From: Halovivax gelatinilyticus | GTDB lineage: Archaea; Halobacteriota; Halobacteria; Halobacteriales; Natrialbaceae | Direction: 5' to 3' | Length of the DNA stretch: 64,000 bases | NCBI RefSeq assembly: GCF_024300625.1 | Contig: NZ_CP101322.1 | Coordinates: 2,059,992-2,123,991, forward strand | Shown here: positions 1 to 64,000 of the stretch, one piece after another | Layout of the letters: each line of letters begins with the position of its first letter | How positions within the stretch are numbered: position 1 is the first letter of the stretch | Notes under the pieces: generated by a model | What the model was told of the DNA's origin: nothing | Database searches by the model: none | What the model saw: only the letters and a program-made list of their open reading frames with translations | Program-made: the position numbers and the translations under genes

Positions 1-1088
1 CTGACGATCCACCGGGTGTTCCGGCAGCCTACTACGGCGACGTCGAGATCGACGGCGAACCGGCGCCGGTCGGAACGCACGTCGCCGCCGTCGTCGACGG
101 GGAAATCGTTGACGCCATCCACGTCGAAGAACCCGGCGTCTACGGTGGACCGGACCCGGGTGACGACAAGCTTGAGGTTCGTGCGGACGACGGCGACGAG
201 GTAACGTTTCAGGTCAACGGCAAACCCGTTGAAACCGTTCCCTGGGAATCGGCTTCGACCGAACGGGTCGATTTGAGCGGTGCGGATATCGGACAACCGT
301 TCGTCGAAGTCGACATCAACGACGATGAATCGACGACGACAATCCAACCGAACGAGAGCGCCACGATCGTGACGTCAGTTACGAACACCGGAGATGCGGC
401 CGCGTACGACGTCCCGATCGAATTCGTCGTCGACGGTGACGTTCGTGACGTTACAACGGTTTCGCTAGAAGAAGGCGAGACTGCACCCGTAACGTTTGCG
501 ATCGAACTCGTCGAGGAAGCTGACTACGAGGCGGTGGTGGCTTCGCCCGATGACTCGGACTCCACGACCATCACCGTCGACGAGGATGCGGACGAGACGC
601 CGCCACCAACACTCCCACCGGCACCGCCGGACCCGGGTGAACCGAACCTGCAAGTGACGAGTGTCGACGTGAGTCCGACCCAAATCGAGGTCGGTGATTC
701 GGTCGACGTCACCGCGGTGGTCGAGAACTTCGGCGACGCGGCCGGCTCGACGACCCTCTCACTCACTGTCGACGGCGAGGAAGTCGCGACCGAGTCGGTT
801 TCGCTCGAGGCGGACGAGGAGACGACGGTCGAGTTTACCAAGGCGTTCGACGAAGCCGGCGAGTACAACCTCGCAGTCGACGGCGTCGACGCCGGAACCG
901 TGACCGTCGAAACTGAAACGGAGCCACCGGACGACGATCCGCCGGATGACGATCCGCCGGACGATGATCCGAGAGACGACGAAGCCGATGATGATCCGGC
1001 TGATGACGACTCGATCTCCGGATTCGGCGTCGTCGCGGCTCTCGGCGCGCTGCTCGGGGCGCTCGCCGTTGCCGGACGTCGGCTGTAG
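1..1088 (+). CDS. CARDB-domain surface protein with PGF-CTERM-like tail (5' end outside window)
   Basis: The reading frame is open from base 3 to the stop at 1086-1088, so the gene starts before the window. The first visible part (AAYYGDVEIDGEPAPVGTH) is a small beta domain that also begins the mature protein encoded at 1326-2759 and occurs inside the protease at 22760-27238. Two CARDB-like beta-sandwich domains follow, split by a proline-rich linker (TPPPTLPPAPPDPGEPN). Then come a DDDPP repeat spacer and a C-terminal tail with SGFG, a hydrophobic helix and RR. In haloarchaea such tails are recognised by archaeosortase A for transfer to a membrane lipid; this copy has Ser where the motif normally has Pro. 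The product is probably an extracellular anchored protein. Whether a protease gene lies upstream, as for its paralogue, cannot be seen. Confidence 0.85.
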   Translation, partial: DDPPGVPAAYYGDVEIDGEPAPVGTHVAAVVDGEIVDAIHVEEPGVYGGPDPGDDKLEVRADDGDEVTFQVNGKPVETVPWESASTERVDLSGADIGQPFVEVDINDDESTTTIQPNESATIVTSVTNTGDAAAYDVPIEFVVDGDVRDVTTVSLEEGETAPVTFAIELVEEADYEAVVASPDDSDSTTITVDEDADETPPPTLPPAPPDPGEPNLQVTSVDVSPTQIEVGDSVDVTAVVENFGDAAGSTTLSLTVDGEEVATESVSLEADEETTVEFTKAFDEAGEYNLAVDGVDAGTVTVETETEPPDDDPPDDDPPDDDPRDDEADDDPADDDSISGFGVVAALGALLGALAVAGRRL

Positions 1089-1257
1089 TCGAAGCCACGA
1101 TTCCATTTTTCGCGACGTCGATAGAGCCATTCCGAGAAGCTGGTCCCCGGTCGTGACGGCGGTCGAGTGTGGGCGTTCACTATCCACCGATTGATCCAGC
1201 TTGGACCCGTTCGGACGTTCGACGTAGAACGGCCACGTGTGATGAAATTGAAACCGG

Positions 1258-1300
<43 letters not shown>

Positions 1301-1325
1301 AGAGGGGTTCTGTCGCGACGGCGAG

Positions 1326-2759
1326 TTATCCCCGGTGGCGCCAGAGTCGGACCAGCGCGAACGCGAACATCGAGACAATCGCGACGCCCAGCCCGAAGCC
1401 GGGGATGCCGTCGTCATCGTCGTCAGGCCGTTCGTAATCATCTCCTTCCTGGACGCTCACGGTCCCCGCATCGACCTCGCCGATCGTGACGTCGAACTCG
1501 CCGTCCGCGTCGATCGTGTGCGAGTAGCTGATCGTCTCGGTGGCGCCCGGATCGAGCGTGAGAGACACTTCGTCAATGACGGTCTCGTCGACGCGTATCT
1601 CGATGGTTTCCTCGACGGCGACGCCCGCCGGGTTCTCGACCGTGGCGGCGATCTCGACCGACTCGCCAGGTTCGATCGTCCGCGGATCGAGTTGGGTGTC
1701 CGTAATTTCGAGCGCGGGTTCGGATACCGAGAGCGTCTCGACTCGCTCGTCGGCGACGAACAACTCGTACTGGCCCGATTCGTCGAACGCGGTCTCGTAG
1801 GTGACGTTCGCCGTCTCGCCGGCGGTGAGTTCGACCGTCACGTTGTCGACGGGTTCGTCGTCCGCGTACAGGGGTATCTCGACCGTCTCGACGACGGTGC
1901 CGGTATTCTCGACGGTCGCCTCGACGGCCACCGCCTCTCCAGCGACGATCTCGCTCTCGTTAACGGCGGTGTCGACCACTTCGATCTCGGCGTCCGGCGG
2001 CGGTGGTGGCAGGCCGGGTGAGTCGTCCGGCGGATCGGCGTCTTCGTCGACCACGATCGTCACCTCGTCTGCGTGCTGTGGCGACCGAACGACCGCCTCG
2101 TACGCTCCTTCCGCGTCGAAGGAGGGAGCGAACGTCGTCGTCGATTCACCGGAAGGCAGTTCGAGGATCCGTTCTTCGGTGGGTTCGCCGTCGATATCGA
2201 GCGCGATGGGGACGGCTCCGGCGTCACCGGTGTTCTCGAGCGTCACCTCGACGATCGCTCCCTCGCCTGGGGGCACCGTCGTGACGGATGCGGCTTCATC
2301 GACCGTGACGTCGACGTCGGGGTGTGGAACGTCCCAGCCCTCGAGGTCGACCGCTTCGACGGATTCTGCCTCCCACTCGACCGGTGAGGGCGCCGAGTCG
2401 ACGGGTTCGCCGTTGACGAAGAACTCGACGACGGCACCGTCGTCTCCGTACTCGCCTTCGACGGAGAGCTTCTCGTCCGCCATGCCAGGGCCGCCGAACT
2501 GACCGGCCTCGGTCGTGACGATCGAGCCGCGCGTCTCGCCGTCGATCTTCGCCGTGACGAGCGTTCCCGGCGGGGCCGGTTCGCCGTCGATCGTGAGCTC
2601 GCCGTAGTAGGCGGCCGGCGGCGGTGGCGGTTGCTCGTCGGACGCCGCGACCGGCGCGCCGACGGCGACGACACTCAGCACGAGCAAGGCGACGACCACG
2701 ACCGTTCCGACGGCTGCGGCGGCGTCGCGGTGGCGCGATAACGAATCAATCGGGTACAT
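1326..2759 (-). CDS. CARDB-domain PGF-CTERM surface protein, partner of the adjacent protease
   Basis: A 477-residue secreted protein. I place the start at the ATG at 2759 (MYPIDSLSRHRD), because the longer frame to 2849 would overlap the upstream protease gene and only this start puts the signal helix (AVGTVVVVALLVLSVVAV) near the N terminus. After cleavage near APVAASDEQ come a proline stretch, the AAYYGELTIDGEPAPPGT beta domain, and three CARDB-like domains of roughly 100 residues. The C terminus is DDGIPGFGLGVAIV plus a hydrophobic helix and basic residues, a good PGF-CTERM signal. It starts 61 bp after the protease at 2821-8046, on the same strand, so the two are probably co-transcribed. 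The protease lacks a sorting tail, so this protein may supply the surface anchor; that is inference. Confidence 0.85.
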   Translation of the reverse strand: MYPIDSLSRHRDAAAAVGTVVVVALLVLSVVAVGAPVAASDEQPPPPPAAYYGELTIDGEPAPPGTLVTAKIDGETRGSIVTTEAGQFGGPGMADEKLSVEGEYGDDGAVVEFFVNGEPVDSAPSPVEWEAESVEAVDLEGWDVPHPDVDVTVDEAASVTTVPPGEGAIVEVTLENTGDAGAVPIALDIDGEPTEERILELPSGESTTTFAPSFDAEGAYEAVVRSPQHADEVTIVVDEDADPPDDSPGLPPPPPDAEIEVVDTAVNESEIVAGEAVAVEATVENTGTVVETVEIPLYADDEPVDNVTVELTAGETANVTYETAFDESGQYELFVADERVETLSVSEPALEITDTQLDPRTIEPGESVEIAATVENPAGVAVEETIEIRVDETVIDEVSLTLDPGATETISYSHTIDADGEFDVTIGEVDAGTVSVQEGDDYERPDDDDDGIPGFGLGVAIVSMFAFALVRLWRHRG

Positions 2760-2820
2760 GGGGATAGTGGATGTCGTTCGTATCGATAGTGGGGTGCGTT
2801 GTGTTGGGTTCGGAGTGGCG

Positions 2821-5800
2821 TTATCCTGCCAGCGTCGGCGCTGATACACGCACGGTCGGCGTCGGCTCGGTCGTCGAACCGGCGGAGACGATGGCGGCCT
2901 GTTCGATTGCCGTCTCGACGGCTTCGACGACGTCGTCCTCGTCTTCGAGGGTCGACTCGGCGAGCGTCGTTGTGAGTTCGCCGGCAGCGGCCTCCGCGAA
3001 CGCGTCCGTCTCGTTCGCGGGAACGTCCGCCGAAGCGTCCGCCGTTTCGCTCGCGATCGCCTCGACCAGCGCGCCGTGATACTCGTCTGGCGTCACGCCG
3101 ACCCCTTCGGCGATCAGGTGATCGACGGTCTCGTAGTAAGCCTCAGCCGATCCGTCCCCGGCTGACGGCTCGCCGTCGTCTCCGTCGTCCAGTCCGAGTT
3201 CGTTCGCGTACGCCGAGAGCGACGGGTTCTCGCCCAGGCGGGCCGGCAACTCGCCGTCGTCTTCGGCGAAGACGAAGTAGCCGGTGAACGCGCTCACGGT
3301 CGGGACGTCTTCGTCCGAGAGTGAGAACGTTCCGTCGATGACGTCGGCGTCGCCGGGTTCGTCGCTCGGGCCGGCGAAGTCGGGAGAGACGAGGGAGATG
3401 TCGCCGCTCGAGTGACCGAACGCGTCGTTCGCCGGCGCGTACGTCGGCGAGGACACGAAGTTCCAGCCCGTTTCGAGGTCGATCGATTCGGGCGACGGCG
3501 GCGTATCCGCGTCACTCTCGAAGTTCATCGTGATCGCTCCGTCGGTTTCGGCGACGACGAGGAGCGCTTCGAGGGCGTCGACGCTGTCGTTGCCGCCGAG
3601 TTGTTCCCACTCGTTTTCGGTCGCGTCGAAGCCGTAGATCACGCCCTCCGCGTCGGTGACCATCTCGTCGATCGTTCCGGATACGGGTCCGGGAATGCCG
3701 ACCGCGTGGGTCTGGCCGGCTTCGAGCTCGACGGCGGTTGCGACGCCGGACTGGTCGTAGTCGACGGTCGCGTCCGGAAGGAACGGATCGGCCGTCACGT
3801 CGCCGGCGGTGCTGACTCGCTCGCCCACCGACGGATCGTCAACCGGGCCGTGCGGACCGAAGTAGTTCAATCGAGCGTCGACCGGTCCCATTGCGCCGTC
3901 GTGAGCGTCATAGACTCCGACGTCCGTCTCCGAGAAGTCGTTTCCACGGATGTGGACCGGTTCGTCGGCCGCGTAGTCGAGTTCGCCGAGGACGCTCGTC
4001 TCGACGCCGATGTGGGTGTCGAACGCGTTGTCGACGACGGTTGCGTTCCACGTCGGATCGGCGTGGAGAGCCGGATTGAGGGTGAGATCGACGCCGACCT
4101 CGGAGTCGGTCACCTCGTTGTCGACGACGTACCCGACGCCGGCGGATTCCTGCTCGACGCCGATCTGTGCGCCGCTGATCTCGTTGTTCTCGACCGTCGC
4201 GGTCGCCACTTCGAGGAGGACGCCGGCGTCCTCGGGATCGACGATCGTGTTGTCGCGGACGATCGCGTCCTCGCTCAACTCGCCGAGTTCGATGCCGTTG
4301 TGGCCGGGTTCGGTGACGGTGACCTCCTCGATCAGGACGTCGTTCGACCGGTGGATGCGCACGCCGGCCCAGAACGGCTCTTCGACCTCGACGTTACGGA
4401 TTTCGACGCCGTGAGCCTGTCCGGTCGACGAACCGGCCCAGACGCCCTGGTAGGGTTCGACGATTCGCATGTTCTCGATCGTGACGTCCTCGACGGGTTC
4501 GTGCATCGAGTGACGGACGCCGACGCCGTTGTTGTACGTTTGGCCGCTCGTGTCGGTCGTAAAGCCGTCAATCGTGACGCCGTCTGCGCTCACTTCGATG
4601 ACGCCGGCTCGCGTGTGCGGCTCCCATCGTTCGTCCTGCTGTTCGATGACGGGTTCCGCGCCATCTGCGGCGCGGATCGTGACGTCGACGTTGTCGGCGG
4701 TGACCCAGATCGGATCGTAGGTGCCGTCCTCGACGACGACCTCGTCGCCGACGTGGACGGTGTCGACGACGTGTTGTAAGTCGTCGTCATCGGTCACGCG
4801 GATCTCGTCGCCCTCGTAGACGCTCGTCGGTCCGGTCGCGCCGGTGATCGTCTCGTTGCCGACCTCGTACGCGTGATCGAACGTGAGTTCGCCGAACGCG
4901 TCCGCACCGATGTCGGCGGACAGCTCGATCGACGAGCGGTTCTCGACGGTCGGTTCGAACGTCTCGCCGAGCTCGACGTCGTGCGTGCCCTCGTCGTCGA
5001 CGATGGCGATCGATATCTCCTCGGGATCGACGGTCGCGTGTTCGTTCAGACCGATCGTGACCGATTCGAGCGGATCGTCGGTCTCGGTCTCGTTCGTCGT
5101 CGGAACGGAGACCTCCATCTCGCCGGTCTGGCCGGGGTCTACCTTCCACGGCTGGTGGTCCTCGACGGACACGCCGTGGTCGTCCGCCGCCCAGTGGACG
5201 GCGTTGCCGAGGAGTTCGCTCCCCTCGTCTAGGATGATGCCCGTGTCCGTTTCGGCGAGGCCGCTCGCGATGACGGTGCGGCTCAGGTCGTCGACGCCGA
5301 GTCCGCCGACGTCACCGTACTCGCCGTGCATTCCGTCACCATCGATCGATCGAGGTTGGCAGCCCGCGAAGCTACACTGCTCGTTCGCAATGTGGGCCAG
5401 GTTGTCGGATCGGTAGTCCTCGATGAAGTTTAGAACCTCCTGCTCGCGGAACGGCACGTGTTCGTGATCGTCAGCCCAACCCCGGGCCTCCAGGTAGTCG
5501 GCCGTCTCGTTTCGAATTTCGACGTCCAGAATGTCGCTGTCCGTTTCTGAACCGTCGTAGGAGACGATCTGCGAGTTGTCGATCGGCATCGGCGTGTGCA
5601 GGCCGCGCGGATCGCCGGTCGCCTCGGACAGTTTCGTGATTCCGTTGGCGACCTGTCGCTGATCGAGGTACACGACCCCGACGTCGGATCGCTGGGTCTG
5701 TTCGACGAACTGGCGCATCGCGTCGGTCGACGGCTCGTCCTGGACGACGTAGACGTCGTACTCGTCGACGACTCCGATCACCGAGTTCGCGCCGCGGACG

Positions 5801-8046
5801 AGCTCCACCTCGTGATGGTCGTCGAGTTCGTCGTCGAGCCGGTCGACCAGCGCCGGACCGAGCTCGCGGTCGGATTCGTCGTCGTAGCCGTACTCGACGA
5901 TCGGGTCGGAGAGGACCGCTATCTCGAGGGCCTCCTCGACGTGTACGTCGGTCGGGCCGTGCGTTTCGGTCGCGTTCTCGCCGTAGAGACCGTCGAACTC
6001 GGCTTCGAGCGTAACGGCTCCGGCCGTCTCGTTGTTCACCTCCTCGCCCGGCTCCTCGGGCTCGACCGAGAGTTCGACTTCAGCCGGATAGTCAGAAAAT
6101 TCATCGTCGGTTCGGTCGTCGAACTCGAACGGTTCGCCGAACTCGAGTTCTTCCTCGCCGAACATCTCGTCGGTTTCGATCGAGAGCGTGACGTTTCCGT
6201 CGAAATCGCCGTCACGCTCGACGACGAGTGTGTCGGCGTGCCACGCGTCGTAGGTGATCTCGTAGTCCTCGCCGGGTTCGATCGCGTCCGGGGCGTCTTC
6301 GTCGACGACGACGCCGAGCGTTCGATCCATGCTGGCGTGGGCGGTCGCGAACTCGCCGTCGGCGACGTCCACGTCGATCGGTTCGTCTTCGTACCCGTCG
6401 ACGTCGACGGTCACTTCGTGGCTCCCCGGCGGCGTCTGAATCGCGTACGTGCCGAGGTCGTCCGTTTCAGTCGAGAGCTCGGTTCCGTCTTCGAGTTCGA
6501 CGGTGACCGTCGCGTCGGGGAATCGCGCTTCGTCGTCGGCGCGTTCGACCGTCCCCGTCACGCCCGTGTCGCCGCGTAGCGTCGCAACGGCGAGGTGGGC
6601 GTCGATGATCCCGTGTCCGTAGCGGACGTCCTGTTCGGGCGGAGCCTCGTCGGGTTTCCAGCTGGTCTCGACGAGGGCGTCTCGAACCTGATCGGTCGAG
6701 AGGTCGGTACTGGTCGCCGAGAGCATCAGGGCGGCCGCCCCGGTCACGTGGGGCGTCGCCATCGACGTTCCTGGAAGTTCCTGGTAGTCGCCGCCCGGAT
6801 AGGCGCTCAGCACGTCGTCACCGGGTGCGCTCAGGTCGGGAACGACGTATTCGTTGGGCCAGTCGTCGGGAGCGTCGCTCCCGAACTGAGCGGCAGAGAC
6901 CTCCATGCCGCTGGAGAAGTCCGTCACGCTCGCGTTCTCGTCGACCGCACCGACGCTCAGGGTGCTGTAGTAGTTCGCGGGCGAACCGCTGGTTCCTTCG
7001 CCCTCGTTCCCGGAGGAGGTGATCACCATCGTGTCGGTATCGATCGCTCGCTCGACCGGTTCGATGAGTTCGGGGTGCATCCCGTCCGCGCCGAGACTCA
7101 TGCTGATCAGATCCGCCTCTTCTTCGACGGCCCACTCGATCCCGGCCGCGATCTGGGCGAACGAGCCGCTTCCGTCGGCGCTGAGGACGGCGCCGTGCAT
7201 CAGGTCGGCGTCCGGGGCGACGCCGATGTGTTCGCCGCTCTCGTTGCCGCCGGCGACGGTTCCGCTGACGTGGGTTCCGTGACCTTGCGGATCCGCCGGC
7301 GTGTCACCCTCGACCTTCTCTCCTTCGGTCGTAAACCGGGCCCAGCCACCGGGATAGGTCGGATCGTTCGGATCGTCGGTGTATAGATCGAGGTCGGGAT
7401 GGGCGACGTCGATCCCGGTGTCGAGAACGGCGACGCGAACGCCTTCACCCTTCGTGTCGTAGTCCTCCCAGACGTCCTCGGCGTTCACCATGTCGACGCC
7501 GTAGGTCGTCTCGTCGTCACCGGCGGTCTCGAGGCTCGTCACCGCCCCGCCGTCGGTTTCGGCCTCGCTGGATTCGACCGGCATCGGCGCGTTCACCTCG
7601 AAGTTCTCGTGGAGCGCTTCGACGTGATCGAGCCTCGTTAGCTCCTCGATGGCCACCCGGTCGGTGTCCACCTCGAGGACCACGGCGTTCGCGATCCAGT
7701 ACGAGGCCTGGTGTTCGACACCGGCCCTTTCGTCGGCGAACGAGCGTACGTCGGCTTGCGTCTCCTCGGCGTGCCTCTGGAGCGCGTTCACCGGCTCGTC
7801 GCTCGAGGCGACGGTCATACTATCGGCGCCATCGAGTCGGACGACGACCGTTTCGGTTCCGTTGGCGTCGGAAAGTGCGTCACTCACCTCGACGTCCGTT
7901 TCCACCTGGTTCTCCCCGATCGTCGCGTGGGGGTCCTGTTCGGCTGGGTCGCTCGCAGCGATCGAACCGACTGCCACGCCGGCTACCCCGATCAATACCG
8001 CGAGGGTAACCGCCAGCAGGATCGATCGTCTCGAAGGCGATACCAT
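2821..8046 (-). CDS. Large secreted S8 (subtilisin-family) protease with right-handed beta-helix region
   Basis: A 1741-residue exported serine protease. A signal helix spans residues 8-31 and an I9-like prodomain roughly 45-155. The S8 catalytic domain spans about 180-480, with Asp209 (VAVLDTGID), His256 (GHGTHVSGT), oxyanion Asn347 (SSGNEG) and Ser428 (GTSMATPH). A CarboxypepD_reg-like Ig domain follows (about 485-570). A region resembling ThuA/class-I-amidotransferase-like folds comes next (about 730-1010; DVYVVQDEP). A parallel beta-helix (NosD/PbH1-type repeats such as GVEIRNVEVEEPFWAGVRI) spans about 1120-1440. The C-terminal region is a mixed beta part followed by an Ala/Glu-rich helical part. 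Unlike the proteases at 22760 and 27493 it has no CARDB domain and no PGF-CTERM tail; the next gene encodes both. An adhesion, glycan-binding or degradative role of the beta-helix is inference. Confidence 0.92.
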   Translation of the reverse strand: MVSPSRRSILLAVTLAVLIGVAGVAVGSIAASDPAEQDPHATIGENQVETDVEVSDALSDANGTETVVVRLDGADSMTVASSDEPVNALQRHAEETQADVRSFADERAGVEHQASYWIANAVVLEVDTDRVAIEELTRLDHVEALHENFEVNAPMPVESSEAETDGGAVTSLETAGDDETTYGVDMVNAEDVWEDYDTKGEGVRVAVLDTGIDVAHPDLDLYTDDPNDPTYPGGWARFTTEGEKVEGDTPADPQGHGTHVSGTVAGGNESGEHIGVAPDADLMHGAVLSADGSGSFAQIAAGIEWAVEEEADLISMSLGADGMHPELIEPVERAIDTDTMVITSSGNEGEGTSGSPANYYSTLSVGAVDENASVTDFSSGMEVSAAQFGSDAPDDWPNEYVVPDLSAPGDDVLSAYPGGDYQELPGTSMATPHVTGAAALMLSATSTDLSTDQVRDALVETSWKPDEAPPEQDVRYGHGIIDAHLAVATLRGDTGVTGTVERADDEARFPDATVTVELEDGTELSTETDDLGTYAIQTPPGSHEVTVDVDGYEDEPIDVDVADGEFATAHASMDRTLGVVVDEDAPDAIEPGEDYEITYDAWHADTLVVERDGDFDGNVTLSIETDEMFGEEELEFGEPFEFDDRTDDEFSDYPAEVELSVEPEEPGEEVNNETAGAVTLEAEFDGLYGENATETHGPTDVHVEEALEIAVLSDPIVEYGYDDESDRELGPALVDRLDDELDDHHEVELVRGANSVIGVVDEYDVYVVQDEPSTDAMRQFVEQTQRSDVGVVYLDQRQVANGITKLSEATGDPRGLHTPMPIDNSQIVSYDGSETDSDILDVEIRNETADYLEARGWADDHEHVPFREQEVLNFIEDYRSDNLAHIANEQCSFAGCQPRSIDGDGMHGEYGDVGGLGVDDLSRTVIASGLAETDTGIILDEGSELLGNAVHWAADDHGVSVEDHQPWKVDPGQTGEMEVSVPTTNETETDDPLESVTIGLNEHATVDPEEISIAIVDDEGTHDVELGETFEPTVENRSSIELSADIGADAFGELTFDHAYEVGNETITGATGPTSVYEGDEIRVTDDDDLQHVVDTVHVGDEVVVEDGTYDPIWVTADNVDVTIRAADGAEPVIEQQDERWEPHTRAGVIEVSADGVTIDGFTTDTSGQTYNNGVGVRHSMHEPVEDVTIENMRIVEPYQGVWAGSSTGQAHGVEIRNVEVEEPFWAGVRIHRSNDVLIEEVTVTEPGHNGIELGELSEDAIVRDNTIVDPEDAGVLLEVATATVENNEISGAQIGVEQESAGVGYVVDNEVTDSEVGVDLTLNPALHADPTWNATVVDNAFDTHIGVETSVLGELDYAADEPVHIRGNDFSETDVGVYDAHDGAMGPVDARLNYFGPHGPVDDPSVGERVSTAGDVTADPFLPDATVDYDQSGVATAVELEAGQTHAVGIPGPVSGTIDEMVTDAEGVIYGFDATENEWEQLGGNDSVDALEALLVVAETDGAITMNFESDADTPPSPESIDLETGWNFVSSPTYAPANDAFGHSSGDISLVSPDFAGPSDEPGDADVIDGTFSLSDEDVPTVSAFTGYFVFAEDDGELPARLGENPSLSAYANELGLDDGDDGEPSAGDGSAEAYYETVDHLIAEGVGVTPDEYHGALVEAIASETADASADVPANETDAFAEAAAGELTTTLAESTLEDEDDVVEAVETAIEQAAIVSAGSTTEPTPTVRVSAPTLAG

Positions 8047-8393
8047 AGTTCTCGAACAAACAATCCGACCCCTTGAACATTCTCTAAAGGGAGTTTTTGT
8101 TCAGAATGTAGCTAAATGGGTGTTTAGTAGAGATAGTTTTAGATAATGGATGACAGGTGGCGTCCGCTCCGCCAGTCGGGTTTCTCACCGAATTCGGCCG
8201 GCCTTGGGTACTGGGTACCTTTATCGGGATTGGTTAAACGCATTGGTGGTTTCTCATACGTTCGACCGTCGGTCACCCACCGGTGAGCACCGATTTAACT
8301 CTCCCCACTCTCACCGCCTGATACTTCTGACACGAGACTGCAGAAATAAACATCCATGCAGTTTATGCTACTGGAGCAATGTGTCACTGTTAC
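8047..8393. promoter_or_regulatory. Divergent promoter region (347 bp)
   Basis: This is the intergenic space between the protease (leftward) and the winged-helix regulator (rightward). It is AT-richer than its surroundings. The stretch GTTTATGC at 8361-8368 sits about 30 bases before the ATG at 8394, a TATA-like box for a leaderless transcript. On the leftward side AT-rich stretches at about 8080-8145 could serve the protease. I see no gene in it. Confidence 0.55.
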
Positions 8394-9302
8394 ATGCCCC
8401 CAGGCCCCTTAGATCCCCCCAATGGCGATCCGTCGGCGTCCAAGCCGCTCGCCTCAGCGGACGCCCTCTCGCTACTCGGGGACGAAACCCGTCTGAAAAC
8501 CCTCCTCGTTCTTCACGATCCGTCGACGTCCGTCCCGATGGATTTTTCGACCCTGTACGACCACGTCGACGCCGAATACTCGAGCGGGTTCAACTACCAC
8601 CTCGACAAACTGACTCCGCAGTTCGTCGCCAAGGACGACGACGGCTACCGACTCACGACCTTCGGTTCGCGCGTCGCCCGGGCCGTCGCGGCCGGCACCT
8701 TCACGAGCAACCGCGAGATCGATCGATTCGAACTCGAGGAAGCGTGTCTTTCGTGCGGCGAACGGTCGCTCTGGGCCTCCTACAGGGACGAGATGTTCGC
8801 CGTCGAGTGTGACGCCTGCGACGAACGGCTCATCTACATTCAACTCCCCCAGAACCTCGTCAACGAGCGCGAGGCCGACCAATTGATCGACGTCATCGAT
8901 CGATGGCTCCACCACTGGATGCGCATGAGCGTCTCGCTCGTCAGTCGCGGCATCTGTGAGTACTGCGGCGGTCCCGTCGACTCGTCCGTCGTCGATGACG
9001 TTCACCGCTACGACCGTCTGGACGTCCTCCTTCGCTTTCAGTGTCCGAACTGCGGCGAGGTCAAGCGGGCGACCGTCGGCGCCGTCGCCTCGCAGGATCC
9101 GGGCGTCAAAGAATTTCTGTACCAGCGCGGTGAAGCGCTCGACGATCGACGCTACTGGGAGATCGAACACTGGCTCTCCGATCGCCACCTCGAGATCGTC
9201 TCGACCGACCCGTGGCGATTTCGCGTCTCGTTTCACGCCGACGGCGATTCGTGTACGGCCACGGTCGACGACTCGCTCGACGTCGTCGACGTCTCTCGCT
9301 GA
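8394..9302 (+). CDS. ArsR-like winged-helix transcriptional regulator with C-terminal zinc-ribbon-like domain
   Basis: A protein of about 302 residues. The ATG at 8394 (MPPGPLDPPN) fits the TATA-like box at 8361; an in-frame ATG at 8379 is also possible. The N-terminal 100 residues form an ArsR-type winged helix (ALSLLGDETRLKTLLVLHD, then FNYHLDKL). The second half carries paired cysteines (CLSCGE, CDACDE, CEYCGG, CPNCGE), suggesting zinc-binding folds. Such proteins form a large haloarchaeal family (DUF7347/DUF7351-type, from memory). A paralogue lies at 19139-20083. It is divergent from the surface-protease gene, so control of that gene is possible but unproven. Confidence 0.85.
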   Translation: MPPGPLDPPNGDPSASKPLASADALSLLGDETRLKTLLVLHDPSTSVPMDFSTLYDHVDAEYSSGFNYHLDKLTPQFVAKDDDGYRLTTFGSRVARAVAAGTFTSNREIDRFELEEACLSCGERSLWASYRDEMFAVECDACDERLIYIQLPQNLVNEREADQLIDVIDRWLHHWMRMSVSLVSRGICEYCGGPVDSSVVDDVHRYDRLDVLLRFQCPNCGEVKRATVGAVASQDPGVKEFLYQRGEALDDRRYWEIEHWLSDRHLEIVSTDPWRFRVSFHADGDSCTATVDDSLDVVDVSR

Positions 9303-9322
9303 GCTGTTCGACACGTCCCACG

Positions 9323-10243
9323 TCAGGTGCGGGTCGTGTTCCGTTCGAAGAACGCCATCAGTAACTCGTTTACGGCGTCCGGTCGCTCGATCCCGACCAG
9401 GTGACCCGCTCCGTCGATCGGTTCGCACTCCGCGTGAGCGAGTTGCGCGGCGAGCGTCGTTCCGCCCTCGATCGGGGCGAGTCGGTCGGCCCGCCCGTGG
9501 ACGACCAGCGTCGGGAGTCGCACCTCGTCGAGCCAGTCCCCGGCGTCGAAGCCGTTCCAGACGGCCCACTGCGCCTCGCGAACCGCCCGACTCGGTCCCT
9601 GGTCGAGTTGCCACTCGACGAGCCGATCGAACAGGTGCGGATTGCGGTTGACGAAGCGCTCGCTGAAATACGGACGGAGCCGGGTTCTGGCCCGCTGGCG
9701 ATCCGTGTTCCCGTCCGGATCGAGCACCGTCGAGCGAACGTCCGACGGGGTCTCGGGAACGTCACCGCCCGGACTCGTACCGACGAGACCGAGCGACGTC
9801 GCCCGATCGTACGATCGGGCGTACGAGAGCGCGACGGCCCCGCCTAGCCCCTGACCGACGAGGTGAACCGATCGCTCCCCGGTCTCGTCGAGCACCGCCT
9901 CCAGATCGGCGGCGAGGCCCTCGACCGAGTACCCGGCTCCGAGACCGAGCAGCGGTCGTCGGAGTCGACCGGGCAACCGAGCCGCCGGCCCGAGTCCGTC
10001 GGCGGACCGATCGACGCGGTCGGTCTCGCCCGCGAGGCCGCCGTCGGTTCGCACGCCCCGGATGCCGACCCCGCGCGTATCCGGAGCGATCACGTCGTAT
10101 CGCTCCGAGAGCGCCGCGCGCTGCCAGCGCCACGACCAGCGGCCGATCCCGACTCCCTGGAGGAAGACGACGGTTCCCTCGGGGGCTGCGGTTCGGTCGA
10201 CCTCGTAGCGAATCGCGACGCCGTCGCGACTAGTTGTCGGCAT
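9323..10243 (-). CDS. Alpha/beta-hydrolase fold protein lacking the nucleophilic serine
   Basis: A 306-residue protein of the alpha/beta-hydrolase family. I chose the ATG at 10243 (MPTTSRDGVAIRYEVD) because the family's first strand starts there; the frame runs further upstream without family features. The oxyanion-hole region is FLQGVGIGRWSW. The nucleophile elbow, normally GxSxG, reads GQGLG with Gly132 (codon GGG at 9848-9850). The acid (HGRADRLAP) and histidine (GAGHLVGIERP) positions remain. It is therefore probably not an ordinary serine esterase or lipase; it may be a non-catalytic member or use different chemistry. It is convergent with the regulator at 8394 and divergent from priL. 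Confidence 0.8.
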   Translation of the reverse strand: MPTTSRDGVAIRYEVDRTAAPEGTVVFLQGVGIGRWSWRWQRAALSERYDVIAPDTRGVGIRGVRTDGGLAGETDRVDRSADGLGPAARLPGRLRRPLLGLGAGYSVEGLAADLEAVLDETGERSVHLVGQGLGGAVALSYARSYDRATSLGLVGTSPGGDVPETPSDVRSTVLDPDGNTDRQRARTRLRPYFSERFVNRNPHLFDRLVEWQLDQGPSRAVREAQWAVWNGFDAGDWLDEVRLPTLVVHGRADRLAPIEGGTTLAAQLAHAECEPIDGAGHLVGIERPDAVNELLMAFFERNTTRT

Positions 10244-10443
10244 GCGTCGACGTTCGTCGGCCTGGCCCATCAACGCGTCGCCGGTTCTCTGGATTCCGGG
10301 AGATCCGGCTGCACGGCGACCGCCGAGGGTATGGTCACCGCGACCGTTGAGCACCATTCCACCCCGATAGCCGATGGGTCCCTTCAACGCCACATCCGTC
10401 AACCATCGAGTTTATCCATAATCGGGAACATTCGTCGCTAGCG

Positions 10444-11577
10444 ATGAATCCGCGATACGCCCGGTACCCGTTCCTCGAGGCCGCCAAGGAGGCAGTCGCC
10501 TCCGAAGCGGTCGATCTCGTCTCCGTGATCGAGGACGAACCGGCCGTCGTCGAGCGGGCGACCGAGCGCGTCGAGTCCGCGCTCGAAGCGGGCGACGTCG
10601 GCGACCCGGTCCACGAGAGTCGGATCGAGCTATTTTCGTACCCGATCGCGCGCGTGCTCGTCTCGCTCGTCGACGAGCGGGTACTCGTCCGCCGGTACGC
10701 CCGTGCAGAGGGTGCGGTCGCCTACCAGCGTTTTACGGCGGATCTCGAGGATCCGACCGAACTCAAGAGCGTCGAGTCGACGGGACTCGACCTCTCGGAC
10801 CTGCTCTCCGAGTTCGACCTCGAGGGGTCGATCCGCGAGGCGCCGGCGGTCGAAGACGGGCCCGTTCCGACGGACGCCGCCTCCGGGCCGTCCGGCCCTC
10901 GCACAGAGCCGACATACCTGATCGAGGTGGGGACGTACCTGCCGCTGGCCGCCGACTGCTGGGGCGACGAGTGGCGGCTGGTCAACCGGGCGCTCGCCGA
11001 CGGCGAGGTGCCTGTGACGGAGACCGAGTTACTCACGCTCTTTCGCGAAGCCGTCACCCGTCGCGTCGAGGCGGGCCTGCCGTTCGACGTCCCCGACCCG
11101 ATCGCCGACGCGCTCGAAGACGAGGCCGCCGCGCTTCGCGAGCTGGTCGCCGAACTCGAACTCGTCCGCGAGATCGACACGGTGGTCCCGGAACTCTTCC
11201 CGCCGTGTATGAAGGCGCTGTTAGACGACATCCAGAAGGGAGAACACCTCCCACACCACTCGCGATTTGCGATCACGGCGTTTCTCGCTTCGATCGGGAT
11301 GAACACCGACGAGATCGTCGAACTCTACAGGATCAACTCCTCGTTCGGCGAGGAGATGACGCGCTACCAGACCGACCACATCCGCGGCGACACCTCGCCG
11401 ACGGAGTACTCGCCGCCGTCGTGTGCGACGATGCAGTCCTACGGCGACTGCGTGAACATGGACGACCTCTGTGAGCGCATTCCGCATCCGATGGCCTACT
11501 ACGAACAACGCCTCGACGACGAGGACGAAGACGACCTGGAAGACTGGCGCGAGGCCCAGGCGGCCGAAGCGGAGTAG
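10444..11577 (+). CDS. priL: DNA primase large subunit PriL
   Basis: A 377-residue protein matching the archaeal/eukaryotic primase large subunit, which works with the catalytic PriS to make RNA primers. The N terminus (MNPRYARYPFLEAAKEAV) is typical. The C-terminal iron-sulfur domain is complete, with four cysteines at 255 (FPPCMKALL), 327, 336 and 343. The HLPHHSRFAITAFL segment before the second cysteine is also characteristic of the family. A TATA-like TTTATCC at 10411-10417 lies about 30 bases before the ATG, so the transcript is probably leaderless. The small subunit is not in this window. Confidence 0.96.
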   Translation: MNPRYARYPFLEAAKEAVASEAVDLVSVIEDEPAVVERATERVESALEAGDVGDPVHESRIELFSYPIARVLVSLVDERVLVRRYARAEGAVAYQRFTADLEDPTELKSVESTGLDLSDLLSEFDLEGSIREAPAVEDGPVPTDAASGPSGPRTEPTYLIEVGTYLPLAADCWGDEWRLVNRALADGEVPVTETELLTLFREAVTRRVEAGLPFDVPDPIADALEDEAAALRELVAELELVREIDTVVPELFPPCMKALLDDIQKGEHLPHHSRFAITAFLASIGMNTDEIVELYRINSSFGEEMTRYQTDHIRGDTSPTEYSPPSCATMQSYGDCVNMDDLCERIPHPMAYYEQRLDDEDEDDLEDWREAQAAEAE

Positions 11578-11658
11578 CGACGACGTCGCGGTTCGCGACG
11601 AAGTGCGTGTGAGTGTCGATGTGCGTGTGACCGTCATTACGGCCGAAAAAATGGGTAC

Positions 11659-11904
11659 TTACGACGCCGCGTCGGCGTCTTCGTCCGGGGGCGTCGGATC
11701 GGAGACGGTAAAGGCCAGGATGGTGCCGACGACCGTCACGAGGACGATGAAACCGACGATCGTCGCGATCATCATCGGCGCCCCATCCTCGCCCAGGAAC
11801 TGGCCGGTGCCGTAGGTGAGACCGACCCAGGACATCGCCCCGAGCATTATCAGGACGCTTCCGACCGCGGCGGTGATCTCGACGATTCGATCGCGTTCTA
11901 GCAT
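11659..11904 (-). CDS. Small membrane protein with two transmembrane helices
   Basis: An 81-residue protein from the ATG at 11904 (MLERDRIVEITAAVGSVLIM). The frame continues upstream to 12045, but that part is Arg-rich shadow sequence. Two hydrophobic helices (about 8-28 and 42-66) are joined by a short loop (GTGQFLGEDGAPM), and the C-terminal tail is acidic. It resembles small conserved haloarchaeal membrane proteins of unknown function. It is convergent with priL. Confidence 0.7.
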   Translation of the reverse strand: MLERDRIVEITAAVGSVLIMLGAMSWVGLTYGTGQFLGEDGAPMMIATIVGFIVLVTVVGTILAFTVSDPTPPDEDADAAS

Positions 11905-12271
11905 ACCAGAGGATTCGCCGGTTCGGACAAAAGCGTGTCGAAGCGACAACTCGGGCGTGTCGACGAAGACACGCCCGTCGACGCGACTGCCGACTACTAC
12001 CCGTCGTCGCCGTTTCGACCGCCGATTGTCGTCCCGTTCTGTCACCGCTTCGTCCGCTGACGGCCGTCCGTTTCACCGCCGCTTCGACCGCTGTAGTACG
12101 TTGTGACGTGCCACCGCATTTCGGCCGCTGTGCACCGTCTCTGTCGGCCGAATCGGGCCTTGCTCACGCAAGCGACGGCGTATCCCTCGGGCGGTTCCTC
12201 TATTCACCGAGAATCGCCCGTCGAACGCCTCTCACGAGACGCCACAGAAACCCACCAGCGTCTTCGAAATC

Positions 12272-12898
12272 ATGTCACAGACAGCCTCTCCGAAAACGTC
12301 GCTGCCCGTTCCCGACGCCGACCGCCTGGACGAGCGATCGCGTCGCGCACGAACCGAACAGATGTCCGTCCTCGCCCTCGGCGACGGCCTCTACGAGGTC
12401 GAATCCGAGAGCGGCGAGACGTACCTGGTCGACGCCACCGCCGGGCGGTGTAGCTGCCCGGACCACCTCTTTCGCGGCGCGCGCTGTAAGCACGCCCGCC
12501 GCGTCGCGATCGATATCACCGAGCACAGAGCGCCGCCGCCCGGCCAGCTCGCCGCGCCGTGTACCGACTGCGGCGAGACCGTCTTCGTCGACGAACCGAT
12601 CGAGGAGCCGGTTTATTGCGAGCGTCACGCCCTCTCGCCCGGCGACCGCGCCCGCGACCGGGAGTCGGGCGCCGTCGTGACCGTCGTCGACGTCTCCGAC
12701 CGTCGAGCCGACGCGACGCGGATTCCGACCGTCGGCGAATCCGTCGCCGCCTACGGGACGAACGAGGCCTACGATCCGGACGTGCCCGTCGTCGCCGCGG
12801 TGTACCCGCACGCGACGGTCCAGCGAAACGGACCCGTCCCGAACGAACTGCGGGTGTATCTCTTCCCGCGGACCCGGCTCGAAGCCGTCGAGGCGTGA
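12272..12898 (+). CDS. SWIM zinc-finger protein
   Basis: A 208-residue protein. Residues about 45-75 hold a SWIM zinc finger: CSCPDHLF followed by CKHARRV, the CxCx(n)CxH pattern, a module for nucleic-acid or protein binding. A second probable zinc site is CTDCGE with CERH about 20 residues on. The C-terminal domain has no recognised fold. The start at ATG 12272 lies in a plausible context. SWIM proteins in archaea are often linked to recombination, but no such link is visible here. Confidence 0.82.
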   Translation: MSQTASPKTSLPVPDADRLDERSRRARTEQMSVLALGDGLYEVESESGETYLVDATAGRCSCPDHLFRGARCKHARRVAIDITEHRAPPPGQLAAPCTDCGETVFVDEPIEEPVYCERHALSPGDRARDRESGAVVTVVDVSDRRADATRIPTVGESVAAYGTNEAYDPDVPVVAAVYPHATVQRNGPVPNELRVYLFPRTRLEAVEA

Positions 12899-12986
12899 CC
12901 GATCGCCTTCTCGTCTCGGCGGTTCCGGCCAGACTGAACGGTGAGAAACGGACGCGTCGTTTTTCTGACCCCATTTTATCGTCCAT

Positions 12987-13002
12987 CGGTTCGAACGAAC
13001 CG
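12987..13002. promoter_or_regulatory. Perfect palindrome upstream of the acyl-CoA dehydrogenase
   Basis: CGGTTCG-AA-CGAACCG is a 7+2+7 perfect inverted repeat ending two bases before the ATG at 13005. A TATA-like ATTTTATC lies at 12972-12979. Its position, overlapping the likely transcription start, fits a repressor operator. Confidence 0.4.
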
Positions 13003-13004
13003 GT

Positions 13005-14936
13005 ATGACACGTCCATCCGCCGACGGACCGATCGAGTTCGGTCGGTTCGACCGGGCCGATCGAAACTACTGGACGCTCGATCCGACGCTGCAGCGCGAA
13101 CTTCGTCGGGTCCTGCGTCCGGGCGAGTTCGAGTGGGCCGAGTCGCGCCTGGAGTCGTTCGGCGAACTGATCGGAACCACCGTCGCCGCGAACGCAGACC
13201 GCGTCGACGCGACCGGCCCCGAACTCGAATCCCACGACCGCTACGGCGAGGTACACAATTTCGTCAGGTACCCGCCCGAGCAACTCGAGAACGATCGGCT
13301 GGTCTACGAGCGCGGGATCGTCGCCGACGCGTTCGACTCGCCGCTCGACCGCGAGGAACCCACGGCGCTATCGCACGCGCTCGGCATGCTCGCACTGCTG
13401 TGTTACGCCGACGCGGGCTTTGGCTGTCCCGTCGCGATGACGATGGGCGCCGCGCTGGTGCTAGAGAAATTCGGCGACGAGTCGACCGACCCGTACTACG
13501 AGGCGCTCGTCTCCCGGGAGTACGACGAGCTGATCGAGGGAGCGATGTTTCTCACCGAGGAACAGGGCGGCAGCGACGTCGGCGCGATCGAGACGGAGGC
13601 CGTCTACGACGAGGAATCGGGCTACTGGCGGCTCTCTGGTGAGAAGTGGTTCTGCTCGAACATCGATGCCGAGGGGACGCTCGCGCTGGCCCGGACGCCC
13701 GAGGCGCCGGACGGGACGGCGGGACTCTCGATGTTTCTCGTCCCGCACGCGGACCCCGACGCGGGCGTCCTGACGAAGGGCGATCGGTACGGAGCCGGCT
13801 CGTCTGACCCGTCCGGCGCTGCGCTGAACGACCAGCTGTACCGCCGGCTGAAGGACAAGCTGGGGACGATTTCGGTGCCGACCGGCGAGGTCGAGTTCGA
13901 CGGCGCGAAGGCGCTTCTCGTCGGCGAGGAGGGCGAGGGCTTTCGCCAGATGGCCGAGATGCTGAACGTAGAGCGGCTGGCGAACGCCGCGGCCTCCTGC
14001 GGGATCATCGGTCGCGCGCTGCTCGAGAGTCGGATTCACGCGGCCAACCGCGAGGCGTTCGGCTCGCCGATCGACGAGTACCCGCTGATGCGCGAGGATT
14101 TAGTCGACATGACCGTCGACCACGAGGCCGCGACGGCGTTCACGTTCGATTCGGCGGCGCTCCTCTCGAGGCGCGAACGACACGAGCGATCCCGTCGCTC
14201 CGAGCGCGACGCCGATCGGGCCGCGATGTCGGCGGCCGAGGCCGAGTTCGGCGACGAGGAGACGGCGGCTGCCCTGACCGGTCCGACCGATCCCGATGAC
14301 GCGTACCGACTCATGCGCGCGTTGATCCCCATCGCGAAATTGCGGACGGGACGGATGGCCGTCGACACGGCCTCCTACGCGATGGAGATTCAGGGCGGCA
14401 ACGGCTACGTTTCCGACTTCGTCACCCATCGCCTGCTCCGGGACGCCCAGGTACTTCCGATCTGGGAGGGGACCGAGAACGTCCTCTCGCTGGACCTGTT
14501 GCGAGCGCTCGACCGCGAAGCGGCGCACGAACCGCTGCTCGAGACGATCGACGAACGATTGCAGTCTGTCACGCATCCGGCGCTCGAAGCGGCCGTCGAG
14601 GTGACGCGAGACGAGTACGTCGACCTCTCGGAGGCGCTCGTCACGCTGGCCGGGTCGGACGCCGACTACGCCCAGCTCTCGGCGAAACGGCTGGCTCACT
14701 ACGTTTTCGACGTCTACACGGCCGCGCTGTTGCTCGCCGAAGCGCAGGTTGAGCTGGATCGCGACGAATCGGACGGCGGCCCGAACGGACGCACGGCGCT
14801 CGTGGCTCGCCGGTTCGTCGAGACGCACCTGCGCGACCGGGCGGCCCGCGGGATCACGAGCGAGGACCGGTTCCCGATCGAGCACTTCGACGCGGTGGTT
14901 CGGTACGCGCCGGTCGAGCCGGAGAATCTCCCTTGA
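13005..14936 (+). CDS. Acyl-CoA dehydrogenase family protein
   Basis: A 643-residue flavoprotein of the acyl-CoA dehydrogenase superfamily, at the long end of the range, closer to AidB-like and long-chain members. Family signatures are FLTEEQGGSDVGA (flavin/substrate loop), EIQGGNGYVSDF and LPIWEGTENVLSLDLLRAL in the C-terminal helical domain. An extra C-terminal helical segment of about 130 residues follows. The expected reaction is alpha,beta-dehydrogenation of an acyl-CoA with transfer to an electron-transfer flavoprotein; the substrate cannot be read from the sequence. No beta-oxidation partner is adjacent. Confidence 0.9.
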   Translation: MTRPSADGPIEFGRFDRADRNYWTLDPTLQRELRRVLRPGEFEWAESRLESFGELIGTTVAANADRVDATGPELESHDRYGEVHNFVRYPPEQLENDRLVYERGIVADAFDSPLDREEPTALSHALGMLALLCYADAGFGCPVAMTMGAALVLEKFGDESTDPYYEALVSREYDELIEGAMFLTEEQGGSDVGAIETEAVYDEESGYWRLSGEKWFCSNIDAEGTLALARTPEAPDGTAGLSMFLVPHADPDAGVLTKGDRYGAGSSDPSGAALNDQLYRRLKDKLGTISVPTGEVEFDGAKALLVGEEGEGFRQMAEMLNVERLANAAASCGIIGRALLESRIHAANREAFGSPIDEYPLMREDLVDMTVDHEAATAFTFDSAALLSRRERHERSRRSERDADRAAMSAAEAEFGDEETAAALTGPTDPDDAYRLMRALIPIAKLRTGRMAVDTASYAMEIQGGNGYVSDFVTHRLLRDAQVLPIWEGTENVLSLDLLRALDREAAHEPLLETIDERLQSVTHPALEAAVEVTRDEYVDLSEALVTLAGSDADYAQLSAKRLAHYVFDVYTAALLLAEAQVELDRDESDGGPNGRTALVARRFVETHLRDRAARGITSEDRFPIEHFDAVVRYAPVEPENLP

Positions 14937-15302
14937 GCGGATAGCGCGCCCACGTACGTTCGACGCAATCTCACCGCTGTCACAAGATCTCCCGACGCTT
15001 CCGACGTCATTACGAAAAACACGGCACGAAATCAGCTTTTAGTCGACTTTGGCCCAATTCCGTCGATACTGATACCGTTTCGCCACATTCGTTGCTGAGA
15101 CGGTTGGAACGTTGGCAGTTCGTCACCGCCGTTCAACCGCATCTAGCAGGGGACCTACGTTAAGGCTACCATCTGAACCCCGTTCCGATAAAATCTTTCC
15201 TTACTAAAAAGAGTTACAATATTTCCTAGTATAATGAGATTGAGGGTGATGCTATAGGCAATCAAAACATTTAATAGTTGGTCAATTGAAGTGCCGAATG
15301 CA
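14937..15302. other. Intergenic region upstream of the halocin-like gene (366 bp)
   Basis: No convincing gene. The right two-thirds become AT-rich compared with the neighbourhood, with several TTTAAT, TAATGAG and TATAGG stretches. This supports a separate promoter and possibly a different origin for the following gene pair. Confidence 0.5.
15270..15276 (+). promoter_or_regulatory. TATA-like box of the halocin-like gene
   Basis: TTTAATA lies about 30 bases before the ATG at 15303. This is the usual haloarchaeal distance for a leaderless transcript, and it supports that ATG over the in-frame GTG at 15291. Confidence 0.55.
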
Positions 15303-16217
15303 ATGTCCGATAAAAATGACCAACCAAATCGTCGAACAGTGTTGAAGTCAATGTCGGTCGGGGCGGCTGTGTTCGGATCGACTGCAATCGGGGCAGGTTC
15401 TGTTGCTGGACAAATTATCGAGGATGAGACCGACGTTTCGATCCTCGAATACAACGAGCTAGATCGAGAAACGATCAGCACCGACCGATCGCTTGTTCGT
15501 AATCATCCGGCCGTGTCCCAGTTCGAAGCTCACTTTAGCGCGTACGAGCTCGAATTCCGGAGTGCAAGTGGATTCAGCGTAGTCACGGACGACCCCGCAG
15601 TCAACGAGGCAACTCCCCGGATCGTATTGCTCGGCTACGCTGACGAACGCTTCGATCCCGATCCCACAGGTCCCGTCGAGATACCTGGAAATAGCGGCGT
15701 GATAATTGCCCAACTCGAAACGCACTCCGACGGCAGCCGGGTGGTCTCAGCTGCACCGTTCATCGCAGAGCAGCTGTCCACCGCTTCTACTCGTTTAGAT
15801 CTCACCTTCCAGATAAAAACGCTCGAACAGCGCGGTCGGGACACCAATGGCGTTATCAGTTCTGATGAGGCTGCTACCATGGATCTGAACGAACGAGTGC
15901 AGGATCAGGTCACCGTCGGTACTGATTCGGTATCGCCTGCCCTCGACAGTGACGCCGGAACTGAAAGCGTCAGTGATCTTATTGGATACCTCTGTGCAGG
16001 GACCTGTACACCCATGGTTCTCTACATCTGTGACAATGCGAGTGGTAGCGTGTCCAGACGAACCTGCGTGAGTGCCTGTTTCAGGTTCGTCACGAATCCC
16101 TGGCTCCTCGGTGCCTGTGGAGGCGCCTGTTTGATCCTGATCGATTTCATCAATGATCAGGGGTGTGCGGCTGGTGCAGGTACAATCTGTGCCGCATTTT
16201 GCTCACAGGCGTCCTAA
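15303..16217 (+). CDS. Halocin-C8-like precursor: Tat signal, putative immunity domain, ten-cysteine C-terminal peptide
   Basis: A 304-residue protein from the ATG at 15303. A Tat signal (NRRTVLKSMSVGAAVFGSTA, residues 9-28) directs folded export. Residues about 40-225 are an acidic, cysteine-free domain, in the position held by the immunity protein HalI in the halocin C8 precursor. The last 75 or so residues are hydrophobic, Gly/Ala-rich and contain ten cysteines at 231, 235, 243, 255, 259, 272, 276, 288, 296 and 300. Halocin C8 has the same overall plan (precursor about 280 residues, C-terminal peptide about 76 residues, ten Cys). The spacing here, 3-7-11-3-12-3-11-7-3, is symmetric and differs from halocin C8 as I recall it. 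Low GC and promoter structure set it apart from its neighbours. Antimicrobial function is inference. Confidence 0.72.
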   Translation: MSDKNDQPNRRTVLKSMSVGAAVFGSTAIGAGSVAGQIIEDETDVSILEYNELDRETISTDRSLVRNHPAVSQFEAHFSAYELEFRSASGFSVVTDDPAVNEATPRIVLLGYADERFDPDPTGPVEIPGNSGVIIAQLETHSDGSRVVSAAPFIAEQLSTASTRLDLTFQIKTLEQRGRDTNGVISSDEAATMDLNERVQDQVTVGTDSVSPALDSDAGTESVSDLIGYLCAGTCTPMVLYICDNASGSVSRRTCVSACFRFVTNPWLLGACGGACLILIDFINDQGCAAGAGTICAAFCSQAS

Positions 16218-16344
16218 TTAACATCCTATAGTAAACTTTCCTTCGGAACCGTCTCGACCACTCACATTTCTTTCGGTAGAAGGAAATAACTCCGCCGACC
16301 GGGTTGGAAAAAAGTTAAATGCATGCCAACGGTACTTGCGACAC

Positions 16345-17064
16345 GTGACTTCCGATAGATCATCCATCGATCACGTTCGATCGCCCGCAAAACTAGTATT
16401 CTACCTGGCATTCGCCGTTGTTCTGTATCTAGCGTTCGGATCACTCGGACTGTTCATCGTCGGTCTGTTGTTCGTGATCGAATTAGGTCGCGTTCTGGTC
16501 ACTGGTGACGTCGACGATCGGTACGTCGTCAATCTGCTGCTAGGGACACTGACCATCGGTGGCTCGCTCGTCTGGATCTGGTTGGCTAGCGAATCTGGTC
16601 ACTCACTTCTCTGGCCGAGTCTCGTCCTCTTCGGCGGCCTGTGGATGATTCTAGACACGCGAGTAGCGCGCCTGACGGCTACCGAACCCGGCGGATCGAC
16701 CACCGACCGACGTGCTGTCGACGAATCGGTCTCTGATGTCGAGTTACTGGTCACGATGCAGAACGCCCGACTACTCACGCGGGAAATGCGCACGGCTCAC
16801 GACCCGTTGACCGTCACGCAACTTGCCGATCGATGTACACTCCACGAGGAACGGGTAGCTGACGCGATTCGCTTTCTCAGCGAAGATGGAACGGTCTATC
16901 CGGTCGAGTCGGCGAGGCCCGACCAGACTCGGTATGCGATCGACGAATCCATGCTGGGCGCGTCGTGGGCGTACAGTCAGCTCCGGTACGGTACGAAACG
17001 GGGATTAAGGCGCATCGGACATCGCGTTGCCAGACCGCTTCGCTTCTATTTGAATCGGGGATAA
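16345..17064 (+). CDS. Membrane protein with C-terminal winged-helix-like domain
   Basis: A 239-residue protein from a GTG at 16345; a TATA-like GTTAAAT at 16314-16320 supports it, though an upstream TTG is also in frame. Residues about 15-115 hold three or four hydrophobic helices (FYLAFAVVLYLAFGSLGLFI; GTLTIGGSLVWIWLA; LLWPSLVLFGGLWMIL). The cytosolic C-terminal half looks like a winged helix (LTVTQLADRCTLHEERVADA then a wing-like strand). It follows the halocin-like gene by 127 bp with its own promoter. It could be a regulator or a membrane immunity or sensing partner, but I do not recognise the family. Confidence 0.65.
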   Translation: MTSDRSSIDHVRSPAKLVFYLAFAVVLYLAFGSLGLFIVGLLFVIELGRVLVTGDVDDRYVVNLLLGTLTIGGSLVWIWLASESGHSLLWPSLVLFGGLWMILDTRVARLTATEPGGSTTDRRAVDESVSDVELLVTMQNARLLTREMRTAHDPLTVTQLADRCTLHEERVADAIRFLSEDGTVYPVESARPDQTRYAIDESMLGASWAYSQLRYGTKRGLRRIGHRVARPLRFYLNRG

Positions 17065-17127
17065 CGCCCCGTCGACGAATTGTTTCGGACGTCGGAGATT
17101 GTTGCTCTCCATTCCGCTCCGTGACGC

Positions 17128-17561
17128 TCAGCGAACGACGGTGACCGGCATCGACGCCCGGCTGACCACCTGCTCGGCGACGCTGCCAACCAGCACGCGA
17201 GCGACGCCCTCCCGGCCGTGGTTACCGACGACGATATGGTCGGCGTCGTGTTCGTCGGCGAAGCGGACGATCTCGCGACCCGGTTTGCCGGCAGCCGTCT
17301 CTACCCTGACGTCTCGCTCCGTCGGACCGATGACCGCTTCGACGTCGCCGAGAGGTCCGTCCGCGTCTCGTCGCAAAGCTCCTTTAGCTTCTCTCTCTGG
17401 CGAGTTCGAAGCCGGCCTCGGTGGCGCCGTCGGCGACCTCGATCACTCGAAGTAAGAGATCTCGTCGTCGGGGTGGCGGCAATGCGGAGTGCCTTCTGGG
17501 CCGGTTCGGAGCCGTCGTACGCGACGAGAACGGTCAGGCGCGACGGTTGGACGTCCGCCAG
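17128..17561 (-). pseudogene. Decayed universal stress protein (UspA) gene
   Basis: Read leftward, the DNA encodes in successive frames the parts of a UspA protein: RLTVLVAYDGSEPAQKALRI near 17480-17545, then LLRVIEVADGATEAGFELA near 17405-17450, then DRDVRV-type sequence through the nucleotide-binding loop HIVVGNHGREGVARVLVGS and the final SRASMPVTVVR ending at 17128. At least two frameshifts (near 17443-17480 and 17376-17402) separate these blocks, and no ATG or GTG start is in frame at the 5' end. The gene is therefore broken, unless the assembly contains several errors. It follows hjc by about 25 bp. Confidence 0.8.
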
Positions 17562-17586
17562 TGAATATCGTTGGGTCCGACGGTCC

Positions 17587-18111
17587 TCACTCCAGCAACT
17601 CCGCGGCCTCCTCGACGTCCATGATTCCCTGTTCGACGGCGTTCAGAACCCGAACGATCTCCGGGTCGGGTCCCGCGGACTCGCCGCCGTCTCCCACCTC
17701 GTCTAAGGTCACCTTCTCGCTCACGCCGACGAACTCGTCGAAGTCGGTCCCGTCGGCGATGGCGGTCTCCTTCTTGACGCGGTAGTTTCCGCCGTCGGTG
17801 TGGTGGAGGTCGCCCGGGTGGAAGAAGTACCAGTCTTCACGGTCGAAGCGGACGCCGATTCGGGGTTTCGCGCCGAAGTTTCGCGCGAAGTAGATGAGCG
17901 CCTCGACCTCTTCGCCGGTGAGATAGATCGGGTTGCCCGAACTCGATTTGGCCTCGATCGCGTAGAACACCTCGCCGTCGCCGGCCAGCACGTCCGGCAG
18001 TTCGCGTTCGGTCGCAGAGCCGCTGGCGGGTGCGCGCATGACGGCGAACCCGGCCTCGTCGAGCCGGTTGACGAGTTCGCGCTCGCGTCGGTCACCCTTC
18101 GCCTGAGACAT
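17587..18111 (-). CDS. hjc: Holliday junction resolvase Hjc
   Basis: A 174-residue protein of the archaeal Hjc family, which cuts four-way junctions during recombination. The nuclease core is present: Glu10 in [12 protein letters not shown], Asp40 in [10 protein letters not shown], Glu53 and Lys55 in [10 protein letters not shown]. The [19 protein letters not shown] segment is also typical. A C-terminal extension of about 50 residues ([20 protein letters not shown]) is helical and probably haloarchaeal-specific. The ATG at 18111 starts right at the family N terminus ([14 protein letters not shown]). Confidence 0.95.
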
Positions 18112-18197
18112 AGCCTATCTCACGAGCGCGTCCCCTTAAACTGGCCGACACCGATCCGGTGGCAGTACAACGCGGGTCATCGGTGACCCGACGGCGC

Positions 18198-19016
18198 TCA
18201 CCAGAGCACGCCACCGAATTGGCCGATCATGTCGATCGGCTCGTCGAACTGGACGTCGTACACCATCGAGATGTAGAGCAGTCCCCAGATGACCGAGTTG
18301 TAGACGGCGTGGATGATGATCGGCGCGAAGAGGTTCTCGGTCTCGACGTACGCGTAGCCGAGGATCAACCCGCCGACGAACAGCATCGTCAGCGGAACGG
18401 CCATCGCCAGCACCGAGTCGGCGAAGACGGCGTAGACGGGCAGGTGGACGAGCGAGAAGATGGCGCTCGCGACGATGATCGCGTTCGTTCGCGTGAACGC
18501 GGCGTAGAGGCGCTTCTGGATGACGTTCCGGAAGAGGAACTCTTCGGCCGGCGAGTTGAACAGAAAGGCGATCGCGATGAGGATCAACACCATCGCCTCG
18601 TCGTCACCGATGAACTCGAGTATGCCCGTGTCCGCCGAGGGAATGTCGAAGACAGTGATGAGGACGTTGGCGATCACGTAGACGAGGAGGATCACCGCGG
18701 TTCCGCCGATGGTGTACACCCAGTCGGTCCGATCAGGGAGCGCGAGGTCGACGAAGTCCCAGCCTCGATCGGTGTAAAAGAGGTAGAGTCCCCCCGCGGC
18801 GGCCATGCCGACGAAGTTCAAGATGAAGAAGATCGTCCGCGCCGACAGCGACGCGTCACCCGGCTCGGAGAGCAGGTTCGGATCGAGCGCGATGGCCGGC
18901 AGCGTGAACAGTTCGGCGACGAAGATACCGAGGAGCGTCAGCCCGATTCCGGCCAGGACGGCCCGGACCGGCCCGCCGGGTGCCTCGACGGTCGACTCCG
19001 CCCGTTGACTTCGCAT
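18198..19016 (-). CDS. CPBP-family intramembrane metalloprotease
   Basis: A 272-residue polytopic membrane protein with about seven hydrophobic helices. It carries the CPBP (CAAX protease / bacteriocin-processing) motifs: Glu158-Glu159 and Arg163 in SPAEEFLFRNVIQK, His191 in SLVHLPVY, and His236/Asn240 in IIIHAVYNSVIW. Members cleave prenylated proteins, process peptides, or give self-immunity to bacteriocins in some bacteria. It lies about 2 kb from the halocin-like precursor, but the genes between make a functional link only speculative. Confidence 0.9.
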   Translation of the reverse strand: MRSQRAESTVEAPGGPVRAVLAGIGLTLLGIFVAELFTLPAIALDPNLLSEPGDASLSARTIFFILNFVGMAAAGGLYLFYTDRGWDFVDLALPDRTDWVYTIGGTAVILLVYVIANVLITVFDIPSADTGILEFIGDDEAMVLILIAIAFLFNSPAEEFLFRNVIQKRLYAAFTRTNAIIVASAIFSLVHLPVYAVFADSVLAMAVPLTMLFVGGLILGYAYVETENLFAPIIIHAVYNSVIWGLLYISMVYDVQFDEPIDMIGQFGGVLW

Positions 19017-19138
19017 ACGTCTGGCTTTCGGCCGAACGACCTTGGTCGTTGCTTTTTCTCACACGGACTGACGGTACGAACCCGGAGAGACGTCCGCCGG
19101 ACCGCTAGCCCTTTTGTCCGTCCGGTCGAGTTCTCACC

Positions 19139-20083
19139 ATGGACGACTCGCCCATCGTCGAAGTACAGGACGCCGAAGCGGCGTTCTCCGTCCTCTCGGA
19201 TCGGACGCGCATCGACATCCTCCGGGCGCTCTTCGATGCGGACGACGAACCGCTGACGTTCGCCGCGCTACGGGAATCGGTGGGAATTCGCGACTCCGGC
19301 CAGTTCAACTACCATCTCGGGAAGCTGACGGACGGCTTCGTCCGCAAAACCGACGACGGCTACGAGCTTCGGTCAGCTGGACGCAACGTCATCGGGGCGC
19401 TGCTCGCGGGCTCGTACACGATGGCCGGCTCGATCGATCCGATCCCGCTCGACGAACCCTGTCCGTCCTGTGAATTCGGTCGGAGTGCCGGCGAACGCGG
19501 TGGCACCGACGAGACGGTCTCGACGGGCGCAGATCGGGGAACGTTGACGTTCGACTACGAGGACGACCGGGTGCGGATCGAGTGTTCGACCTGTCCGTTC
19601 CAGACGGCGTTTCCACTCCCGCCCGGAGCGCTCGCCGATCACCCGGTCGAGCGGTATCCTCACGTGGCAGACCGGTACCTTCGGACGTTGCTGGCGCAGT
19701 GTCGAAACGAGTTCTGCTCGCAGTGTTACGCTCACGTCGAGCCATCGTTCACGACCTTCGACGAACTGAGCTCGATCGAACCGCCGACGACGTTCTTCGA
19801 CGCCGTCGCGGTCGTCTACGAGTGTGATCGATGCGAGATGAGTACCCAGGCCAACCTGTCGACGCTCTTGCTCGATCATCCGCTGGTATCCGCGTTCTTC
19901 CTCGAGTTCGGCATCGACGTTCGCGACGAACCGCTTTGGCGGATGGGAGCGATCGCCGGTGAGCCGCGGTCAACGATGCTCGACGATGGCCTGGCGGAGG
20001 TGTCGTTCGTCGCCGACGACGCGCGGTTGACGCTGACCGTCGACGACCGACTCGAAGTGGTGGACTCGCGGCGATCGGGGTGA
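19139..20083 (+). CDS. ArsR-like winged-helix regulator with zinc-ribbon-like domain
   Basis: A 314-residue paralogue of the protein at 8394-9302. The N-terminal winged helix (AFSVLSDRTRIDILRALFDA; GIRDSGQFNYHLGKLTDGFV) is followed by a domain with cysteine pairs (CPSCEF, CSTCPF, CSQCYA, CDRCEM) likely to bind zinc. The ATG at 19139 matches the family N terminus. It is divergent from the CPBP protease at 19016, so the 120 bp between may be a shared regulatory region. Confidence 0.85.
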   Translation: MDDSPIVEVQDAEAAFSVLSDRTRIDILRALFDADDEPLTFAALRESVGIRDSGQFNYHLGKLTDGFVRKTDDGYELRSAGRNVIGALLAGSYTMAGSIDPIPLDEPCPSCEFGRSAGERGGTDETVSTGADRGTLTFDYEDDRVRIECSTCPFQTAFPLPPGALADHPVERYPHVADRYLRTLLAQCRNEFCSQCYAHVEPSFTTFDELSSIEPPTTFFDAVAVVYECDRCEMSTQANLSTLLLDHPLVSAFFLEFGIDVRDEPLWRMGAIAGEPRSTMLDDGLAEVSFVADDARLTLTVDDRLEVVDSRRSG

Positions 20084-20677
20084 CGTTTCCGCCGGTCGTG
20101 GGTAGCTGGCGTCAGCGAGGGACTACCCCGGAGCTGTGTTGGGCCGTGTCCGACTAACGGCGCGGTGTACACTCGCTCGGGTTCTTCGACGAACCTCGCG
20201 TGACCGTTCGCGCCAAAACAAAATCGTCGGTCGCGCCATCGAGTGACGGCTCGGTCCGGTCGACGACCATCAATTGAACGGCGTTCTTTTCGCGGTTTGA
20301 GCGTACGATCCAGGCCTAGTTGATTGTAGTTCGAACTATTCGAATTCTGGCCGGCATCTTGTCTTAGACCCCTTTGTCGGTAATTCATTACCGACGCCAC
20401 CAGTAGATATAATACATTTCACGTCAACGGGTAGAACGGAAGCCACGGACTCGAAGGGGTAGAAATGCCCCGGGTGTACCAGCACCCGAGACGCGGCTTC
20501 CAAGAACCCGAGCAGGGTTTTGGTAGCCATGATTGCGTACACACTTCCGAGACAAAAAGGTCTCGCACGCCCGCGGTACGGAGAGTCGACACGCTATCGC
20601 TCGGTACGGTTCGATGGTGTCGAGTGGGGGACGGATGGGACCGTGTGCATTCAGCGACGGTACCGGACGGACGATTG
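20084..20677. other. Long intergenic region with a possible coding remnant
   Basis: A stretch of 594 bp with no intact gene I can support. On the minus strand, an ATG near 20530 begins a fragment reading MATKTLLGFLEAASRVLVHP followed by HFYPFESVASVLPVD. This looks like a genuine protein N terminus, perhaps of a transposase, but the homology ends after about 37 residues near 20420, where the DNA becomes AT-rich (TAGATATAATACATT). Confidence 0.35.
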
Positions 20678-20917
20678 ATGTCCGCACTCGTCGGGGCGAT
20701 CGGGGCACTCGAGTCCGACGACGGAGCTGACCGCACGTGTTACCGGTGTGGTCGCGACGTGGCTCCCCATCGACTCGTTCGACTCTCCGCGGAGCCCCGA
20801 CCGGCTGTTCGCGAACGCTATCGAGCACTGACCAGGGAGTGCTGTCTCGACTGTGCGGCTGCGATAGGGATGCTGGAGTTCAGCGAGACCGTCCTGCAGG
20901 ACGCAACCGGGCGCTAG
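20678..20917 (+). CDS. Small zinc-binding (two CxxC) protein
   Basis: A 79-residue protein from the ATG at 20678 (MSALVGAIGALESDDG). The frame is open further upstream, but only this part looks protein-like. Two cysteine pairs, CYRCGR and CLDC (preceded by another Cys), about 40 residues apart, suggest one zinc-binding fold, as in the many small haloarchaeal CxxC proteins. Function is unknown. Confidence 0.6.
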   Translation: MSALVGAIGALESDDGADRTCYRCGRDVAPHRLVRLSAEPRPAVRERYRALTRECCLDCAAAIGMLEFSETVLQDATGR

Positions 20918-21026
20918 ACAGACGAGGGAGCTATCCGGGTAGAAAATCCGAGCCCGAAATCGAACGCTGCACTTCGACCCACCGCAGACGTGCAGACGAC
21001 GGCATTTCCCGTTCGAGACGCGGCGT

Positions 21027-22316
21027 CTACGTTCCGTGATCCCAGCTGCCCATGTACTCGCGCTGGGTGTCGGTGAGGTCGTCGTAGGCGACGCCCTCCG
21101 CGTCGAGTTTGATCTCGGCGATCTCTTTGTCGAGCGCGTCGGGGACGTCGTGGACGCCGGGTTCGTACGCGTCGGCGTGGTCGCGCTCTAGGAGCTCGCG
21201 GACGGCGACGGCCTGGACGCCGAAGGACTGGTCCATGACTTCGACCGGGTGGCCGAGCGAGACGGGCGCGGCGAGGTTGACGAGTCGGCCCTCGGCGACG
21301 ACGTTGAGTCGGCGGCCGTCTTCCATCTCGTAGGCCTCGACGCCGTCTCTGGCTTCGTAGCGATCAACGGCGAGGTCAGAGAGCGCGTCGAGGTCGATCT
21401 CGACGTCGAAGTGACCCGCGTTGGCGAGCAGGACGCCGTCTTTCATCCGCTCGAAGTGCTCGGCGACGACGACGTCGCGGTTGCCGGTCGTCGTGATGAA
21501 GACGTCACCGATCTCGGCGGCGTCGGCCATCGGCATGACGTCGTAGCCCTCCATGTGGGCCTCGAGCGCGCGGCGCGGCTCGACCTCGGTGACGACGACG
21601 TTCGCGTTCTGGCCGGCGGCCTTGCGAGCGACGCCCTTCCCGCAGTAGCCGAAGCCGCCGACGACGACCGTCTTGCCGGCCCACGAGAGGTTGGTCGTCA
21701 TCGCGAGCGAGGCCAGCGACGACTCGCCGGTGCCGTGGACGTTGTCGAACAGCCGCTTCATCGGCGTGTCGTTGACCGCGAAGACGGGGTACTCGAGGGC
21801 GCCGTCGTCGGCCATCGCGCGCAGGCGGTGGACGCCAGTCGTGGTCTCCTCGCAGCCGCCGACGATGCCGTCGATGAGTTCGGGGTAGTCCTCGTGGATC
21901 GCGGCGACGAGGTCCATCCCGTCGTCGACGGTGATCGTCGGTTCGAGATCGATCGTCGCCTCGATGGCGGCGTAATACTCGTCGGAGTCGACCTCGCGCT
22001 TGGCGTAGCAGGTTATGTTCTCGATATCGTCCAGCGCGGCCGAAACGTCGTCGTGGGTCGACAGCGGGTTGCAACCGGTGACGGCCACCTCGGCGCCGCC
22101 GGCCGCGAGCGTCTCGACTAAGATCGCCGTCTTCGCCTCGACGTGCATCGCCATCGCGATGCGCTCGCCGGCGAGGGGCTGATTCGCTTCGAAGTCCTCG
22201 CGAACGGCCGCCATGATGGGCATGTGCTGGCGCGCCCACTCCATCTTCCGACGGCCCTCCTCGCGGGCGGACTCGATATCGTCGAGTTGCTCGCTAATCT
22301 GCGGATACGTACTCAT
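21027..22316 (-). CDS. ahcY: Adenosylhomocysteinase (S-adenosylhomocysteine hydrolase)
   Basis: A 429-residue enzyme splitting S-adenosylhomocysteine to adenosine and homocysteine, which removes the product inhibitor of methyltransferases. The start is the ATG at 22316 (MSTYPQISEQLDDIESAREEG), the family's usual N terminus; the longer frame to 22448 is antisense to an unrelated remnant. Conserved features are HVEAKTAILVETL, CNPLSTHDDVSAAL, the NAD-binding loop VVGGFGYCGKGVARKA, GNRDVVVAEHFERMKDG and NAGHFDVEID. Length is normal for the archaeal type, which lacks the long insert. Its 5' flank is shared with the orphan PGF-CTERM tail on the other strand. Confidence 0.97.
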   Translation of the reverse strand: MSTYPQISEQLDDIESAREEGRRKMEWARQHMPIMAAVREDFEANQPLAGERIAMAMHVEAKTAILVETLAAGGAEVAVTGCNPLSTHDDVSAALDDIENITCYAKREVDSDEYYAAIEATIDLEPTITVDDGMDLVAAIHEDYPELIDGIVGGCEETTTGVHRLRAMADDGALEYPVFAVNDTPMKRLFDNVHGTGESSLASLAMTTNLSWAGKTVVVGGFGYCGKGVARKAAGQNANVVVTEVEPRRALEAHMEGYDVMPMADAAEIGDVFITTTGNRDVVVAEHFERMKDGVLLANAGHFDVEIDLDALSDLAVDRYEARDGVEAYEMEDGRRLNVVAEGRLVNLAAPVSLGHPVEVMDQSFGVQAVAVRELLERDHADAYEPGVHDVPDALDKEIAEIKLDAEGVAYDDLTDTQREYMGSWDHGT

Positions 22317-22440
22317 GGTCGAACGAAGTGTCACTGGGGCCAAAACCGTTCCGACAGCGGACGATGGCATCCCTGGCTTCACGGCGACCGTCGCCATCAT
22401 CGCGATTACAGGTGTAGTGTTCGTGATCAACCGACGATAG
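22315..22440 (+). pseudogene. Orphan PGF-CTERM sorting tail (gene remnant)
   Basis: A frame of 41 residues from ATG 22315 ends in ADDGIPGFTATVAIIAITG plus VVFVINRR. This is an almost ideal PGF-CTERM signal (acidic spacer, PGF, hydrophobic helix, Arg-Arg), close to the tail of the protease at 22760-27238 (GDGIPGFTPVVALIALSA). The body of the protein is missing: the ATG lies at the divergent ahcY start codon. It is best read as the 3' end of a lost surface-protein gene, although a tiny expressed membrane peptide is possible. Confidence 0.6.
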
Positions 22441-22759
22441 CAAGGCATGCAGGTCGCCCGACGGCGGTCGATCCCTTTTATTCCGAGGGGGTGTCCTCAT
22501 CACTGATACGGCGACCCCCAGCCGTCGGACGACGATAGTAACGCGGATGACGCCCCCGCGGTTTGGCCCTCGGGGGCCACTTCGGAATCTGCGGGTCACC
22601 TCGCTCTCAACTCGATCTTCGTGTCGGACGACGTCGTTGATATGGGTACCTCGAAGAGACGACCGATTCGATCAATCCGGTGGAGATTCTATTATATAGA
22701 TCTTATTAGGTGACTGAGCAGAACTTCTATACCTCTGTATTGCTGATTATCGTCAACTA
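22441..22759. promoter_or_regulatory. Intergenic region upstream of protease 2 (319 bp)
   Basis: No gene. TTTTATTCC at 22475-22483 is TATA-like on either strand. ATTATATAGATC (22691 on) and CTATAC (22728-22733) are AT-rich elements; the latter sits about 29 bases before the protease ATG at 22760. Confidence 0.45.
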
Positions 22760-25700
22760 ATGACTTTCCGAATTCGAAACTTATCATTATTATTCATACT
22801 CTCGGCAGTGGTGTTCGTTGGGGTAGCGTTTACCGGCGTTGGCGCGTCCGATACAGTACTCGGGTCCGATCATCACGGCGTCGAAGCCGACAACGGCTCG
22901 TCGGCGGAGGCCGAGATCGACATGGTGCTTCAGGGGGCGGATGGTGAGGTCGAAGTTATTCTTCGACTTTCGGACGTGGATGAGTCACTGCTGCCTGGCG
23001 ATCGAGAGACCTCGGCAACCACCTTACAGACACACGCTGCGGTGACACAGGAACCAGTTCTCGACCGACTCGAACGGATGGACGGGGTAACGATCGAAAA
23101 CCGCTGGTGGATCACGAACGCGATCATGGTGACGGTCGACACCGATCGGGCCGACCTCGAGAGACTCGCCGGTATCGACGGCATCCAGGAGTTACATCGA
23201 AATCACCAGTTTGCAGCCCCCGAACCCGTCAACGTCGACGCCGACGCGGAACCGACCGGTGACGCGTACACGTACGGACTCGAACAGATCAACGTACCGG
23301 CGACGTGGGACGAGTTCGAAACTACGGGCCAGTATATCCGAGTAACGGTCGCCGATACCGGTGTGGATGCTGACCATCCGGATATCGAATTAGCCGAAGA
23401 GGACGGCTGGATAGACTTCATCGGAGATTCGTCCGACCCGGTTGACAATGACGGGCACGGCACACACGTGAGCGGGACGATCGCGGGCGGCGACTCGTCG
23501 GGTACGGCGATCGGCGTCGCTCCGGACGTCGAACTGGCAAATGCACGGGTCTGTGAAGGCAGTACCTGCGACGGTGCGGCAATCATGAATTCGATTCAGT
23601 GGGCTGTCGATACCGAATCGGATATTTTGAGTATGAGTCTAGGCGGTCCCATATCCGGTGATTACGTCGACCCGGTTCGCAACGCAATGGATGCAGGAAC
23701 GTTAGTCGTCGCCTCGATCGGGAACGACGGTGAAGGAACGGCCGGCTCACCAGGGGCCGTGTACGATTCCCTGGCGAGCGGTGCAACCACCGAGGACGAG
23801 GAGGTTGCTGACTTTTCCGGTGGACTGTTGATCGACTCCGAGGACGCCTTCGGTGACGACGCTCCCGACGACTGGCCGGATGAGTACATCACTCCGGACA
23901 TTGCAGCACCTGGGGATGATGTTTTGAGTGCAATACCAGGTGGTGGGTACCATACAATGTCAGGTACGTCAATGTCCGCTCCCCACAAGAGCGGTGCCGC
24001 GGCGCTACTTCTCGCTGCATCGGGTGGTGGGCTGGGGCCATATGACCTAGTCGATGTATTGGAACAGACGGCCTGGAAGCCGGACGACTGGGATGAAAGC
24101 AATGCGGATGACGCCATCGGCGGAAAGGATAATCGCTACGGTAGCGGTATTATCGATGTGTACGCTGCTACTGCGTCGGTAGCGGTCGATTCGGGAATCG
24201 AGGGTGTCGTGACCGATGACGCTGGAGATCCAATCGAAGGGGCAATCGTCTCGGTCGGTGGACAGTCGATCGAAACAAACGTGACGGGTGCGTACGATGC
24301 CGTCCTTGCACCGGGAACCTACGACGTGACAATCGATAAGTTCGGATACGCCACAGAGACGGTGACGGTCACGATCGATAATGAGACGCACGTCGCCGAG
24401 CGCAACTTCGAACTCGCCGATTCGATGGCCGTCGAGCTGGACTCCGGTCAGCCGAAGGGAATAATGGCAGGCGATACGTTCACCGTCTCGTTCACCGTGG
24501 CGAACCTCGAGTCGTATGCCGTCGACCGGAAACCAGGATACGACGGCGTACTCTCGTTTACGTTCGACGGCGAGCCGATCGACGAGGGCGAGGCGGTCGA
24601 CGTAGACGACGTCAGCGGTGAAGTCGCTCTCGAAGTCACCACCGAAGTCGATACGACCGGTGACCTCGAACTCGAACACACCTTTACGGGGTCGTCCGAC
24701 AGCGAAATTCTCACGACCAGACCAACGGCAGTTCTCGAACAACAAGTCTCTGTGGCCGTCGTTGACGACGAAACATTGGGTCACGATGTCGCCACTCGTC
24801 TTAACGGTCAGTCCGACGAGAGCGTTTCCGTCTCCGTGATCGACGGCGCCGAGGCCGTTACTGCGGCTTCAGACGGCGAGTACGACGTCTTCGTCGTCCA
24901 AAACATCGACGAAGGACACGTGCAGGACTTTGCCTCTTACACGAACGGTGACTCGACGGGTGTCGTCTGGCTCGATCAATGGGGTAACGATCAATGGGGT
25001 GATGAAAGTAACGGAATCTCTGTAAAGTCTAGCGTCTTAGACAATCCGACATCGACATCTATGAGTCTCAATGATCAAGATCCTAAACTCGAGATCCTCG
25101 CTGATCATCCGATCTTCGAGGGGGTAGGTGAGCAAGGTAATCTCGTGTCCATCCACGACGCCAACGACCCCGATCGAACTTGGTTTGCGGGATACGACGG
25201 TGACGTGATCGGATATATTCAGGCCGGTGGTGTAACGGATGGAGATGGAATCGGCGTCGATGAAGGAAACCGAACGGTTTTGCTTTCTTCGTTCGGTTCT
25301 ACCGAGTACGTCACGAGTGGTGATTACACGTCCGAGGCTGACCAAATCTTAGCCAACGCGGTTGAGTTTGTTGCCGACGACGGTGTAGAACCAGCCACCT
25401 TCTCCGGCTCGGTCACCATCGGCGACAACCCGGCACCCGAAGGTGCCGTGGTCGAGGCGTACGTCGACGGCGAACTCCGCGGCACGACGACCGTCGAAAC
25501 GCCCGGAGAGTACGGGACCGCCGACGATCCGCTCGTCGTCGACGGAGCAGCGGACGACGAGGGGGCCACCGTGACCTTCGAGGTCGACGGCCTTTCGATC
25601 GAAGAAACTGCCGAGTGGTCGGCCGGTGGCGAGTACAGCCTCGACCTTAACGCATCGGGTACCGCCACGATCGAGGTGGCGCTTGGAGACGACCGATTCG

Positions 25701-27238
25701 AGCAACCGATCGACGACGCGACGGTAACGGCCACGGGAACCTACGGGGAGTTCGAGGCGATCGAACTGACGGCCGGCGAGTACCGCATCGAAGACCTACC
25801 AGCCGATACGTACGACGTCACGGCGGAGGCTCAGGGTTACGACGCCGAGACAAACGACTCAGTCGCCGTCGAGGCGGACGGAACCACCGAAGTCGACTTC
25901 TGGCTAGTGGGTAACGGCGCGATCAATGGTACCATCGCGAACGCCGTGACCCAGCAGAAACTCGCCGACGCGACCGTGACGGTCACCTACCCGGATGGGT
26001 CGACCACCGATCCGGTCGAGACGGACGACGCGGGCGACTTCGCGGTCGATGGCCTCCCGGGAACGGGCGAGACGTACACGATCGACGTCCACGCGGACGG
26101 CTTCGAGACGGCGACGATCGAACGCGAGATCGACGCGGGCGACACCGACGTGGGACAGATCGAGCTGAACGGATCGGCCTCGATCGCCGGTACCGTCGAG
26201 GACGCCGACGGCGGACCGATCGAGGGCGTTTCGATCGCCGTCACGTCGGAGACGGGCGGGGAGTATCACGCTCAAACGGGCGCCGACGGAACCTACGTCG
26301 TCGAACGCGTCCCCGGTGACGCGTCGGAGTACACGGTTGCGATGTCGAAGCCGGGGTACACGACCAACGCGACCACGCTCGAATCGGTCACGGGAGACGA
26401 GACTGACGTAGACGCGACGCTCACCAGACACGCGTACTACTTCGCCGTGGACGATCTCAGCGCCCCCGACGAGGTAACGGAGGGAGACACCGTCGAGATC
26501 GAGGCGACTGTTGCGAATCTCGGTACGGATGACGGAAACGACACGGTCACGCTGTTTGTCCAGGACGAGGAGTGGGCAAATCAATCGGTCTCGCTTAACG
26601 GTACCGACGACCCGGCTGACGCGGCGACCACGACCGTCTCGTTCACGCACGAGCCGTCGGACGCTGGTTCAATGACGTACAACGTTACCACGTCGAGCGA
26701 ATCGACCGAAGCGGAGGTGACCGTCGAAGAGGCCAGCAGCGGCGGGATTTCCCTCCCGCCACCGCCGGCACCCGAACCGTCGATATCCGTACTCTCGATG
26801 GAACTCGTTACGACGGAGATCACGGTCGGTGAGACGGCGGACGTCCTCGTCGAACTGAGAAACTCGGGAGACGCGGACGGCGAGCAGACGCTCGAACTGG
26901 CCGTCGACGGCGCGGTCGTGGAGACGGCCACGTTCGACGTGCCGGCCGGCGAACGGATCGAGACGACGCTCTCACACGCGTTCGACGAACCGGGAACCTA
27001 CGAACTCGCCGTCGACGGCGAAATCATCGGATTCGTGACGGTCGAGCACCCGGCGGATTCGGACGAGTCGAGCGACGATACCGAGCAGACCGACGACGGT
27101 GACGACGAATCGGAGCCAGCGGACGATGTCGGTGATGACCACGTTGGCGACGACGGAGACGGTATTCCGGGCTTTACGCCCGTTGTCGCACTCATCGCGT
27201 TGTCGGCTGTGACACTCGTCGCTCGCCGTCGATTGTGA
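22760..27238 (+). CDS. Large secreted S8 protease with Ig/CARDB domains and PGF-CTERM anchor
   Basis: A 1492-residue surface protease. The signal helix is residues 8-29 and the I9-like prodomain about 52-155. The S8 domain (about 175-465) has Asp199 (TVADTGVDADHP), His233 (GHGTHVSGTIAGG), Asn322 (SIGNDGEG) and Ser404 (GTSMSAPH). Next come a CarboxypepD_reg-like Ig domain (about 475-555), a ThuA/amidotransferase-like domain (about 655-870; YDVFVVQNIDEG) and the small beta domain FSGSVTIGDNPAPEGAV, shared with the anchor proteins at 1-1088 and 1326-2759. Further CarboxypepD_reg repeats, two CARDB-like domains split by LPPPPAPEPS, an acidic spacer and GDGIPGFTPVVALI plus RRR complete it. The enzyme is probably exported, self-processed and lipid-anchored by archaeosortase A. 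It lies 185 bp before its paralogue. Confidence 0.93.
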   Translation: MTFRIRNLSLLFILSAVVFVGVAFTGVGASDTVLGSDHHGVEADNGSSAEAEIDMVLQGADGEVEVILRLSDVDESLLPGDRETSATTLQTHAAVTQEPVLDRLERMDGVTIENRWWITNAIMVTVDTDRADLERLAGIDGIQELHRNHQFAAPEPVNVDADAEPTGDAYTYGLEQINVPATWDEFETTGQYIRVTVADTGVDADHPDIELAEEDGWIDFIGDSSDPVDNDGHGTHVSGTIAGGDSSGTAIGVAPDVELANARVCEGSTCDGAAIMNSIQWAVDTESDILSMSLGGPISGDYVDPVRNAMDAGTLVVASIGNDGEGTAGSPGAVYDSLASGATTEDEEVADFSGGLLIDSEDAFGDDAPDDWPDEYITPDIAAPGDDVLSAIPGGGYHTMSGTSMSAPHKSGAAALLLAASGGGLGPYDLVDVLEQTAWKPDDWDESNADDAIGGKDNRYGSGIIDVYAATASVAVDSGIEGVVTDDAGDPIEGAIVSVGGQSIETNVTGAYDAVLAPGTYDVTIDKFGYATETVTVTIDNETHVAERNFELADSMAVELDSGQPKGIMAGDTFTVSFTVANLESYAVDRKPGYDGVLSFTFDGEPIDEGEAVDVDDVSGEVALEVTTEVDTTGDLELEHTFTGSSDSEILTTRPTAVLEQQVSVAVVDDETLGHDVATRLNGQSDESVSVSVIDGAEAVTAASDGEYDVFVVQNIDEGHVQDFASYTNGDSTGVVWLDQWGNDQWGDESNGISVKSSVLDNPTSTSMSLNDQDPKLEILADHPIFEGVGEQGNLVSIHDANDPDRTWFAGYDGDVIGYIQAGGVTDGDGIGVDEGNRTVLLSSFGSTEYVTSGDYTSEADQILANAVEFVADDGVEPATFSGSVTIGDNPAPEGAVVEAYVDGELRGTTTVETPGEYGTADDPLVVDGAADDEGATVTFEVDGLSIEETAEWSAGGEYSLDLNASGTATIEVALGDDRFEQPIDDATVTATGTYGEFEAIELTAGEYRIEDLPADTYDVTAEAQGYDAETNDSVAVEADGTTEVDFWLVGNGAINGTIANAVTQQKLADATVTVTYPDGSTTDPVETDDAGDFAVDGLPGTGETYTIDVHADGFETATIEREIDAGDTDVGQIELNGSASIAGTVEDADGGPIEGVSIAVTSETGGEYHAQTGADGTYVVERVPGDASEYTVAMSKPGYTTNATTLESVTGDETDVDATLTRHAYYFAVDDLSAPDEVTEGDTVEIEATVANLGTDDGNDTVTLFVQDEEWANQSVSLNGTDDPADAATTTVSFTHEPSDAGSMTYNVTTSSESTEAEVTVEEASSGGISLPPPPAPEPSISVLSMELVTTEITVGETADVLVELRNSGDADGEQTLELAVDGAVVETATFDVPAGERIETTLSHAFDEPGTYELAVDGEIIGFVTVEHPADSDESSDDTEQTDDGDDESEPADDVGDDHVGDDGDGIPGFTPVVALIALSAVTLVARRRL
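26870..26994 (+). repeat. Near-identical 125-bp block, copy 1
   Basis: This segment of the last CARDB-like domain differs from 30976-31100 in the next protease gene at one base only (A/C in CAGACGCTCG versus CAGCCGCTCG). Flanking parts of the two genes are much more diverged, which points to recent gene conversion. Confidence 0.9.
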
Positions 27239-27460
27239 CGTATCTGCGTTGCTGACCGCTGCCGATTGCGTCTGATCGGCGGAATCGTGCGGAGCCAAAC
27301 TGTCGAGGAACTTCATAGTTGGTGTGTCACTCCATGTGGTTCGAGTTCAGTTCTTGACGAAAATAACCACGAATGGTGCCCGATTAGACTGGGAGCTGGT
27401 TATATGTCTTAAAACGACCGATTGTGATAAACCGAAGCAAAACCATAAACAACGAAATTC

Positions 27461-27467
27461 TTTATAT
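27461..27467 (+). promoter_or_regulatory. TATA-like box of protease 3
   Basis: TTTATAT is centred 29 bases before the ATG at 27493, which argues for a leaderless start there rather than at the upstream in-frame GTG at 27424. Confidence 0.55.
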
Positions 27468-27492
27468 CTGGAATAAAGAGCAACGTCTACGA

Positions 27493-30400
27493 ATGGGAAC
27501 CGGGATAAGGAATAATATAATTTTGACACTTCTGATTGTCGTTTTGCTATTCCTGACACTCGGGGGCGGTGTAACGACGGCTCAATTTGGATCGTCGGGT
27601 GCCGGACAGGACGAGCAGATCGGTGAACCGATGCAGTCGGTCGAGATCGAAGACGGATTACAAAACGCGACGGGCGAGATGGAGGTGATCGTTCGCTTCG
27701 GATCGGTCGACAGCGCGACCGTACAGTCGAGTGACGACCCCGTCAACACGCTTCAACGAGCGGCGAACGACTCACAGGTATCGTTGAATCAGCTCGCTGA
27801 TCGATCGGATGCGGTGACGATCGAACGATCCTATTGGCTGGTAAACGGCGCGTTGGTGACCGTGGACACCGAGCGGGTGGCGATCGAGGAACTCGCGAGA
27901 ATTGACGGCGTAGAACGGATCGAGGAGAATTCGAAAGTTACGCCACCGTCGACGACGGTGACCGAAGCCACCGACCGAACGGCGACGACCGCGACCGACG
28001 TCACGTGGGGACTCGACAGGATCAACGCTCCCGACGTGTGGGAGACCTTCGGGACGCGGGGTGACGGGGTCCGGGTGGCGGTCCTCGACACTGGAATCGA
28101 TGCGAGTCACCAAGATCTCGACCTGCATTCGGACGATCCGACCGATCCGACCTATCCCGGTGGCTGGGCGGAGTTCAACGAATACGGGAACGACGTCTCT
28201 GGCTCTGAACCTTACGACTGTGGAACTCACGGAACCCACGTCAGCGGAACGGTCGCGGGCGGCGATGGCTCGGGAACGCACATCGGCGTCGCGCCGGACG
28301 TCGAATTGATGCACGGTGGCGTCCTCGTCGAAGAGAATGATGATGGCAGTTGCTTCGGCTGGTCGTCTCAGGTTATTGGAGGGATGGAGTGGGCTATTCA
28401 GAACGATGCTGACGTCATCAGCATGAGTTTAGGCGGAGAGAGATACTCCAGTCAGTACCCGGATGCGGTCCGGAACGCCGAGTCGGCAGGCGTCCTCGTC
28501 GTCGCGTCGGCCGGGAACACTGAGGAGGGAAGTAGCACCAGCCCGGGGAACGTCTACGATTCGTTCGCCGTCGGGAACAGCAATTTTCACGACGGTATTT
28601 TCTCCACGTCGAGCGGCGAACTCGTGCAGAAAAGCGAATTCCCGAGGCCGAAATCCCACTGGCCGGGCGAGTGGATCGTCCCCGATGTCGCCGCACCGGG
28701 TACGAACGTAAACAGTGCACTTCCGAATGATGAGTACGGGTTTAAGACTGGAACGTCCATGGCAGCCCCGCACGCTTCGGGGGCGGTCGCCTTGATACAG
28801 TCCGCGACGGACGACGATCTTTCACCCGGCGAAATAACCGCTGCGCTCGAAGCGACCGCCTTGAAACCGGATAGTTGGGACGAAGACGACGCGATGTACG
28901 TCAAGGGCGACAAGGACAGCCAGTACGGCGCCGGGATCATCGACGCGCGGGCGGCCGTTAGCAAACTCGTCCCGGCAACCTTCGAGGGTACGGTTGTGGA
29001 CGACACCACCGGTGATCCAGTCGAAGGCGTAACTGTCACGGCCGTGTCGGGAGCGGAGACCGCCGAAGCGAAAACCGATTCCGACGGGTCGTTCGCCGTC
29101 GAGGTCGCCGGCGACAATGCGTACGACCTGACCGTCGATCCCGAAGGGTATCAGGCCGTGACGAAAGACGGTGAATACGTCGGGAGCGATCAGACCCTCG
29201 ATCTCGGCACGGTATCGGTAATCGGAACCGCCTCACTCGAGGGAACGATTTCCGACGCGGTCACTGGTGAGCAACTTGAGCACGTTTCTCTGACAGCGAC
29301 GGATGCACACGGCGGTGACCAGAGCTACGTCGCCGAGACCGATGGGACCGGCGAGTTCGAATTAGAATCTGTCCGTGGGAGTGTCGAGTACGAACTGACG
29401 GCGCTGGCTCCTGGCTACGAGCCACGGTCCGTGACGACGCACGTCGGAGACGGCGAGTCGGCCGTGGTGGACGTAGCTCTCGTCGGCGATTCGGCGCTTT
29501 CTGGATCCGTCACCGACCGAGAATCCGGTTTCGAAGTCAAAAACGCGACGGTCTCCGCAGTGAGCGACGCTGGAACGTACGTAACCGTCTCGGAGAGTGA
29601 CGGCACGTACGCGATCGATATTCCTGGGAACGAGACGGCCTACGAGGTGTCTATCGTGGCCGAGGGATACGAGACGGAGACGGAGACGATCGTCGTCGAC
29701 GGCGAAGTGGACCACACGCGTTCACTCGTCGGTGATTCGAACATCACTCTCTCGATTACCGAATCGAACTTCGGCGATCCGATCGAAAACGCGACGGTTA
29801 CGGCGACGAACGAATCGGTCGGTTCCTACGACGGGACCGCCACCGTGGGAGAGGGTACGTACCTAATCGAAAACGTCTCGAGTGCCAGCGAGTACCTGAT
29901 AACCGTCGATGCAACCGGATACGAGACGAATTCGACGGCAGTTTCGGAGCTAACACCCGACACAACTACCGACGCAGGCGACCTCCTTCTCACCGGAAAT
30001 GCGACGATCGAGGGGACGCTCGTGGATGCCTTCGGGAAGACTCCGGACGGCGAAGACGTCTCAATACCGAATACGACGGTCGACGTGGAACGTGCGGATG
30101 CCAGCGACTCGCTCACGATTACGAACGCGACCGACAGTGACGGTTCCTTCGAGCTCGCGGTCCCGGGCATCGGCGCGAATTACACCGTCTCCGCTTCGGC
30201 CCCGTACTACGAGGGGACGAGTCAGACGACTGCCAGTCTCGAGGATAACGCATCGACCGCGTTCGATCTTCGGCTAACTGGAAACGCCACGCTCTCGGGT
30301 GCGGTGAACGCGAGCGGTGTACAATCCGAGAGCGCTACGATCTCAGCGACGACCGACGCTACTGGCTGGGGTGACGTCACGTGGTACAACGAAACGGTCG

Positions 30401-31356
30401 ATCAGATTGCGGTTCCGGGGCTTGGAGACACCTATACCGTTAGCGCAACCTCTCGTGGTTTTTCGACCAATTCGACGACGCTCGACACCGTTACTGCAGA
30501 CGACGTCTTTGGGACACTGACGATCGAGCAACGCTCACACCACTTCGGCATCGATGACCTTTCCGCTCCGGAGACGGCTGAAGAAGGTGATACTGTCACG
30601 GTCGGGGCAACGGTCGCCAATTTCGGTACGGCCGATTGGAACGATACGGTTTCGTTTTACGCCGACGGCGACCGCGTTACCAGTCAGACTGTCTCGCTGA
30701 ACGGGACAGAAAACACGTCGATGGGTGAACGGGATACGACTTCGGTTACCTTCTCCCACACGGTCGAGACGCCCGGAGTGGTTGACTATGCTATCGCATC
30801 CGAAAACGAGACGGCCAACGCCACCGTCACCGTCGAGGAGAGTAGTGGGGGCGGCTTTCTCCCGCCACCGCCGACACCCGAACCGTCGGTCTCCGTTCTC
30901 TCGATGGAACTCGCCGACGCCGAGATCACCGTCGACGAATCGACTGGCGTCCTCGTCGAACTGATCAATACCGGCGACGCGGACGGCGAGCAGCCGCTCG
31001 AACTGGCCGTCGACGGCGCGGTCGTGGAGACGGCCACGTTCGACGTGCCGGCCGGCGAACGGATCGAGACGACGCTCTCACACGCGTTCGACGAACCGGG
31101 TACGTATCAGATCGACCTCGACGGTCAGTCAGTCGGGACGGTCACCGTCGACGACCCGGCTCCATCGGACGAAACCACTTCCGACGACCAGTCGGCCGAC
31201 GGGGACGCCGACGACTCGACTGACGCGTCCGAATCGCCCGCTGTCGACGATTATTCCACGGACGACGATTCCGCGGACGATGCCATCCCTGCCTTTGGCG
31301 TCGTTGCCACACTCCTCGCGCTCGCCGCCGTCGCGTTCGTCCACCGGCGACGGTAA
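27493..31356 (+). CDS. Large secreted S8 protease with tandem Ig-like repeats, CARDB domains and PAF-type sorting tail
   Basis: A 1287-residue paralogue of the preceding gene. The start at ATG 27493 gives a clean signal peptide (IRNNIILTLLIVVLLFLTLG). The prodomain is followed by an S8 domain with Asp199 (VAVLDTGIDASHQD), His246 (GTHGTHVSGT), Asn342 (ASAGNTEEGS) and Ser422 (GTSMAAPH). Residues about 495-1020 are six or seven CarboxypepD_reg-like beta repeats (e.g. ASLEGTISDAVTGEQLEHVS, ATIEGTLVDAFGKTPDGEDV). Two CARDB-like domains flank a GGGFLPPPPTPEPS linker. The tail is acidic with AIPAFGVVATLLAL and RRR, so Ala replaces Gly of PGF. It lacks the amidotransferase-like and beta-helix regions of its paralogues. 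Many Asn-X-Thr/Ser sites suggest glycosylation. Confidence 0.92.
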   Translation: MGTGIRNNIILTLLIVVLLFLTLGGGVTTAQFGSSGAGQDEQIGEPMQSVEIEDGLQNATGEMEVIVRFGSVDSATVQSSDDPVNTLQRAANDSQVSLNQLADRSDAVTIERSYWLVNGALVTVDTERVAIEELARIDGVERIEENSKVTPPSTTVTEATDRTATTATDVTWGLDRINAPDVWETFGTRGDGVRVAVLDTGIDASHQDLDLHSDDPTDPTYPGGWAEFNEYGNDVSGSEPYDCGTHGTHVSGTVAGGDGSGTHIGVAPDVELMHGGVLVEENDDGSCFGWSSQVIGGMEWAIQNDADVISMSLGGERYSSQYPDAVRNAESAGVLVVASAGNTEEGSSTSPGNVYDSFAVGNSNFHDGIFSTSSGELVQKSEFPRPKSHWPGEWIVPDVAAPGTNVNSALPNDEYGFKTGTSMAAPHASGAVALIQSATDDDLSPGEITAALEATALKPDSWDEDDAMYVKGDKDSQYGAGIIDARAAVSKLVPATFEGTVVDDTTGDPVEGVTVTAVSGAETAEAKTDSDGSFAVEVAGDNAYDLTVDPEGYQAVTKDGEYVGSDQTLDLGTVSVIGTASLEGTISDAVTGEQLEHVSLTATDAHGGDQSYVAETDGTGEFELESVRGSVEYELTALAPGYEPRSVTTHVGDGESAVVDVALVGDSALSGSVTDRESGFEVKNATVSAVSDAGTYVTVSESDGTYAIDIPGNETAYEVSIVAEGYETETETIVVDGEVDHTRSLVGDSNITLSITESNFGDPIENATVTATNESVGSYDGTATVGEGTYLIENVSSASEYLITVDATGYETNSTAVSELTPDTTTDAGDLLLTGNATIEGTLVDAFGKTPDGEDVSIPNTTVDVERADASDSLTITNATDSDGSFELAVPGIGANYTVSASAPYYEGTSQTTASLEDNASTAFDLRLTGNATLSGAVNASGVQSESATISATTDATGWGDVTWYNETVDQIAVPGLGDTYTVSATSRGFSTNSTTLDTVTADDVFGTLTIEQRSHHFGIDDLSAPETAEEGDTVTVGATVANFGTADWNDTVSFYADGDRVTSQTVSLNGTENTSMGERDTTSVTFSHTVETPGVVDYAIASENETANATVTVEESSGGGFLPPPPTPEPSVSVLSMELADAEITVDESTGVLVELINTGDADGEQPLELAVDGAVVETATFDVPAGERIETTLSHAFDEPGTYQIDLDGQSVGTVTVDDPAPSDETTSDDQSADGDADDSTDASESPAVDDYSTDDDSADDAIPAFGVVATLLALAAVAFVHRRR
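30976..31100 (+). repeat. Near-identical 125-bp block, copy 2
   Basis: Partner of 26870-26994; one mismatch in 125 bases, in the same position of the last CARDB-like domain. Confidence 0.9.
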
Positions 31357-31755
31357 CGCCCGTCGTATCCGGTCCTGTCGGTACCCAGAGCCCGCCGACG
31401 GCCCTCGGACCGATTGCGCTCGGGTCGTACTTTTCACGGCCGGGTTACCTGGGAGCCGACGCTCTCGGGAACGTCGATAACCGAGGAACCACCGGGTTCG
31501 GGTCGACGCCGATGGGTACATGGGTCCACGTAGACAGGGTGCGCGGATCCACGCCGACGGGGTGCTCGAGGATCCACGCGGACGGGGCGGTGAGTCCACG
31601 CTGAACGTGTGCGTGGTTCCCGCAAGAAAACGGTCGTTTACCGTCCGAATCGAGGCCGTCGCGTGTAGTGGGGTGCCGTATCGGCGTGCTCGCCGAGGCT
31701 TCAATCGGTCGGTGCGGGCCGGGAAGGCGTTTCTGCTCAGCGGCTCCGACCGTCG
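31357..31755. repeat. Intergenic region with degenerate short repeats
   Basis: 399 bp between convergent genes. Between about 31497 and 31611 a unit of roughly 22-26 bases recurs about five times in degenerate form, with a core like GGATCCACGCCGACGGGGTG (at about 31540-31560 and 31570-31588 it is best preserved). I see no gene. The repeats resemble a decaying tandem array; no function can be read. Confidence 0.5.
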
Positions 31756-32505
31756 TTACTCGTCGCTTCCGTCGTCACTGTCATCTTCCTCGTCGCCGTC
31801 GTCTGATTCATCGTCGTCTTCGTCACCGTCATCTCCATCGCTCGGTGGGCCGGCGTGGTCAGGCGGGCCCTGTTCGTCGCCGTCGTCACCGCCCGCGTGG
31901 TCGGGTGGTCCCTGCTCGCCGTCGTTACCGCCAGCGTGGTCCGGTGGGCCGGCGTGGTCGGGGACGTTACCGGGGTTGTGCTCGTGGACGAAGTCGACGA
32001 CGGCGAGGCCGAACGGCCCGTCGACGTCGTCTTTGTTATCGCCGATGAACTGCGAGAGGAGCTGACCGAGCGTCGTCTCCGGTGGTCCTTCACCGTTGCC
32101 TTCGTCATCATCCTCTTCGTCATCGTCGTCGGGCGCGACGAGGTCGAACGACGTCGTGGCGGTCTCGTTCTCGTGAGTCGCTTTGACGTCGATCGTCACG
32201 TTCTCGCTCGGAACGGGAAGGTCGACGCTGCCGTTCTCGTCGGCCGCGTAGTCGCCGACGCCGTCGTACGTCGCGTTCTCGTCGCTCGCATTTGCATCGA
32301 GCGTGACGTTCACGCTCGCGTTGTCGACGCCGGTGTCGTTCTTCGTCACCTCGACGATCGGGTCAGCAGGGTCGAAGACGTTGACGGTCAACTCTGCCGC
32401 GTTATCTCCGTCGTCTTCGGCCGCGACCGCACTGACCGGGGCCAGGACGGACAGGACCATCACCAGCGCCAGCACGATCGCGATCGTGGTTCGGGTACGG
32501 ATCAT
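31756..32505 (-). CDS. Secreted acidic protein with PPDHAGG repeats
   Basis: A 249-residue protein with a signal peptide (TTIAIVLALVMVLSVLAPVSAVAA), a beta-rich N-terminal domain with several Asn-X-Thr/Ser sites (e.g. NASVNVTLDANAS), a short helical segment (TLGQLLSQFIGDNKDD) and a low-complexity C-terminal half. This half repeats GPPDHAGG four times in variants and ends in about 45 Asp/Glu/Ser/Gly residues. No anchor signal follows, so it is probably released or bound non-covalently. TTTATTC at 32531-32537 (minus strand) is a likely TATA box. No family is recognised. Confidence 0.75.
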   Translation of the reverse strand: MIRTRTTIAIVLALVMVLSVLAPVSAVAAEDDGDNAAELTVNVFDPADPIVEVTKNDTGVDNASVNVTLDANASDENATYDGVGDYAADENGSVDLPVPSENVTIDVKATHENETATTSFDLVAPDDDDEEDDDEGNGEGPPETTLGQLLSQFIGDNKDDVDGPFGLAVVDFVHEHNPGNVPDHAGPPDHAGGNDGEQGPPDHAGGDDGDEQGPPDHAGPPSDGDDGDEDDDESDDGDEEDDSDDGSDE

Positions 32506-32667
32506 TACGGTCGGACCATCGGCTATCCGGTGAATAAAGCCCCCTCGCGGTTCGATTCGTTCGGCGTCGTACAGGAACCTCTGAGAGTCGGTTAGAACGT
32601 TTATACTCGAATCTGAACGTTCAACAGTGGGTAACGAATCGGTCCGCCACGGCCGGTCGTTCGCCGC

Positions 32668-33963
32668 TTATTCGGCGCGCGAAACGAGCGCCGTCGCCTC
32701 GTCGATAGCTCTGTTTCGGACCGTCTCGACGTCGAGCGTCTGCACCGCCCGATCGCGCATGAGCACCCGTCCGTCGCAGACGGTGTGACGAACGTCGCTC
32801 GCCGCGGCCGCGTAGGCGAGGTGGCTCACGAGGTCGTGGGCTGGCGTGAGGTGAGGCGACTCGAGGTCGATCACGGCGAGGTCGGCCGTGCCACCGACTT
32901 CGAGTCGACCGACCGGCAAGTCGATCGCCTCGGCGCTTCCCGCCGTCGCCATCTCGACGACGGCCTCGGCCGGGACGGCCGCCGCGTCGTTTGCGGCCAG
33001 TTTCCCGATCATGGCGGCGTCGCGCGCCTCGTCTAACAGCGAGAGGTCGTTGTTCGAGGCCGCGCCGTCGGTGCCGAGGCCGACCGTGACGCCGGCGTCG
33101 CGCATGGCCTGGACGGGTGCCATCCCGCTCGCGAGCTTCGTGTTCGAGGCGGGACAGTGGATCACGCCCGCGCCGGTCTCGGCGAGGAGGTCGATCTCCG
33201 TCTCGTCGACGTGGACGCCGTGGGCGAGAAAGTCCTCGGATTCGAGCAGGCCGAGATCGCGCGCGTACTCGAGCGGGCGAACGCCGTGTTCGTCGACGAT
33301 CGGCTCGACCTCCGCTGTCGTCTCGTTCGCGTGGACGTGTACCGGTAGGTCGGCGTCGCGCGCGTTCGGAACGTACTCCTCGAAGATCTCGGCGCTCACG
33401 GTCGTCAGCGCGTGGGGCATGAAGGCCGTTCGAACGCGACCGTCGGCCGCGCCGTCGTACTCGCGGGCGAACGCCAGGCCGGTTTCGGCGTCATCGCGGG
33501 CGGCGTCGTGGTCCTTGCCGACGGAGATGACGCCGTGGCCGAGTCTGGCGCGGACGCCGGCGCGGGCGACGGCGTCCGCGACCCGGTCCATCTCGAAGTA
33601 CATGTCGGCGAAGCCGGTGATTCCCGCGCGGATCATCTCCACCAGCGCGAGTTCCGTCCCGGCCTCGATCGCCTCGGGCGTGAGTTCGGCTTCGGCCGGC
33701 CAGATGTCTTCCTGTAACCAGGCGTCGAGCGGTTTGTCGTCGGCGTAGCCGCGAAGCAGCGTCATCGCGGCGTGACAGTGGCCGTTGACCAGCCCGGGGG
33801 TGACGAGTGCGCCCGTCGCGTCGAGCGTTTCGTCAGCCTCCGAGCCGAGAGCCGATCCCACCTCGACGATTTCGCCGGCTTCCCGATCGACGAGCACGTC
33901 GCCACGAGAGACGGTCAGGTCCGGTCGCAGAACGTGGCCGCCGGTGAGTGCGAGCGTCTGCAT
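32668..33963 (-). CDS. Amidohydrolase: 5'-deoxyadenosine / S-adenosylhomocysteine / methylthioadenosine deaminase-like
   Basis: A 431-residue metal-dependent amidohydrolase of the MtaD/SAH-deaminase group. It shows LVNGHCHAAMTLLRGYADD with metal ligands His62 and His64, then LALVEMIRAGITGFADMYF, HVHANETTAEVEP (further ligand His), GAGVIHCPASNTKLASGM and the final ligand Asp in GLGTDGAASNNDLSLL. The expected reaction is deamination of adenosine-type nucleosides (SAH, 5'-deoxyadenosine, methylthioadenosine), converting them to inosyl forms. This complements ahcY at 21027-22316, though the two are not an operon. The exact substrate cannot be told from the sequence. Confidence 0.88.
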   Translation of the reverse strand: MQTLALTGGHVLRPDLTVSRGDVLVDREAGEIVEVGSALGSEADETLDATGALVTPGLVNGHCHAAMTLLRGYADDKPLDAWLQEDIWPAEAELTPEAIEAGTELALVEMIRAGITGFADMYFEMDRVADAVARAGVRARLGHGVISVGKDHDAARDDAETGLAFAREYDGAADGRVRTAFMPHALTTVSAEIFEEYVPNARDADLPVHVHANETTAEVEPIVDEHGVRPLEYARDLGLLESEDFLAHGVHVDETEIDLLAETGAGVIHCPASNTKLASGMAPVQAMRDAGVTVGLGTDGAASNNDLSLLDEARDAAMIGKLAANDAAAVPAEAVVEMATAGSAEAIDLPVGRLEVGGTADLAVIDLESPHLTPAHDLVSHLAYAAAASDVRHTVCDGRVLMRDRAVQTLDVETVRNRAIDEATALVSRAE

Positions 33964-34119
33964 ACTGCTGGGTTTCTCGCGCGATCGCCTTAGGCTATCG
34001 ATCTGGCCGGTGGATCGAGGCTGGCGAGACGCCCGGCTGCTGGTCCGTTCGACTGGCGGCGATTCTCGAATCGCGTCGACAAACGAGGGTTTAACGATCG
34101 CTCATCCGTTAGCCCTCCC

Positions 34120-35286
34120 ATGGACGAGCGTTCGGGTGACGAGCGTGTTGCGGACGACGACCGGTCGGGCGAGACGAACCCCTCGCGAGAGTCGCCGGAG
34201 CGGGGTCACGTCCCACGGGTCCCGGATTCCGACGGTGACGGCGAGACTGCGACGGAGCGCTTTCCCGGTCTGGCCGACGATCGACCGACGGGTGGCGACC
34301 GATCGAACGCGGCCGAATCCGGGGCGGCCGACGCCCAGGCCGACCGAATTCCCATCGATCCGTCGCTCGACCTCGACGGAGACACGTTACGCGCCAACGG
34401 ATCCGATCGTTCGGGCGTTCCGACGGCGGACGCGGTCGGATCCGAGTTCGCCGACGGCCAGCCCGGGATCGATCTCGATGAGAGTGGTTCGGGTTGGTGG
34501 GGCGGCGTCGGCTGCGACCCCGACCCGGATACCGTCAGGTTCTGGGCGGGACTGTTGAGCGCGCTCGGTCTCGTTTCCTTTCTCGTCGCGGGAGCGATCT
34601 ACTGGCAGGGTCCGGTCGACGCGGCCGTCGGCGCTGCGCTCCTCGGAACGGCGCTTCTCGCCGCGGGCGTCTACGGCCTCCGCTCGGCACCGCACGTCTT
34701 CGGGTATCTCTCGGCTAGCTGGCGCGAACACCGACGATACGTACACCTCACGGTCGGGTTGTTCGCGCTCGGGATCGTCGTCGGGGCGATCGTCGCGTCC
34801 GCGGACGTCAACGTTCTGGACGCACTCGAGGAGTTGACCGGCGAGGATCCGTTCGCCGACCTCGATCACGAAGATCTGACGGCCACGTGGTTCATCGAGA
34901 ACAACACGCAGCCGTTCCTGTTAGCCATCGCGGGAGCGGCAACGCTCGGATTGTTGACGCTCTTTCTTCTCGTCTTCAACGGCATCGTCGTCGGGAACGT
35001 CGCCTGGTTCGCCACGCAGTCGGAAGGGATCGGATTCACGTTCGTCGCCCTCGCCCCGCACGCTATCTTCGAACTGACGGCCATCTTCGTCGCCGCGGCC
35101 GTCGGCTTCAGGCTCCTCCACCGATTCGCCCAGCGGATCTCCGGTTCGCGCGAGTCGTTCGTCACCAAACCCTACCTGCTCCGGACGACGCTGCTCGTCG
35201 CGTTCGCGTGGTCGCTGCTCGTCCTCGCGGCGTTCGTCGAGGCCCACGTCACCGTGTTGGCGCTTGAGGGGTTCTTCGCTGAGTAA
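34120..35286 (+). CDS. SpoIIM (stage II sporulation M)/DUF95-like membrane protein
   Basis: A 388-residue protein. The first 125 residues are a charged, low-complexity cytosolic region. Five or six hydrophobic helices follow. The core FIENNTQPFLLAIAGAATLG, the FNGIVVGNVAWFATQ turn and the LAPHAIFELTAIFVAAAVGF segment match the SpoIIM family, whose archaeal members are of unknown role and are often predicted to organise membranes or act as exporters. The ATG at 34120 is the only start giving the full frame. Confidence 0.82.
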   Translation: MDERSGDERVADDDRSGETNPSRESPERGHVPRVPDSDGDGETATERFPGLADDRPTGGDRSNAAESGAADAQADRIPIDPSLDLDGDTLRANGSDRSGVPTADAVGSEFADGQPGIDLDESGSGWWGGVGCDPDPDTVRFWAGLLSALGLVSFLVAGAIYWQGPVDAAVGAALLGTALLAAGVYGLRSAPHVFGYLSASWREHRRYVHLTVGLFALGIVVGAIVASADVNVLDALEELTGEDPFADLDHEDLTATWFIENNTQPFLLAIAGAATLGLLTLFLLVFNGIVVGNVAWFATQSEGIGFTFVALAPHAIFELTAIFVAAAVGFRLLHRFAQRISGSRESFVTKPYLLRTTLLVAFAWSLLVLAAFVEAHVTVLALEGFFAE

Positions 35287-35358
35287 ACCGTTCAAAACGG
35301 TCCGAACGACCGCCAACGGTCGCGTCGCTTTATTCGACCGTGACGGATGGGTGAGCGT

Positions 35359-36147
35359 ATGAACCGACGAACGTTCTGTGGAACGGTAGCGGGCGGACTC
35401 GCGCTTACAGCTGGCTGTACCGGCGTCCTCGACGACGAGGAGTCCGGCACGGTCCGCTTCTACGTGAGCGACGAACCGAATCGCATCGACGACTTCGAGT
35501 ACCTCCACGTCACCGTCTCGACGGTCGCGTTCAAACCGGCGGACAACGACGACGAAGACGGCGACGCAGGAGACGACGCCGACGACGGTGAGAGCGAGCA
35601 CGCGGACGACGAGGGCGGCCGACCGGACGACGCCGGCGCCCCCGACGACGGGGCTGACGACGCCGAAACCGGTGGCGACGGCACTGCTGAGTATGGAGAC
35701 GCAGACGGCGACGATGCGGACGATGAAGACGCAGACGGCGTCGATGACGAAGGAGAAGGCGCGCGCTCTCGCGGCGGCTGGGAGGAGTACCACCTCGACG
35801 ACCAGACGCTCGATCTCACGCAACTGCAGGGCGATCGCGCGACGATGCTCGACGAACTCGAGGTGCCCGCCGGCGAGTACACCGCCGTGGATCTCTTCGT
35901 CGACGAGATCGACGCGGTTCTGACCGAGGAGTTAGGCGGCGACGAGGCCGACGTGAAAATCCCGAGCGAGACGCTTCGTATTCGGACCCCGTTTACGGTC
36001 GAAGCTGACGACGAGGTCGACTTCGTCTACGATATCGCCCCGCACAAAGCCGGTCAGAGCGGGAAATACATCCTGACGCCGGTGATCAGCCAGAGCGGCA
36101 CCGACGTCGATATCGAAGCAGTCGACGCACGCGTCGACGCGGAGTGA
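35359..36147 (+). CDS. Tat lipoprotein with DUF4382 domain
   Basis: A 262-residue protein from the ATG at 35359 (MNRRTFCGTVAGGLALTAGC); an in-frame ATG four codons upstream adds nothing recognisable. RR plus a lipobox (LTAGC) indicate a Tat-exported lipoprotein. The DUF4382 domain is split by a long Asp/Glu/Gly/Ala insert (residues about 60-135): GTVRFYVSDEPNRIDDFEYL before it and DLTQLQGDRATMLDELEVPA with YDIAPHKAGQSGKYILTPVI after it. The acidic insert is probably a flexible, salt-adapted loop. Function of the family is unknown. Confidence 0.85.
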   Translation: MNRRTFCGTVAGGLALTAGCTGVLDDEESGTVRFYVSDEPNRIDDFEYLHVTVSTVAFKPADNDDEDGDAGDDADDGESEHADDEGGRPDDAGAPDDGADDAETGGDGTAEYGDADGDDADDEDADGVDDEGEGARSRGGWEEYHLDDQTLDLTQLQGDRATMLDELEVPAGEYTAVDLFVDEIDAVLTEELGGDEADVKIPSETLRIRTPFTVEADDEVDFVYDIAPHKAGQSGKYILTPVISQSGTDVDIEAVDARVDAE

Positions 36148-36195
36148 TTGGTCCGTCTTCCAGTGGTCGCCGATCGAGTCGTGAGCGGACACCGC

Positions 36196-36921
36196 TCAGG
36201 CGTAGACGGCGAGAAATACGAGTATACTGACGATGCTGAACAGCCCCATCAGGATCAGGGTGACCGGCATCACCGCCTGTCGAACCAGTGCGCTTCGCTC
36301 GTCGCCGTCCGTGAGGACAAAGGTCGGGGCGTCGCCCTCGCAAACGACCGCATTGTAGCTCGCGGCGCTCGTTTCCGGCGTCGACCGTCGTTCGACGTCG
36401 CCGAAGACGTGGATCGACTCGCCTGGTTCGAGTCGTCGCTCTCGGACTCGCCGACGGCGGCTTCGCGCGTCCGGACAGTCGTCCTCGCGGAGCACCGTCA
36501 GGATCGGTTCCGGCGGCGTCTCACCGCCGTCGACAGTTCCCTCCTCGTCGATCGACAGCGAGCGGTCTGCGCCGTCCGGATCGACGACGATCGATTCGTC
36601 GCTCTCGAGTACGAACGGGACGACCGCCGTCCGTTCGACTTCCGTCGTCCAGTTCGAGTTGGAACCGCTCCCGGTTCGTCGTTCGACCGTACATTCGTAG
36701 GCGAGACACGCCGTCCCCGTGAACGGAGCGTTAACCGTCGACTCGGCGACGCCGGCCGTCCCCTCCAGTTCGACGGTTCCCGTTCCGTTGACGGCGGTTT
36801 CGATCGACGTCGGGTCGCTTCGGAGGATTCGAACCACCGGTCGGAGTTTCCACAGCCCGGTTGCGAGGGGAAGACTCGCACCCAGAAGACCGAGGGCGGC
36901 GACGAGGAGGAAGGTGTTCAT
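36196..36921 (-). CDS. GIDE-like (E3-ubiquitin-ligase-related domain) membrane protein
   Basis: A 241-residue protein with an N-terminal helix (FLLVAALGLLGASLPLATGL), a soluble beta-rich central domain and one or two C-terminal helices (PVTLILMGLFSIVSILVFLA). The arrangement, with FTGTACLAYECTVERRTG and ESIHVFGDVERR segments, resembles the GIDE-type domain found in haloarchaeal membrane proteins and in mitochondrial MUL1; the RING part is absent, so ligase activity is not implied. It is convergent with the DUF4382 lipoprotein. Confidence 0.65.
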   Translation of the reverse strand: MNTFLLVAALGLLGASLPLATGLWKLRPVVRILRSDPTSIETAVNGTGTVELEGTAGVAESTVNAPFTGTACLAYECTVERRTGSGSNSNWTTEVERTAVVPFVLESDESIVVDPDGADRSLSIDEEGTVDGGETPPEPILTVLREDDCPDARSRRRRVRERRLEPGESIHVFGDVERRSTPETSAASYNAVVCEGDAPTFVLTDGDERSALVRQAVMPVTLILMGLFSIVSILVFLAVYA

Positions 36922-36987
36922 CGTTCACGCGTAGATACGATTTTAAAATGAAACTTCCGGTTGCGGCCCCGGTGCCGGTGCACCGAT

Positions 36988-39258
36988 TCAGATGAGCGGA
37001 TCGTTCGGATCTTCGAACAGAGTTTCGAAGACCGCCGATTCGGCCTTTCGCAAGTGGTGGTGAAACGTTTGTTTCGTGATTCCCAGGTTGTCTGCCAGCT
37101 CTTCGCCCGTATTCACTCGCGGGTGTGCGAAGTAGTCGCCGAAATACGCCATCTGTAGGACGGTCCGCTGGCGGTCCGTGAGGCTCTCTTCGACCATCCG
37201 CCTGAGATACGTCGGGGTCAAGATTCGCTTCTGAGAGACGAGTTCGATGTCCGGGAAGGTCTCGCGAAGGCCGCTCGCTATCGCGTCGGGGTCGACCGAT
37301 TCGGGAAACTCCCCCACGATGTGAATCGAATCGTCACGGAGTGATGCCGATTGTAACCGCCCACCCTCTCCGGCGACGGCACTGCTCATCGAATTCTCGC
37401 CGGCGGCGATTTCGAAGCGCGCGTATCCATCGAACACTCCCTGGAGGCGGATGGCCAACTTCGGGTCGTGCGCGTCGACGGTGGTGCGAAACGTCTTCGC
37501 ATAGGCCTCGTTTATCTCCCAGTATTCGATAAAAATCTCGTCGTTGCCGTCGAGCGGAACGACCGCCTCGAGCGAGAGATCGACACGCGCGTGTTCGTCC
37601 GACGGAAACAGTGTCGCCAGTCGATCCGTTTTGAACGTCAATTCGAGCGCCGAACCCAGGGCTTCCTTTCGTCTCAGGGCGTAGCAGACGTACCCGATGA
37701 TTTCGCCCAGTTCGCGGATGCTCTCGGTTTCGCGCTCGCCGAAGGCGTTCGCGTGTGCTGCGTGGAGCCCGAGGACGCCGAATTGCGTCCCCTCGTGGAC
37801 GATGGGCGCGGCGATGAACGACCGGGACGTGCGGTCTGTCACCGTCGCGTGCCACGGAACGGCGTTCGAATCGGTCGGTTCACCGTTTTTGGTCACGACC
37901 GTACCCGACTGGAAGGTCGTTCTCACCGAACGTTCCTCGGGTGGCTGTGGGAGCTCGACGAGTGGTGAGGCCTCGTCGGCGCTGGTCCGGGTTCGTCCGA
38001 CACGGCACGTCACGTCCCCGGTCGTCTGGTCTATCTCGGCGATCCAGGCGCTCGCGTACGCGTCGGGGTCGGTAAGCTTCTCGCAGGTTACCCGCTCTAT
38101 CTCTTCGCGGGTCGATTGTTCGATCACCGCGTCCGTGATGTCGATGACGACGGTATTGAGCTGATTCAGTGCTTCTAGCTGTTTGCGCTTGCGTCGTAAT
38201 TCTCGTTCTCGAGACTGCTTCGCGCTCACGTCTCGACCGACGCCGACCAGTCCCACGAGTTCATCGTTCGTATCGGTCAACCGGGCGCCGGTGAATTCGT
38301 ACGGGATTAGGTTCCCACACTTCGTCTGTAGTTCGGCCTCGACGACGGCCGTCCCACTGGTGAACGTTTCTTCTATGGCCGCTGCAATAGCGTCCGTATC
38401 CGGTCCGGCGAAGAACTCCGTCGCCCGCATTTCGGTGATCTCATCGTCGGTGTATCCGGTCACCTCGCCGAGCTTACTGTTCCATCGGCGAAACGTCCCC
38501 TCCGTCGTGAGGACGTAAAATATGTCGTCGAGCGTGTCGAGCGCTTTGTCGATAAACTCTCGCTCCTGGCGAAGTTTCTCGGTCAGCTCCTGGCGTCTGG
38601 TGATGTCGCGCCCCTCGGGGATCAGATGCGTGACGCGGCCGTCCTCGCTCGTAATCGGCCGAATCGAAAAGTCGATCACGGCCTCTCGGTCGCTGCCTTG
38701 CACGCGAATCACGTCCGTGAACATCTCCCCGCTACGAGCGGTTTCGACGCCGGTTCGCGCGGTCTCGCGCGTCCGTTGATTCGACTGAAACCAGTACGTT
38801 TCCCAGACCGGTTTCCCGACGACGTCGTCGTGATCGAGCCCGCCGAATTCGAGTGCCGTCTCGTTCGCCTTGCGCAGCGTTCCGTCCCGCTCCAGCAGTC
38901 CGACGAACGTATGGGTGTTATTGAAAATGGCTTCGAACTGCTCGGTTCGCTCCTCGAGGTCCGTCACGTCGCGAAAATACACCGATAGGCCGTTTTCCGT
39001 CGGATACGCCCGCAGCCGATATCGTGCATCGTGGGGGTGATAGTACGCTTCGACCTCTCGCGATTCGCGCGTTTCCATCGCCGTCCGTAACGCGCTCTCG
39101 AACTCCGTGCCCGCGAGTTCGGGAAACGTCTCCCAGACGCGTTCACCTAGCAGGGCGTCACGCTGATCCTCGGCCAACCTGGCACCGTGGTCGCTGACGT
39201 ACGTGTATCGCCAGTTGTCACTGATGGCGAAGAAGCCATCACGCGTCTGATCGCTCAT
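36988..39258 (-). CDS. PAS-PAS-PAS-GAF-Bat sensor regulator with HTH_10 DNA-binding domain
   Basis: A 756-residue signal-responsive transcription regulator of the bacterio-opsin-activator group. Start at ATG 39258 (MSDQTRDGFFAISDNWRYTY); the frame upstream is AT-rich promoter. Three PAS domains span about 8-95, 100-205 (FNNTHTFVGLLERDGTLRKA) and 230-345 (ALDTLDDIFYVLTTEGTFRR), a GAF domain about 365-525, and the Bat-specific domain about 540-690. The C-terminal HTH_10 is LTDRQRTVLQMAYFGDYFAH with ELADNLGITKQTFHHHLRKA. It lacks kinase motifs, so it probably senses and binds DNA in one chain. Ligands are unknown. Confidence 0.92.
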   Translation of the reverse strand: MSDQTRDGFFAISDNWRYTYVSDHGARLAEDQRDALLGERVWETFPELAGTEFESALRTAMETRESREVEAYYHPHDARYRLRAYPTENGLSVYFRDVTDLEERTEQFEAIFNNTHTFVGLLERDGTLRKANETALEFGGLDHDDVVGKPVWETYWFQSNQRTRETARTGVETARSGEMFTDVIRVQGSDREAVIDFSIRPITSEDGRVTHLIPEGRDITRRQELTEKLRQEREFIDKALDTLDDIFYVLTTEGTFRRWNSKLGEVTGYTDDEITEMRATEFFAGPDTDAIAAAIEETFTSGTAVVEAELQTKCGNLIPYEFTGARLTDTNDELVGLVGVGRDVSAKQSRERELRRKRKQLEALNQLNTVVIDITDAVIEQSTREEIERVTCEKLTDPDAYASAWIAEIDQTTGDVTCRVGRTRTSADEASPLVELPQPPEERSVRTTFQSGTVVTKNGEPTDSNAVPWHATVTDRTSRSFIAAPIVHEGTQFGVLGLHAAHANAFGERETESIRELGEIIGYVCYALRRKEALGSALELTFKTDRLATLFPSDEHARVDLSLEAVVPLDGNDEIFIEYWEINEAYAKTFRTTVDAHDPKLAIRLQGVFDGYARFEIAAGENSMSSAVAGEGGRLQSASLRDDSIHIVGEFPESVDPDAIASGLRETFPDIELVSQKRILTPTYLRRMVEESLTDRQRTVLQMAYFGDYFAHPRVNTGEELADNLGITKQTFHHHLRKAESAVFETLFEDPNDPLI

Positions 39259-39462
39259 TAGGGGGTCAATTAGACCGGTTCGAGTGTGTTCCTTGTAATA
39301 GTACTTGATTATTTGGGGAAAATTGTGAAAATCGAACACGACCTCTCCCGTATATTCTCTTCGGAAGCGGAAATATGGGAGCCTCTGTCACGCTCCTATC
39401 GACGCTCACATCTGACGAGTCAGACTAGGGGTTTACCATCGAAAACATCTATCCTTTCGTGT

Positions 39463-39735
39463 ATGTTCGAGCCTCCATCGGACGACGGCTCGTGGACCCC
39501 CAGGCGGTTTCACGTCGAAAATCGTTCGCCATCGATGGCGACGGTCGAAACGGTCGCCGATTCCCTCGACACCGACCCCCTGAACCTCCCACCGCTGGCC
39601 ACCTACGTGGATCCGTCCGCACTCGACCGGATACTGCGCACGTCCGACGATGTGACGATCCAGTTCGACTACGACGGGATCGACGTCCTGCTCGTCAAAT
39701 CTACCGATCACGTCACCGTCAGGTGCCGTCCGTAG
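39463..39735 (+). CDS. HalOD1 (halobacterial output domain 1) protein
   Basis: A 90-residue protein from the ATG at 39463. It is a single HalOD1 domain: VETVADSLDTDPLNLPPLAT, YVDPSALDRILRT and the closing strands VTIQFDYDGIDVLLV. HalOD1 is a presumed output module in haloarchaeal signalling. It is divergent from the PAS/GAF/Bat regulator with about 200 bp between, so the two may belong together functionally. Another stand-alone copy is at 61242-61517. Confidence 0.85.
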   Translation: MFEPPSDDGSWTPRRFHVENRSPSMATVETVADSLDTDPLNLPPLATYVDPSALDRILRTSDDVTIQFDYDGIDVLLVKSTDHVTVRCRP

Positions 39736-39757
39736 CCACCGCTTCGAATCTAGATCG

Positions 39758-40003
39758 ATGATACGTCAGACACCTGAATCGCCCCGCCGTTTCGCCACTC
39801 CGCAGCCGTTCGTCCGTCCCGCTCCGACGCTCGTGACCGCTCCGTCGCGTTCGCCGGACGCGAGCGGTGGGTTCGTCCCTGATGGCGACCGCCTACGGGC
39901 CACCCACGGGACCGAGCGGATCCGGGCTCGCGACGACGGCACACTGACCGGGCTCGTCGACGATAGATCGCCCGGGTCGACCGAACCGGGGGTGTCCGAC
40001 TGA
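39758..40003 (+). CDS. Hypothetical small protein
   Basis: An 81-residue frame from ATG 39758, 22 bp after the HalOD1 gene; its TGA overlaps the next ATG by one base. Codon third positions are GC-rich and look coding. No motif is visible; the sequence is basic at the start and acidic at the end. Its place in a tight three-gene run is the main support. Confidence 0.4.
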   Translation: MIRQTPESPRRFATPQPFVRPAPTLVTAPSRSPDASGGFVPDGDRLRATHGTERIRARDDGTLTGLVDDRSPGSTEPGVSD

Positions 40004-40233
40004 TGCGCAAGCAAGAACTCGTCCACCTGCACATGCTGATTGCTGCGCTCCGACGTGACATCGCCGAGCGCGAACCCGTACCCTCGGCGGCGTACGCCGA
40101 GTACGAGGCCCACGGCGTCACGCCGACGGCCGTCCACCACAAGAAAGAGGCGCACAAAACGAGCGTGCAACTACTACTGACGGGGATTGTCAGCACCATC
40201 CACCCGCCTGCGGTCGCCGAACCCGCGACCTAG
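40003..40233 (+). CDS. UPF0058 family protein
   Basis: A 76-residue protein beginning MRKQELVHLHMLIAALRRDI, with YAEYEAHGVTPTAVHHKKEA and HKTSVQLLLTGI, matching the small archaeal UPF0058 family of unknown function. The ATG overlaps the stop of the upstream frame (TGATG). Confidence 0.85.
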   Translation: MRKQELVHLHMLIAALRRDIAEREPVPSAAYAEYEAHGVTPTAVHHKKEAHKTSVQLLLTGIVSTIHPPAVAEPAT

Positions 40234-40315
40234 TGGCTGGAACACGAACCGAATCGGCGGTAGTGACGACACTGCGTCTCCCGTAGCCGAGAGTCGCCAC
40301 CGACCGCGTCGTCGT

Positions 40316-40411
40316 TCACCCGCGGAGCCACGCGAGCGGCTTCAAGACGGCGATTTGGTAGTCCTCGTGTGGGTCGTACCGGGCGAAGATCAGGCTGTTG
40401 GTCGTGACGAT
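40316..40411 (-). pseudogene. 3' remnant of a second copA-like gene
   Basis: Read leftward this encodes [20 protein letters not shown] followed by LKPLAWLRG and a stop, the C terminus of CopA. The intact copA at 41224 ends in the same way ([20 protein letters not shown]). The two DNA stretches are about 80% identical with mostly synonymous changes, so this is an older paralogue, of which only the 3' end survives. It lies downstream of the DUF433/DUF5615 pair. Confidence 0.8.
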
Positions 40412-40516
40412 CGTTGTTACTGTTCCCGTCGGTGTGAGCAATCGAGCGAACGGTCGCCTGGGTCTCCTCTGTGTGCGTTGTCCACGAAGATGGCGACCCT
40501 ATCAAGTGATAGAACG

Positions 40517-40884
40517 TCAAACGATGGCGTCCCGCCAGGAGTCAATCCACAGGACCTGCCCTCGAAGATGCTCGCGGTCACATTCCGTGACGATCAGATT
40601 GACGACGTCTACGCCCTCACTTGGTTTCGAACGGATCCACACCTGATCGGTGTAGATGAGAACGCCGGCGTGATCGATCTCGGTCGAACGCGTTGTGAAA
40701 TCCCGGTCGTTCGTACAGAGGACGAAGCCGTTCTCTCCACACCACTCGAGGAGGCGACGGTCGTCGGTGGCTTCGCCGAACTGTTCGTCCGCCCGGACGG
40801 TCGAATAGCCGTTCGACGCCAGCGTGTGTTCGAAATCCGGGGGACGTGTTCGTCGAGCAACAGCGGGACGGACACCGCACTCAC
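40517..40884 (-). pseudogene. DUF5615 (PIN-like) toxin, frameshifted
   Basis: The GTG at 40884 starts SAVSVPLLLDEHVPR, the N-terminal motif of DUF5615 PIN-like toxins. The rest of the family (DFEHTLASNGYSTVRADEQF, FVLCTNDRDF, then VVNLIVTECDREHLRGQVLW) continues in another frame to 40517. The switch is at the run of five G (40839-40843); one extra base would restore a protein of about 122 residues. The start overlaps the antitoxin stop (GTGA). The break is either a real inactivating slip or a sequencing error in the homopolymer. Confidence 0.8.
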
Positions 40885-41159
40885 CTGGCCGTCGACGGCG
40901 GTTGCGTGCTCTTCGAGCGCAACTCGTCTTCGAGGTCGCGGTGGCGCGCCCGCACTTCTGCCATCTCGTCCGAGTTCTCGTAGTAGTACGACAGCGCACC
41001 GTAGACCTGGCCGAGATCGATATCGAGTTGGTCTGCCGCCTCTTCGGGGGTCGATCCACCGGGGACGACGAGATCGTATACGTGATAGACGCCGATGCGC
41101 GTTCCCTCCAACCGGGGGTCGCCTCCAAGGACGTCGTCGGTCCGAACGATCGTTGCCAT
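40881..41159 (-). CDS. DUF433 family antitoxin
   Basis: A 92-residue protein with the DUF433 core: VLGGDPRLEGTRIGVYHVYD, STPEEAADQLDIDLGQVYGA and LSYYYENSDEM. DUF433 proteins are winged-helix-like antitoxins that pair with DUF5615 toxins. The gene overlaps the toxin start by 4 bases, the classical translational coupling of such pairs. It follows copA's 3' side: copA ends at 41224, reading in the same direction. Confidence 0.87.
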   Translation of the reverse strand: MATIVRTDDVLGGDPRLEGTRIGVYHVYDLVVPGGSTPEEAADQLDIDLGQVYGALSYYYENSDEMAEVRARHRDLEDELRSKSTQPPSTAR

Positions 41160-41223
41160 ACGCCGGTATTGGCCGTCATCCCGTATAAAATACCGGTCGA
41201 TCCCGAGAAAATGGCGTCGTCGC

Positions 41224-43887
41224 TTACCCGCGAAGCCAGGCGAGCGGCTTCAACACGGCGAGCGTGTAGTCCTCGTGCGGGTCGTAGCGAGCGAAGATCA
41301 GGCTGTTGGTCATGACGCTCACGCTCGAAGTGGCCATCGCCAGGCCGGCCAGCGCGGGGTTGAGCAGGCCGAGCGAGGCGATCGGGATCAGCGTCGTGTT
41401 GTACGCGAACGCCCAGAAGAGGTTCTGACGGACCTTCGAGATCGTCGCCTCGGAGACGCGAACGGCCTTCAGGACGTCCGCGGGGTCGTCGCGCATCAGC
41501 GTGACGTCGGCGCTCTCGATGGCGACGTCGGTGCCGGAGCCGATGGCGACGCCGACCTGCGCCGCGGTCAGCGCCGGCGCGTCGTTGACGCCGTCGCCGA
41601 CCATCATCACGCGCGCACCGTCCGACTGGAGATCTTCGACGTGGTCGGCCTTGTCGTCGGGCAGAACCTCGGCGCGAACGTTGTCCGGGTCGATACCGAC
41701 CTGCTCGGCGACGGCTCGCGCCGTTCGCTCGTTGTCGCCGGTGAGCATCACGACCTCGGTACCGCGCTCGTGCAGGGCGGCGACGGTTTCGCGAGCGCTC
41801 CGGCGAACCTCGTCGGCCACCGCGAGCACGCCGCGCAGTTCGCCGTCGACGGCGACCGGGATGGCCGTCTTGCCCTCGCGTTCGAGCGTTGCGAGCGGGG
41901 CTTCGGCCGGCTCGGGATCGATTCCCTCGTCGGAGAGCAGCTTTCGTCGGCCGATGACGACCCGGCCGCGGTCGGTCTCGGCGACGATGCCGTGACCGGG
42001 CACGTTCTCGAACTCGCGAACCTCTCCGAGCTCGACGCCGCGTTCTTCGGCCCCCTCGACGATCGCCGACGCGATCGGGTGTTCGGAGCCCGACTCGGCC
42101 GTGGCGGCCGCACCGAGGACGAACGACTCGGCGGACTCCTCGCGTTCGGCCAGCACGCCACCGTCGGTGGCGGGGCCGTTGGCGTCGACCGCACCGTCGG
42201 TGTCTACCGCGTCGCCGCCGTCGGTCGCGACGTCCTCGCCGATCAGCTCGACATCGGTGAGGACCATCTCGCCGTGGGTCAGCGTTCCCGTCTTGTCGAA
42301 GACGATGGTGTCGATGCCCCGGACCTGCTCCAGGACGTCGCCGCCCTTGAAGAGGACGCCGTTGGTCGCAGAGAGCGTCGAACCGACCATCGTCGCCGCG
42401 GGTGTCGCCAGCCCGAGCGCGCAGGGACAGGCGATCAACAGCGCCGACGCGAGGACGACGACGGAGAACTCGAGCGTCGTCACCTCGCTCGGCCCGCCGC
42501 CGACCATGCCCCAGTGCGGGAGCGCGCCGACGATCGATTCGAGCGTACCGGGGAAGGCGAACCAGATCGCCGCCCAGAAAATCGCGTTGACGATCACCGC
42601 GGGGACGAAGTAGGCGCTGACCCGGTCGACCAGCCGCTGGATTTCGGGCTGGCGCGACTGGGCTTCCTTGACGCGCTCGACGATCTGCTGGATCGCCGTC
42701 TCGCGGCCGACCTTCGTCGCCTCGACGTAGAGGACGCCGTTTTCGTTGATCGTCGCGCCGACGACCTCGTCGCCCTCGCCTTTCTCGACGGGGACCGACT
42801 CGCCGGTGAGCATCGACTCGTCGACCGCGCTCTGGCCGCCGACGACTTCTCCGTCGGTCGGGATCTTCTCGCCCGGGCGGACCTTCAAGACGTCGCCGAC
42901 TTCGATCTCCTCGACGGCGACCTCGCGTTCGTCGCCCGCTTCGGACTCGCCGTTCCAGTCGACGAGCGTCGCCTCCTCGGCTTCCATCTGGAGGAGTTCG
43001 CGTAGCGCGTTGCCCGCTCGCGCCTTCGAGCGCACTTCGAGCCAGTTACCCAGCGTGATGAACCACAGGATGAACGCGACGGCCTCGAAGTAGAGCCCCT
43101 CTCCCGGCAGTCCGCCGGACCAGACGGCCGTACTGTAGACGTAGCCGGCCGAGGTGCCGACCGCGACCAGCGTGTCCATGTTCGCTCGGCGGTTGTGGCT
43201 GAACGCTCGCCACGCGCCGACGATGAACTCCTTTCCGAGCGTCGCCATCAGAATCGTCGCGAGGGTGAACTCGAGCCAACCCGGCGGCATGGCGATCGCC
43301 ATCGGGATCGGTGACGGGACGCCGAAGAAGCCGAACAACATGTCGATCATCATCGGCAAGAACGGCAGCGTCAGCAGGCCGCCACCGATCACCAGCCGGC
43401 GCTGGCGGGTCAGTTCGCGTTCGACGGCGCGTTCGCGCTCGCTCGTCTGACTCTCGTCGCCCTCGTCGTCGCGGACTGGTTCGTAGCCCGATCGCTCGAT
43501 CGCCGCGACGATTTCGCCCGGCGAGGCGTCGACCGGGTTGTACCGAATTCGCGCTTCGTCCGACGCGAAGTTGACGTCGGCCTCGATGACGCCCGGAAGC
43601 GCTTCGACGGCCTCGGTGACCGTCCCGGAGCACGTCGAACACGACATGCCCATGACGGTGATCGCGAGCGTCTCCGCGGCCGCCTCGTATCCAGCCGAGT
43701 CGATCGTCTCGTAGATAGCTGCGAGTGAGGTCACCTCGTCGTCGTACGCGACGGTTCCCTCGTCCGTCGCGTAGTTCGCACTGGCCTCGGACACCCCATC
43801 AAGCTCCGAAAGGGCGTCCTCGACGGTCCCGGTACACGTCGAACACGACATACCGGTGATCTCGAGGTGGGTCCGTACCGTTGTCAT
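41224..43887 (-). CDS. copA: Copper-translocating P-type ATPase CopA
   Basis: An 887-residue P1B-type ATPase that exports Cu(I). Two N-terminal heavy-metal-binding domains carry MSCSTC at Cys15/Cys18 and Cys83/Cys86. Eight hydrophobic helices are expected. The translocation motif is Cys487-Pro-Cys489 ([18 protein letters not shown]), the phosphorylated residue is Asp531 ([12 protein letters not shown]), TGES is in [12 protein letters not shown], and the hinge is [11 protein letters not shown]. The C terminus is normal ([20 protein letters not shown]). An acidic insert near residue 570 ([20 protein letters not shown]) is probably a halophilic loop. No copper chaperone is adjacent. Confidence 0.97.
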
Positions 43888-44106
43888 CGTCTAACTGTAC
43901 GTGCTACACATTGAAGCGAGTTCTGGATTCGAATATTAAGCAGCGTGATGGACCAACTTTCGATTATTAACTCCTATAGGAATCGGCCTGGATACGTGGC
44001 ACTCGGTCCCATCGATCCGCCGTGATGGAGCGCCGCTTCTCCGGGTTCGCGAACGTCGGACGGACAAGTGGAAAATTTCACGTACCGGCCGTCCCGTGTA
44101 GCGACC

Positions 44107-44373
44107 ATGCACCCGTCGAAGCTCTTTTCCGCGTTGATTCTGGTCGTCAGCCTCTTGCTCGTGATCGAAGCGGTCGTCGCAGCCGACTACGCGATCGTCT
44201 TCGACCTCCAGCTGATCGGCGGAATCGTCCTCGGGCTCACCGCGCTCGTCGGACTCGCCCGCTACGAGGAAGATCCGATCGTGACGGAGTATCACCCGGT
44301 ATTGCTCGTCGTCCTCTTCTTCGTGAGCCTCTGGATCCTGCTGTTACTCTACGAGATCGTACTGCAACTGTGA
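44107..44373 (+). CDS. Small membrane protein, three hydrophobic segments
   Basis: An 88-residue protein from the ATG at 44107 (MHPSKLFSALILVVSLLLVI). Hydrophobic segments are about 6-24, 30-52 and 66-86. It is 102 bp before hisG in the same direction. Family and function are unknown; small haloarchaeal membrane proteins of this size are common. Confidence 0.7.
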   Translation: MHPSKLFSALILVVSLLLVIEAVVAADYAIVFDLQLIGGIVLGLTALVGLARYEEDPIVTEYHPVLLVVLFFVSLWILLLLYEIVLQL

Positions 44374-44475
44374 ACTGCGGCGGACGTCGTAGGTTCTCAC
44401 GCGGGGTGCGGTAACCCGTCTCACGCACCGTCGAGATGGAAAGACAATTCCTTTCTCCGCCCAAACGACCGTACG

Positions 44476-45330
44476 ATGCGAATCGCCGTTCCCAACAAGG
44501 GCCGCCTGCACCAGCCGACGATCGACCTCTTAGAGCGGGCTGGCCTGCATCTGGAAAACGGCGCCGACCGTAAACTCTACGCCGAGACGGTCGACCCCGA
44601 GGTGACGGTTCTGTTCGCCCGGGCGGCGGACATCCCCGAGTACATCGCCGACGGTGCCGCCGACATGGGTATCACCGGTCTCGATCAGGTTCGCGAGTCG
44701 GGACAGGCCGAGGTCATCTCGGAGCTGCTAGACCTCGGATTCGGTCGGTGTCGACTCGTGCTCGCCGCCCCGCGCGAGGGCGAGATCGAGGCGGTCTCCG
44801 ACCTGGCCGGTCGGACCGTCGCGACGGAGTTTCCCCGGATCACCCGCGAGTTCTTCGCCGACACCGACGTCTCCCCTGACGTCGTCGAGGTGTCCGGGGC
44901 GACCGAACTCACCCCGCACGTCGAGATGGCCGACGCCATCGTCGACATCACGAGCACGGGGACGACGCTGCGAGTGAACAACCTCGCGATCATCGAGGAG
45001 GTCCTTTCGAGTTCGGTGCGGCTGTTCGCCCGCGAGGACGTCGTCGACGAACCGAAGGTGGGCGAGCTACGGACCGCCCTCTCGTCGGTGCTGGCCGCAG
45101 ACGGTAAGCGCTACCTGATGATGAACGTGCCCGAAGACCGCCTCGAAGCGGTCCGCGACGTGATCCCCGGACTCGGGGGGCCGACGATCATGGACGTCGC
45201 CAACGGGGGCGACAAAGTCGCCGTCCACGCCGTCGTCGACGAGCGCGACGTCTTCGAGACGATCACCGAGGTCAAAGCCGCGGGCGCGAGCGACATCCTC
45301 GTCACGGAGATCGAGCGACTGATCGAGTAG
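44476..45330 (+). CDS. hisG: ATP phosphoribosyltransferase (long form)
   Basis: A 284-residue enzyme for the first step of histidine synthesis, joining ATP and PRPP. Conserved parts are [40 protein letters not shown], the PRPP loop [18 protein letters not shown] and the C-terminal regulatory ACT-like domain ([20 protein letters not shown]), so it is the self-sufficient HisG-long type with histidine feedback. A 39-bp tandem repeat begins over its last codons and stop. Confidence 0.97.
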
Positions 45331-45425
45331 GTCGACATCGGGCCGGCGACCGTTCGGCCGATCGAGTAAGTCGCCGTCAGACCGGCGATCGTTTGGCTGA
45401 TCGAGTGGATCGCCGTCAGATCAGT
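45321..45425. repeat. 39-bp tandem repeat starting at the hisG stop
   Basis: GATCGAGTAG... at 45321, GATCGAGTAA... at 45360 and GATCGAGTGG... at 45399 start three units of exactly 39 bases. The first two are about 80% identical and the third is more decayed. The unit begins with hisG's final Ile-Glu-stop. The repeat period is 13 codons, and the array lies outside the coding region apart from the first 10 bases. Confidence 0.8.
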
Positions 45426-45683
45426 GATCGAACGACGGCCGGGGTAATCGCGTACTACTTGCTGGTTCAACGGGATGTGCGAGTCACCTGCCGGTCGAAT
45501 CGAGCCGAATCGGTGGGTCCGCCGAACCGTGTGACACACTCTCTCCCATGGCTCGACGTCCGATTCGTTCGCGAGAAACGCTCCGTTGAGTCGGACGGTC
45601 CGTTCCTGGAGATAGTCAGATGATGCTGTACGTTATCGTAACGCAAGGGTTATGCCGGTAGTACCGTATTACCGCATAGCTGC

Positions 45684-46418
45684 ATGGACGAACTGCCCTC
45701 CAGTCCCGAGTCGTTCGACGATCCCCGCGTCTCCGGCCCGTTCTATCGTCACTGTTCGGGCGATCACGACGTGCTCGTCCTCGGCGTGGTCCACGATCAC
45801 CCGGCGAGCGTCGGACGCGTCGAGACCGTCCTGGAATCGGTCGAACCGGACCACCTCGCGCTCGAACTCCCTTCGGCGGCAATCCCGCTCTACAAGGCGT
45901 ACGCCTCCCGCGCGACCGGCGAGAACCGCCCGCCCGTCGGCGGCGAAATGAGCGCGGCCATCGCGGCCGCGAGTGCGCCCGTCACCGGCATCGACGCGCC
46001 GAGCTGGTCGTTCTTCCGGCGACTCGTCACCCGGCTCGTCACGGACCGGGTCCGTCCGTCGACGGCTCGCCGCGTCCTCGCGAGCTTCGGCGGGGCGACC
46101 CGAACCGCACTCACTTGCCGGCTCGCGGCGACGATGACGAACGTGACGACGTTCTCGGTCACGCGTGACGACGCGATCGAGTACGAGTGTTCACACGACG
46201 ACTCGCCCGCCCGGCAGGCCGAACACGAGCGAAACCACGTCGCCGGTGTCAGGGCGCTCTTGCAGTCGACCGCCGGCGAGTCGAAGCGCTACCGTGACGA
46301 GACCCGCGAGGCGTGTATGATCGATCGACTCCGATCGCTCCGGGAGGAGGGCTCCGTCGTCGCCGTCGTCGGCGTCGACCACCTCGAACCGATCGCGGCG
46401 GCGCTCACAGAGCCGTAA
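45684..46418 (+). CDS. TraB/PrgY-fold (TIKI/GumN superfamily-like) protein
   Basis: A 244-residue protein. DHDVLVLGVVHDHPASVGRV with VEPDHLALELPSAAIP near the N terminus and VVAVVGVDHLEPI at the C terminus give the two GxxH-type motifs and the Glu typical of the TraB/EreA-like superfamily, whose members include metal-dependent proteases and pheromone-inactivating proteins. It lacks the C-terminal transmembrane region of full TraB proteins, so it is a soluble version. Substrate unknown. The 353 bp before it hold the hisG repeat and a probable TATA box at about 45649. Confidence 0.72.
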   Translation: MDELPSSPESFDDPRVSGPFYRHCSGDHDVLVLGVVHDHPASVGRVETVLESVEPDHLALELPSAAIPLYKAYASRATGENRPPVGGEMSAAIAAASAPVTGIDAPSWSFFRRLVTRLVTDRVRPSTARRVLASFGGATRTALTCRLAATMTNVTTFSVTRDDAIEYECSHDDSPARQAEHERNHVAGVRALLQSTAGESKRYRDETREACMIDRLRSLREEGSVVAVVGVDHLEPIAAALTEP

Positions 46419-46472
46419 TTGCACGCCGACCGGTCAGTTCACGGCGGGGACAATCTCACCGACGAGCCGCCG

Positions 46473-46787
46473 CTACCCGAGCGTCGAGACGCAGTTCCAG
46501 CAGTAGGTGAACGTCGCGTCCGACTCGTTGGGTGCGCCACAGCGCGCACACTCGACGATCTCGCCGTCGATTTCGAACTCGTACTCGGTGTGATCGAAGT
46601 CGCTCTCGACGCTTCCGTGCGTCCGGTCGATGGGTGCCCCGTAGCGGACGTTCGAGACGGGACTCTCGGTCAGCGACTGGGGGGCGGGCCGGTCGTCGCC
46701 GTCGCGACGAGCGTAGTAGTAATAGAGCGCCAGGTGCAGGAGGGCAAACAGCAGGACGTACGCGATGAGCCAGCCCCAGAGCTCCAT
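46473..46787 (-). CDS. Membrane-anchored zinc-ribbon protein
   Basis: A 104-residue protein with one N-terminal helix (LWGWLIAYVLLFALLHLALY) and a C-terminal zinc ribbon (CARCGAPN then YCWNCVSTLG). The family is common in haloarchaea (DUF7577-like, from memory). It is convergent with the TraB-like gene. Its role is unknown. Confidence 0.78.
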   Translation of the reverse strand: MELWGWLIAYVLLFALLHLALYYYYARRDGDDRPAPQSLTESPVSNVRYGAPIDRTHGSVESDFDHTEYEFEIDGEIVECARCGAPNESDATFTYCWNCVSTLG

Positions 46788-46998
46788 ACCGTGCCATGGT
46801 CTCTCATCCTACTTGGGTATTCGGCGCGTCGTTGCCGGGTGTGGCCGTGTAAGCCCTCATTACGCCCGAATTCGGCCACGCCGGTTGCGTCGGATCGGGC
46901 CGGACGGATTCGTCTCACCCACGCCCTTCGTCTCACGCACCCGAAATCGTCGTACGTGTCCGCGACCCGCGTCGGCCGATTCCGTGCCGCGGGGTTCG

Positions 46999-47907
46999 TT
47001 AGCGGCGGTCCGTCGGCGGCGAGCGCTCGCGCTGGAACTCGTCGAACGCGTCGATGTCGTCGGGCAGATCGTACTCGATTCGGCGCGCCTCCTGGCGGTT
47101 CTCGCCGCCGGCCTCGAGCGGTTCGGCGACGTCCTCCCAGCCGGGTTTGATCTTGACGCTCTCTGCGGGCGTGCCGACGGCGATGTGGTGGGCGGGAACG
47201 TCCCCCTGGACGACCGACCGCGCGCCGACGATGGCGTTCTCGCCGACCGTGCAGCCGGCTCTGACCATCGCGTCGTACGTGACGCGGGCGTCGTCTTCGA
47301 TGATGGTGTGGTAGTTTCTGACCACGGTCTGGTCGACGACGTCGTGGTCGTGGCTGTAGAGGTGAACGCCGTCGGAGATCGACGCCCGGCTTCCGATCGT
47401 GAGCGTGCCGCGGTCGTCTAAGTGGACGTCGTCGTGGATGACGGTGTTGTCCCCCACACGAATGTTGTGGCCGTAGGTGAAACTGATCCCCTTGAAAAAG
47501 CGACAGTCGTCGCCACACTCATCGAAGAGGTGTTCGGCGAGCATCTGGCGAAAGCGGAGCGCGAACGCCACGTTGTCGGCGATCGGGAGGCTGTCGAACT
47601 GGCGCCAGAGCCACTGGAGGTGTTTCGATCGCCGGAACGCCTCTTCGTCCTTTTCGGCGTAGTACTCGCTCTCCAGGGTCGTGTTACAGGGGTCGTAACT
47701 CTGTAACCGGACCCGTTCGGCGGCCGAGACGGGCTCGCCTGCCTGCCACCGATCGTAGGCCTCTCGGTCGCCCGTGAGGTCGATGAGCACGTCTTCGACG
47801 ACCGAACAGGTCTCTTCGTCGCTCGCGAGTCGGTCGTCGACCTCGGCGATGAAGTCGTCCATCGCCGCCTCGGCTGCAGACGGGAGCGAGACGTGCCGCT
47901 TGGTCAT
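46999..47907 (-). CDS. Left-handed beta-helix acyltransferase (hexapeptide-repeat family)
   Basis: A 302-residue protein. About 120 N-terminal helical residues resemble those of maltose/galactoside O-acetyltransferase-like enzymes. The hexapeptide-repeat beta-helix spans about 130-250: GHNIRVGDNTVIHDDVHLDD, GVHLYSHDHDVVDQ with a likely catalytic His, and VGENAIVGARSVVQGDVPAH. The end includes VGTPAESVKIKPGW. The reaction is probably transfer of an acetyl or similar acyl group from CoA to a sugar or antibiotic-like hydroxyl; acceptor unknown. Confidence 0.85.
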   Translation of the reverse strand: MTKRHVSLPSAAEAAMDDFIAEVDDRLASDEETCSVVEDVLIDLTGDREAYDRWQAGEPVSAAERVRLQSYDPCNTTLESEYYAEKDEEAFRRSKHLQWLWRQFDSLPIADNVAFALRFRQMLAEHLFDECGDDCRFFKGISFTYGHNIRVGDNTVIHDDVHLDDRGTLTIGSRASISDGVHLYSHDHDVVDQTVVRNYHTIIEDDARVTYDAMVRAGCTVGENAIVGARSVVQGDVPAHHIAVGTPAESVKIKPGWEDVAEPLEAGGENRQEARRIEYDLPDDIDAFDEFQRERSPPTDRR

Positions 47908-48099
47908 ACCGGCCTATTGTCGTTCGGGTAAATTAGGAGTTCGGTTACGGAAGATGGCCGTGCGAGACGCACACACGAGCGCCGATATACGACCGTGTTC
48001 TCGTTCGTCACCGGCCTCCGCTGGTTATCGACGGGGTGTGATGGCGGTACACCGACCGAATCCGCACGCCTTACGGTGTCTCGCTACGAAGCGAAGTAC

Positions 48100-49155
48100 A
48101 TGCACTATCGCGAACTTGGCGACTCCGGGGTCGACGTCAGTGAGGTCGGCTTCGGCGCCTGGACCGTCGGCACCGACTGGTGGGGCGACCGCTCCGAGGA
48201 AGACGCGATCGAGATGGTCGAGTACGCGATCGACCGGGGCGTCACGTACATCGACACGGGCGACGTCTACGGTCACGGCCGCAGCGAGGAACTGCTCTCG
48301 CGAGTCCTCGCGGACCGACGCGACGACGTCACCATCGCGACGAAGATCGGCTACGACTTCTACAACAACCCGCAGGCGGGACACGGCGAACTCCCGAAGG
48401 AGATGGACCCCGAGTACCTGCGCGACGCCTTCGAAAAGAGCCTCGAACGGCTCGGCGTCGACTCGATCGACGTCCTCCAGCTGCACAACGCGAACGTCGA
48501 CGAACTCACCGACGACGTCCTCGAACTGCTCGACGAACTCGAAGAGGAGGGGCTGATCCGCGCGCGCGGGCTCGCGCTCGGTCCGTCGATCGGCTGGCTC
48601 GCAGAGGGCGACTTCGCGATCGAAAACGAGTTCGACTCCGTCCAGCTGGTCTGGAACGTCTTAGAACAGGAAGTCGGCACCCACTTCCTCGAGACGATCG
48701 AGCGAACCGGTTCGCAGACGAGTCTGATCCCCCGCGTTCCCCACTCCTCGGGTATCTTGAACGAGCAGGTCACCCCCGAGACGGAGCTCGAAGCGGGCGA
48801 CCACCGCGGCTTCCGTCCCGACGCGTGGTACGAGACGGGCTGGGAGAAACTCGACGCGCTGCGCTTTCTCGAACGAGACGGCGAACGGTCGATGGCCCAG
48901 GCCTCGATCGCCTGGCTGCTCAGTCACGACGCCGTCGCCTCGGTCACGCCGACGTTCCGAACGAAAGCCGACGTCGACGAGTGGGCCGGCGCGAGCGACG
49001 TCCCGTCGCTATCCGACGACGAGCGCGCCCGCGTCGCCGAGCTGTACGAAGACGACTTCGGCATTGACCGCGACGACGGCATGGACAGCCTGCGGTCGTC
49101 GGTCGAGGGCCAGGACATCGCGGACGCCGGACTGGACAAGCTCGCGGCGGACTGA
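48100..49155 (+). CDS. Aldo/keto reductase
   Basis: A 351-residue NAD(P)H-dependent oxidoreductase. The start ATG at 48100 (MHYRELGDSGVDVSEVGFGA) is the family N terminus; the frame extends upstream to 47995 without features. The TIM-barrel signatures are TYIDTGDVYGHGRSEELLSR (catalytic Asp/Tyr), TIATKIGYDF (catalytic Lys) and SIDVLQLHNANVD (His). It is transcribed divergently from the acyltransferase at 47907. Substrate unknown. Confidence 0.92.
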   Translation: MHYRELGDSGVDVSEVGFGAWTVGTDWWGDRSEEDAIEMVEYAIDRGVTYIDTGDVYGHGRSEELLSRVLADRRDDVTIATKIGYDFYNNPQAGHGELPKEMDPEYLRDAFEKSLERLGVDSIDVLQLHNANVDELTDDVLELLDELEEEGLIRARGLALGPSIGWLAEGDFAIENEFDSVQLVWNVLEQEVGTHFLETIERTGSQTSLIPRVPHSSGILNEQVTPETELEAGDHRGFRPDAWYETGWEKLDALRFLERDGERSMAQASIAWLLSHDAVASVTPTFRTKADVDEWAGASDVPSLSDDERARVAELYEDDFGIDRDDGMDSLRSSVEGQDIADAGLDKLAAD

Positions 49156-49216
49156 GCGTTCTCCAGCCCGTTCTTCGAGCGCGCATTTTACCGATAACTT
49201 GCCTGTGATAACAACC

Positions 49217-49234
49217 TAGTGTGCCACCACACTA
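49217..49234. promoter_or_regulatory. Inverted repeat upstream of the vapB-like gene
   Basis: TAGTGTG-CCAC-CACACTA is a perfect 7+4+7 inverted repeat ending 29 bases before the antitoxin ATG. It overlaps the promoter position and is a good candidate for the autoregulatory operator of the toxin-antitoxin pair. Confidence 0.5.
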
Positions 49235-49263
49235 CGTATGTGTGTACGAGACCACGTTCACGT

Positions 49264-49509
49264 ATGAGCACAGATCGCGTGGACGCTGAGAGCCGAGTGT
49301 CCGGAAACCAGGCGAATATACCGGCCCGCATCCGACGCGAACTGGATATCGACGACGGTGACCAGTTGCGGTGGGAGATCGAAGACTCGGGGACGATACG
49401 GGTCGAGGTCGTCCAATTGCGGACCGGGACGTTCACCGATTTCGATGGCTACACGGGTGACGCCGAAACTGACGTGACGGACGAGCACGATTCGTGGGGA
49501 CTCGATTGA
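49264..49509 (+). CDS. vapB: AbrB/SpoVT-fold antitoxin (VapB-like)
   Basis: An 81-residue protein from the ATG at 49264. SRVSGNQANIPARIRRELDI followed by DDGDQLRWEIEDSGTIRVEV is the swapped-hairpin AbrB DNA-binding domain. The acidic C terminus (AETDVTDEHDSWGLD) is the likely toxin-binding tail. It starts a two-gene unit with the PIN toxin one base downstream. It probably represses its own promoter at the inverted repeat at 49217. Confidence 0.88.
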   Translation: MSTDRVDAESRVSGNQANIPARIRRELDIDDGDQLRWEIEDSGTIRVEVVQLRTGTFTDFDGYTGDAETDVTDEHDSWGLD

Positions 49510-49510
49510 G

Positions 49511-49945
49511 GTGGCTCGAGCCGTTGTAGACACGTCCGTCCTCTTTGCGGCGGCGTATCGGCGAGACGCCAATCACGCTGGTGCACTCTCACTTCTCCGG
49601 GGGTTCGACGGCGGAGACCTGCCGGAAGCCGTCGTGCTGGATTTCGTCCTCGCAGAAACGCTGAACGGGCTCACGACCCACGCCGGTCACGAAAAATCGG
49701 TCGATTTTCTGGATCGGATCGAAGAAAACAGCCGGTTTCACGTCGTTTCGCTCACGTCCGACGCGTTCGCAACCGCGAAGTCGCTCTTCAGACGACACGA
49801 ACCGCTCTCGCTCGTCGACGCGTGCATCGTCGCGTACATGCGAACGAACGACATTTCGTACCTCTACGCCTTCGACGACGATTTCGATCGTGTCGACGGC
49901 TGTGTTCGACCGGACGCGGCGACCAACCCGTACGATCCGACGTAA
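49511..49945 (+). CDS. vapC: PIN-domain toxin (VapC-like ribonuclease)
   Basis: A 144-residue protein from a GTG at 49511, one base after the antitoxin's stop. PIN-domain acidic residues are visible: Asp7 in VVDTSVLFAAAY, a Glu in LDFVLAETLNGL, Asp in PLSLVDACIVAYMR and the final pair in YAFDDDFDRVDGC. These form the magnesium site of an RNase. The pair appears intact. Confidence 0.9.
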   Translation: MARAVVDTSVLFAAAYRRDANHAGALSLLRGFDGGDLPEAVVLDFVLAETLNGLTTHAGHEKSVDFLDRIEENSRFHVVSLTSDAFATAKSLFRRHEPLSLVDACIVAYMRTNDISYLYAFDDDFDRVDGCVRPDAATNPYDPT

Positions 49946-50086
49946 TGTATCTTACCGCCGTCCCGTCTTTTCAGTACTCGGCGCGAACTGACGACGGGAC
50001 CACTCTCCGATAGGCGTCGACTCGGAACGTCCACCGACGACGAATCGAATGCTTGACGTCGACCTGTTGACTCGTTTTCGAAACCC

Positions 50087-50740
50087 GTGACCATCACGCA
50101 CGAAAACCGCGACGACGTCGACGCTCGCCTCGACAGACTTCGCGATACCTATGGCGAATTCCCCGTCATCGAGGGTGAAGAAGTCGTCCCGACGGATCGA
50201 TTCGACCGACTGCACGACCAAGTACGCGACGGCTACACGGGCGGCGGCTTCGCCTGGATCGTCCGCGACCCCGCCGACGCGCCGGAGCTGTCGCCGTCGA
50301 TGCCGCCGGAGGCCGTCGAAACCGACCCGACCGTCTGTCTCATCCAGCACCGCGGCGGCGAGGACCGGTGGGCCATCCCCGGTGGCGGCCGCGAAGACGA
50401 CGAGACGTACGAGGAAGCGGCCGTCCGGGAGGTTCGCGAGGAGGTCGGCCTGGAGATCGGACTCGCCGACCCGTTTCTCGCCTACCGGGCGAGTCACGCA
50501 CCCGACGACGGCCGGGAGATTCGGCTGCACACGCTGTGGGTCTGCTTCGACGCGACGTACGAACGCGGCCGGCTCGAGATTCAACCGGGCGAACTTCGCG
50601 GCGCGGCGTGGTTGGTCGATCCGCCGCGACGGCTCGGCCCGTGGAGCCAGTACCGCGGCCGCTCGTGGTGGGCGGCGTACGAGGTTGACGACCCCTGGTG
50701 GGAGAGTCGAGAGAGTGGTCCGTACGACGTGGCGACGTGA
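50087..50740 (+). CDS. Nudix hydrolase
   Basis: A 217-residue protein from a GTG at 50087. The Nudix box lies at about residues 102-124 with GREDDETYEEAAVREVREEV followed by GL, fitting Gx5Ex7REUxEExGU. A preceding PTVCLIQHRGGEDRWAIPGG is typical of the fold. The N-terminal 70 residues form an extra domain. The enzyme cleaves a nucleoside-diphosphate-linked substrate; which one is not visible. The DNA between vapC and this gene (140 bp) has no other gene. Confidence 0.9.
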   Translation: MTITHENRDDVDARLDRLRDTYGEFPVIEGEEVVPTDRFDRLHDQVRDGYTGGGFAWIVRDPADAPELSPSMPPEAVETDPTVCLIQHRGGEDRWAIPGGGREDDETYEEAAVREVREEVGLEIGLADPFLAYRASHAPDDGREIRLHTLWVCFDATYERGRLEIQPGELRGAAWLVDPPRRLGPWSQYRGRSWWAAYEVDDPWWESRESGPYDVAT

Positions 50741-50762
50741 GGCCCGTCATCGGTCGAACCAC

Positions 50763-52076
50763 TCACTCGTATCGAAGCGCGTCGATCGGATCCGTCCGAG
50801 CGGCTTTCCAGGCCGGATACAGCCCCGAGATGACGCCGACCAGAATGCCGACCACGATGGCGAGGACGACGTACTCGACGGGGTAGACCAGCGGGAGGTC
50901 GATGTACCAGGCGCCGAGGTAGCCCGTCGCGAGCCCGAGGGCGGTCCCGAGGATCGCGCCGATCACCCCGAGGACGATCGCCTCCGCGAGAAAGAGCCCG
51001 AGGACGTGGCGATTCTGCGCGCCGACGGCTTTCATGATGCCGATCTCGCGGGTTCGCTCGGTGACCGAGACGAGCATGATGTTCGCGATGCCGATCGAGC
51101 CGACCAGCAGCGAGATGGCGGCGATGCCGACGATGAAGTTCTGCAGCAGATCGAGTACGTCCTGGAGTTGGGCGAGCAACTCCGTGCTCGTCTGTAGGGT
51201 TACGGCGAGCCCGCCCGCCTCGAGTAACTCGCTCGCGTCGGAGGCGTCGCTCTCCAGATAGGTCACCGCCCGGTCCCGGGCCCGGTCGACGGCCTCGTCG
51301 TCCGCCGACGGCGCCTCGACGACGATCGCGATGTAGCGCGTGCCGCCCGCCGACTCTCCGGCTTCGTCGTCGCCCTCGTCAGTTTCGTCGCTTCCCTCGT
51401 CGCCGAAACCGGCCATCGCGGCCCCGACGTCCTCGGTGTAGTAGGGGTCCGTCGGGACGTACACCCGCGGCGACGGACCGAAGCCTTCGAACGGGCTCAG
51501 CCCCTCCGACGTGTCCGTGATGCCGACGACGGTGACGGTCGTCTGCGCGCCGCCCTGGAGCGTGATCTGCAGGTCGTCGCCGAGTTCGACGTCGTCGGCG
51601 AACGCGCCGGCGACCGCGGGGTTGATGACGGCCTCGCGCTCGCCCGGTTCGAACTGCCGGCCGTCCGCGAGGTCGCCCTCCCGGACGTACGACGGGCCCG
51701 TGGCGAAGAGGGCCTCGCCCTGCGGGATCCGCTCGTCCCCGAAGTCGATCGTCTGGGTCGCGATCGGTGCGTAGCCGTAGGCCGCGTCGACGCCGTCGAG
51801 TTCGCTCACCTCGGCCAGGTCCCGATCGCTGAACACGGGCTGGGCGCCGGCGAGCGGCCCGCCTTCCGTCTCCGGATCGGCCGCCCAGCCGTAGACGTTG
51901 CGCTGGTCGTCGGGACTGATGTCGCCGATGATTCCGGCCTGGAGGCTCGCCCCCAGGGTGACGAACGCGATCACGGCCGCGATGCCGATGATCACGCCGA
52001 GCGCTGTCAGCGCCGAGCGGAGCGGGTGGCCACGAATCGACCGCCAGGCCATCCGACCGAACGCGACCGGCTCCAT
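50763..52076 (-). CDS. MacB/FtsX-type ABC transporter permease
   Basis: A 437-residue permease with the MacB-PCD plan: an N-terminal helix ([20 protein letters not shown]), a large extracytoplasmic domain (about 50-290) with an acidic halophilic insert ([20 protein letters not shown]), then three C-terminal helices including [20 protein letters not shown] with [13 protein letters not shown]. It couples to the ATPase encoded directly upstream (stop and start overlap at TGATG). Such systems move peptides, lipoproteins or small molecules or act as mechanotransducers; the cargo is unknown. Confidence 0.92.
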
Positions 52077-52816
52077 CAGGGCTCACCAGCGTTCGTCTCG
52101 TCGCCGGGTTCATCCCGCCGCCCGCTCGGGTCGAGTTCCTCGATCCGCTCGATCTTCCCGTCGAGCAGGTGGACGATCCGCTCGGCTCGCTCGGCGACGT
52201 GGCGCTCGTGGGTGACGACGACGATCGTCGCGCCGCTCTCGGAGAACTCGTCGAACAGGTCGAGCACCTCGGCTTCGGTTTCGGTGTCCAGGTTGCCCGA
52301 GGGCTCGTCGGCGAGGACGATCGCCGGATCGTTGACGAGCGCCCGCGCGAGCGCCACGCGCTGGCGCTGGCCGCCGGAGAGCTCGCTCGGCTGGTGGTCC
52401 ATCCGGTCGCCGAGTCCGACCCGGTCGAGGAGGTCCGCCGCTCGGTCCCTGCGGTCGCTTCGCCCGACCCCCTGGAAGAGCTGCGGGAGTTCGACGTTCT
52501 CCAGAGCGGTGAGTCGCGGCATCAGGTTGAACGTCTGGAAGACGAAGCCGACCTGCGTTCCCCTAAGCGTCGTTCGCGCCCGATCCGAGAGGTGAGAGAC
52601 GTCCTCGCCGTCGACGACGATCCGCCCCTCGGTCGGCGTGTCGAGACAGCCGACGAGGTTCATCAGCGTCGACTTTCCCGAGCCGCTCGGGCCCATGATC
52701 GCGGTGTACGAGCCGCGCGGAATGTCGAGCGTAACGCCGTCTAACGCGTGGACCGGCTCGGCCAGCTCGTAGGTTCGACGCACGTCCTCGAGCGTGACGG
52801 CTGGCTCGGTCGCCAT
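52076..52816 (-). CDS. MacB-type ABC transporter ATP-binding protein
   Basis: A 246-residue ATPase. Start at ATG 52816 ([18 protein letters not shown]); the frame continues to 53278 but that part is shadow of the FAU-1-like gene. Walker A is GPSGSGKST (Lys48), the signature is [16 protein letters not shown], Walker B is [14 protein letters not shown] and the switch His is in [13 protein letters not shown]. It forms an operon with the following permease. Confidence 0.95.
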
Positions 52817-52863
52817 GGCGGTCGGACACCGCCGTGTGCGAAAAAAGATTCGTTTCACTCGTC

Positions 52864-54336
52864 CTACTGGAGCGCCCGTTCGACCGCCGTCGCCACGTTC
52901 TGCGCTTTGTCGGCCAACGGCTCGCTCACGAGTCCGTCGTCGACCGCCGCCGCCAACTCGTCTTCGTCGACGACCGTGACCGTGCCGTCGGGCCAGCGGA
53001 CCACGTCCACGTAGAGGTCGACGTAGCGAGCCGTCTTCGGAAAGAGCTCGACGGGCGTGCAGACGTTGACGTAGGTCCCCTTCACGTCGTCGTCGGCTGA
53101 CTTGTACGTCGTCGGGTACCACCATCGCCCCTCGCGCAGCTTCGTGACGGCGACGTCGCCCGACTCCTTCGGAACGTCGAGCCCGTCGTAGCGCCCGCCG
53201 GCGCTCATCGTCCGCTCCAGCGTGATGGAGCCGTCGGGGTCCCACTCGGTCACCTCGCCGGTGCCGAGGGTGATGCATCGACCGTCGGGCTTGCCGTGGC
53301 CGAGAGTGAGCCGGTCGCCTGCGACGGGACCGAACTGGCGACTCACGGCCTCGAACGGGAAGTCGCCGTCGCCGGGTCGGTCACGAGCCTCGCTCCCACA
53401 GACCGCCTCGACGAAGTCGACGGCCGCGCTGGCCGACCGGTCGGCCGCCTTCGTCCGGTGGTGGCCGACCATGGTCGTCTCGACCGCACGACGGGCGTCG
53501 TCCAGGGAGATCCGCGACTCGCGGCCGAACCAGTGCCAGTCGGTCGAATTCGGGGCGTACACCCGCCCCGGTTCGTCGCCCGGCGCCTCCGCTTCGGCGA
53601 GGGCGGCGTCGATCTCGGTTGCCCGGTCGATCGCCCCTTCCAGCGCCCGCCCCATCGCCTCGATGTCGGCGTCGGCGGCCGATCGCTCCCAGCGCAGGCC
53701 CCAGCCGTCGGGGACCTCGGCCGAGAGCAGGTCGGTCAGGCCGACGAGTTCGGAGCCGCGTTCACCTGACGTGGCCGCCGTCACGCCGCTCGCTCCGCGG
53801 GTGAGCGTACAGAGCCCGCCGCCGACTGCGACCTCCGGCTCGACGCGCGGGCGGTCGTCGTCCCACGGCGGCGCGGGTTCGGTCACGCACACTCGATAGG
53901 TGTCGCCGGCGTCGACGTAGCCGTCGACGGCGTCGTATGGCAGGTAGCCCCGCTCGCCGTCGCCGAGGTCGACGACCGCGCCGCTGCCACCGTCGGCGTC
54001 GCGGACGACGGCGTCGAAGACGGCCCCGCGGGACGTTGCCGGCCAGCGGAAGGCGTCGATCGCGAGATCGGAGAGCGTCTCGGCCACCGACTCGACCGCG
54101 GCCGGCTCGCCCGAGCACTCGATCCCCCGGCGGTCCCTGCTCGTTTCGATTCGCACGTCGGCCGGGGCCGCCTCGAAGTCGGCGTCGAATCGTCGACAGA
54201 TCGGGTCTGACGCCTGGACGACCGCGTGTCCGTCGTCGGTCAACAGCTGCGTAAGCGCGGTCGCGTAGATGCCTCGAACCCGGACGCGACGTGTCGTCTC
54301 ATCCTCTCCCGTCTGCGATGTGTCGCGCTCTCCCAT
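52864..54336 (-). CDS. FAU-1-like RNA-binding ribonuclease E/G-related protein
   Basis: A 490-residue protein. The N-terminal half is an RNase E/G-like S1-type module (RVRVRGIYATALTQLLTDDG; GAVVDLGDGERGYLPYDA). The C-terminal quarter is a DUF402-like domain (DPDGSITLERTMSAGGRYDG, YVDLYVDVVRWPDGTVTVVD, EDELAAAVDDGLVSEPLADK). This is the plan of archaeal FAU-1, which binds AU-rich RNA and degrades RNA. It lies 2 bases after the small gene 54339-54716 and probably shares its transcript. Confidence 0.85.
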   Translation of the reverse strand: MGERDTSQTGEDETTRRVRVRGIYATALTQLLTDDGHAVVQASDPICRRFDADFEAAPADVRIETSRDRRGIECSGEPAAVESVAETLSDLAIDAFRWPATSRGAVFDAVVRDADGGSGAVVDLGDGERGYLPYDAVDGYVDAGDTYRVCVTEPAPPWDDDRPRVEPEVAVGGGLCTLTRGASGVTAATSGERGSELVGLTDLLSAEVPDGWGLRWERSAADADIEAMGRALEGAIDRATEIDAALAEAEAPGDEPGRVYAPNSTDWHWFGRESRISLDDARRAVETTMVGHHRTKAADRSASAAVDFVEAVCGSEARDRPGDGDFPFEAVSRQFGPVAGDRLTLGHGKPDGRCITLGTGEVTEWDPDGSITLERTMSAGGRYDGLDVPKESGDVAVTKLREGRWWYPTTYKSADDDVKGTYVNVCTPVELFPKTARYVDLYVDVVRWPDGTVTVVDEDELAAAVDDGLVSEPLADKAQNVATAVERALQ

Positions 54337-54338
54337 CG

Positions 54339-54716
54339 TTACCGGAGCGTCTCCCGATCGAGCGCAAAGCGGACCCGGTCGTGAATCGGCGGTCCGAGCG
54401 AGAGTTCGACGTACGACTCGCCGAGGATTCGCCCGTCAGAGACGTAACAACCCCAGCTATCGAACCGGAGCCAGCCGCGCATCTCGGCGCCGTGGGTCGT
54501 CAGGTCGAGCGATCGAACGGCGTGTTCGGGGTAGGGCTCTCGCGAGTGGGCCATATCGAGGTCGGAGTAGACCGCCGCTGCCCCCTCGAAGAACGACTCG
54601 AGCGCCGACGCGTCCTCGGTGACGGCCTCGACGACGGCGTCCGAGGCCGCCCGGAGGTCGTCGCGGTCGAGCCCGACCGAACGAAGCGCCGCCTGCGTTC
54701 GCTGATCGAAGTGCAT
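54339..54716 (-). CDS. Conserved haloarchaeal hypothetical protein
   Basis: A 125-residue protein from the ATG at 54716 (MHFDQRTQAALRSVGLDRDD). It has an N-terminal helical part and a C-terminal beta part (AEMRGWLRFDSWGCYVSDGR; YVELSLGPPIHDRVRF). It resembles a conserved haloarchaeal family (DUF7532-like, from memory). Close linkage to the FAU-1-like gene suggests a role in RNA metabolism, but this is only context. Confidence 0.7.
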   Translation of the reverse strand: MHFDQRTQAALRSVGLDRDDLRAASDAVVEAVTEDASALESFFEGAAAVYSDLDMAHSREPYPEHAVRSLDLTTHGAEMRGWLRFDSWGCYVSDGRILGESYVELSLGPPIHDRVRFALDRETLR

Positions 54717-54907
54717 ACCTCGACCACCGGCCGGCAAGGACTTGTTCTTGCCGACTGCGCGCTCGGCGAAGCCGACAGGTCGGTGGACCGCTAGCCGGTA
54801 CCGTCCGTACACACGCCGACCTGCTGAACGTTCGTTCAACTTACTGGTCGATCATCTCGAATTTCGAGACAACAAGCACTTATTTCTGGAGAACACCAAT
54901 CAGGGTG

Positions 54908-55645
54908 ATGAATCGACGAACGTATCTCGGCGCGGCCGGCGCGGCCTCGCTGGCCGGGCTCGCCGGGTGTATCGGACTGCTCGGACTCGACGAACACACG
55001 GCGAACCCGGTCGGGGTGTCACCCGAGGTGAGAAACGACACCGGATACCAGCAGACAGGCATCGACGACCTCGTCGTGGAAGAGTCCGTCGACCTCCAGC
55101 TCTGGTCGGAGACGGTTTCGGTGACGAACTACGTCGTCGAACACGAAAAGAGCGTCTCCGTCGGTCCTCTCACCGACGAGCGGGCGGCGGTCTTCGCCGT
55201 GCTCTCGACGCCGCAGATCTCGGTCATCGGCCAGCAGGTGAACCCCGTCGAGGACATGCAGACGGGCGAACTCGTCGAACTCCTCGCGGACAACTACGAC
55301 GACATCGGCGACGTCAGCCACGTCGAGGACGACGAACTCTCGATTCTCGACCAGGCGATCACGGCGTCGACGTTCACCGCCGACGCGAGATTCACCGGCG
55401 GCCAGTCGGTCGACGTCACCCTCCACGTCACCGAGGCGGTGGAGACGGACGACGACCTCGTCGTCGGCGTCGGTGTCTACCCGGAAGCGCTCGCGAGCGA
55501 GGAGCGACGGAACGTCGAGACGCTACTCACCTCGATCGATCCGGGCGTCGACGTGGCTGGCGAGGGAGGCGATGGCGACGGCGGAGGCGACGATGGCGAT
55601 GATGACGGAGACGATGACGACGGCGGCCTCGGATTGGGACTCTGA
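54908..55645 (+). CDS. Tat lipoprotein, DUF6517-like
   Basis: A 245-residue protein from the ATG at 54908 (MNRRTYLGAAGAASLAGLAG then C). RR and the lipobox indicate Tat export and lipid attachment. The body is a single beta-rich domain (LWSETVSVTNYVVEHEKSVS; LSTPQISVIGQQVNPVEDM), and the C terminus is a Gly/Asp low-complexity tail. The family is haloarchaeal and of unknown function (DUF6517-like). Confidence 0.78.
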   Translation: MNRRTYLGAAGAASLAGLAGCIGLLGLDEHTANPVGVSPEVRNDTGYQQTGIDDLVVEESVDLQLWSETVSVTNYVVEHEKSVSVGPLTDERAAVFAVLSTPQISVIGQQVNPVEDMQTGELVELLADNYDDIGDVSHVEDDELSILDQAITASTFTADARFTGGQSVDVTLHVTEAVETDDDLVVGVGVYPEALASEERRNVETLLTSIDPGVDVAGEGGDGDGGGDDGDDDGDDDDGGLGLGL

Positions 55646-55658
55646 TTCGGAAACCCCG

Positions 55659-56255
55659 CTATTCGTCCGTCTCGAGAATCGACTCGACGTACTTCGCCAG
55701 CACGTCGACTTCGAGGTGGACGGGATCACCCGGCGACTTTCCGGACAGCGTCGTCAGCTCGTAGGTGGTCGGAACGATGGCGACCGTGACGTGCGTTCCG
55801 TCGAGTTCAGCGACGGTGAGGCTGATTCCGTCGAGCGTGATCGACCCCTTCTCGACGACGTACCGGTCGTAGCCGTCCGGTAACTCGAATTCGAAGTACC
55901 AGTCTTCGCCGACCGGTTCGATCTCGCGAACCGTCGCGACGGCGTCGACGTGGCCCTGGACGACGTGGCCGTCGAACCGTCCGCTCGCCGCCATCGCCCG
56001 CTCGACGTTTACCTCGTCGCCGACGCCGACCTCGCCGAGGTAGGTTCGATCGACGGTCTCGCTCGCGAGAAACACCTCGAACCACTCCCCGATCTCGTAG
56101 CGCTCGACGGTGAGACAGACGCCGTTGACGCTGATGCTCGCGCCGTGGCTGACGTCGCTAACCACCTCGTCCGCGCTGATTCGCAGGCGCAACCCGTCTG
56201 CCGTCGACTCTCGATCGGTAACCTCGCCCGTCTCCTCGACGATGCCGGTGAACAT
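55659..56255 (-). CDS. ribE: Riboflavin synthase
   Basis: A 198-residue enzyme converting two 6,7-dimethyl-8-ribityllumazine molecules to riboflavin and its pyrimidine partner. It is the trimeric alpha type rather than the archaeal RibC type, with the two-fold repeat of lumazine-binding domains: MFTGIVEETGEV, GASISVNGVCLTVERYE, then GHVVQGHVDAVATVREIE and GSITLDGISLTVAELDG. It ends 14 bases before, and convergent with, the lipoprotein stop at 55645. Confidence 0.95.
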   Translation of the reverse strand: MFTGIVEETGEVTDRESTADGLRLRISADEVVSDVSHGASISVNGVCLTVERYEIGEWFEVFLASETVDRTYLGEVGVGDEVNVERAMAASGRFDGHVVQGHVDAVATVREIEPVGEDWYFEFELPDGYDRYVVEKGSITLDGISLTVAELDGTHVTVAIVPTTYELTTLSGKSPGDPVHLEVDVLAKYVESILETDE

Positions 56256-56396
56256 ACGAACCCGTCGTCACCGGGGGTCGAAAATAGTTCCGAATTCGAT
56301 ATGTATATCAGAATCGAGGTGGGTGCGTCCGAGCGACGGTGACTCGATCGAACCGAGAGCGGGCGGTTTTAGTTCCGGGACGTCGAAGGGAGCGCG

Positions 56397-56636
56397 ATGG
56401 CAGGAATCGTCGAGACGATCAAGCTCGCGGGGATTCTCATCCTCGCGATCCCGGCGGCGCTCGCCGGAGTCGAATTTCTCTTCGTCCGGGGCGAACCGCT
56501 GATCGGGGCGGGCCTGATCGCGGTGGCGATCGCTCTCGTCGCGCTCAGACGGTATCTCGCACTTCCGACCGGCCTCTCCGGCGTGCTCGCGAGCCGCGCC
56601 GAAGAGGCGATCACGCCGGACGACGAGGCTGAGTGA
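56397..56636 (+). CDS. Small membrane protein
   Basis: A 79-residue protein with two hydrophobic helices (IKLAGILILAIPAALAGVEF; PLIGAGLIAVAIALVALRRY) and an acidic tail. It is divergent from ribE. Small haloarchaeal membrane proteins of this type are conserved (DUF7533-like, from memory) but uncharacterised. Confidence 0.7.
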   Translation: MAGIVETIKLAGILILAIPAALAGVEFLFVRGEPLIGAGLIAVAIALVALRRYLALPTGLSGVLASRAEEAITPDDEAE

Positions 56637-56663
56637 GACGCGCCGAACCCGCCCGAGATCGCG

Positions 56664-57731
56664 TCACTCGTCGTGAGCGACCGGATCGAGCGACCGGGTC
56701 GGTCGAGTGAGCCAGTCCGCGTTCCCGTCGTCGACGGCGAGAACGTCGCCGAGAACGACCGACGCGCCAGCGTCGGCCTCGACGCCCGCTTCGAGCGAGA
56801 CGACGGTCTCCGGTTCGATCTCCGTCGCGCCGTCGATCGGTCGTTCGCGGGGTTCGAGCCCGAGGCCGACGACGTCGGCGCGCGCCGCGTCGGCGAAGCC
56901 GAACGATCCGACCTCGGCGATCAGCTCGACTTCGACTTCGCGGACCGTCGACGGCCCGGCCGACAGCATCGTCCGTGCGGACCGAAGCGCGCTCTCGACG
57001 GCGACGTGTGCGCGGCGCTCCCAGCCGCCGTCGGTTCCCGGAACGAACGTTCTCGTGAGTCGTCCGTGATACCCATCGGCCGTTCGGGGAGCGAGTCGAC
57101 AGACGACCGGTTCGCCGAGCGCGATCGGATCGGCCGCGTCGATCTCGGTTCGCCCGCCGGGGAACCCGCCGCCTTCGACCACGGCCGCGTCGACTCGTCT
57201 GCGGAGGTTCTCCGGCGCGAACGGTTCGCCGTTCGAGACGAGTGCCGGATCGACTTCGGACGTCGACTCCTCGCGGGTTTCGTCGCTCGCCGGAGCGAGG
57301 ACGGTCGCCGCCCGGCGAACGCCCGCCGCGGCGACCTGCTGGGCTCGCCGAATCTCCTCGCGCTCGTCGTCGGTCTTTTTCGCCCGTGCCCGCCCGAGCG
57401 CGTCGCTCGAAGCCAGGTCGAAACCGCCGCGTTCGAGGTGGAGCGCCGCGTCGTGGGGCAGCGTCGCCGGGACGAGCAGCGTTCCCGAGCGCCCGCGATC
57501 GGCGAGTCGCGTCGCCAGTCGCTCGGCGGCGTGGGTCGATCCCGGCGGCTCGTGGAGGCGCTCGTCGAGCACGGCGACCGCGTGGTGATCGGTGTCGGTC
57601 GGCTGTTTTCCCGCCCCGTCCTGGTCGATCAGGTAGCGACCCGCCGGCGCGGTCGGCGGACCGACGTGGACGTAGGCCACCGCGTCGCGCTCGTCGATCG
57701 CCCGACGGATCGCCTCCGGCGCCCGCCTCAC
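56664..57731 (-). CDS. M24 (Xaa-Pro aminopeptidase-like) protein with degenerate metal site
   Basis: A 355-residue protein starting at the GTG at 57731, which overlaps the helicase's TGA (GTGA), so the two are translationally coupled. The N-terminal half resembles a creatinase-N-like domain (PAPAGRYLID; TLLVPATLPHDAALHLERGG). The C-terminal half follows the pita-bread fold (KTDDEREEIRRAQQVAAAGV; TADGYHGRLTRTFVPGTDGG; VVSLEAGVEADAGASVVLGD). The usual first Asp (VVCRLAP instead of DxG), the Asp before TRT (GRLTRT) and the GHGIG histidine are missing; only the Glu of SLEAG is evident. It is probably not an active aminopeptidase. Confidence 0.72.
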   Translation of the reverse strand: MRRAPEAIRRAIDERDAVAYVHVGPPTAPAGRYLIDQDGAGKQPTDTDHHAVAVLDERLHEPPGSTHAAERLATRLADRGRSGTLLVPATLPHDAALHLERGGFDLASSDALGRARAKKTDDEREEIRRAQQVAAAGVRRAATVLAPASDETREESTSEVDPALVSNGEPFAPENLRRRVDAAVVEGGGFPGGRTEIDAADPIALGEPVVCRLAPRTADGYHGRLTRTFVPGTDGGWERRAHVAVESALRSARTMLSAGPSTVREVEVELIAEVGSFGFADAARADVVGLGLEPRERPIDGATEIEPETVVSLEAGVEADAGASVVLGDVLAVDDGNADWLTRPTRSLDPVAHDE

Positions 57732-59614
57732 GCTGGTTCGGCTTCGAGTTCTTCGGGCTGCTGGATCTCCTCGACGAGTTCGTCGAGGTCGGCGCCGGTG
57801 AGTTCGTTGTTGAGCAGGACGTCGATGGGAACCGTCGGCGCACCGTCGACCAGATTCTCGAGCAGGACGAGCCGTTCTCGCGCGCGAGACATGCCGACGT
57901 AGAAGACCCGCCGTTCGTTGTCGGTGAGGATGGGGACGGGCGAGGTGGTCTTGGTGAACTCCTCGCAGCCGGGGATGTCGGTGATGCCGCCGTCGTCGTC
58001 GGCGTTCGAACGGTCCTCGATGGTGGCGACCATCTGTTCGACGACCTTCTCGGTCAGGTCGGTGGCGACGAAGACGTGGTCGGCTTCGCGACCCTTCGCG
58101 GAGTGGATCGTCCCGACGCGCACTCGATCCGTCTCCATTCCCCGGTACTCGCCGATGGCGAAGTAGGCCTTGACGGACTTTTTCTGGAAGCTCGTCACCT
58201 TCCGGAGCATGTCCGAGGCCGAGTTCGGCCCCGGCATGAACGGGACGTGCTCGTCGATCACCGACGCCGGGACGGTCAACTCTTCTAAGTCGTCGACGCC
58301 GGCTTCTTCTTTCAACTCGTCGATCTCGTCGAACAGCGCGTCGCGCTCGTTCGTCCCGAACGCCGAGTCCTGGAGCATGTCCGCCAGCCGTCGCGCCTGC
58401 AGTCCGTCGAGGTCGTTTCCGTCCTCGATCGCCTCGACCGCGCGGACGTACTGGGTGAGCCGGTCGGTCCACATGCGCTGGTCGGTTAGCGCCGTGAAGG
58501 GGACGCCTTCGGTGATGAACTCATCGACGAACTGGAACATCTGATAGCGCGCCCGAAAGAGCAACATGATGGTGCCGTCGTCCTCGACGAGTGTCCGGCG
58601 GACCATCCGGACGAGATCGAGCATCGACTTGTTCGTTTCGGCCTCGACGACGCCGCCTTCCTTGCGGGGATTTAAGTCCTTGTCCTGGCGAACGTCGATG
58701 TGGCGGATCTCGCGGTTGACCGCGTTCAGGACGTTCGACGGGAGCCGATAGGAGTTAGGCAGGATGACGTCATCGTCGACGGCTTCGTCGAGCAGGAGCG
58801 CCGGATCGGCGCCCTGCCAGGAGTAGACGACCTGGTCGTCGTCGCCGGCGATGAGCACCTGCTCGACGTGGGGTTTCCACTCCTCGTAGACGTCGTACTG
58901 CAGGGTGGTGATGTCCTGGAATTCGTCGATCACCAGGTAGTCGACGTTCGGAACGAGCGAGCGCTGCCTGACGCGTTCGAGCATGTCGGCGAAGCCGACC
59001 TTGCCCTCCTGACCCTTGTAGTTGCGCCAGCCGCGGATCGCCTCGGGGACGTCGATTCGGTCGTCGTCCGAGGGCCACGTCGGCGTGTACTTGTTGCCCT
59101 CCTGGGCGTTAGGGTCGATGTCGGGCGGGAGCCTGACCTCTTCTACGTCCCACTGGAACGGGACGTCGTACCAGTCTGCGACCTCCCGCCGGGTCCGCTG
59201 GAGCCACTGGCTCGTCGCGATGATCTTGTTGCCGATCGTCGTCGATCGGGCGGTTCGCCGGCCCGCGCCCGAGTACTCGTCTTCGTACTCGAGGCCGAAG
59301 TCCTCGCAGAAGGCCTCCTTGTCCTTCTCGCCGATGACGTCGCCGCGCGAGAGCCCGAGTAGCTCGTAGGCTTTCGCGTGCATCGTACAGACGTTGCCCT
59401 GGAGCGCGCGGGGCGATTCGTCGAGGCGCGTAGCCAGCCGCTCGCGAACCTCCTGGGCGGCCGCACGCGTGTACGAGACGACGAGGATGTCGCGGAACGT
59501 GACGTCCTCTTCGTCGAGAATCTCTTCGACGTGGTCGAGAAGTGCTGTGGTCTTCCCGCTCCCGGGTCCGCCGAAGAGTCGGGTAACCGTCGTATCACTC
59601 GCGGTCATTGTCAC
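57728..59614 (-). CDS. UvrD/Rep-family SF1 DNA helicase
   Basis: A 628-residue helicase. Walker A is FGGPGSGKTTALLDHVEEIL (Lys21), motif II YLVIDEFQDITTLQYDVYEE, motif III DDDQVVYSWQGADPALL, and the late motifs include VGTIHSAKGREADHVFVATD and VFYVGMSRARERLVLLENL. It unwinds DNA 3' to 5' with ATP, probably in repair. Starts at residue 1 or 3 (MTMTAS) are equally possible. The M24-like gene follows with an overlap. The two are likely co-expressed, a pairing without an obvious explanation. Confidence 0.93.
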   Translation of the reverse strand: MTMTASDTTVTRLFGGPGSGKTTALLDHVEEILDEEDVTFRDILVVSYTRAAAQEVRERLATRLDESPRALQGNVCTMHAKAYELLGLSRGDVIGEKDKEAFCEDFGLEYEDEYSGAGRRTARSTTIGNKIIATSQWLQRTRREVADWYDVPFQWDVEEVRLPPDIDPNAQEGNKYTPTWPSDDDRIDVPEAIRGWRNYKGQEGKVGFADMLERVRQRSLVPNVDYLVIDEFQDITTLQYDVYEEWKPHVEQVLIAGDDDQVVYSWQGADPALLLDEAVDDDVILPNSYRLPSNVLNAVNREIRHIDVRQDKDLNPRKEGGVVEAETNKSMLDLVRMVRRTLVEDDGTIMLLFRARYQMFQFVDEFITEGVPFTALTDQRMWTDRLTQYVRAVEAIEDGNDLDGLQARRLADMLQDSAFGTNERDALFDEIDELKEEAGVDDLEELTVPASVIDEHVPFMPGPNSASDMLRKVTSFQKKSVKAYFAIGEYRGMETDRVRVGTIHSAKGREADHVFVATDLTEKVVEQMVATIEDRSNADDDGGITDIPGCEEFTKTTSPVPILTDNERRVFYVGMSRARERLVLLENLVDGAPTVPIDVLLNNELTGADLDELVEEIQQPEELEAEPA

Positions 59615-60021
59615 CGTACAAGGGCGCGGCCATCATAAGTGACGTGGGTTTCCTTTCGCCGATCGTCGGCTGAATCACACCGCCGGATTCGTTCACCACG
59701 CCACCGAACGGGCGACACGACCCGGCAACCGCCGGCTACGAACCGAGTCGGGTTCTTCGAGGCGACCGAGTCGCCCTGATCTCCACCCGTCACGGATCTT
59801 GTCCGTACAGTCGGGAACGCCCCGCGGCTCGCTCATCTCCGGCGTGGTGACTTCGCTGGCGTCGGCGTCGGTCGCGAACGAACCGCCGCTCTGACAGTCC
59901 GCTACCGTACGCTATGAACCAGGGAACACGTCTCTCCGCTCAGTACCGCCGGTCGAAGGCGGCGATCAACGAAAAATCAGCTCGGCCGCGTACGCCCGGG
60001 TCCTCGGTCGGTCGCCGGTCG
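59615..60021. other. Intergenic region, no gene seen (407 bp)
   Basis: Between the helicase start and the convergent end of the small zinc-finger gene. I see no coding frame I trust and no clear repeat. The right side (59960 on) includes the 3' flank of the 60022-60210 gene. Confidence 0.5.
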
Positions 60022-60210
60022 TCACGGGCTCGGAGACCACCCACAGACGGTACACGCCGTCGCCGCGCTGTCGTGAAGGCCGCGACACTCCGGACACTGT
60101 TTTTTCCGTCGATCCCGTTCCCAGCCTACGCGCTCGGTGGTGTGTCCGCGATCGGTGAGAAACTGGTCGAACACGTCGTCCGTGCCGTCGGGAGTAGCTC
60201 CCATAGGCAT
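60022..60210 (-). CDS. Small zinc-finger protein (HVO_0416-like)
   Basis: A 62-residue protein from ATG 60210 (a second in-frame ATG is two codons on). VFDQFLTDRGHTTERVGWER is followed by two CxxC pairs (QCPECRG; ACTVCGWSP), a small zinc-finger protein type known in haloarchaea (HVO_0416-like, from memory). The minus-strand TTTTATTA at 60229-60236 is a likely TATA box for a leaderless transcript. Confidence 0.75.
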   Translation of the reverse strand: MPMGATPDGTDDVFDQFLTDRGHTTERVGWERDRRKKQCPECRGLHDSAATACTVCGWSPSP

Positions 60211-60416
60211 GCAATACCATCACACACTAATAAAACGTGGGGTCGCTCCCGGTGCGTTGGCGCTCCCTCACGATTCGGTAGATGGCGAGTACGCGGGTTA
60301 TGGGGCTCATATACGTCGATATCGGGCGTTTATCCGACCCGGATCGACGGGCGACGTGCGGTCGACTCCGGCGAGCGACCCGCGAACTTTTGACCGACTC
60401 GGCCCAACGGGCGGGT

Positions 60417-61241
60417 ATGAGCGACCTCTCACTCGACGCGACCCAGCTCGATCGCTACTCGCGTCACGTCATCATGGACGAGGTGGGTCCCGAGGGCCAG
60501 GCTCGCCTGCTAGACGGCTCCGTGCTGGTCGTCGGTGCCGGCGGGCTGGGCTCGCCGGTCATCCAGTACCTCGCGGCGGCAGGCGTCGGCCGACTCGGCA
60601 TCGTCGACGACGACGTCGTCGAGCGCTCGAACCTCCAGCGCCAGATCGTCCACGCTGACGCCGACGTCGGTCGGCCGAAAGTCGAGAGCGCGGCCGACTA
60701 CGTAGCCCGCCTGAACCCGGACGTCGACGTCGAGACCTACGAGACGCGCCTCGACGCCGATTCGATCGAGGAGATCGCCGGCTCGTACGACGTCGTCTGC
60801 GACGCGAGCGACAACTTCGCGACGCGCTATCTCTGTAACGACTACTGCGTGCTCTCGGGAACGCCGCTGTCTCACGGCGCCATCTACCGCTTCGAGGGCC
60901 AGGCGATCACGTTCGAAAACGACGGCGAGGGGCCGTGCTACCGGTGTCTCTTCCCCGAAGCGCCCGAACCCGGAACGGTCCCCGACTGCGCCACGACCGG
61001 CGTTCTCGGCGTCCTCCCCGGTACGGTCGGGTGTATCCAGGCGACCGAGGTCGTCAAGCTCCTCACCGGCATCGGCGACACCCTGTCGGGTCGGTTGCTC
61101 CTCTACGACGCGGCCGGCATGACCGTCGAGACCGTCGAGGTCCACCCGTCGCCCGACTGCCCCGTCTGCGGTTCGAATCGGGCGATCGACTCGGTGGACG
61201 ACGTCACCTACGAGGCGCGGTGCGCGATCGGCGCGGACTGA
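60417..61241 (+). CDS. ubaA: E1-like SAMP-activating enzyme UbaA (ThiF/MoeB family)
   Basis: A 274-residue enzyme that adenylates the C-terminal glycine of ubiquitin-like SAMP proteins for protein conjugation and for sulfur transfer to tRNA and molybdopterin. Start at ATG 60417 (MSDLSLDATQLDRYSRHVIM); the frame upstream is not family-like. The nucleotide loop is VVGAGGLGSPVIQYLAAAG, DDDVVERSNLQRQ binds ATP and Asp-Met follows in DASDNFATRYL. The catalytic cysteine is Cys191 (TVPDCATTGVLGVLPGT), and the zinc pairs are CYRC (174/177) and CPVC (248/251). In haloarchaea one such enzyme serves all SAMPs. Confidence 0.95.
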   Translation: MSDLSLDATQLDRYSRHVIMDEVGPEGQARLLDGSVLVVGAGGLGSPVIQYLAAAGVGRLGIVDDDVVERSNLQRQIVHADADVGRPKVESAADYVARLNPDVDVETYETRLDADSIEEIAGSYDVVCDASDNFATRYLCNDYCVLSGTPLSHGAIYRFEGQAITFENDGEGPCYRCLFPEAPEPGTVPDCATTGVLGVLPGTVGCIQATEVVKLLTGIGDTLSGRLLLYDAAGMTVETVEVHPSPDCPVCGSNRAIDSVDDVTYEARCAIGAD

Positions 61242-61517
61242 TCACGCGGTTCGTTCGAATCGAGCGGTGCCGTCCTGCTCGACGGTGATGCGGTAGTTCT
61301 GGTAGGAAAACGAGACCACCACCGAGGCGCTCTCGCTCGGCGGATTCTCGAAGAGGTGTTCTAAGACGTGATCGATGCAATTGTACAGCGGCGGTAAGTC
61401 TTCGACCCGACGCTCCTCGAGGTCGGCGATGACCGAGACGACTTCGACGTTCAGATCGGCGCTCTCGGTGTCGAACTGCCGGGTGACGACGGCCGAATCG
61501 TCGCTCCGCTCGTCCAT
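61242..61517 (-). CDS. HalOD1 output-domain protein
   Basis: A 91-residue protein from ATG 61517 (MDERSDDSAVVTRQFD). A complete HalOD1 domain: VEVVSVIADLEERRVEDLPP, LYNCIDHVLEHLF and closing strands VVVSFSYQNYRITVEQDGTA. It is similar to the protein at 39463. It abuts ubaA convergently and has the 24-bp repeat array in its upstream region. Confidence 0.85.
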   Translation of the reverse strand: MDERSDDSAVVTRQFDTESADLNVEVVSVIADLEERRVEDLPPLYNCIDHVLEHLFENPPSESASVVVSFSYQNYRITVEQDGTARFERTA

Positions 61518-61580
61518 GGTCGTCTCTCGACCGGCGAACACCGTAAATCGGCGACCGACCTGCGCAAGCAACGTCACGGC

Positions 61581-61717
61581 GTGACACGGACACGAGCTCA
61601 CTGCGTGACACGGACACGAGCTCACTGCGTGACACGGACACGAGCTCACTGCGTGACACGGACACGAGCTCACTGCGTGACACGGACACGAGCTCACTGC
61701 GTGACACGGACACGAGC
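61581..61717. repeat. 24-bp perfect tandem repeat (5.7 copies)
   Basis: Units start at 61581, 61605, 61629, 61653 and 61677, followed by 17 bases of a sixth. Each begins GTGACACGGACACGAGCTCA and ends CTGC; the five full copies are identical. GAGCTC is an internal palindrome. No spacers separate the units, so it is not a CRISPR array. It lies between two divergent genes (61517 and 61782), in the shared promoter zone, and has a length divisible by 3. Confidence 0.95.
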
Positions 61718-61781
61718 ACTCGCCCAGGGGTGTCCTGCCGCGATGGGCACGTTCTTGGGACGAGCGCCCCACGGTTCGTCC

Positions 61782-62798
61782 ATGTACCAGGTCGGTATCG
61801 TCGGTTGCGGCGTCATCGGGTCGCGCCTCGCGACGGCGTTCGAGGCCCACGAGCGGACGGAAATCCGGGCCGTCTGCGATCGCGTCGCCGAGCGCGCGGA
61901 GTCCATGGCGGAGACCTACGACTGTGAGGCGGTCACCGCGGTGGGCGATCTCGTCTCGATCGACACGATTGACATCGTCTACGTCGGCGTCCCGCCGAAA
62001 CATCACGCGGCCGTCGTCCGGACCGCTCTCGACGCCGAAACGCACGTCATCTGCGAGAAGCCGATCGCCGAGACCGCGACGGTCGGGCGCGAACTGACGG
62101 TTCTCGCCCGCGAGAGCGATCGCACGACCGCCATCAACTTTCCGTTTCGCTACACGCCGGGGTTCGTGGACATGCGCGAGCGGATCGCAGCCGGCGAGAT
62201 CGGGACGCCCAAACGCGTTACGCTCAGTTTTCGCTTTCCGCGGTGGCCCCGCGAGTGGCAGGACGTCGACTGGCTCGCCGGTCGCGAGCAGGGCGGCCCG
62301 CTCCGGGAGGTCGGCAGTCACTTCGTCTTCGGAACGCAGGAGCTGTTCGGTTCGATCAGCGACGTCACGGCCGACGTCCGATATACGGGCCCGGAGACGT
62401 ACGAAGAGTCCATCGTCGGTACGTTCCTCGCGGGTGGCGACGCCGGCGATGCGTTCGGAGCGGATCCTGAGCCCGTCGAAGGCGGCACCGAGGGCGTCGT
62501 CGCCCTCGACGAGCCCGTCCACGGGACGATCGACCTCCTCTGTGACTGCGCCGGGAGCGAGGAGAACGCCATCACCGTCGAGGGGACCGAGGGATCGCTG
62601 TCGTTGCGGGCCTGGCGCCGCCTGGTGGCCGACCCCGGCGAACCGGACGAGCGGGTGCTCACCGACGACTCCGGCGAGACGACGCTCGCGCTGATCGACG
62701 AGTTCGTGACCGAACTCGACGGCGGCGACGGCGACCTCGTCAGCTTCGCGGCGGCGACGCGGGTGCAGGCGGTCGTCGACGAGCTTCTCGGCATTTGA
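61782..62798 (+). CDS. Gfo/Idh/MocA-family oxidoreductase
   Basis: A 338-residue NAD(P)-dependent dehydrogenase. The start is ATG 61782 (MYQVGIVGCGVIGSRLATAF), giving the Rossmann GxGxxG at once; an ATG at 61743 and a GTG inside the 24-bp repeats are in frame but add non-family sequence. The cofactor-binding EKP motif is in HVICEKPIAETATVG. The C-terminal beta domain contains GGPLREVGSHFVFGTQ, with the usual His. An acidic insert sits near residue 225. Substrate, probably a sugar or inositol-like polyol, is unknown. Confidence 0.9.
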   Translation: MYQVGIVGCGVIGSRLATAFEAHERTEIRAVCDRVAERAESMAETYDCEAVTAVGDLVSIDTIDIVYVGVPPKHHAAVVRTALDAETHVICEKPIAETATVGRELTVLARESDRTTAINFPFRYTPGFVDMRERIAAGEIGTPKRVTLSFRFPRWPREWQDVDWLAGREQGGPLREVGSHFVFGTQELFGSISDVTADVRYTGPETYEESIVGTFLAGGDAGDAFGADPEPVEGGTEGVVALDEPVHGTIDLLCDCAGSEENAITVEGTEGSLSLRAWRRLVADPGEPDERVLTDDSGETTLALIDEFVTELDGGDGDLVSFAAATRVQAVVDELLGI

Positions 62799-63005
62799 GG
62801 TGTCTCCGAGCGGAGCGTCGGTGCGTACGACGCTGTCGACGACTCCGGACGCCGTGTAACCATCTCACACCGTTCGATCGAGACCGAAGACACGCCGTTC
62901 GGATGCATTCGGCGACACGACTCGCTGGAATCACACTCGAACGTACGAGGCACAGCAGGATGGCGACCACCCGGGACTAAAGGAGCTTCACACCGTCGGT
63001 CCCGT

Positions 63006-63665
63006 GTGAGCGTCATCGTCGAATTCAGCCTCTCGACCGAGGACTTCGTCTTCGGGTCGGCGCTCGAGACGGTCGAGGACATGCGCATCGAACTCGAAGC
63101 GATCGTTCCCACGGGAAGTCGCATCGTCCCGTACTTCTGGGCGACGGGCGAGGACTTCGAGGGGTTCGAACGCCACGTCCTCGCCGATCCGGACATCGAG
63201 AGTATTACGCAGCTCGATCGGATCGACGACACGGCCCTGTACCGGACGGAGTGGACGCGAGACGTAAACGGTATCCTCTACGGACTCGGCGAAACCGAGG
63301 CCGTCGTCCTCGAGTCGATGACGGTCCGCGACGGGTGGCACTTTCGTATCCGATTTCCGAACCACGACCTGCTCGGACAGTTTTACAACTTCTGTACCGA
63401 ACGGGAGATTTCGGTGCACATCGACCGTTCGTACACGCTCACCGAAGCGTCGCGCGCCGGCCGCATCTTCGATCTGACGCCCGAACAGCGCGAAGCGATC
63501 GTCCTCGCCGTCCAGCGCGGCTACTATCGTGTCCCGCGTGAGACCGACCTGACGGAGATCGCAGCCGAACTGGGTATCTCACAGCAAGCTGCATCCAAAC
63601 GAGTACGACGCGGTGCGGACAGGGTCCTCCGGGGAGCGTTACTCGATCCGGGCGAGCGGTTCTAA
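63006..63665 (+). CDS. Bacterio-opsin-activator-type (HTH_10) regulator
   Basis: A 219-residue protein from a GTG at 63006. An N-terminal Bat-like sensor domain of about 150 residues (EFSLSTEDFVFGSALETVED) lacks PAS and GAF domains. The C-terminal HTH_10 is LTPEQREAIVLAVQRGYYRV with EIAAELGISQQAASKRVRRG. This is the short, one-component form of the family seen at 36988-39258. The DNA-binding targets are unknown. Confidence 0.9.
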   Translation: MSVIVEFSLSTEDFVFGSALETVEDMRIELEAIVPTGSRIVPYFWATGEDFEGFERHVLADPDIESITQLDRIDDTALYRTEWTRDVNGILYGLGETEAVVLESMTVRDGWHFRIRFPNHDLLGQFYNFCTEREISVHIDRSYTLTEASRAGRIFDLTPEQREAIVLAVQRGYYRVPRETDLTEIAAELGISQQAASKRVRRGADRVLRGALLDPGERF

Positions 63666-63683
63666 CCGGAGGAAGCGAGAGTT

Positions 63684-63705
63684 CCACGGGTCACCCGACC
63701 CGTGG
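63684..63705. terminator. Stem-loop after the Bat-type regulator
   Basis: CCACGGGT-CACCCG-ACCCGTGG is a perfect 8-bp inverted repeat with a 6-base loop, 19 bases after the stop at 63665. There is no strong T run after it, so it could also be an operator for the following gene. Confidence 0.45.
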
Positions 63706-63798
63706 TTGGTTACCCGGAGGCAGGGCCGTGACGAGCATAAAGTGGTTGTTATACCCACCCGAGCACCGAACTGTGGGTGTACGCTACCCCGATGTACG

Positions 63799-64000
63799 AT
63801 GACCCAGCGCTCACGCGAGGAGACCATCGCCGACCTGTTTCCGGTGGTCGCCCATCCGACGCGTCGATCTGTCCTGCGCACGCTTCGGCGGACCGATCAC
63901 CCGACGGTCGAGACGCTCGCTCGTGATCTCACGGAGCGGCGAGCGGGCGAGGTCGACGAGGATCTCTCGGTGGCGTTGCACCACCAGCACCTGCCTTACC
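63799..64000 (+). CDS. Winged-helix (DUF7344-like) protein, 3' end outside window
   Basis: The ATG at 63799 begins TQRSREETIADLFPVVAHPT and continues RRSVLRTLRRTDHPTVETLA in an open frame to the window edge with ALHHQHLPY at the end. This matches the small haloarchaeal winged-helix domain often called DUF7344. The rest is not in view. Confidence 0.75.
   Translation, partial: MTQRSREETIADLFPVVAHPTRRSVLRTLRRTDHPTVETLARDLTERRAGEVDEDLSVALHHQHLPY

Follow-up and report, generated by a model that had tools for sequence, protein, structure and literature searches.

The window, by which we mean the whole 64,000-nucleotide stretch analysed here, comes from a Halovivax gelatinilyticus genome assembled as one contig of 3.7 Mb. 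Its reverse strand carries a gene for a protein of the α/β-hydrolase fold (Table 1). The Pfam model Abhydrolase_1 (PF00561) covers residues 24-288 (E 9.5e-21), and the start of the protein, MP, is common to most aligned homologues; for the family orthologues, starts were read with a script that favoured ATG followed by Pro. In translation the elbow context reads VGQGLGG. HMMER alignments to the structures 8pzg and 4uhh place residue 132 on the Ser of the GxSxGG motif, Asp253 on Asp and His281 on His. In the AlphaFold model (built from 41 sequences, mean pLDDT 90.9, pTM 0.90), residue 132 forms the turn between strand 126-131 and helix 133-144, and this predicted strand ending at 131 and helix starting at 133 make up a canonical nucleophile elbow. 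Translation, alignments and model thus confirm the original prediction, which had placed a Gly (codon GGG) at the GQGLG elbow and had described the acid and the His as kept.

Table 1. Features of the hydrolase locus (window coordinates) and the Gly-elbow paralogue of the same genome.
Feature	Position	Strand	Basis or use
α/β-hydrolase-fold gene, 306 aa, ATG start	9323..10243	-	translation, Pfam match, homologue alignment
Codon GGG, Gly132, at the nucleophile position	9848..9850	-	translation
Nucleophile elbow, residues 130-134 (GQGLG)	9842..9856	-	translation, structure alignments, AlphaFold model
Asp253, catalytic-acid position; Asp in 115/115 orthologues	9485..9487	-	alignment
His281, catalytic-His position; His in 114/114 readable orthologues (1 of 115 rows ends at a contig end)	9401..9403	-	alignment
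18-residue insertion (61-78), loop after strand 50-54	10010..10063	-	homologue alignment, AlphaFold model
Divergent neighbour, called priL (putative large primase subunit)	10444..11577	+	synteny and rate marker
L003 (= L217), Gly-elbow paralogue, family B	own genome C1:2472982-2473755

The Pfam match, the modelled elbow and the esterases found as top structural matches place the protein in the α/β-hydrolase fold superfamily. It departs from the classical α/β-hydrolases in having Gly132 where the G-x-Nuc-x-G motif carries Ser, Cys or Asp, and it agrees with them in the acid and His of the triad. A frameshift was rejected as the source of the odd stretch at residues 61-78, because the other four members of the genus also carry an insertion there, which is absent from the other aligned homologues. 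Residues 63-65 and 67-75 of the insertion fall below pLDDT 50 in the AlphaFold model.

At a threshold of E 1e-46 or better, the gene was present in 115 of 125 Natrialbaceae genomes. The divergently oriented neighbour, which we call priL as the putative gene of the large primase subunit, was matched in 110 of the 115 orthologue loci, 79 to 626 bases away. The five loci with no priL match were read with flanks of 1.5 kb (L014, L030, L033) or about 3 kb (L076), or, in L029, on a contig that starts 268 bases ahead of the hydrolase gene. With these few exceptions, the hydrolase is one chromosomal locus with a changing nucleophile. No functional neighbour, ligand or partner was found for the hydrolase, and the primase neighbour gave no functional clue. 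For the convergent neighbour in the window (8379-9302, + strand, 307 aa), nothing reached E 1e-8 around the other 114 orthologues, in flanks that were mostly 1.5-3 kb long; its product looks like a candidate winged-helix regulator. Further along, a frame of 1741 aa (2821-8046, - strand) appears by eye to encode a putative secreted subtilisin-type protease with a right-handed beta-helix region.

The elbow residue was read in all 115 orthologues, and was Ser in 84, Gly in 21, Asp in 9 and Asn in 1; Ala was found in none of them. The original prediction, made for a single gene, is therefore refined: the residue is mostly Ser across the family, and in the 31 of 115 orthologues that depart from this, Gly, Asp or Asn takes its place. 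The alignment of close homologues that had been proposed as a check showed Gly to be conserved, since the elbow reads VGQGLG in all five Halovivax genomes examined, including species whose proteins are 49-61% identical to that of the window, and with the codons GGG, GGC and GGA. The other 16 Gly orthologues lie beyond these five. By genus (working numbers), a non-Ser elbow was found in all gene-bearing members of g1 (5), g6 (8), g19 (2), g26 (7), g29 (4), g15 (1) and g27 (1), and in part of two mixed genera, g13 (2 of 4) and g8 (1 of 5). Three residues occur within genus g6 (Asp 6, Gly 1, Asn 1), and one pair of orthologues with 93% identity differs as Asp and Asn at the elbow.

The Ser codon was AGC or AGT in all 84 Ser orthologues, and the non-Ser codons were GGN for Gly, GAC or GAT for Asp, and AAC for Asn. 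AGY, GGY, GAY and AAY are neighbours by a single transition; GGA and GGG need one more silent change. The backbone at the elbow residue is strained and left-handed, a conformation best tolerated by Gly, Asn and Asp. The set of substitutes fits a position that is kept for its shape and no longer for its chemistry.

Selection was compared in close pairs (same genus, identity at least 85%), which are not independent of each other. The dN/dS of non-Ser pairs ranged from 0.049 to 0.211 (median 0.163, 16 pairs), and that of Ser pairs from 0.057 to 0.37 (median 0.140, 305 pairs). None of the 31 non-Ser matches contained an internal stop, one of them ending at its contig end. The non-Ser genes are thus uninterrupted and retain purifying selection. 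These low ratios support the claim that selection maintains the gene although classical hydrolysis is lost, a loss that we infer.

Relative to priL, the non-Ser genes diverge about 1.5-2 times faster. Within genera, the median ratio of hydrolase distance to priL distance was 1.05 for Ser-Ser pairs (523 pairs), 2.24 for non-Ser pairs (64) and 2.96 for mixed pairs (8), with exceptions in both directions (five g26 pairs below 1; some Ser genera up to 1.8-2.0). With Ser sequences from other genera as references and with averages taken for each genus, the ratio was 2.06 in 9 non-Ser groups versus 1.34 in 16 Ser groups (Mann–Whitney p 1e-4); the priL distance itself differed slightly (0.26 versus 0.24, p 0.02), and one Ser group, g24, with a ratio of 1.88, lies inside the non-Ser range. 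The mixed genera gave the same direction, with 1.20 for Ser versus 1.74 for Gly in g13, and 1.45 versus 2.21 in g8. The faster divergence adds a second refinement to the original prediction, in that some constraint on the non-Ser copies is relaxed.

To locate this relaxation, columns invariant in the Ser sequences were examined in the readable non-Ser sequences. Leaving out position 132, there are 80 such columns, of which 36 are unchanged, among them Asp253 and His281, and 44 vary. Among 111 columns conserved to at least 97% in the Ser sequences, relaxation affected 7 of 16 near the oxyanion loop, elbow, acid and His versus 10 of 95 elsewhere (Fisher p 0.003, for segments picked after the data had been seen). 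Gly30 of the oxyanion loop is Gly in 84/84 Ser sequences and in 16/31 non-Ser sequences. The motif GRWxWRWQR after strand 3 is nearly intact in the non-Ser sequences. The active site is thus changing while its Asp-His pair stays in place. Leu occupies positions 128 and 133 in 31/31 non-Ser sequences, compared with 18/84 and 11/84 Ser sequences, respectively. A link between these residues and the loss of Ser was not established, as the starred branches of the priL tree provide only four independent pairs (sign test p 0.125 for Leu133 and 0.5 for Leu128).

The history of the elbow was followed on trees of the hydrolase and of priL. A gene tree of 66 of the 115 rows, made without three elbow columns, required a minimum of 8 changes among Ser, Gly, Asp and Asn, and 4 between Ser and non-Ser. 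A second subset of 47 rows, without residues 128-134, required 6 and 2, and the priL tree (61 of the 110 rows with priL) 12 and 9. With the four-state labels shuffled, the priL tree required 25 changes on average and at least 18 (200 shuffles), far more than observed, so the elbow state follows descent. The gene trees and the priL tree agree on this descent and disagree on the number of changes. By the AU test, a tree with all non-Ser rows as one clade was not rejected (p 0.50), nor were those with g13 (p 0.74) or g8 (p 0.40) as a clade, and the tree keeping g13 together was better than the free tree.

We take Ser to be the presumed ancestral state, because most orthologues and the wider group of Ser paralogues have Ser, and because Gly and Ser coexist in g13 and g8 beside closely similar priL genes. 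Ser would then have been lost more than once. In an identity comparison that favours Ser by its larger number of sequences, 17 of the 31 non-Ser sequences had higher identity with a Ser sequence than with a non-Ser sequence from another genus, most clearly L080, L044 and L042. The remaining 14 include the window sequence, 6 of 7 from g26, both from g19, and L027; for the window sequence, identity to other genera was 0.540 for non-Ser and 0.528 for Ser. In a tree with paralogues, the Gly-elbow sister family falls outside and non-Ser rows lie near the base. No direction was taken from this tree, because its outgroup rows are very long and do not form one clade. For part of the tree the direction was possibly the reverse, from Gly to Ser.

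The genome of the window also encodes two paralogues, L002 with Ser and L003 with Gly at the elbow, the latter a member of a sister family that we call family B. At E 1e-50, 192 of the 243 genomes of the order gave a match to family B, a count in which some matches may be another paralogue; its members are present in many families of the order. In 90 of its sequences (loci L214-L303) the elbow is Gly and the acid Asp in 90/90, and the His position is His in 87 and Arg in 3. Family B, which is of the GGWSWGWQ type, resembles the window protein in its Gly elbow and retained acid (39-41% identity in the 4 members compared), and differs in being a separate gene with no priL match beside the 6 members checked. 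Within the flanks available, a glutamine-amidotransferase-like match accompanies 49 of the 90 loci, and an acyl-CoA-ligase-like match 35. A ligase downstream at the G002 locus had suggested MenH as an identity for family B; this was discarded, since the one ligase beside family B that was tested (L207) reached 45 bits with the menE model, whose cutoff is 330.

A Ser paralogue was found in 9 of 31 genomes with a non-Ser elbow versus 4 of 84 with Ser (Fisher p 0.0009, uncorrected for relatedness; two rows representing the priL-locus gene itself were left out). Redundancy through such a paralogue may have helped the loss of the nucleophile; it cannot explain the 22 non-Ser genomes that lack one. 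Ten of the 125 genomes have no priL-locus gene at the threshold used, and 8 of these, in g7 and g10, carry the Ser paralogue, as if it were replacing the missing gene.

The closest folds were the esterases 6eb3 (query TM-score about 0.78) and 8v16, and the 3-oxoadipate enol-lactonase 2xua (about 0.74). Such PcaD-like hydrolases and esterases (2xua, 6eb3, 8v16, 4uhc) share the fold and element order of the window protein, which, unlike them, has no nucleophile and is 20-24% identical to them. Membership in PcaD itself (TIGR02427) was rejected, the score being 93.7 bits against a cutoff of 255.85.

Two other systems offer comparisons. The available part of PMC4350108 describes DPP6 and DPP10 as inactive S9B dipeptidyl peptidases with Asp and Gly, respectively, at the nucleophile position; in DPP10 the elbow retains its shape and His and Asp remain bonded, and activity did not return when Ser was reinstated. 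They resemble the window protein in the α/β-hydrolase fold, in the Asp or Gly at the nucleophile position and, for DPP10, in the His-Asp pair. The parallel is one of analogy: DPP6 and DPP10 are glycoproteins of animal membranes, contain a beta-propeller and act as modulators of Kv4 channels, whereas the window protein is small, single-domain and archaeal, and its orthologues vary among Ser, Gly, Asp and Asn at one locus. In HOD-type cofactor-independent dioxygenases (HOD, AqdC), according to the available text of PMC10548524, the nucleophile can be dispensed with and is Ala in some natural forms, and a His-Asp dyad acts as the base (H251-D126 in HOD, with S101 as the elbow residue). The fold and the His-Asp pair are shared with the window protein. 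The acid differs, as D126 follows S101 by 25 residues, whereas Asp253 lies 121 residues past the elbow, behind strand 245-250; on the spacing given in that text, the window protein is not of the HOD type. The Ala sometimes found in HOD/AqdC enzymes was likewise absent from the 115 priL-locus orthologues. Among the matches listed, the titles and abstract openings of the open-access literature mention neither this locus nor haloarchaeal Gly-elbow hydrolases.

The window protein probably has a role other than ordinary ester hydrolysis. Our preferred explanation, which we hold to be about evenly balanced between right and wrong, is that it is a pseudo-hydrolase that has lost covalent ester hydrolysis, has kept the fold, the pocket and the Asp-His pair, and most likely binds a ligand or partner. 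It would originate from a Ser-type α/β-hydrolase at the same chromosomal locus, in which the nucleophile was replaced in several lineages by Gly, Asp or Asn, residues that tolerate the strained elbow backbone. Formation of an acyl-enzyme needs a nucleophile, so the Gly and Asn forms could make none. The non-Ser forms would have lost hydrolysis, and with fold, pocket and Asp-His pair retained they may now bind a small ligand or a partner protein. As an analogy, DPP6 and DPP10, as far as the available part of their description goes, show that Asp or Gly at this position can be compatible with an inactive protein of another role. The same account bears on an objection to this explanation, namely that Asp253 and His281 are unchanged although more than half of the Ser-invariant columns vary in the non-Ser sequences: a mere binding protein need not keep the pair, although DPP10 does so. 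Also against a pseudo-hydrolase, the trees leave the Ser ancestry unsettled, and in comparison with other genera the window sequence has slightly higher identity to non-Ser sequences than to those with Ser.

The retained pair would be accounted for if His281 and Asp253 formed a general base in an active enzyme for which the elbow residue is dispensable, through proton abstraction, lyase, isomerase or oxygenase chemistry, or direct activation of water. The HOD-type precedent of the same fold (in the part of PMC10548524 available) and the invariant Gly and Asp of family B point the same way. We consider such catalysis the main alternative, possible but unlikely. In the non-Ser copies, constraint has loosened in the oxyanion loop and on either side of the elbow and the His, three family B members have Arg at the His position, and the exchange of Gly, Asp and Asn within one genus would alter the electrostatics beside the His. 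That exchange in g6 and the 93%-identical Asp/Asn pair also speak against a required chemistry at the side chain; an Asp-nucleophile enzyme of the dehalogenase or epoxide-hydrolase type was not favoured for the Asp members because of the exchange in g6. Together with the loosened oxyanion loop, this exchange makes binding without covalent catalysis likelier than catalysis by the dyad. Improbable, in our estimate, is decay under redundancy, in which the work has passed to another esterase and the gene is on its way to being lost; Gly, Asp and Asn would be steps reached by transition from an AGY Ser codon. The codons observed, the faster divergence of the non-Ser copies, their excess of Ser paralogues and the 8 paralogue-bearing genomes that lack the gene at the threshold are what drift would leave, but dN/dS stays near 0.16, no non-Ser copy contains a stop, Gly is common to Halovivax species with strongly diverged proteins, and most non-Ser genomes have no Ser paralogue. 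An assembly error, a private mutation or a mis-called frame is suggested by the unusual residue and nothing more, and is practically out of the question. The original prediction had named Ser in sister strains as the sign of such a case; Gly was found instead in all five Halovivax genomes examined, in three codons, as well as in the further Gly orthologues, and this conservation, with the low dN/dS of the close non-Ser pairs, excludes a private loss or a sequencing error.

To our knowledge, inactive or repurposed α/β-hydrolases have mostly been described as isolated cases. Nucleophile-less α/β-hydrolases are already known as a kind; beyond the single gene first noticed, the present case takes in a locus at which four elbow residues occur, and a sister family with a Gly elbow that is widespread. 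At this one locus, the catalytic residue varies across 115 orthologues while the rest of the triad is constant, and a conserved neighbour serves as rate control, so that loss of the nucleophile and its consequences become directly measurable, and this in archaea that are not pathogens. A more far-reaching conjecture, which we regard as doubtful, is that haloarchaea hold two related nucleophile-free enzyme families (family B, and the Gly, Asp and Asn forms of the priL locus) whose catalysis depends on the Asp-His pair alone. If so, the priL locus would represent natural, repeated switching between nucleophilic and nucleophile-free catalysis, and in part of the tree a Gly ancestor possibly gave rise to Ser again, with which the rough rooting is compatible. 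Family B, if functional, would be a widespread protein that passes for an ordinary hydrolase in the scores of general family models.

Follow-up and report, generated by a model that had tools for sequence, protein, structure and literature searches.

The best-described relative of the gene analysed here is halocin C8 (ProC8/HalC8/HalI), which is made as a Tat-exported precursor of about 280–310 residues with an acidic, cysteine-free pro-region and a hydrophobic C-terminal domain of about 76–80 residues, holding ten cysteines over an outer cysteine span of 69. Immunity reportedly requires an N-terminal helix-loop-helix of HalI, according to the title of Mei 2008, a reference given in PMC11509114. 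Halocin H4 is reported to be activated by proteolysis, and the same has been noted for C8, for which the protease is not known (PMC12893001). Three further systems are relevant. The saposin-like proteins (SapA-D, SP-B, NK-lysin) are helical and membrane-active, comprising four to five helices and three disulfides (PMC7447066). The α-hairpinins of plants are short four-cysteine peptides in which two CX3C motifs lie on antiparallel helices with C1–C4 and C2–C3 pairing (PMC7191063). Finally, bacterial bPH2 proteins help to transport leaderless bacteriocins or to confer immunity against them (PMC8657885, PMC11580447).

We analysed a 64,000-nucleotide stretch of the Halovivax gelatinilyticus genome (the window). 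The gene at 15303–16217 encodes a 304-residue protein, P0001, which shares with halocin C8 the Tat signal, the sizes of precursor and C-terminal domain, the acidic cysteine-free pro-region, and the hydrophobic ten-cysteine tail with its outer cysteine span of 69. Its features are as follows.

15264–15269, + strand: A-rich, BRE-like AAAACA, read in the sequence directly 5' of the TATA-like element

15270–15276, + strand: TATA-box-like TTTAATA, read by eye about 30 nt upstream of the ATG; putative promoter element, from the usual haloarchaeal layout

15303–16217, + strand: halocin-C8-like precursor gene with ATG start, encoding P0001 (304 residues), placed in the mirror clade (below) by family match and tree

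15303–15410, + strand: Tat signal region, residues 1–36 (probable end point), motif NRRTVLK, twin arginine kept in homologues

15411–15971, + strand: cysteine-free acidic pro-region, about residues 37–223, pI 4.1, putative counterpart of HalI by structure prediction and profile comparison, with a putative immunity role by analogy with HalI

15972–16214, + strand: predicted mature peptide, about residues 224–304, ten cysteines, putative cleavage site

All ten cysteines of P0001 (residues 231, 235, 243, 255, 259, 272, 276, 288, 296 and 300) lie in the last 74 residues, with gaps of 3-7-11-3-12-3-11-7-3. An earlier note on this DNA had described this palindromic spacing, preceded by a Tat signal and a cysteine-free middle, and the open reading frame agrees to the residue, with no cysteine before residue 231. 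Randomly splitting the 60 non-cysteine residues into nine gaps yields a palindrome with P = 6e-6, and reshuffling the same nine gaps with P = 0.003; the recurrence of the core spacing in homologues, described below, is better evidence for symmetry than either value. The two arginines of NRRTVLK are invariant or over 90% conserved among 24 homologues, and the TAT model matches P0001 weakly in a protein profile scan. The predicted mature peptide is 8.3 kDa and strongly hydrophobic (GRAVY 0.79). The gene has a GC content of 54.8% against 64.3% for the window, placing it within the lowest 1.7% of 915-bp stretches, as the note had remarked of its low GC. The note also gave the gene its own promoter: the position of TTTAATA does fit such a promoter and a leaderless mRNA, while promoter function itself is presumed from the motif. 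By its Tat signal, cysteine-free pro-region and cysteine-rich hydrophobic tail, P0001 is a distant halocin-C8-type precursor.

Profile searches place P0001 at the edge of the known family. The NCBIfam model TIGR04449 (halocin_C8_dom), with a curated cut-off of 24 bits, matches residues 233–297 at 20.9 bits in a plain protein scan and the same gene at 25.9 bits as a domain in a six-frame genome scan. Among the mirror-clade proteins, 22 of the 24 scanned also match this model (E up to 1). The tail and the middle, which the note had suggested searching separately, each align with classical halocin-C8-like members in profile–profile comparison: the mature domain with E = 4.2e-7 (probability 93%) and the pro-region with E = 2.5e-4 (probability 43%), against E = 0.9 for an unrelated control. 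The proposed halocin C8 precursor plan is therefore upheld by the TIGR04449 match and by both comparisons. NF040679 (halocin C8 precursor-like) weakly matches three mirror-clade members, and TIGR04450 (Gram-positive C8-like immunity/bacteriocin fusion) one; neither matches P0001. The precursor found no meaningful match in the PDB by sequence or by fold. The TIGR04449 family is present in 43 of 391 genomes of the class; H. gelatinilyticus has a single such gene, and a genome profile search of four congeners found none. A profile built from relatives of P0001 recovered further members, and these relatives were not found on the plasmids or viral contigs searched.

The halocin-C8-like proteins that we extracted follow two cysteine plans. 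The classical plan reads 2-7-3-7-(9 to 14)-7-..., and is represented in full by a 283-residue protein (L006) of exactly ProC8 length with gaps 2-7-3-7-13-7-8-8-5, whose tail we take to be halocin C8 itself. P0001 differs from this spacing, as the note had said. The mirror plan reads (2 or 3)-7-(10 to 12)-3-(11 to 13)-3-(10 or 11)-(7 or 9)-(mostly 5; 3 in P0001) and occurs in 27 sequences belonging to about 16 genera of haloarchaea. In a 69-protein tree these 27 separate from 42 classical sequences (SH-aLRT 100) with one change of plan. On this sequence evidence the mirror clade is a divergent branch of the known halocin-C8-like family, and the note's suggestion of a new peptide class is set aside, P0001 belonging to a sister clade inside that family. 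P0001 differs from halocin C8 in belonging to this separate clade, in having a membrane protein gene alongside, and in scoring below the TIGR04449 cut-off as a whole protein.

P0001 ends a long branch in the 69-protein tree (1.54). Its closest relatives by mature domain are the ten-cysteine proteins G398 and G375, at 53% identity. A full-length tree puts P0001 inside the subclade that lacks C1 and C10, which would imply a regained pair; we rejected this placement since its signal comes from the pro-region and the mature tree groups P0001 with G398/G375. Several unusual proteins were met in the survey. Three genomes from a single genus share a near-identical classical relative with 12 cysteines, in which an extra C and CX3C precede C1 (L017, L109, L110). 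A 706-residue protein in G183 (L127, 87–2207, +) has a C-terminal halocin-C8-like domain without C3 and C8. Tat-signal proteins with cysteine-rich C-termini of unrelated spacing (6-9-2-3-13-2-4-10-5; 5-4-3-9-10-0-8-6-1) were seen at L045 (814–1770, −), L048 and L047 (1501–2181, +), of which L045 and L048 resemble two copies in one genome; these may be further families of secreted cysteine-rich peptides.

The pattern of cysteine loss across natural relatives suggests how the cysteines pair. Six of them (C2, C3, C4, C7, C8 and C9) are kept in all 27 mirror-clade proteins. C1 and C10 are jointly missing from 7 of the 27 and C5 and C6 jointly from 5, neither member of a pair ever being absent alone, and on the mature tree each loss falls on a single branch (97/97 and 99/98). 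Among classical proteins, C3 and C8 are jointly missing from two separate lineages, G041_b and G183. These are only four independent events, affecting three different pairs; by chance, three non-overlapping co-lost pairs would each join position i with 11-i with P = 0.003. The conservation of cysteines in homologues, which the note had wanted checked, thus takes the form of retention or of loss in pairs. The simplest reading is that the co-lost pairs are nested disulfides 1–10, 3–8 and 5–6, which implies by elimination that 2–9 and 4–7 also pair in nested fashion. There are two counter-examples: G319 and G165, from one subclade, have a shifted C5 with C6 unmoved, and the classical G018 lacks one single cysteine.

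We propose that this nested ladder of cysteine pairs accounts for the mirror symmetry of the spacing. The nearly mirror core 7-11-3-x-3-11-7, with x = 11–13, recurs across most of the clade, and gap length varies mainly at this centre (11–13), as expected of a hairpin turn. The exact outer 3...3 is found in P0001 only, where relatives have 2...5; relative to G398/G375 both C1 (CX3C for CX2C) and C10 (CX3C for CX5C) have shifted, and because they shifted together P0001 is the sole exact palindrome among ten-cysteine members. The exact palindrome is P0001's own variant of a nearly mirror family plan, and we read the joint shift in the sequence as a concerted change affecting one and the same outer pair. 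It could instead be argued that P0001 is an ordinary halocin C8 relative whose spacing has no structural meaning, the palindrome having arisen by drift in a fast-evolving toxin. The near-symmetry of close relatives, with 3...3 in one sequence only, speaks for drift; the recurrence of the core in most of the clade and the loss of mirror pairs in three of the five possible cases speak against it, and we regard drift as an unlikely explanation.

Next, we considered the nested ladder in terms of predicted structure. An AF2 model from 24 sequences has a mean pLDDT of 68.4, with ten-residue blocks of the mature domain mostly at 73–80, and predicts four helices in this domain (residues 223–245, 252–262, 266–286 and 292–303). 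The note's disulfide-stapled helical hairpins are thus the best reading of the symmetry, given the paired losses and these predicted helices. The pro-region appears confidently folded, with blocks of pLDDT 85–92 over residues 51–110, and consists of adjacent predicted helices (55–66 and 69–79) followed by β-strands. The ProC8 model has adjacent pro-region helices at 54–65 and 68–79, while its mature domain (pLDDT about 30–50 in the classical model) is too poor for comparison.

The inner part of the ladder resembles an α-hairpinin, in that the plant C1–C4/C2–C3 pairing corresponds to C4–C7/C5–C6 of P0001; we claim no sequence relationship between the two. The tail might on this basis be a secreted serine-protease inhibitor of the α-hairpinin trypsin-inhibitor type (CX3C-Xn-CX3C) with no antibiotic action. 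Its inner motif CVSAC-X12-CGGAC has the α-hairpinin form (PMC7191063), and the host genome is rich in S8 proteases, with some 14 such proteins. Yet this motif is only the inner part of a ten-cysteine domain (against four cysteines), the tail is strongly hydrophobic and falls in the halocin-C8-like family, and some homologues adjoin bPH2 proteins of the bacteriocin-cluster kind, so that we give an inhibitor hardly any credence.

The saposin-like proteins offer another likeness. They share the CX2C...CX5C ends of most mirror relatives, with a cysteine span of 73 in saposins and 70 in those relatives, and a nested plan, which is established for saposins (PMC7447066) and suggested by paired cysteine loss for the mirror clade, the latter having two extra rungs (C3–C8 and C4–C7). 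These same features would suit a secreted protein of saposin type that binds lipids or serves at the surface and has no killing function. Against this, Pfam SapB_1/SapB_2 find no match in P0001 (one relative has a sub-threshold SapB_1 match, E = 0.49), hhalign against saposins is not significant (E = 0.02, probability 2%; score 15.3 versus 9.1 ± 1.8 in column-shuffled controls, maximum 15.8), and halocin C8, the studied relative, kills. We consider such a non-killing role very improbable. The Pfam and profile results do not establish saposin homology, which is kept as a likeness only: the P0001 tail may work like a saposin-type peptide, but we do not class it as one.

Comparison with congeners shows that the precursor gene lies in a small genomic islet, with one other gene.

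14915–17131, no strand: low-GC islet (53.9%) holding the precursor gene and the gene downstream, between acyl-CoA dehydrogenase and usp genes, from congener comparison

16336–17064, + strand: 242-residue gene with N-terminal membrane segments and a winged-helix-like region at the C terminus; a candidate partner in immunity or sensing

The homologous segments with the acyl-CoA dehydrogenase and usp genes are 2217 bp apart here, versus about 75 bp in G071 and G101 and about 140 bp in G043, and the islet of about 2.1 kb extra is absent from all three congeners. Both genes lie within this extra DNA in the same orientation, so they probably arrived together; a search of the islet for mobile-element terminal repeats gave no clear ones. 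The usp gene beside it (17128–17546, −) is frameshifted, leaving an 82-residue ORF where congeners have an intact 139-residue usp. Elsewhere the window holds three very large S8 (subtilisin-type) open frames, at about 6610–7449 (−), 23327–24148 (+) and 28060–28929 (+), with frame lengths of 1759, 1506 and 1322 residues.

Mirror genes in G357b (E = 8e-6) and, weakly, G309 (E = 0.013) have a neighbour of this TM/winged-helix architecture. The family of the 16336–17064 gene has members in 38 of 125 genomes, mostly not adjoining halocin-like genes, and we rejected the idea of a halocin-only immunity gene. The 16336–17064 product is a candidate immunity partner of the precursor. More generally, counting transmembrane segments with a simple hydropathy window, we found a small multi-TM gene directly downstream in 17 of 28 mirror loci versus 6.4% of far genes, where related loci are not independent of one another. 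Within a 1.5-kb limit such a gene follows 16 of 27 mirror and 11 of 43 classical loci (Fisher P = 0.006), and these small downstream genes are possible immunity partners. One such family, of 116–164 residues and 3–4 TM segments, lies directly 3' of mirror genes that lack C5 and C6 (L082, L093, L090, L099).

Genes for bPH_2 proteins adjoin six mirror loci, five with a YdbS/YdbT-like pair (148–164 and 479–492 residues) and one, G375, with a YdbT-like gene. Only a few bPH_2-type loci occur per genome in the relatives, so six adjacencies are unlikely to be due to chance. The EntDD14 (DdE/DdF) and aureocin A53-like leaderless bacteriocin clusters likewise have bPH2 YdbS/YdbT proteins, whereas the mirror-clade halocin-like proteins have a Tat leader and predicted disulfides. 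At the P0001 locus, a TM/winged-helix gene takes the place of the bPH2 genes.

Returning to the nested ladder, we judge it probable that the gene encodes a precursor, exported via Tat, of a secreted peptide antibiotic akin to halocin C8, active on membranes and with disulfides arranged in this way. The gene would be expressed from its own promoter, with TTTAATA upstream, and the precursor exported folded via Tat, as its sequence supports. The cysteine-free middle would keep the tail harmless and, like HalI in the halocin C8 system, probably protect the producer. A protease outside the cell would then release a hydrophobic ten-cysteine peptide of about 80 residues; the host genome carries many S8 proteases. 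With the ladder 1–10, 2–9, 3–8, 4–7 and 5–6, two helices would lead out to a turn at C5–C6 and two lead back, with a rung at each level. The released tail would act on the membranes of competing haloarchaea; an antibiotic role is likely. Immunity would come from the pro-region and/or the adjacent membrane protein.

What is new at the sequence level is a sister clade of halocin C8 in which the cysteines form a proposed mirror ladder and membrane-protein partners are frequent. A wider and rather doubtful generalisation is that halocin-C8-like peptides are archaeal saposin-type membrane killers. Each would be a helical hairpin in which as many as five disulfides are nested; the mirror clade would have reached its symmetry by moving one rung, and for immunity would draw on interchangeable membrane proteins (bPH2 YdbS/YdbT pairs, small 3–4 TM proteins, TM/winged-helix proteins), unlike the one-gene immunity of halocin C8. 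From the cysteines that natural relatives lose in pairs comes a disulfide map for the whole family that is concrete and open to falsification. It would link these peptides of archaea to an antimicrobial fold plan that is already known, of nested saposin or hairpin type, and the neighbouring genes provide named candidates for immunity that would be overlooked by models in which one gene gives halocin immunity.
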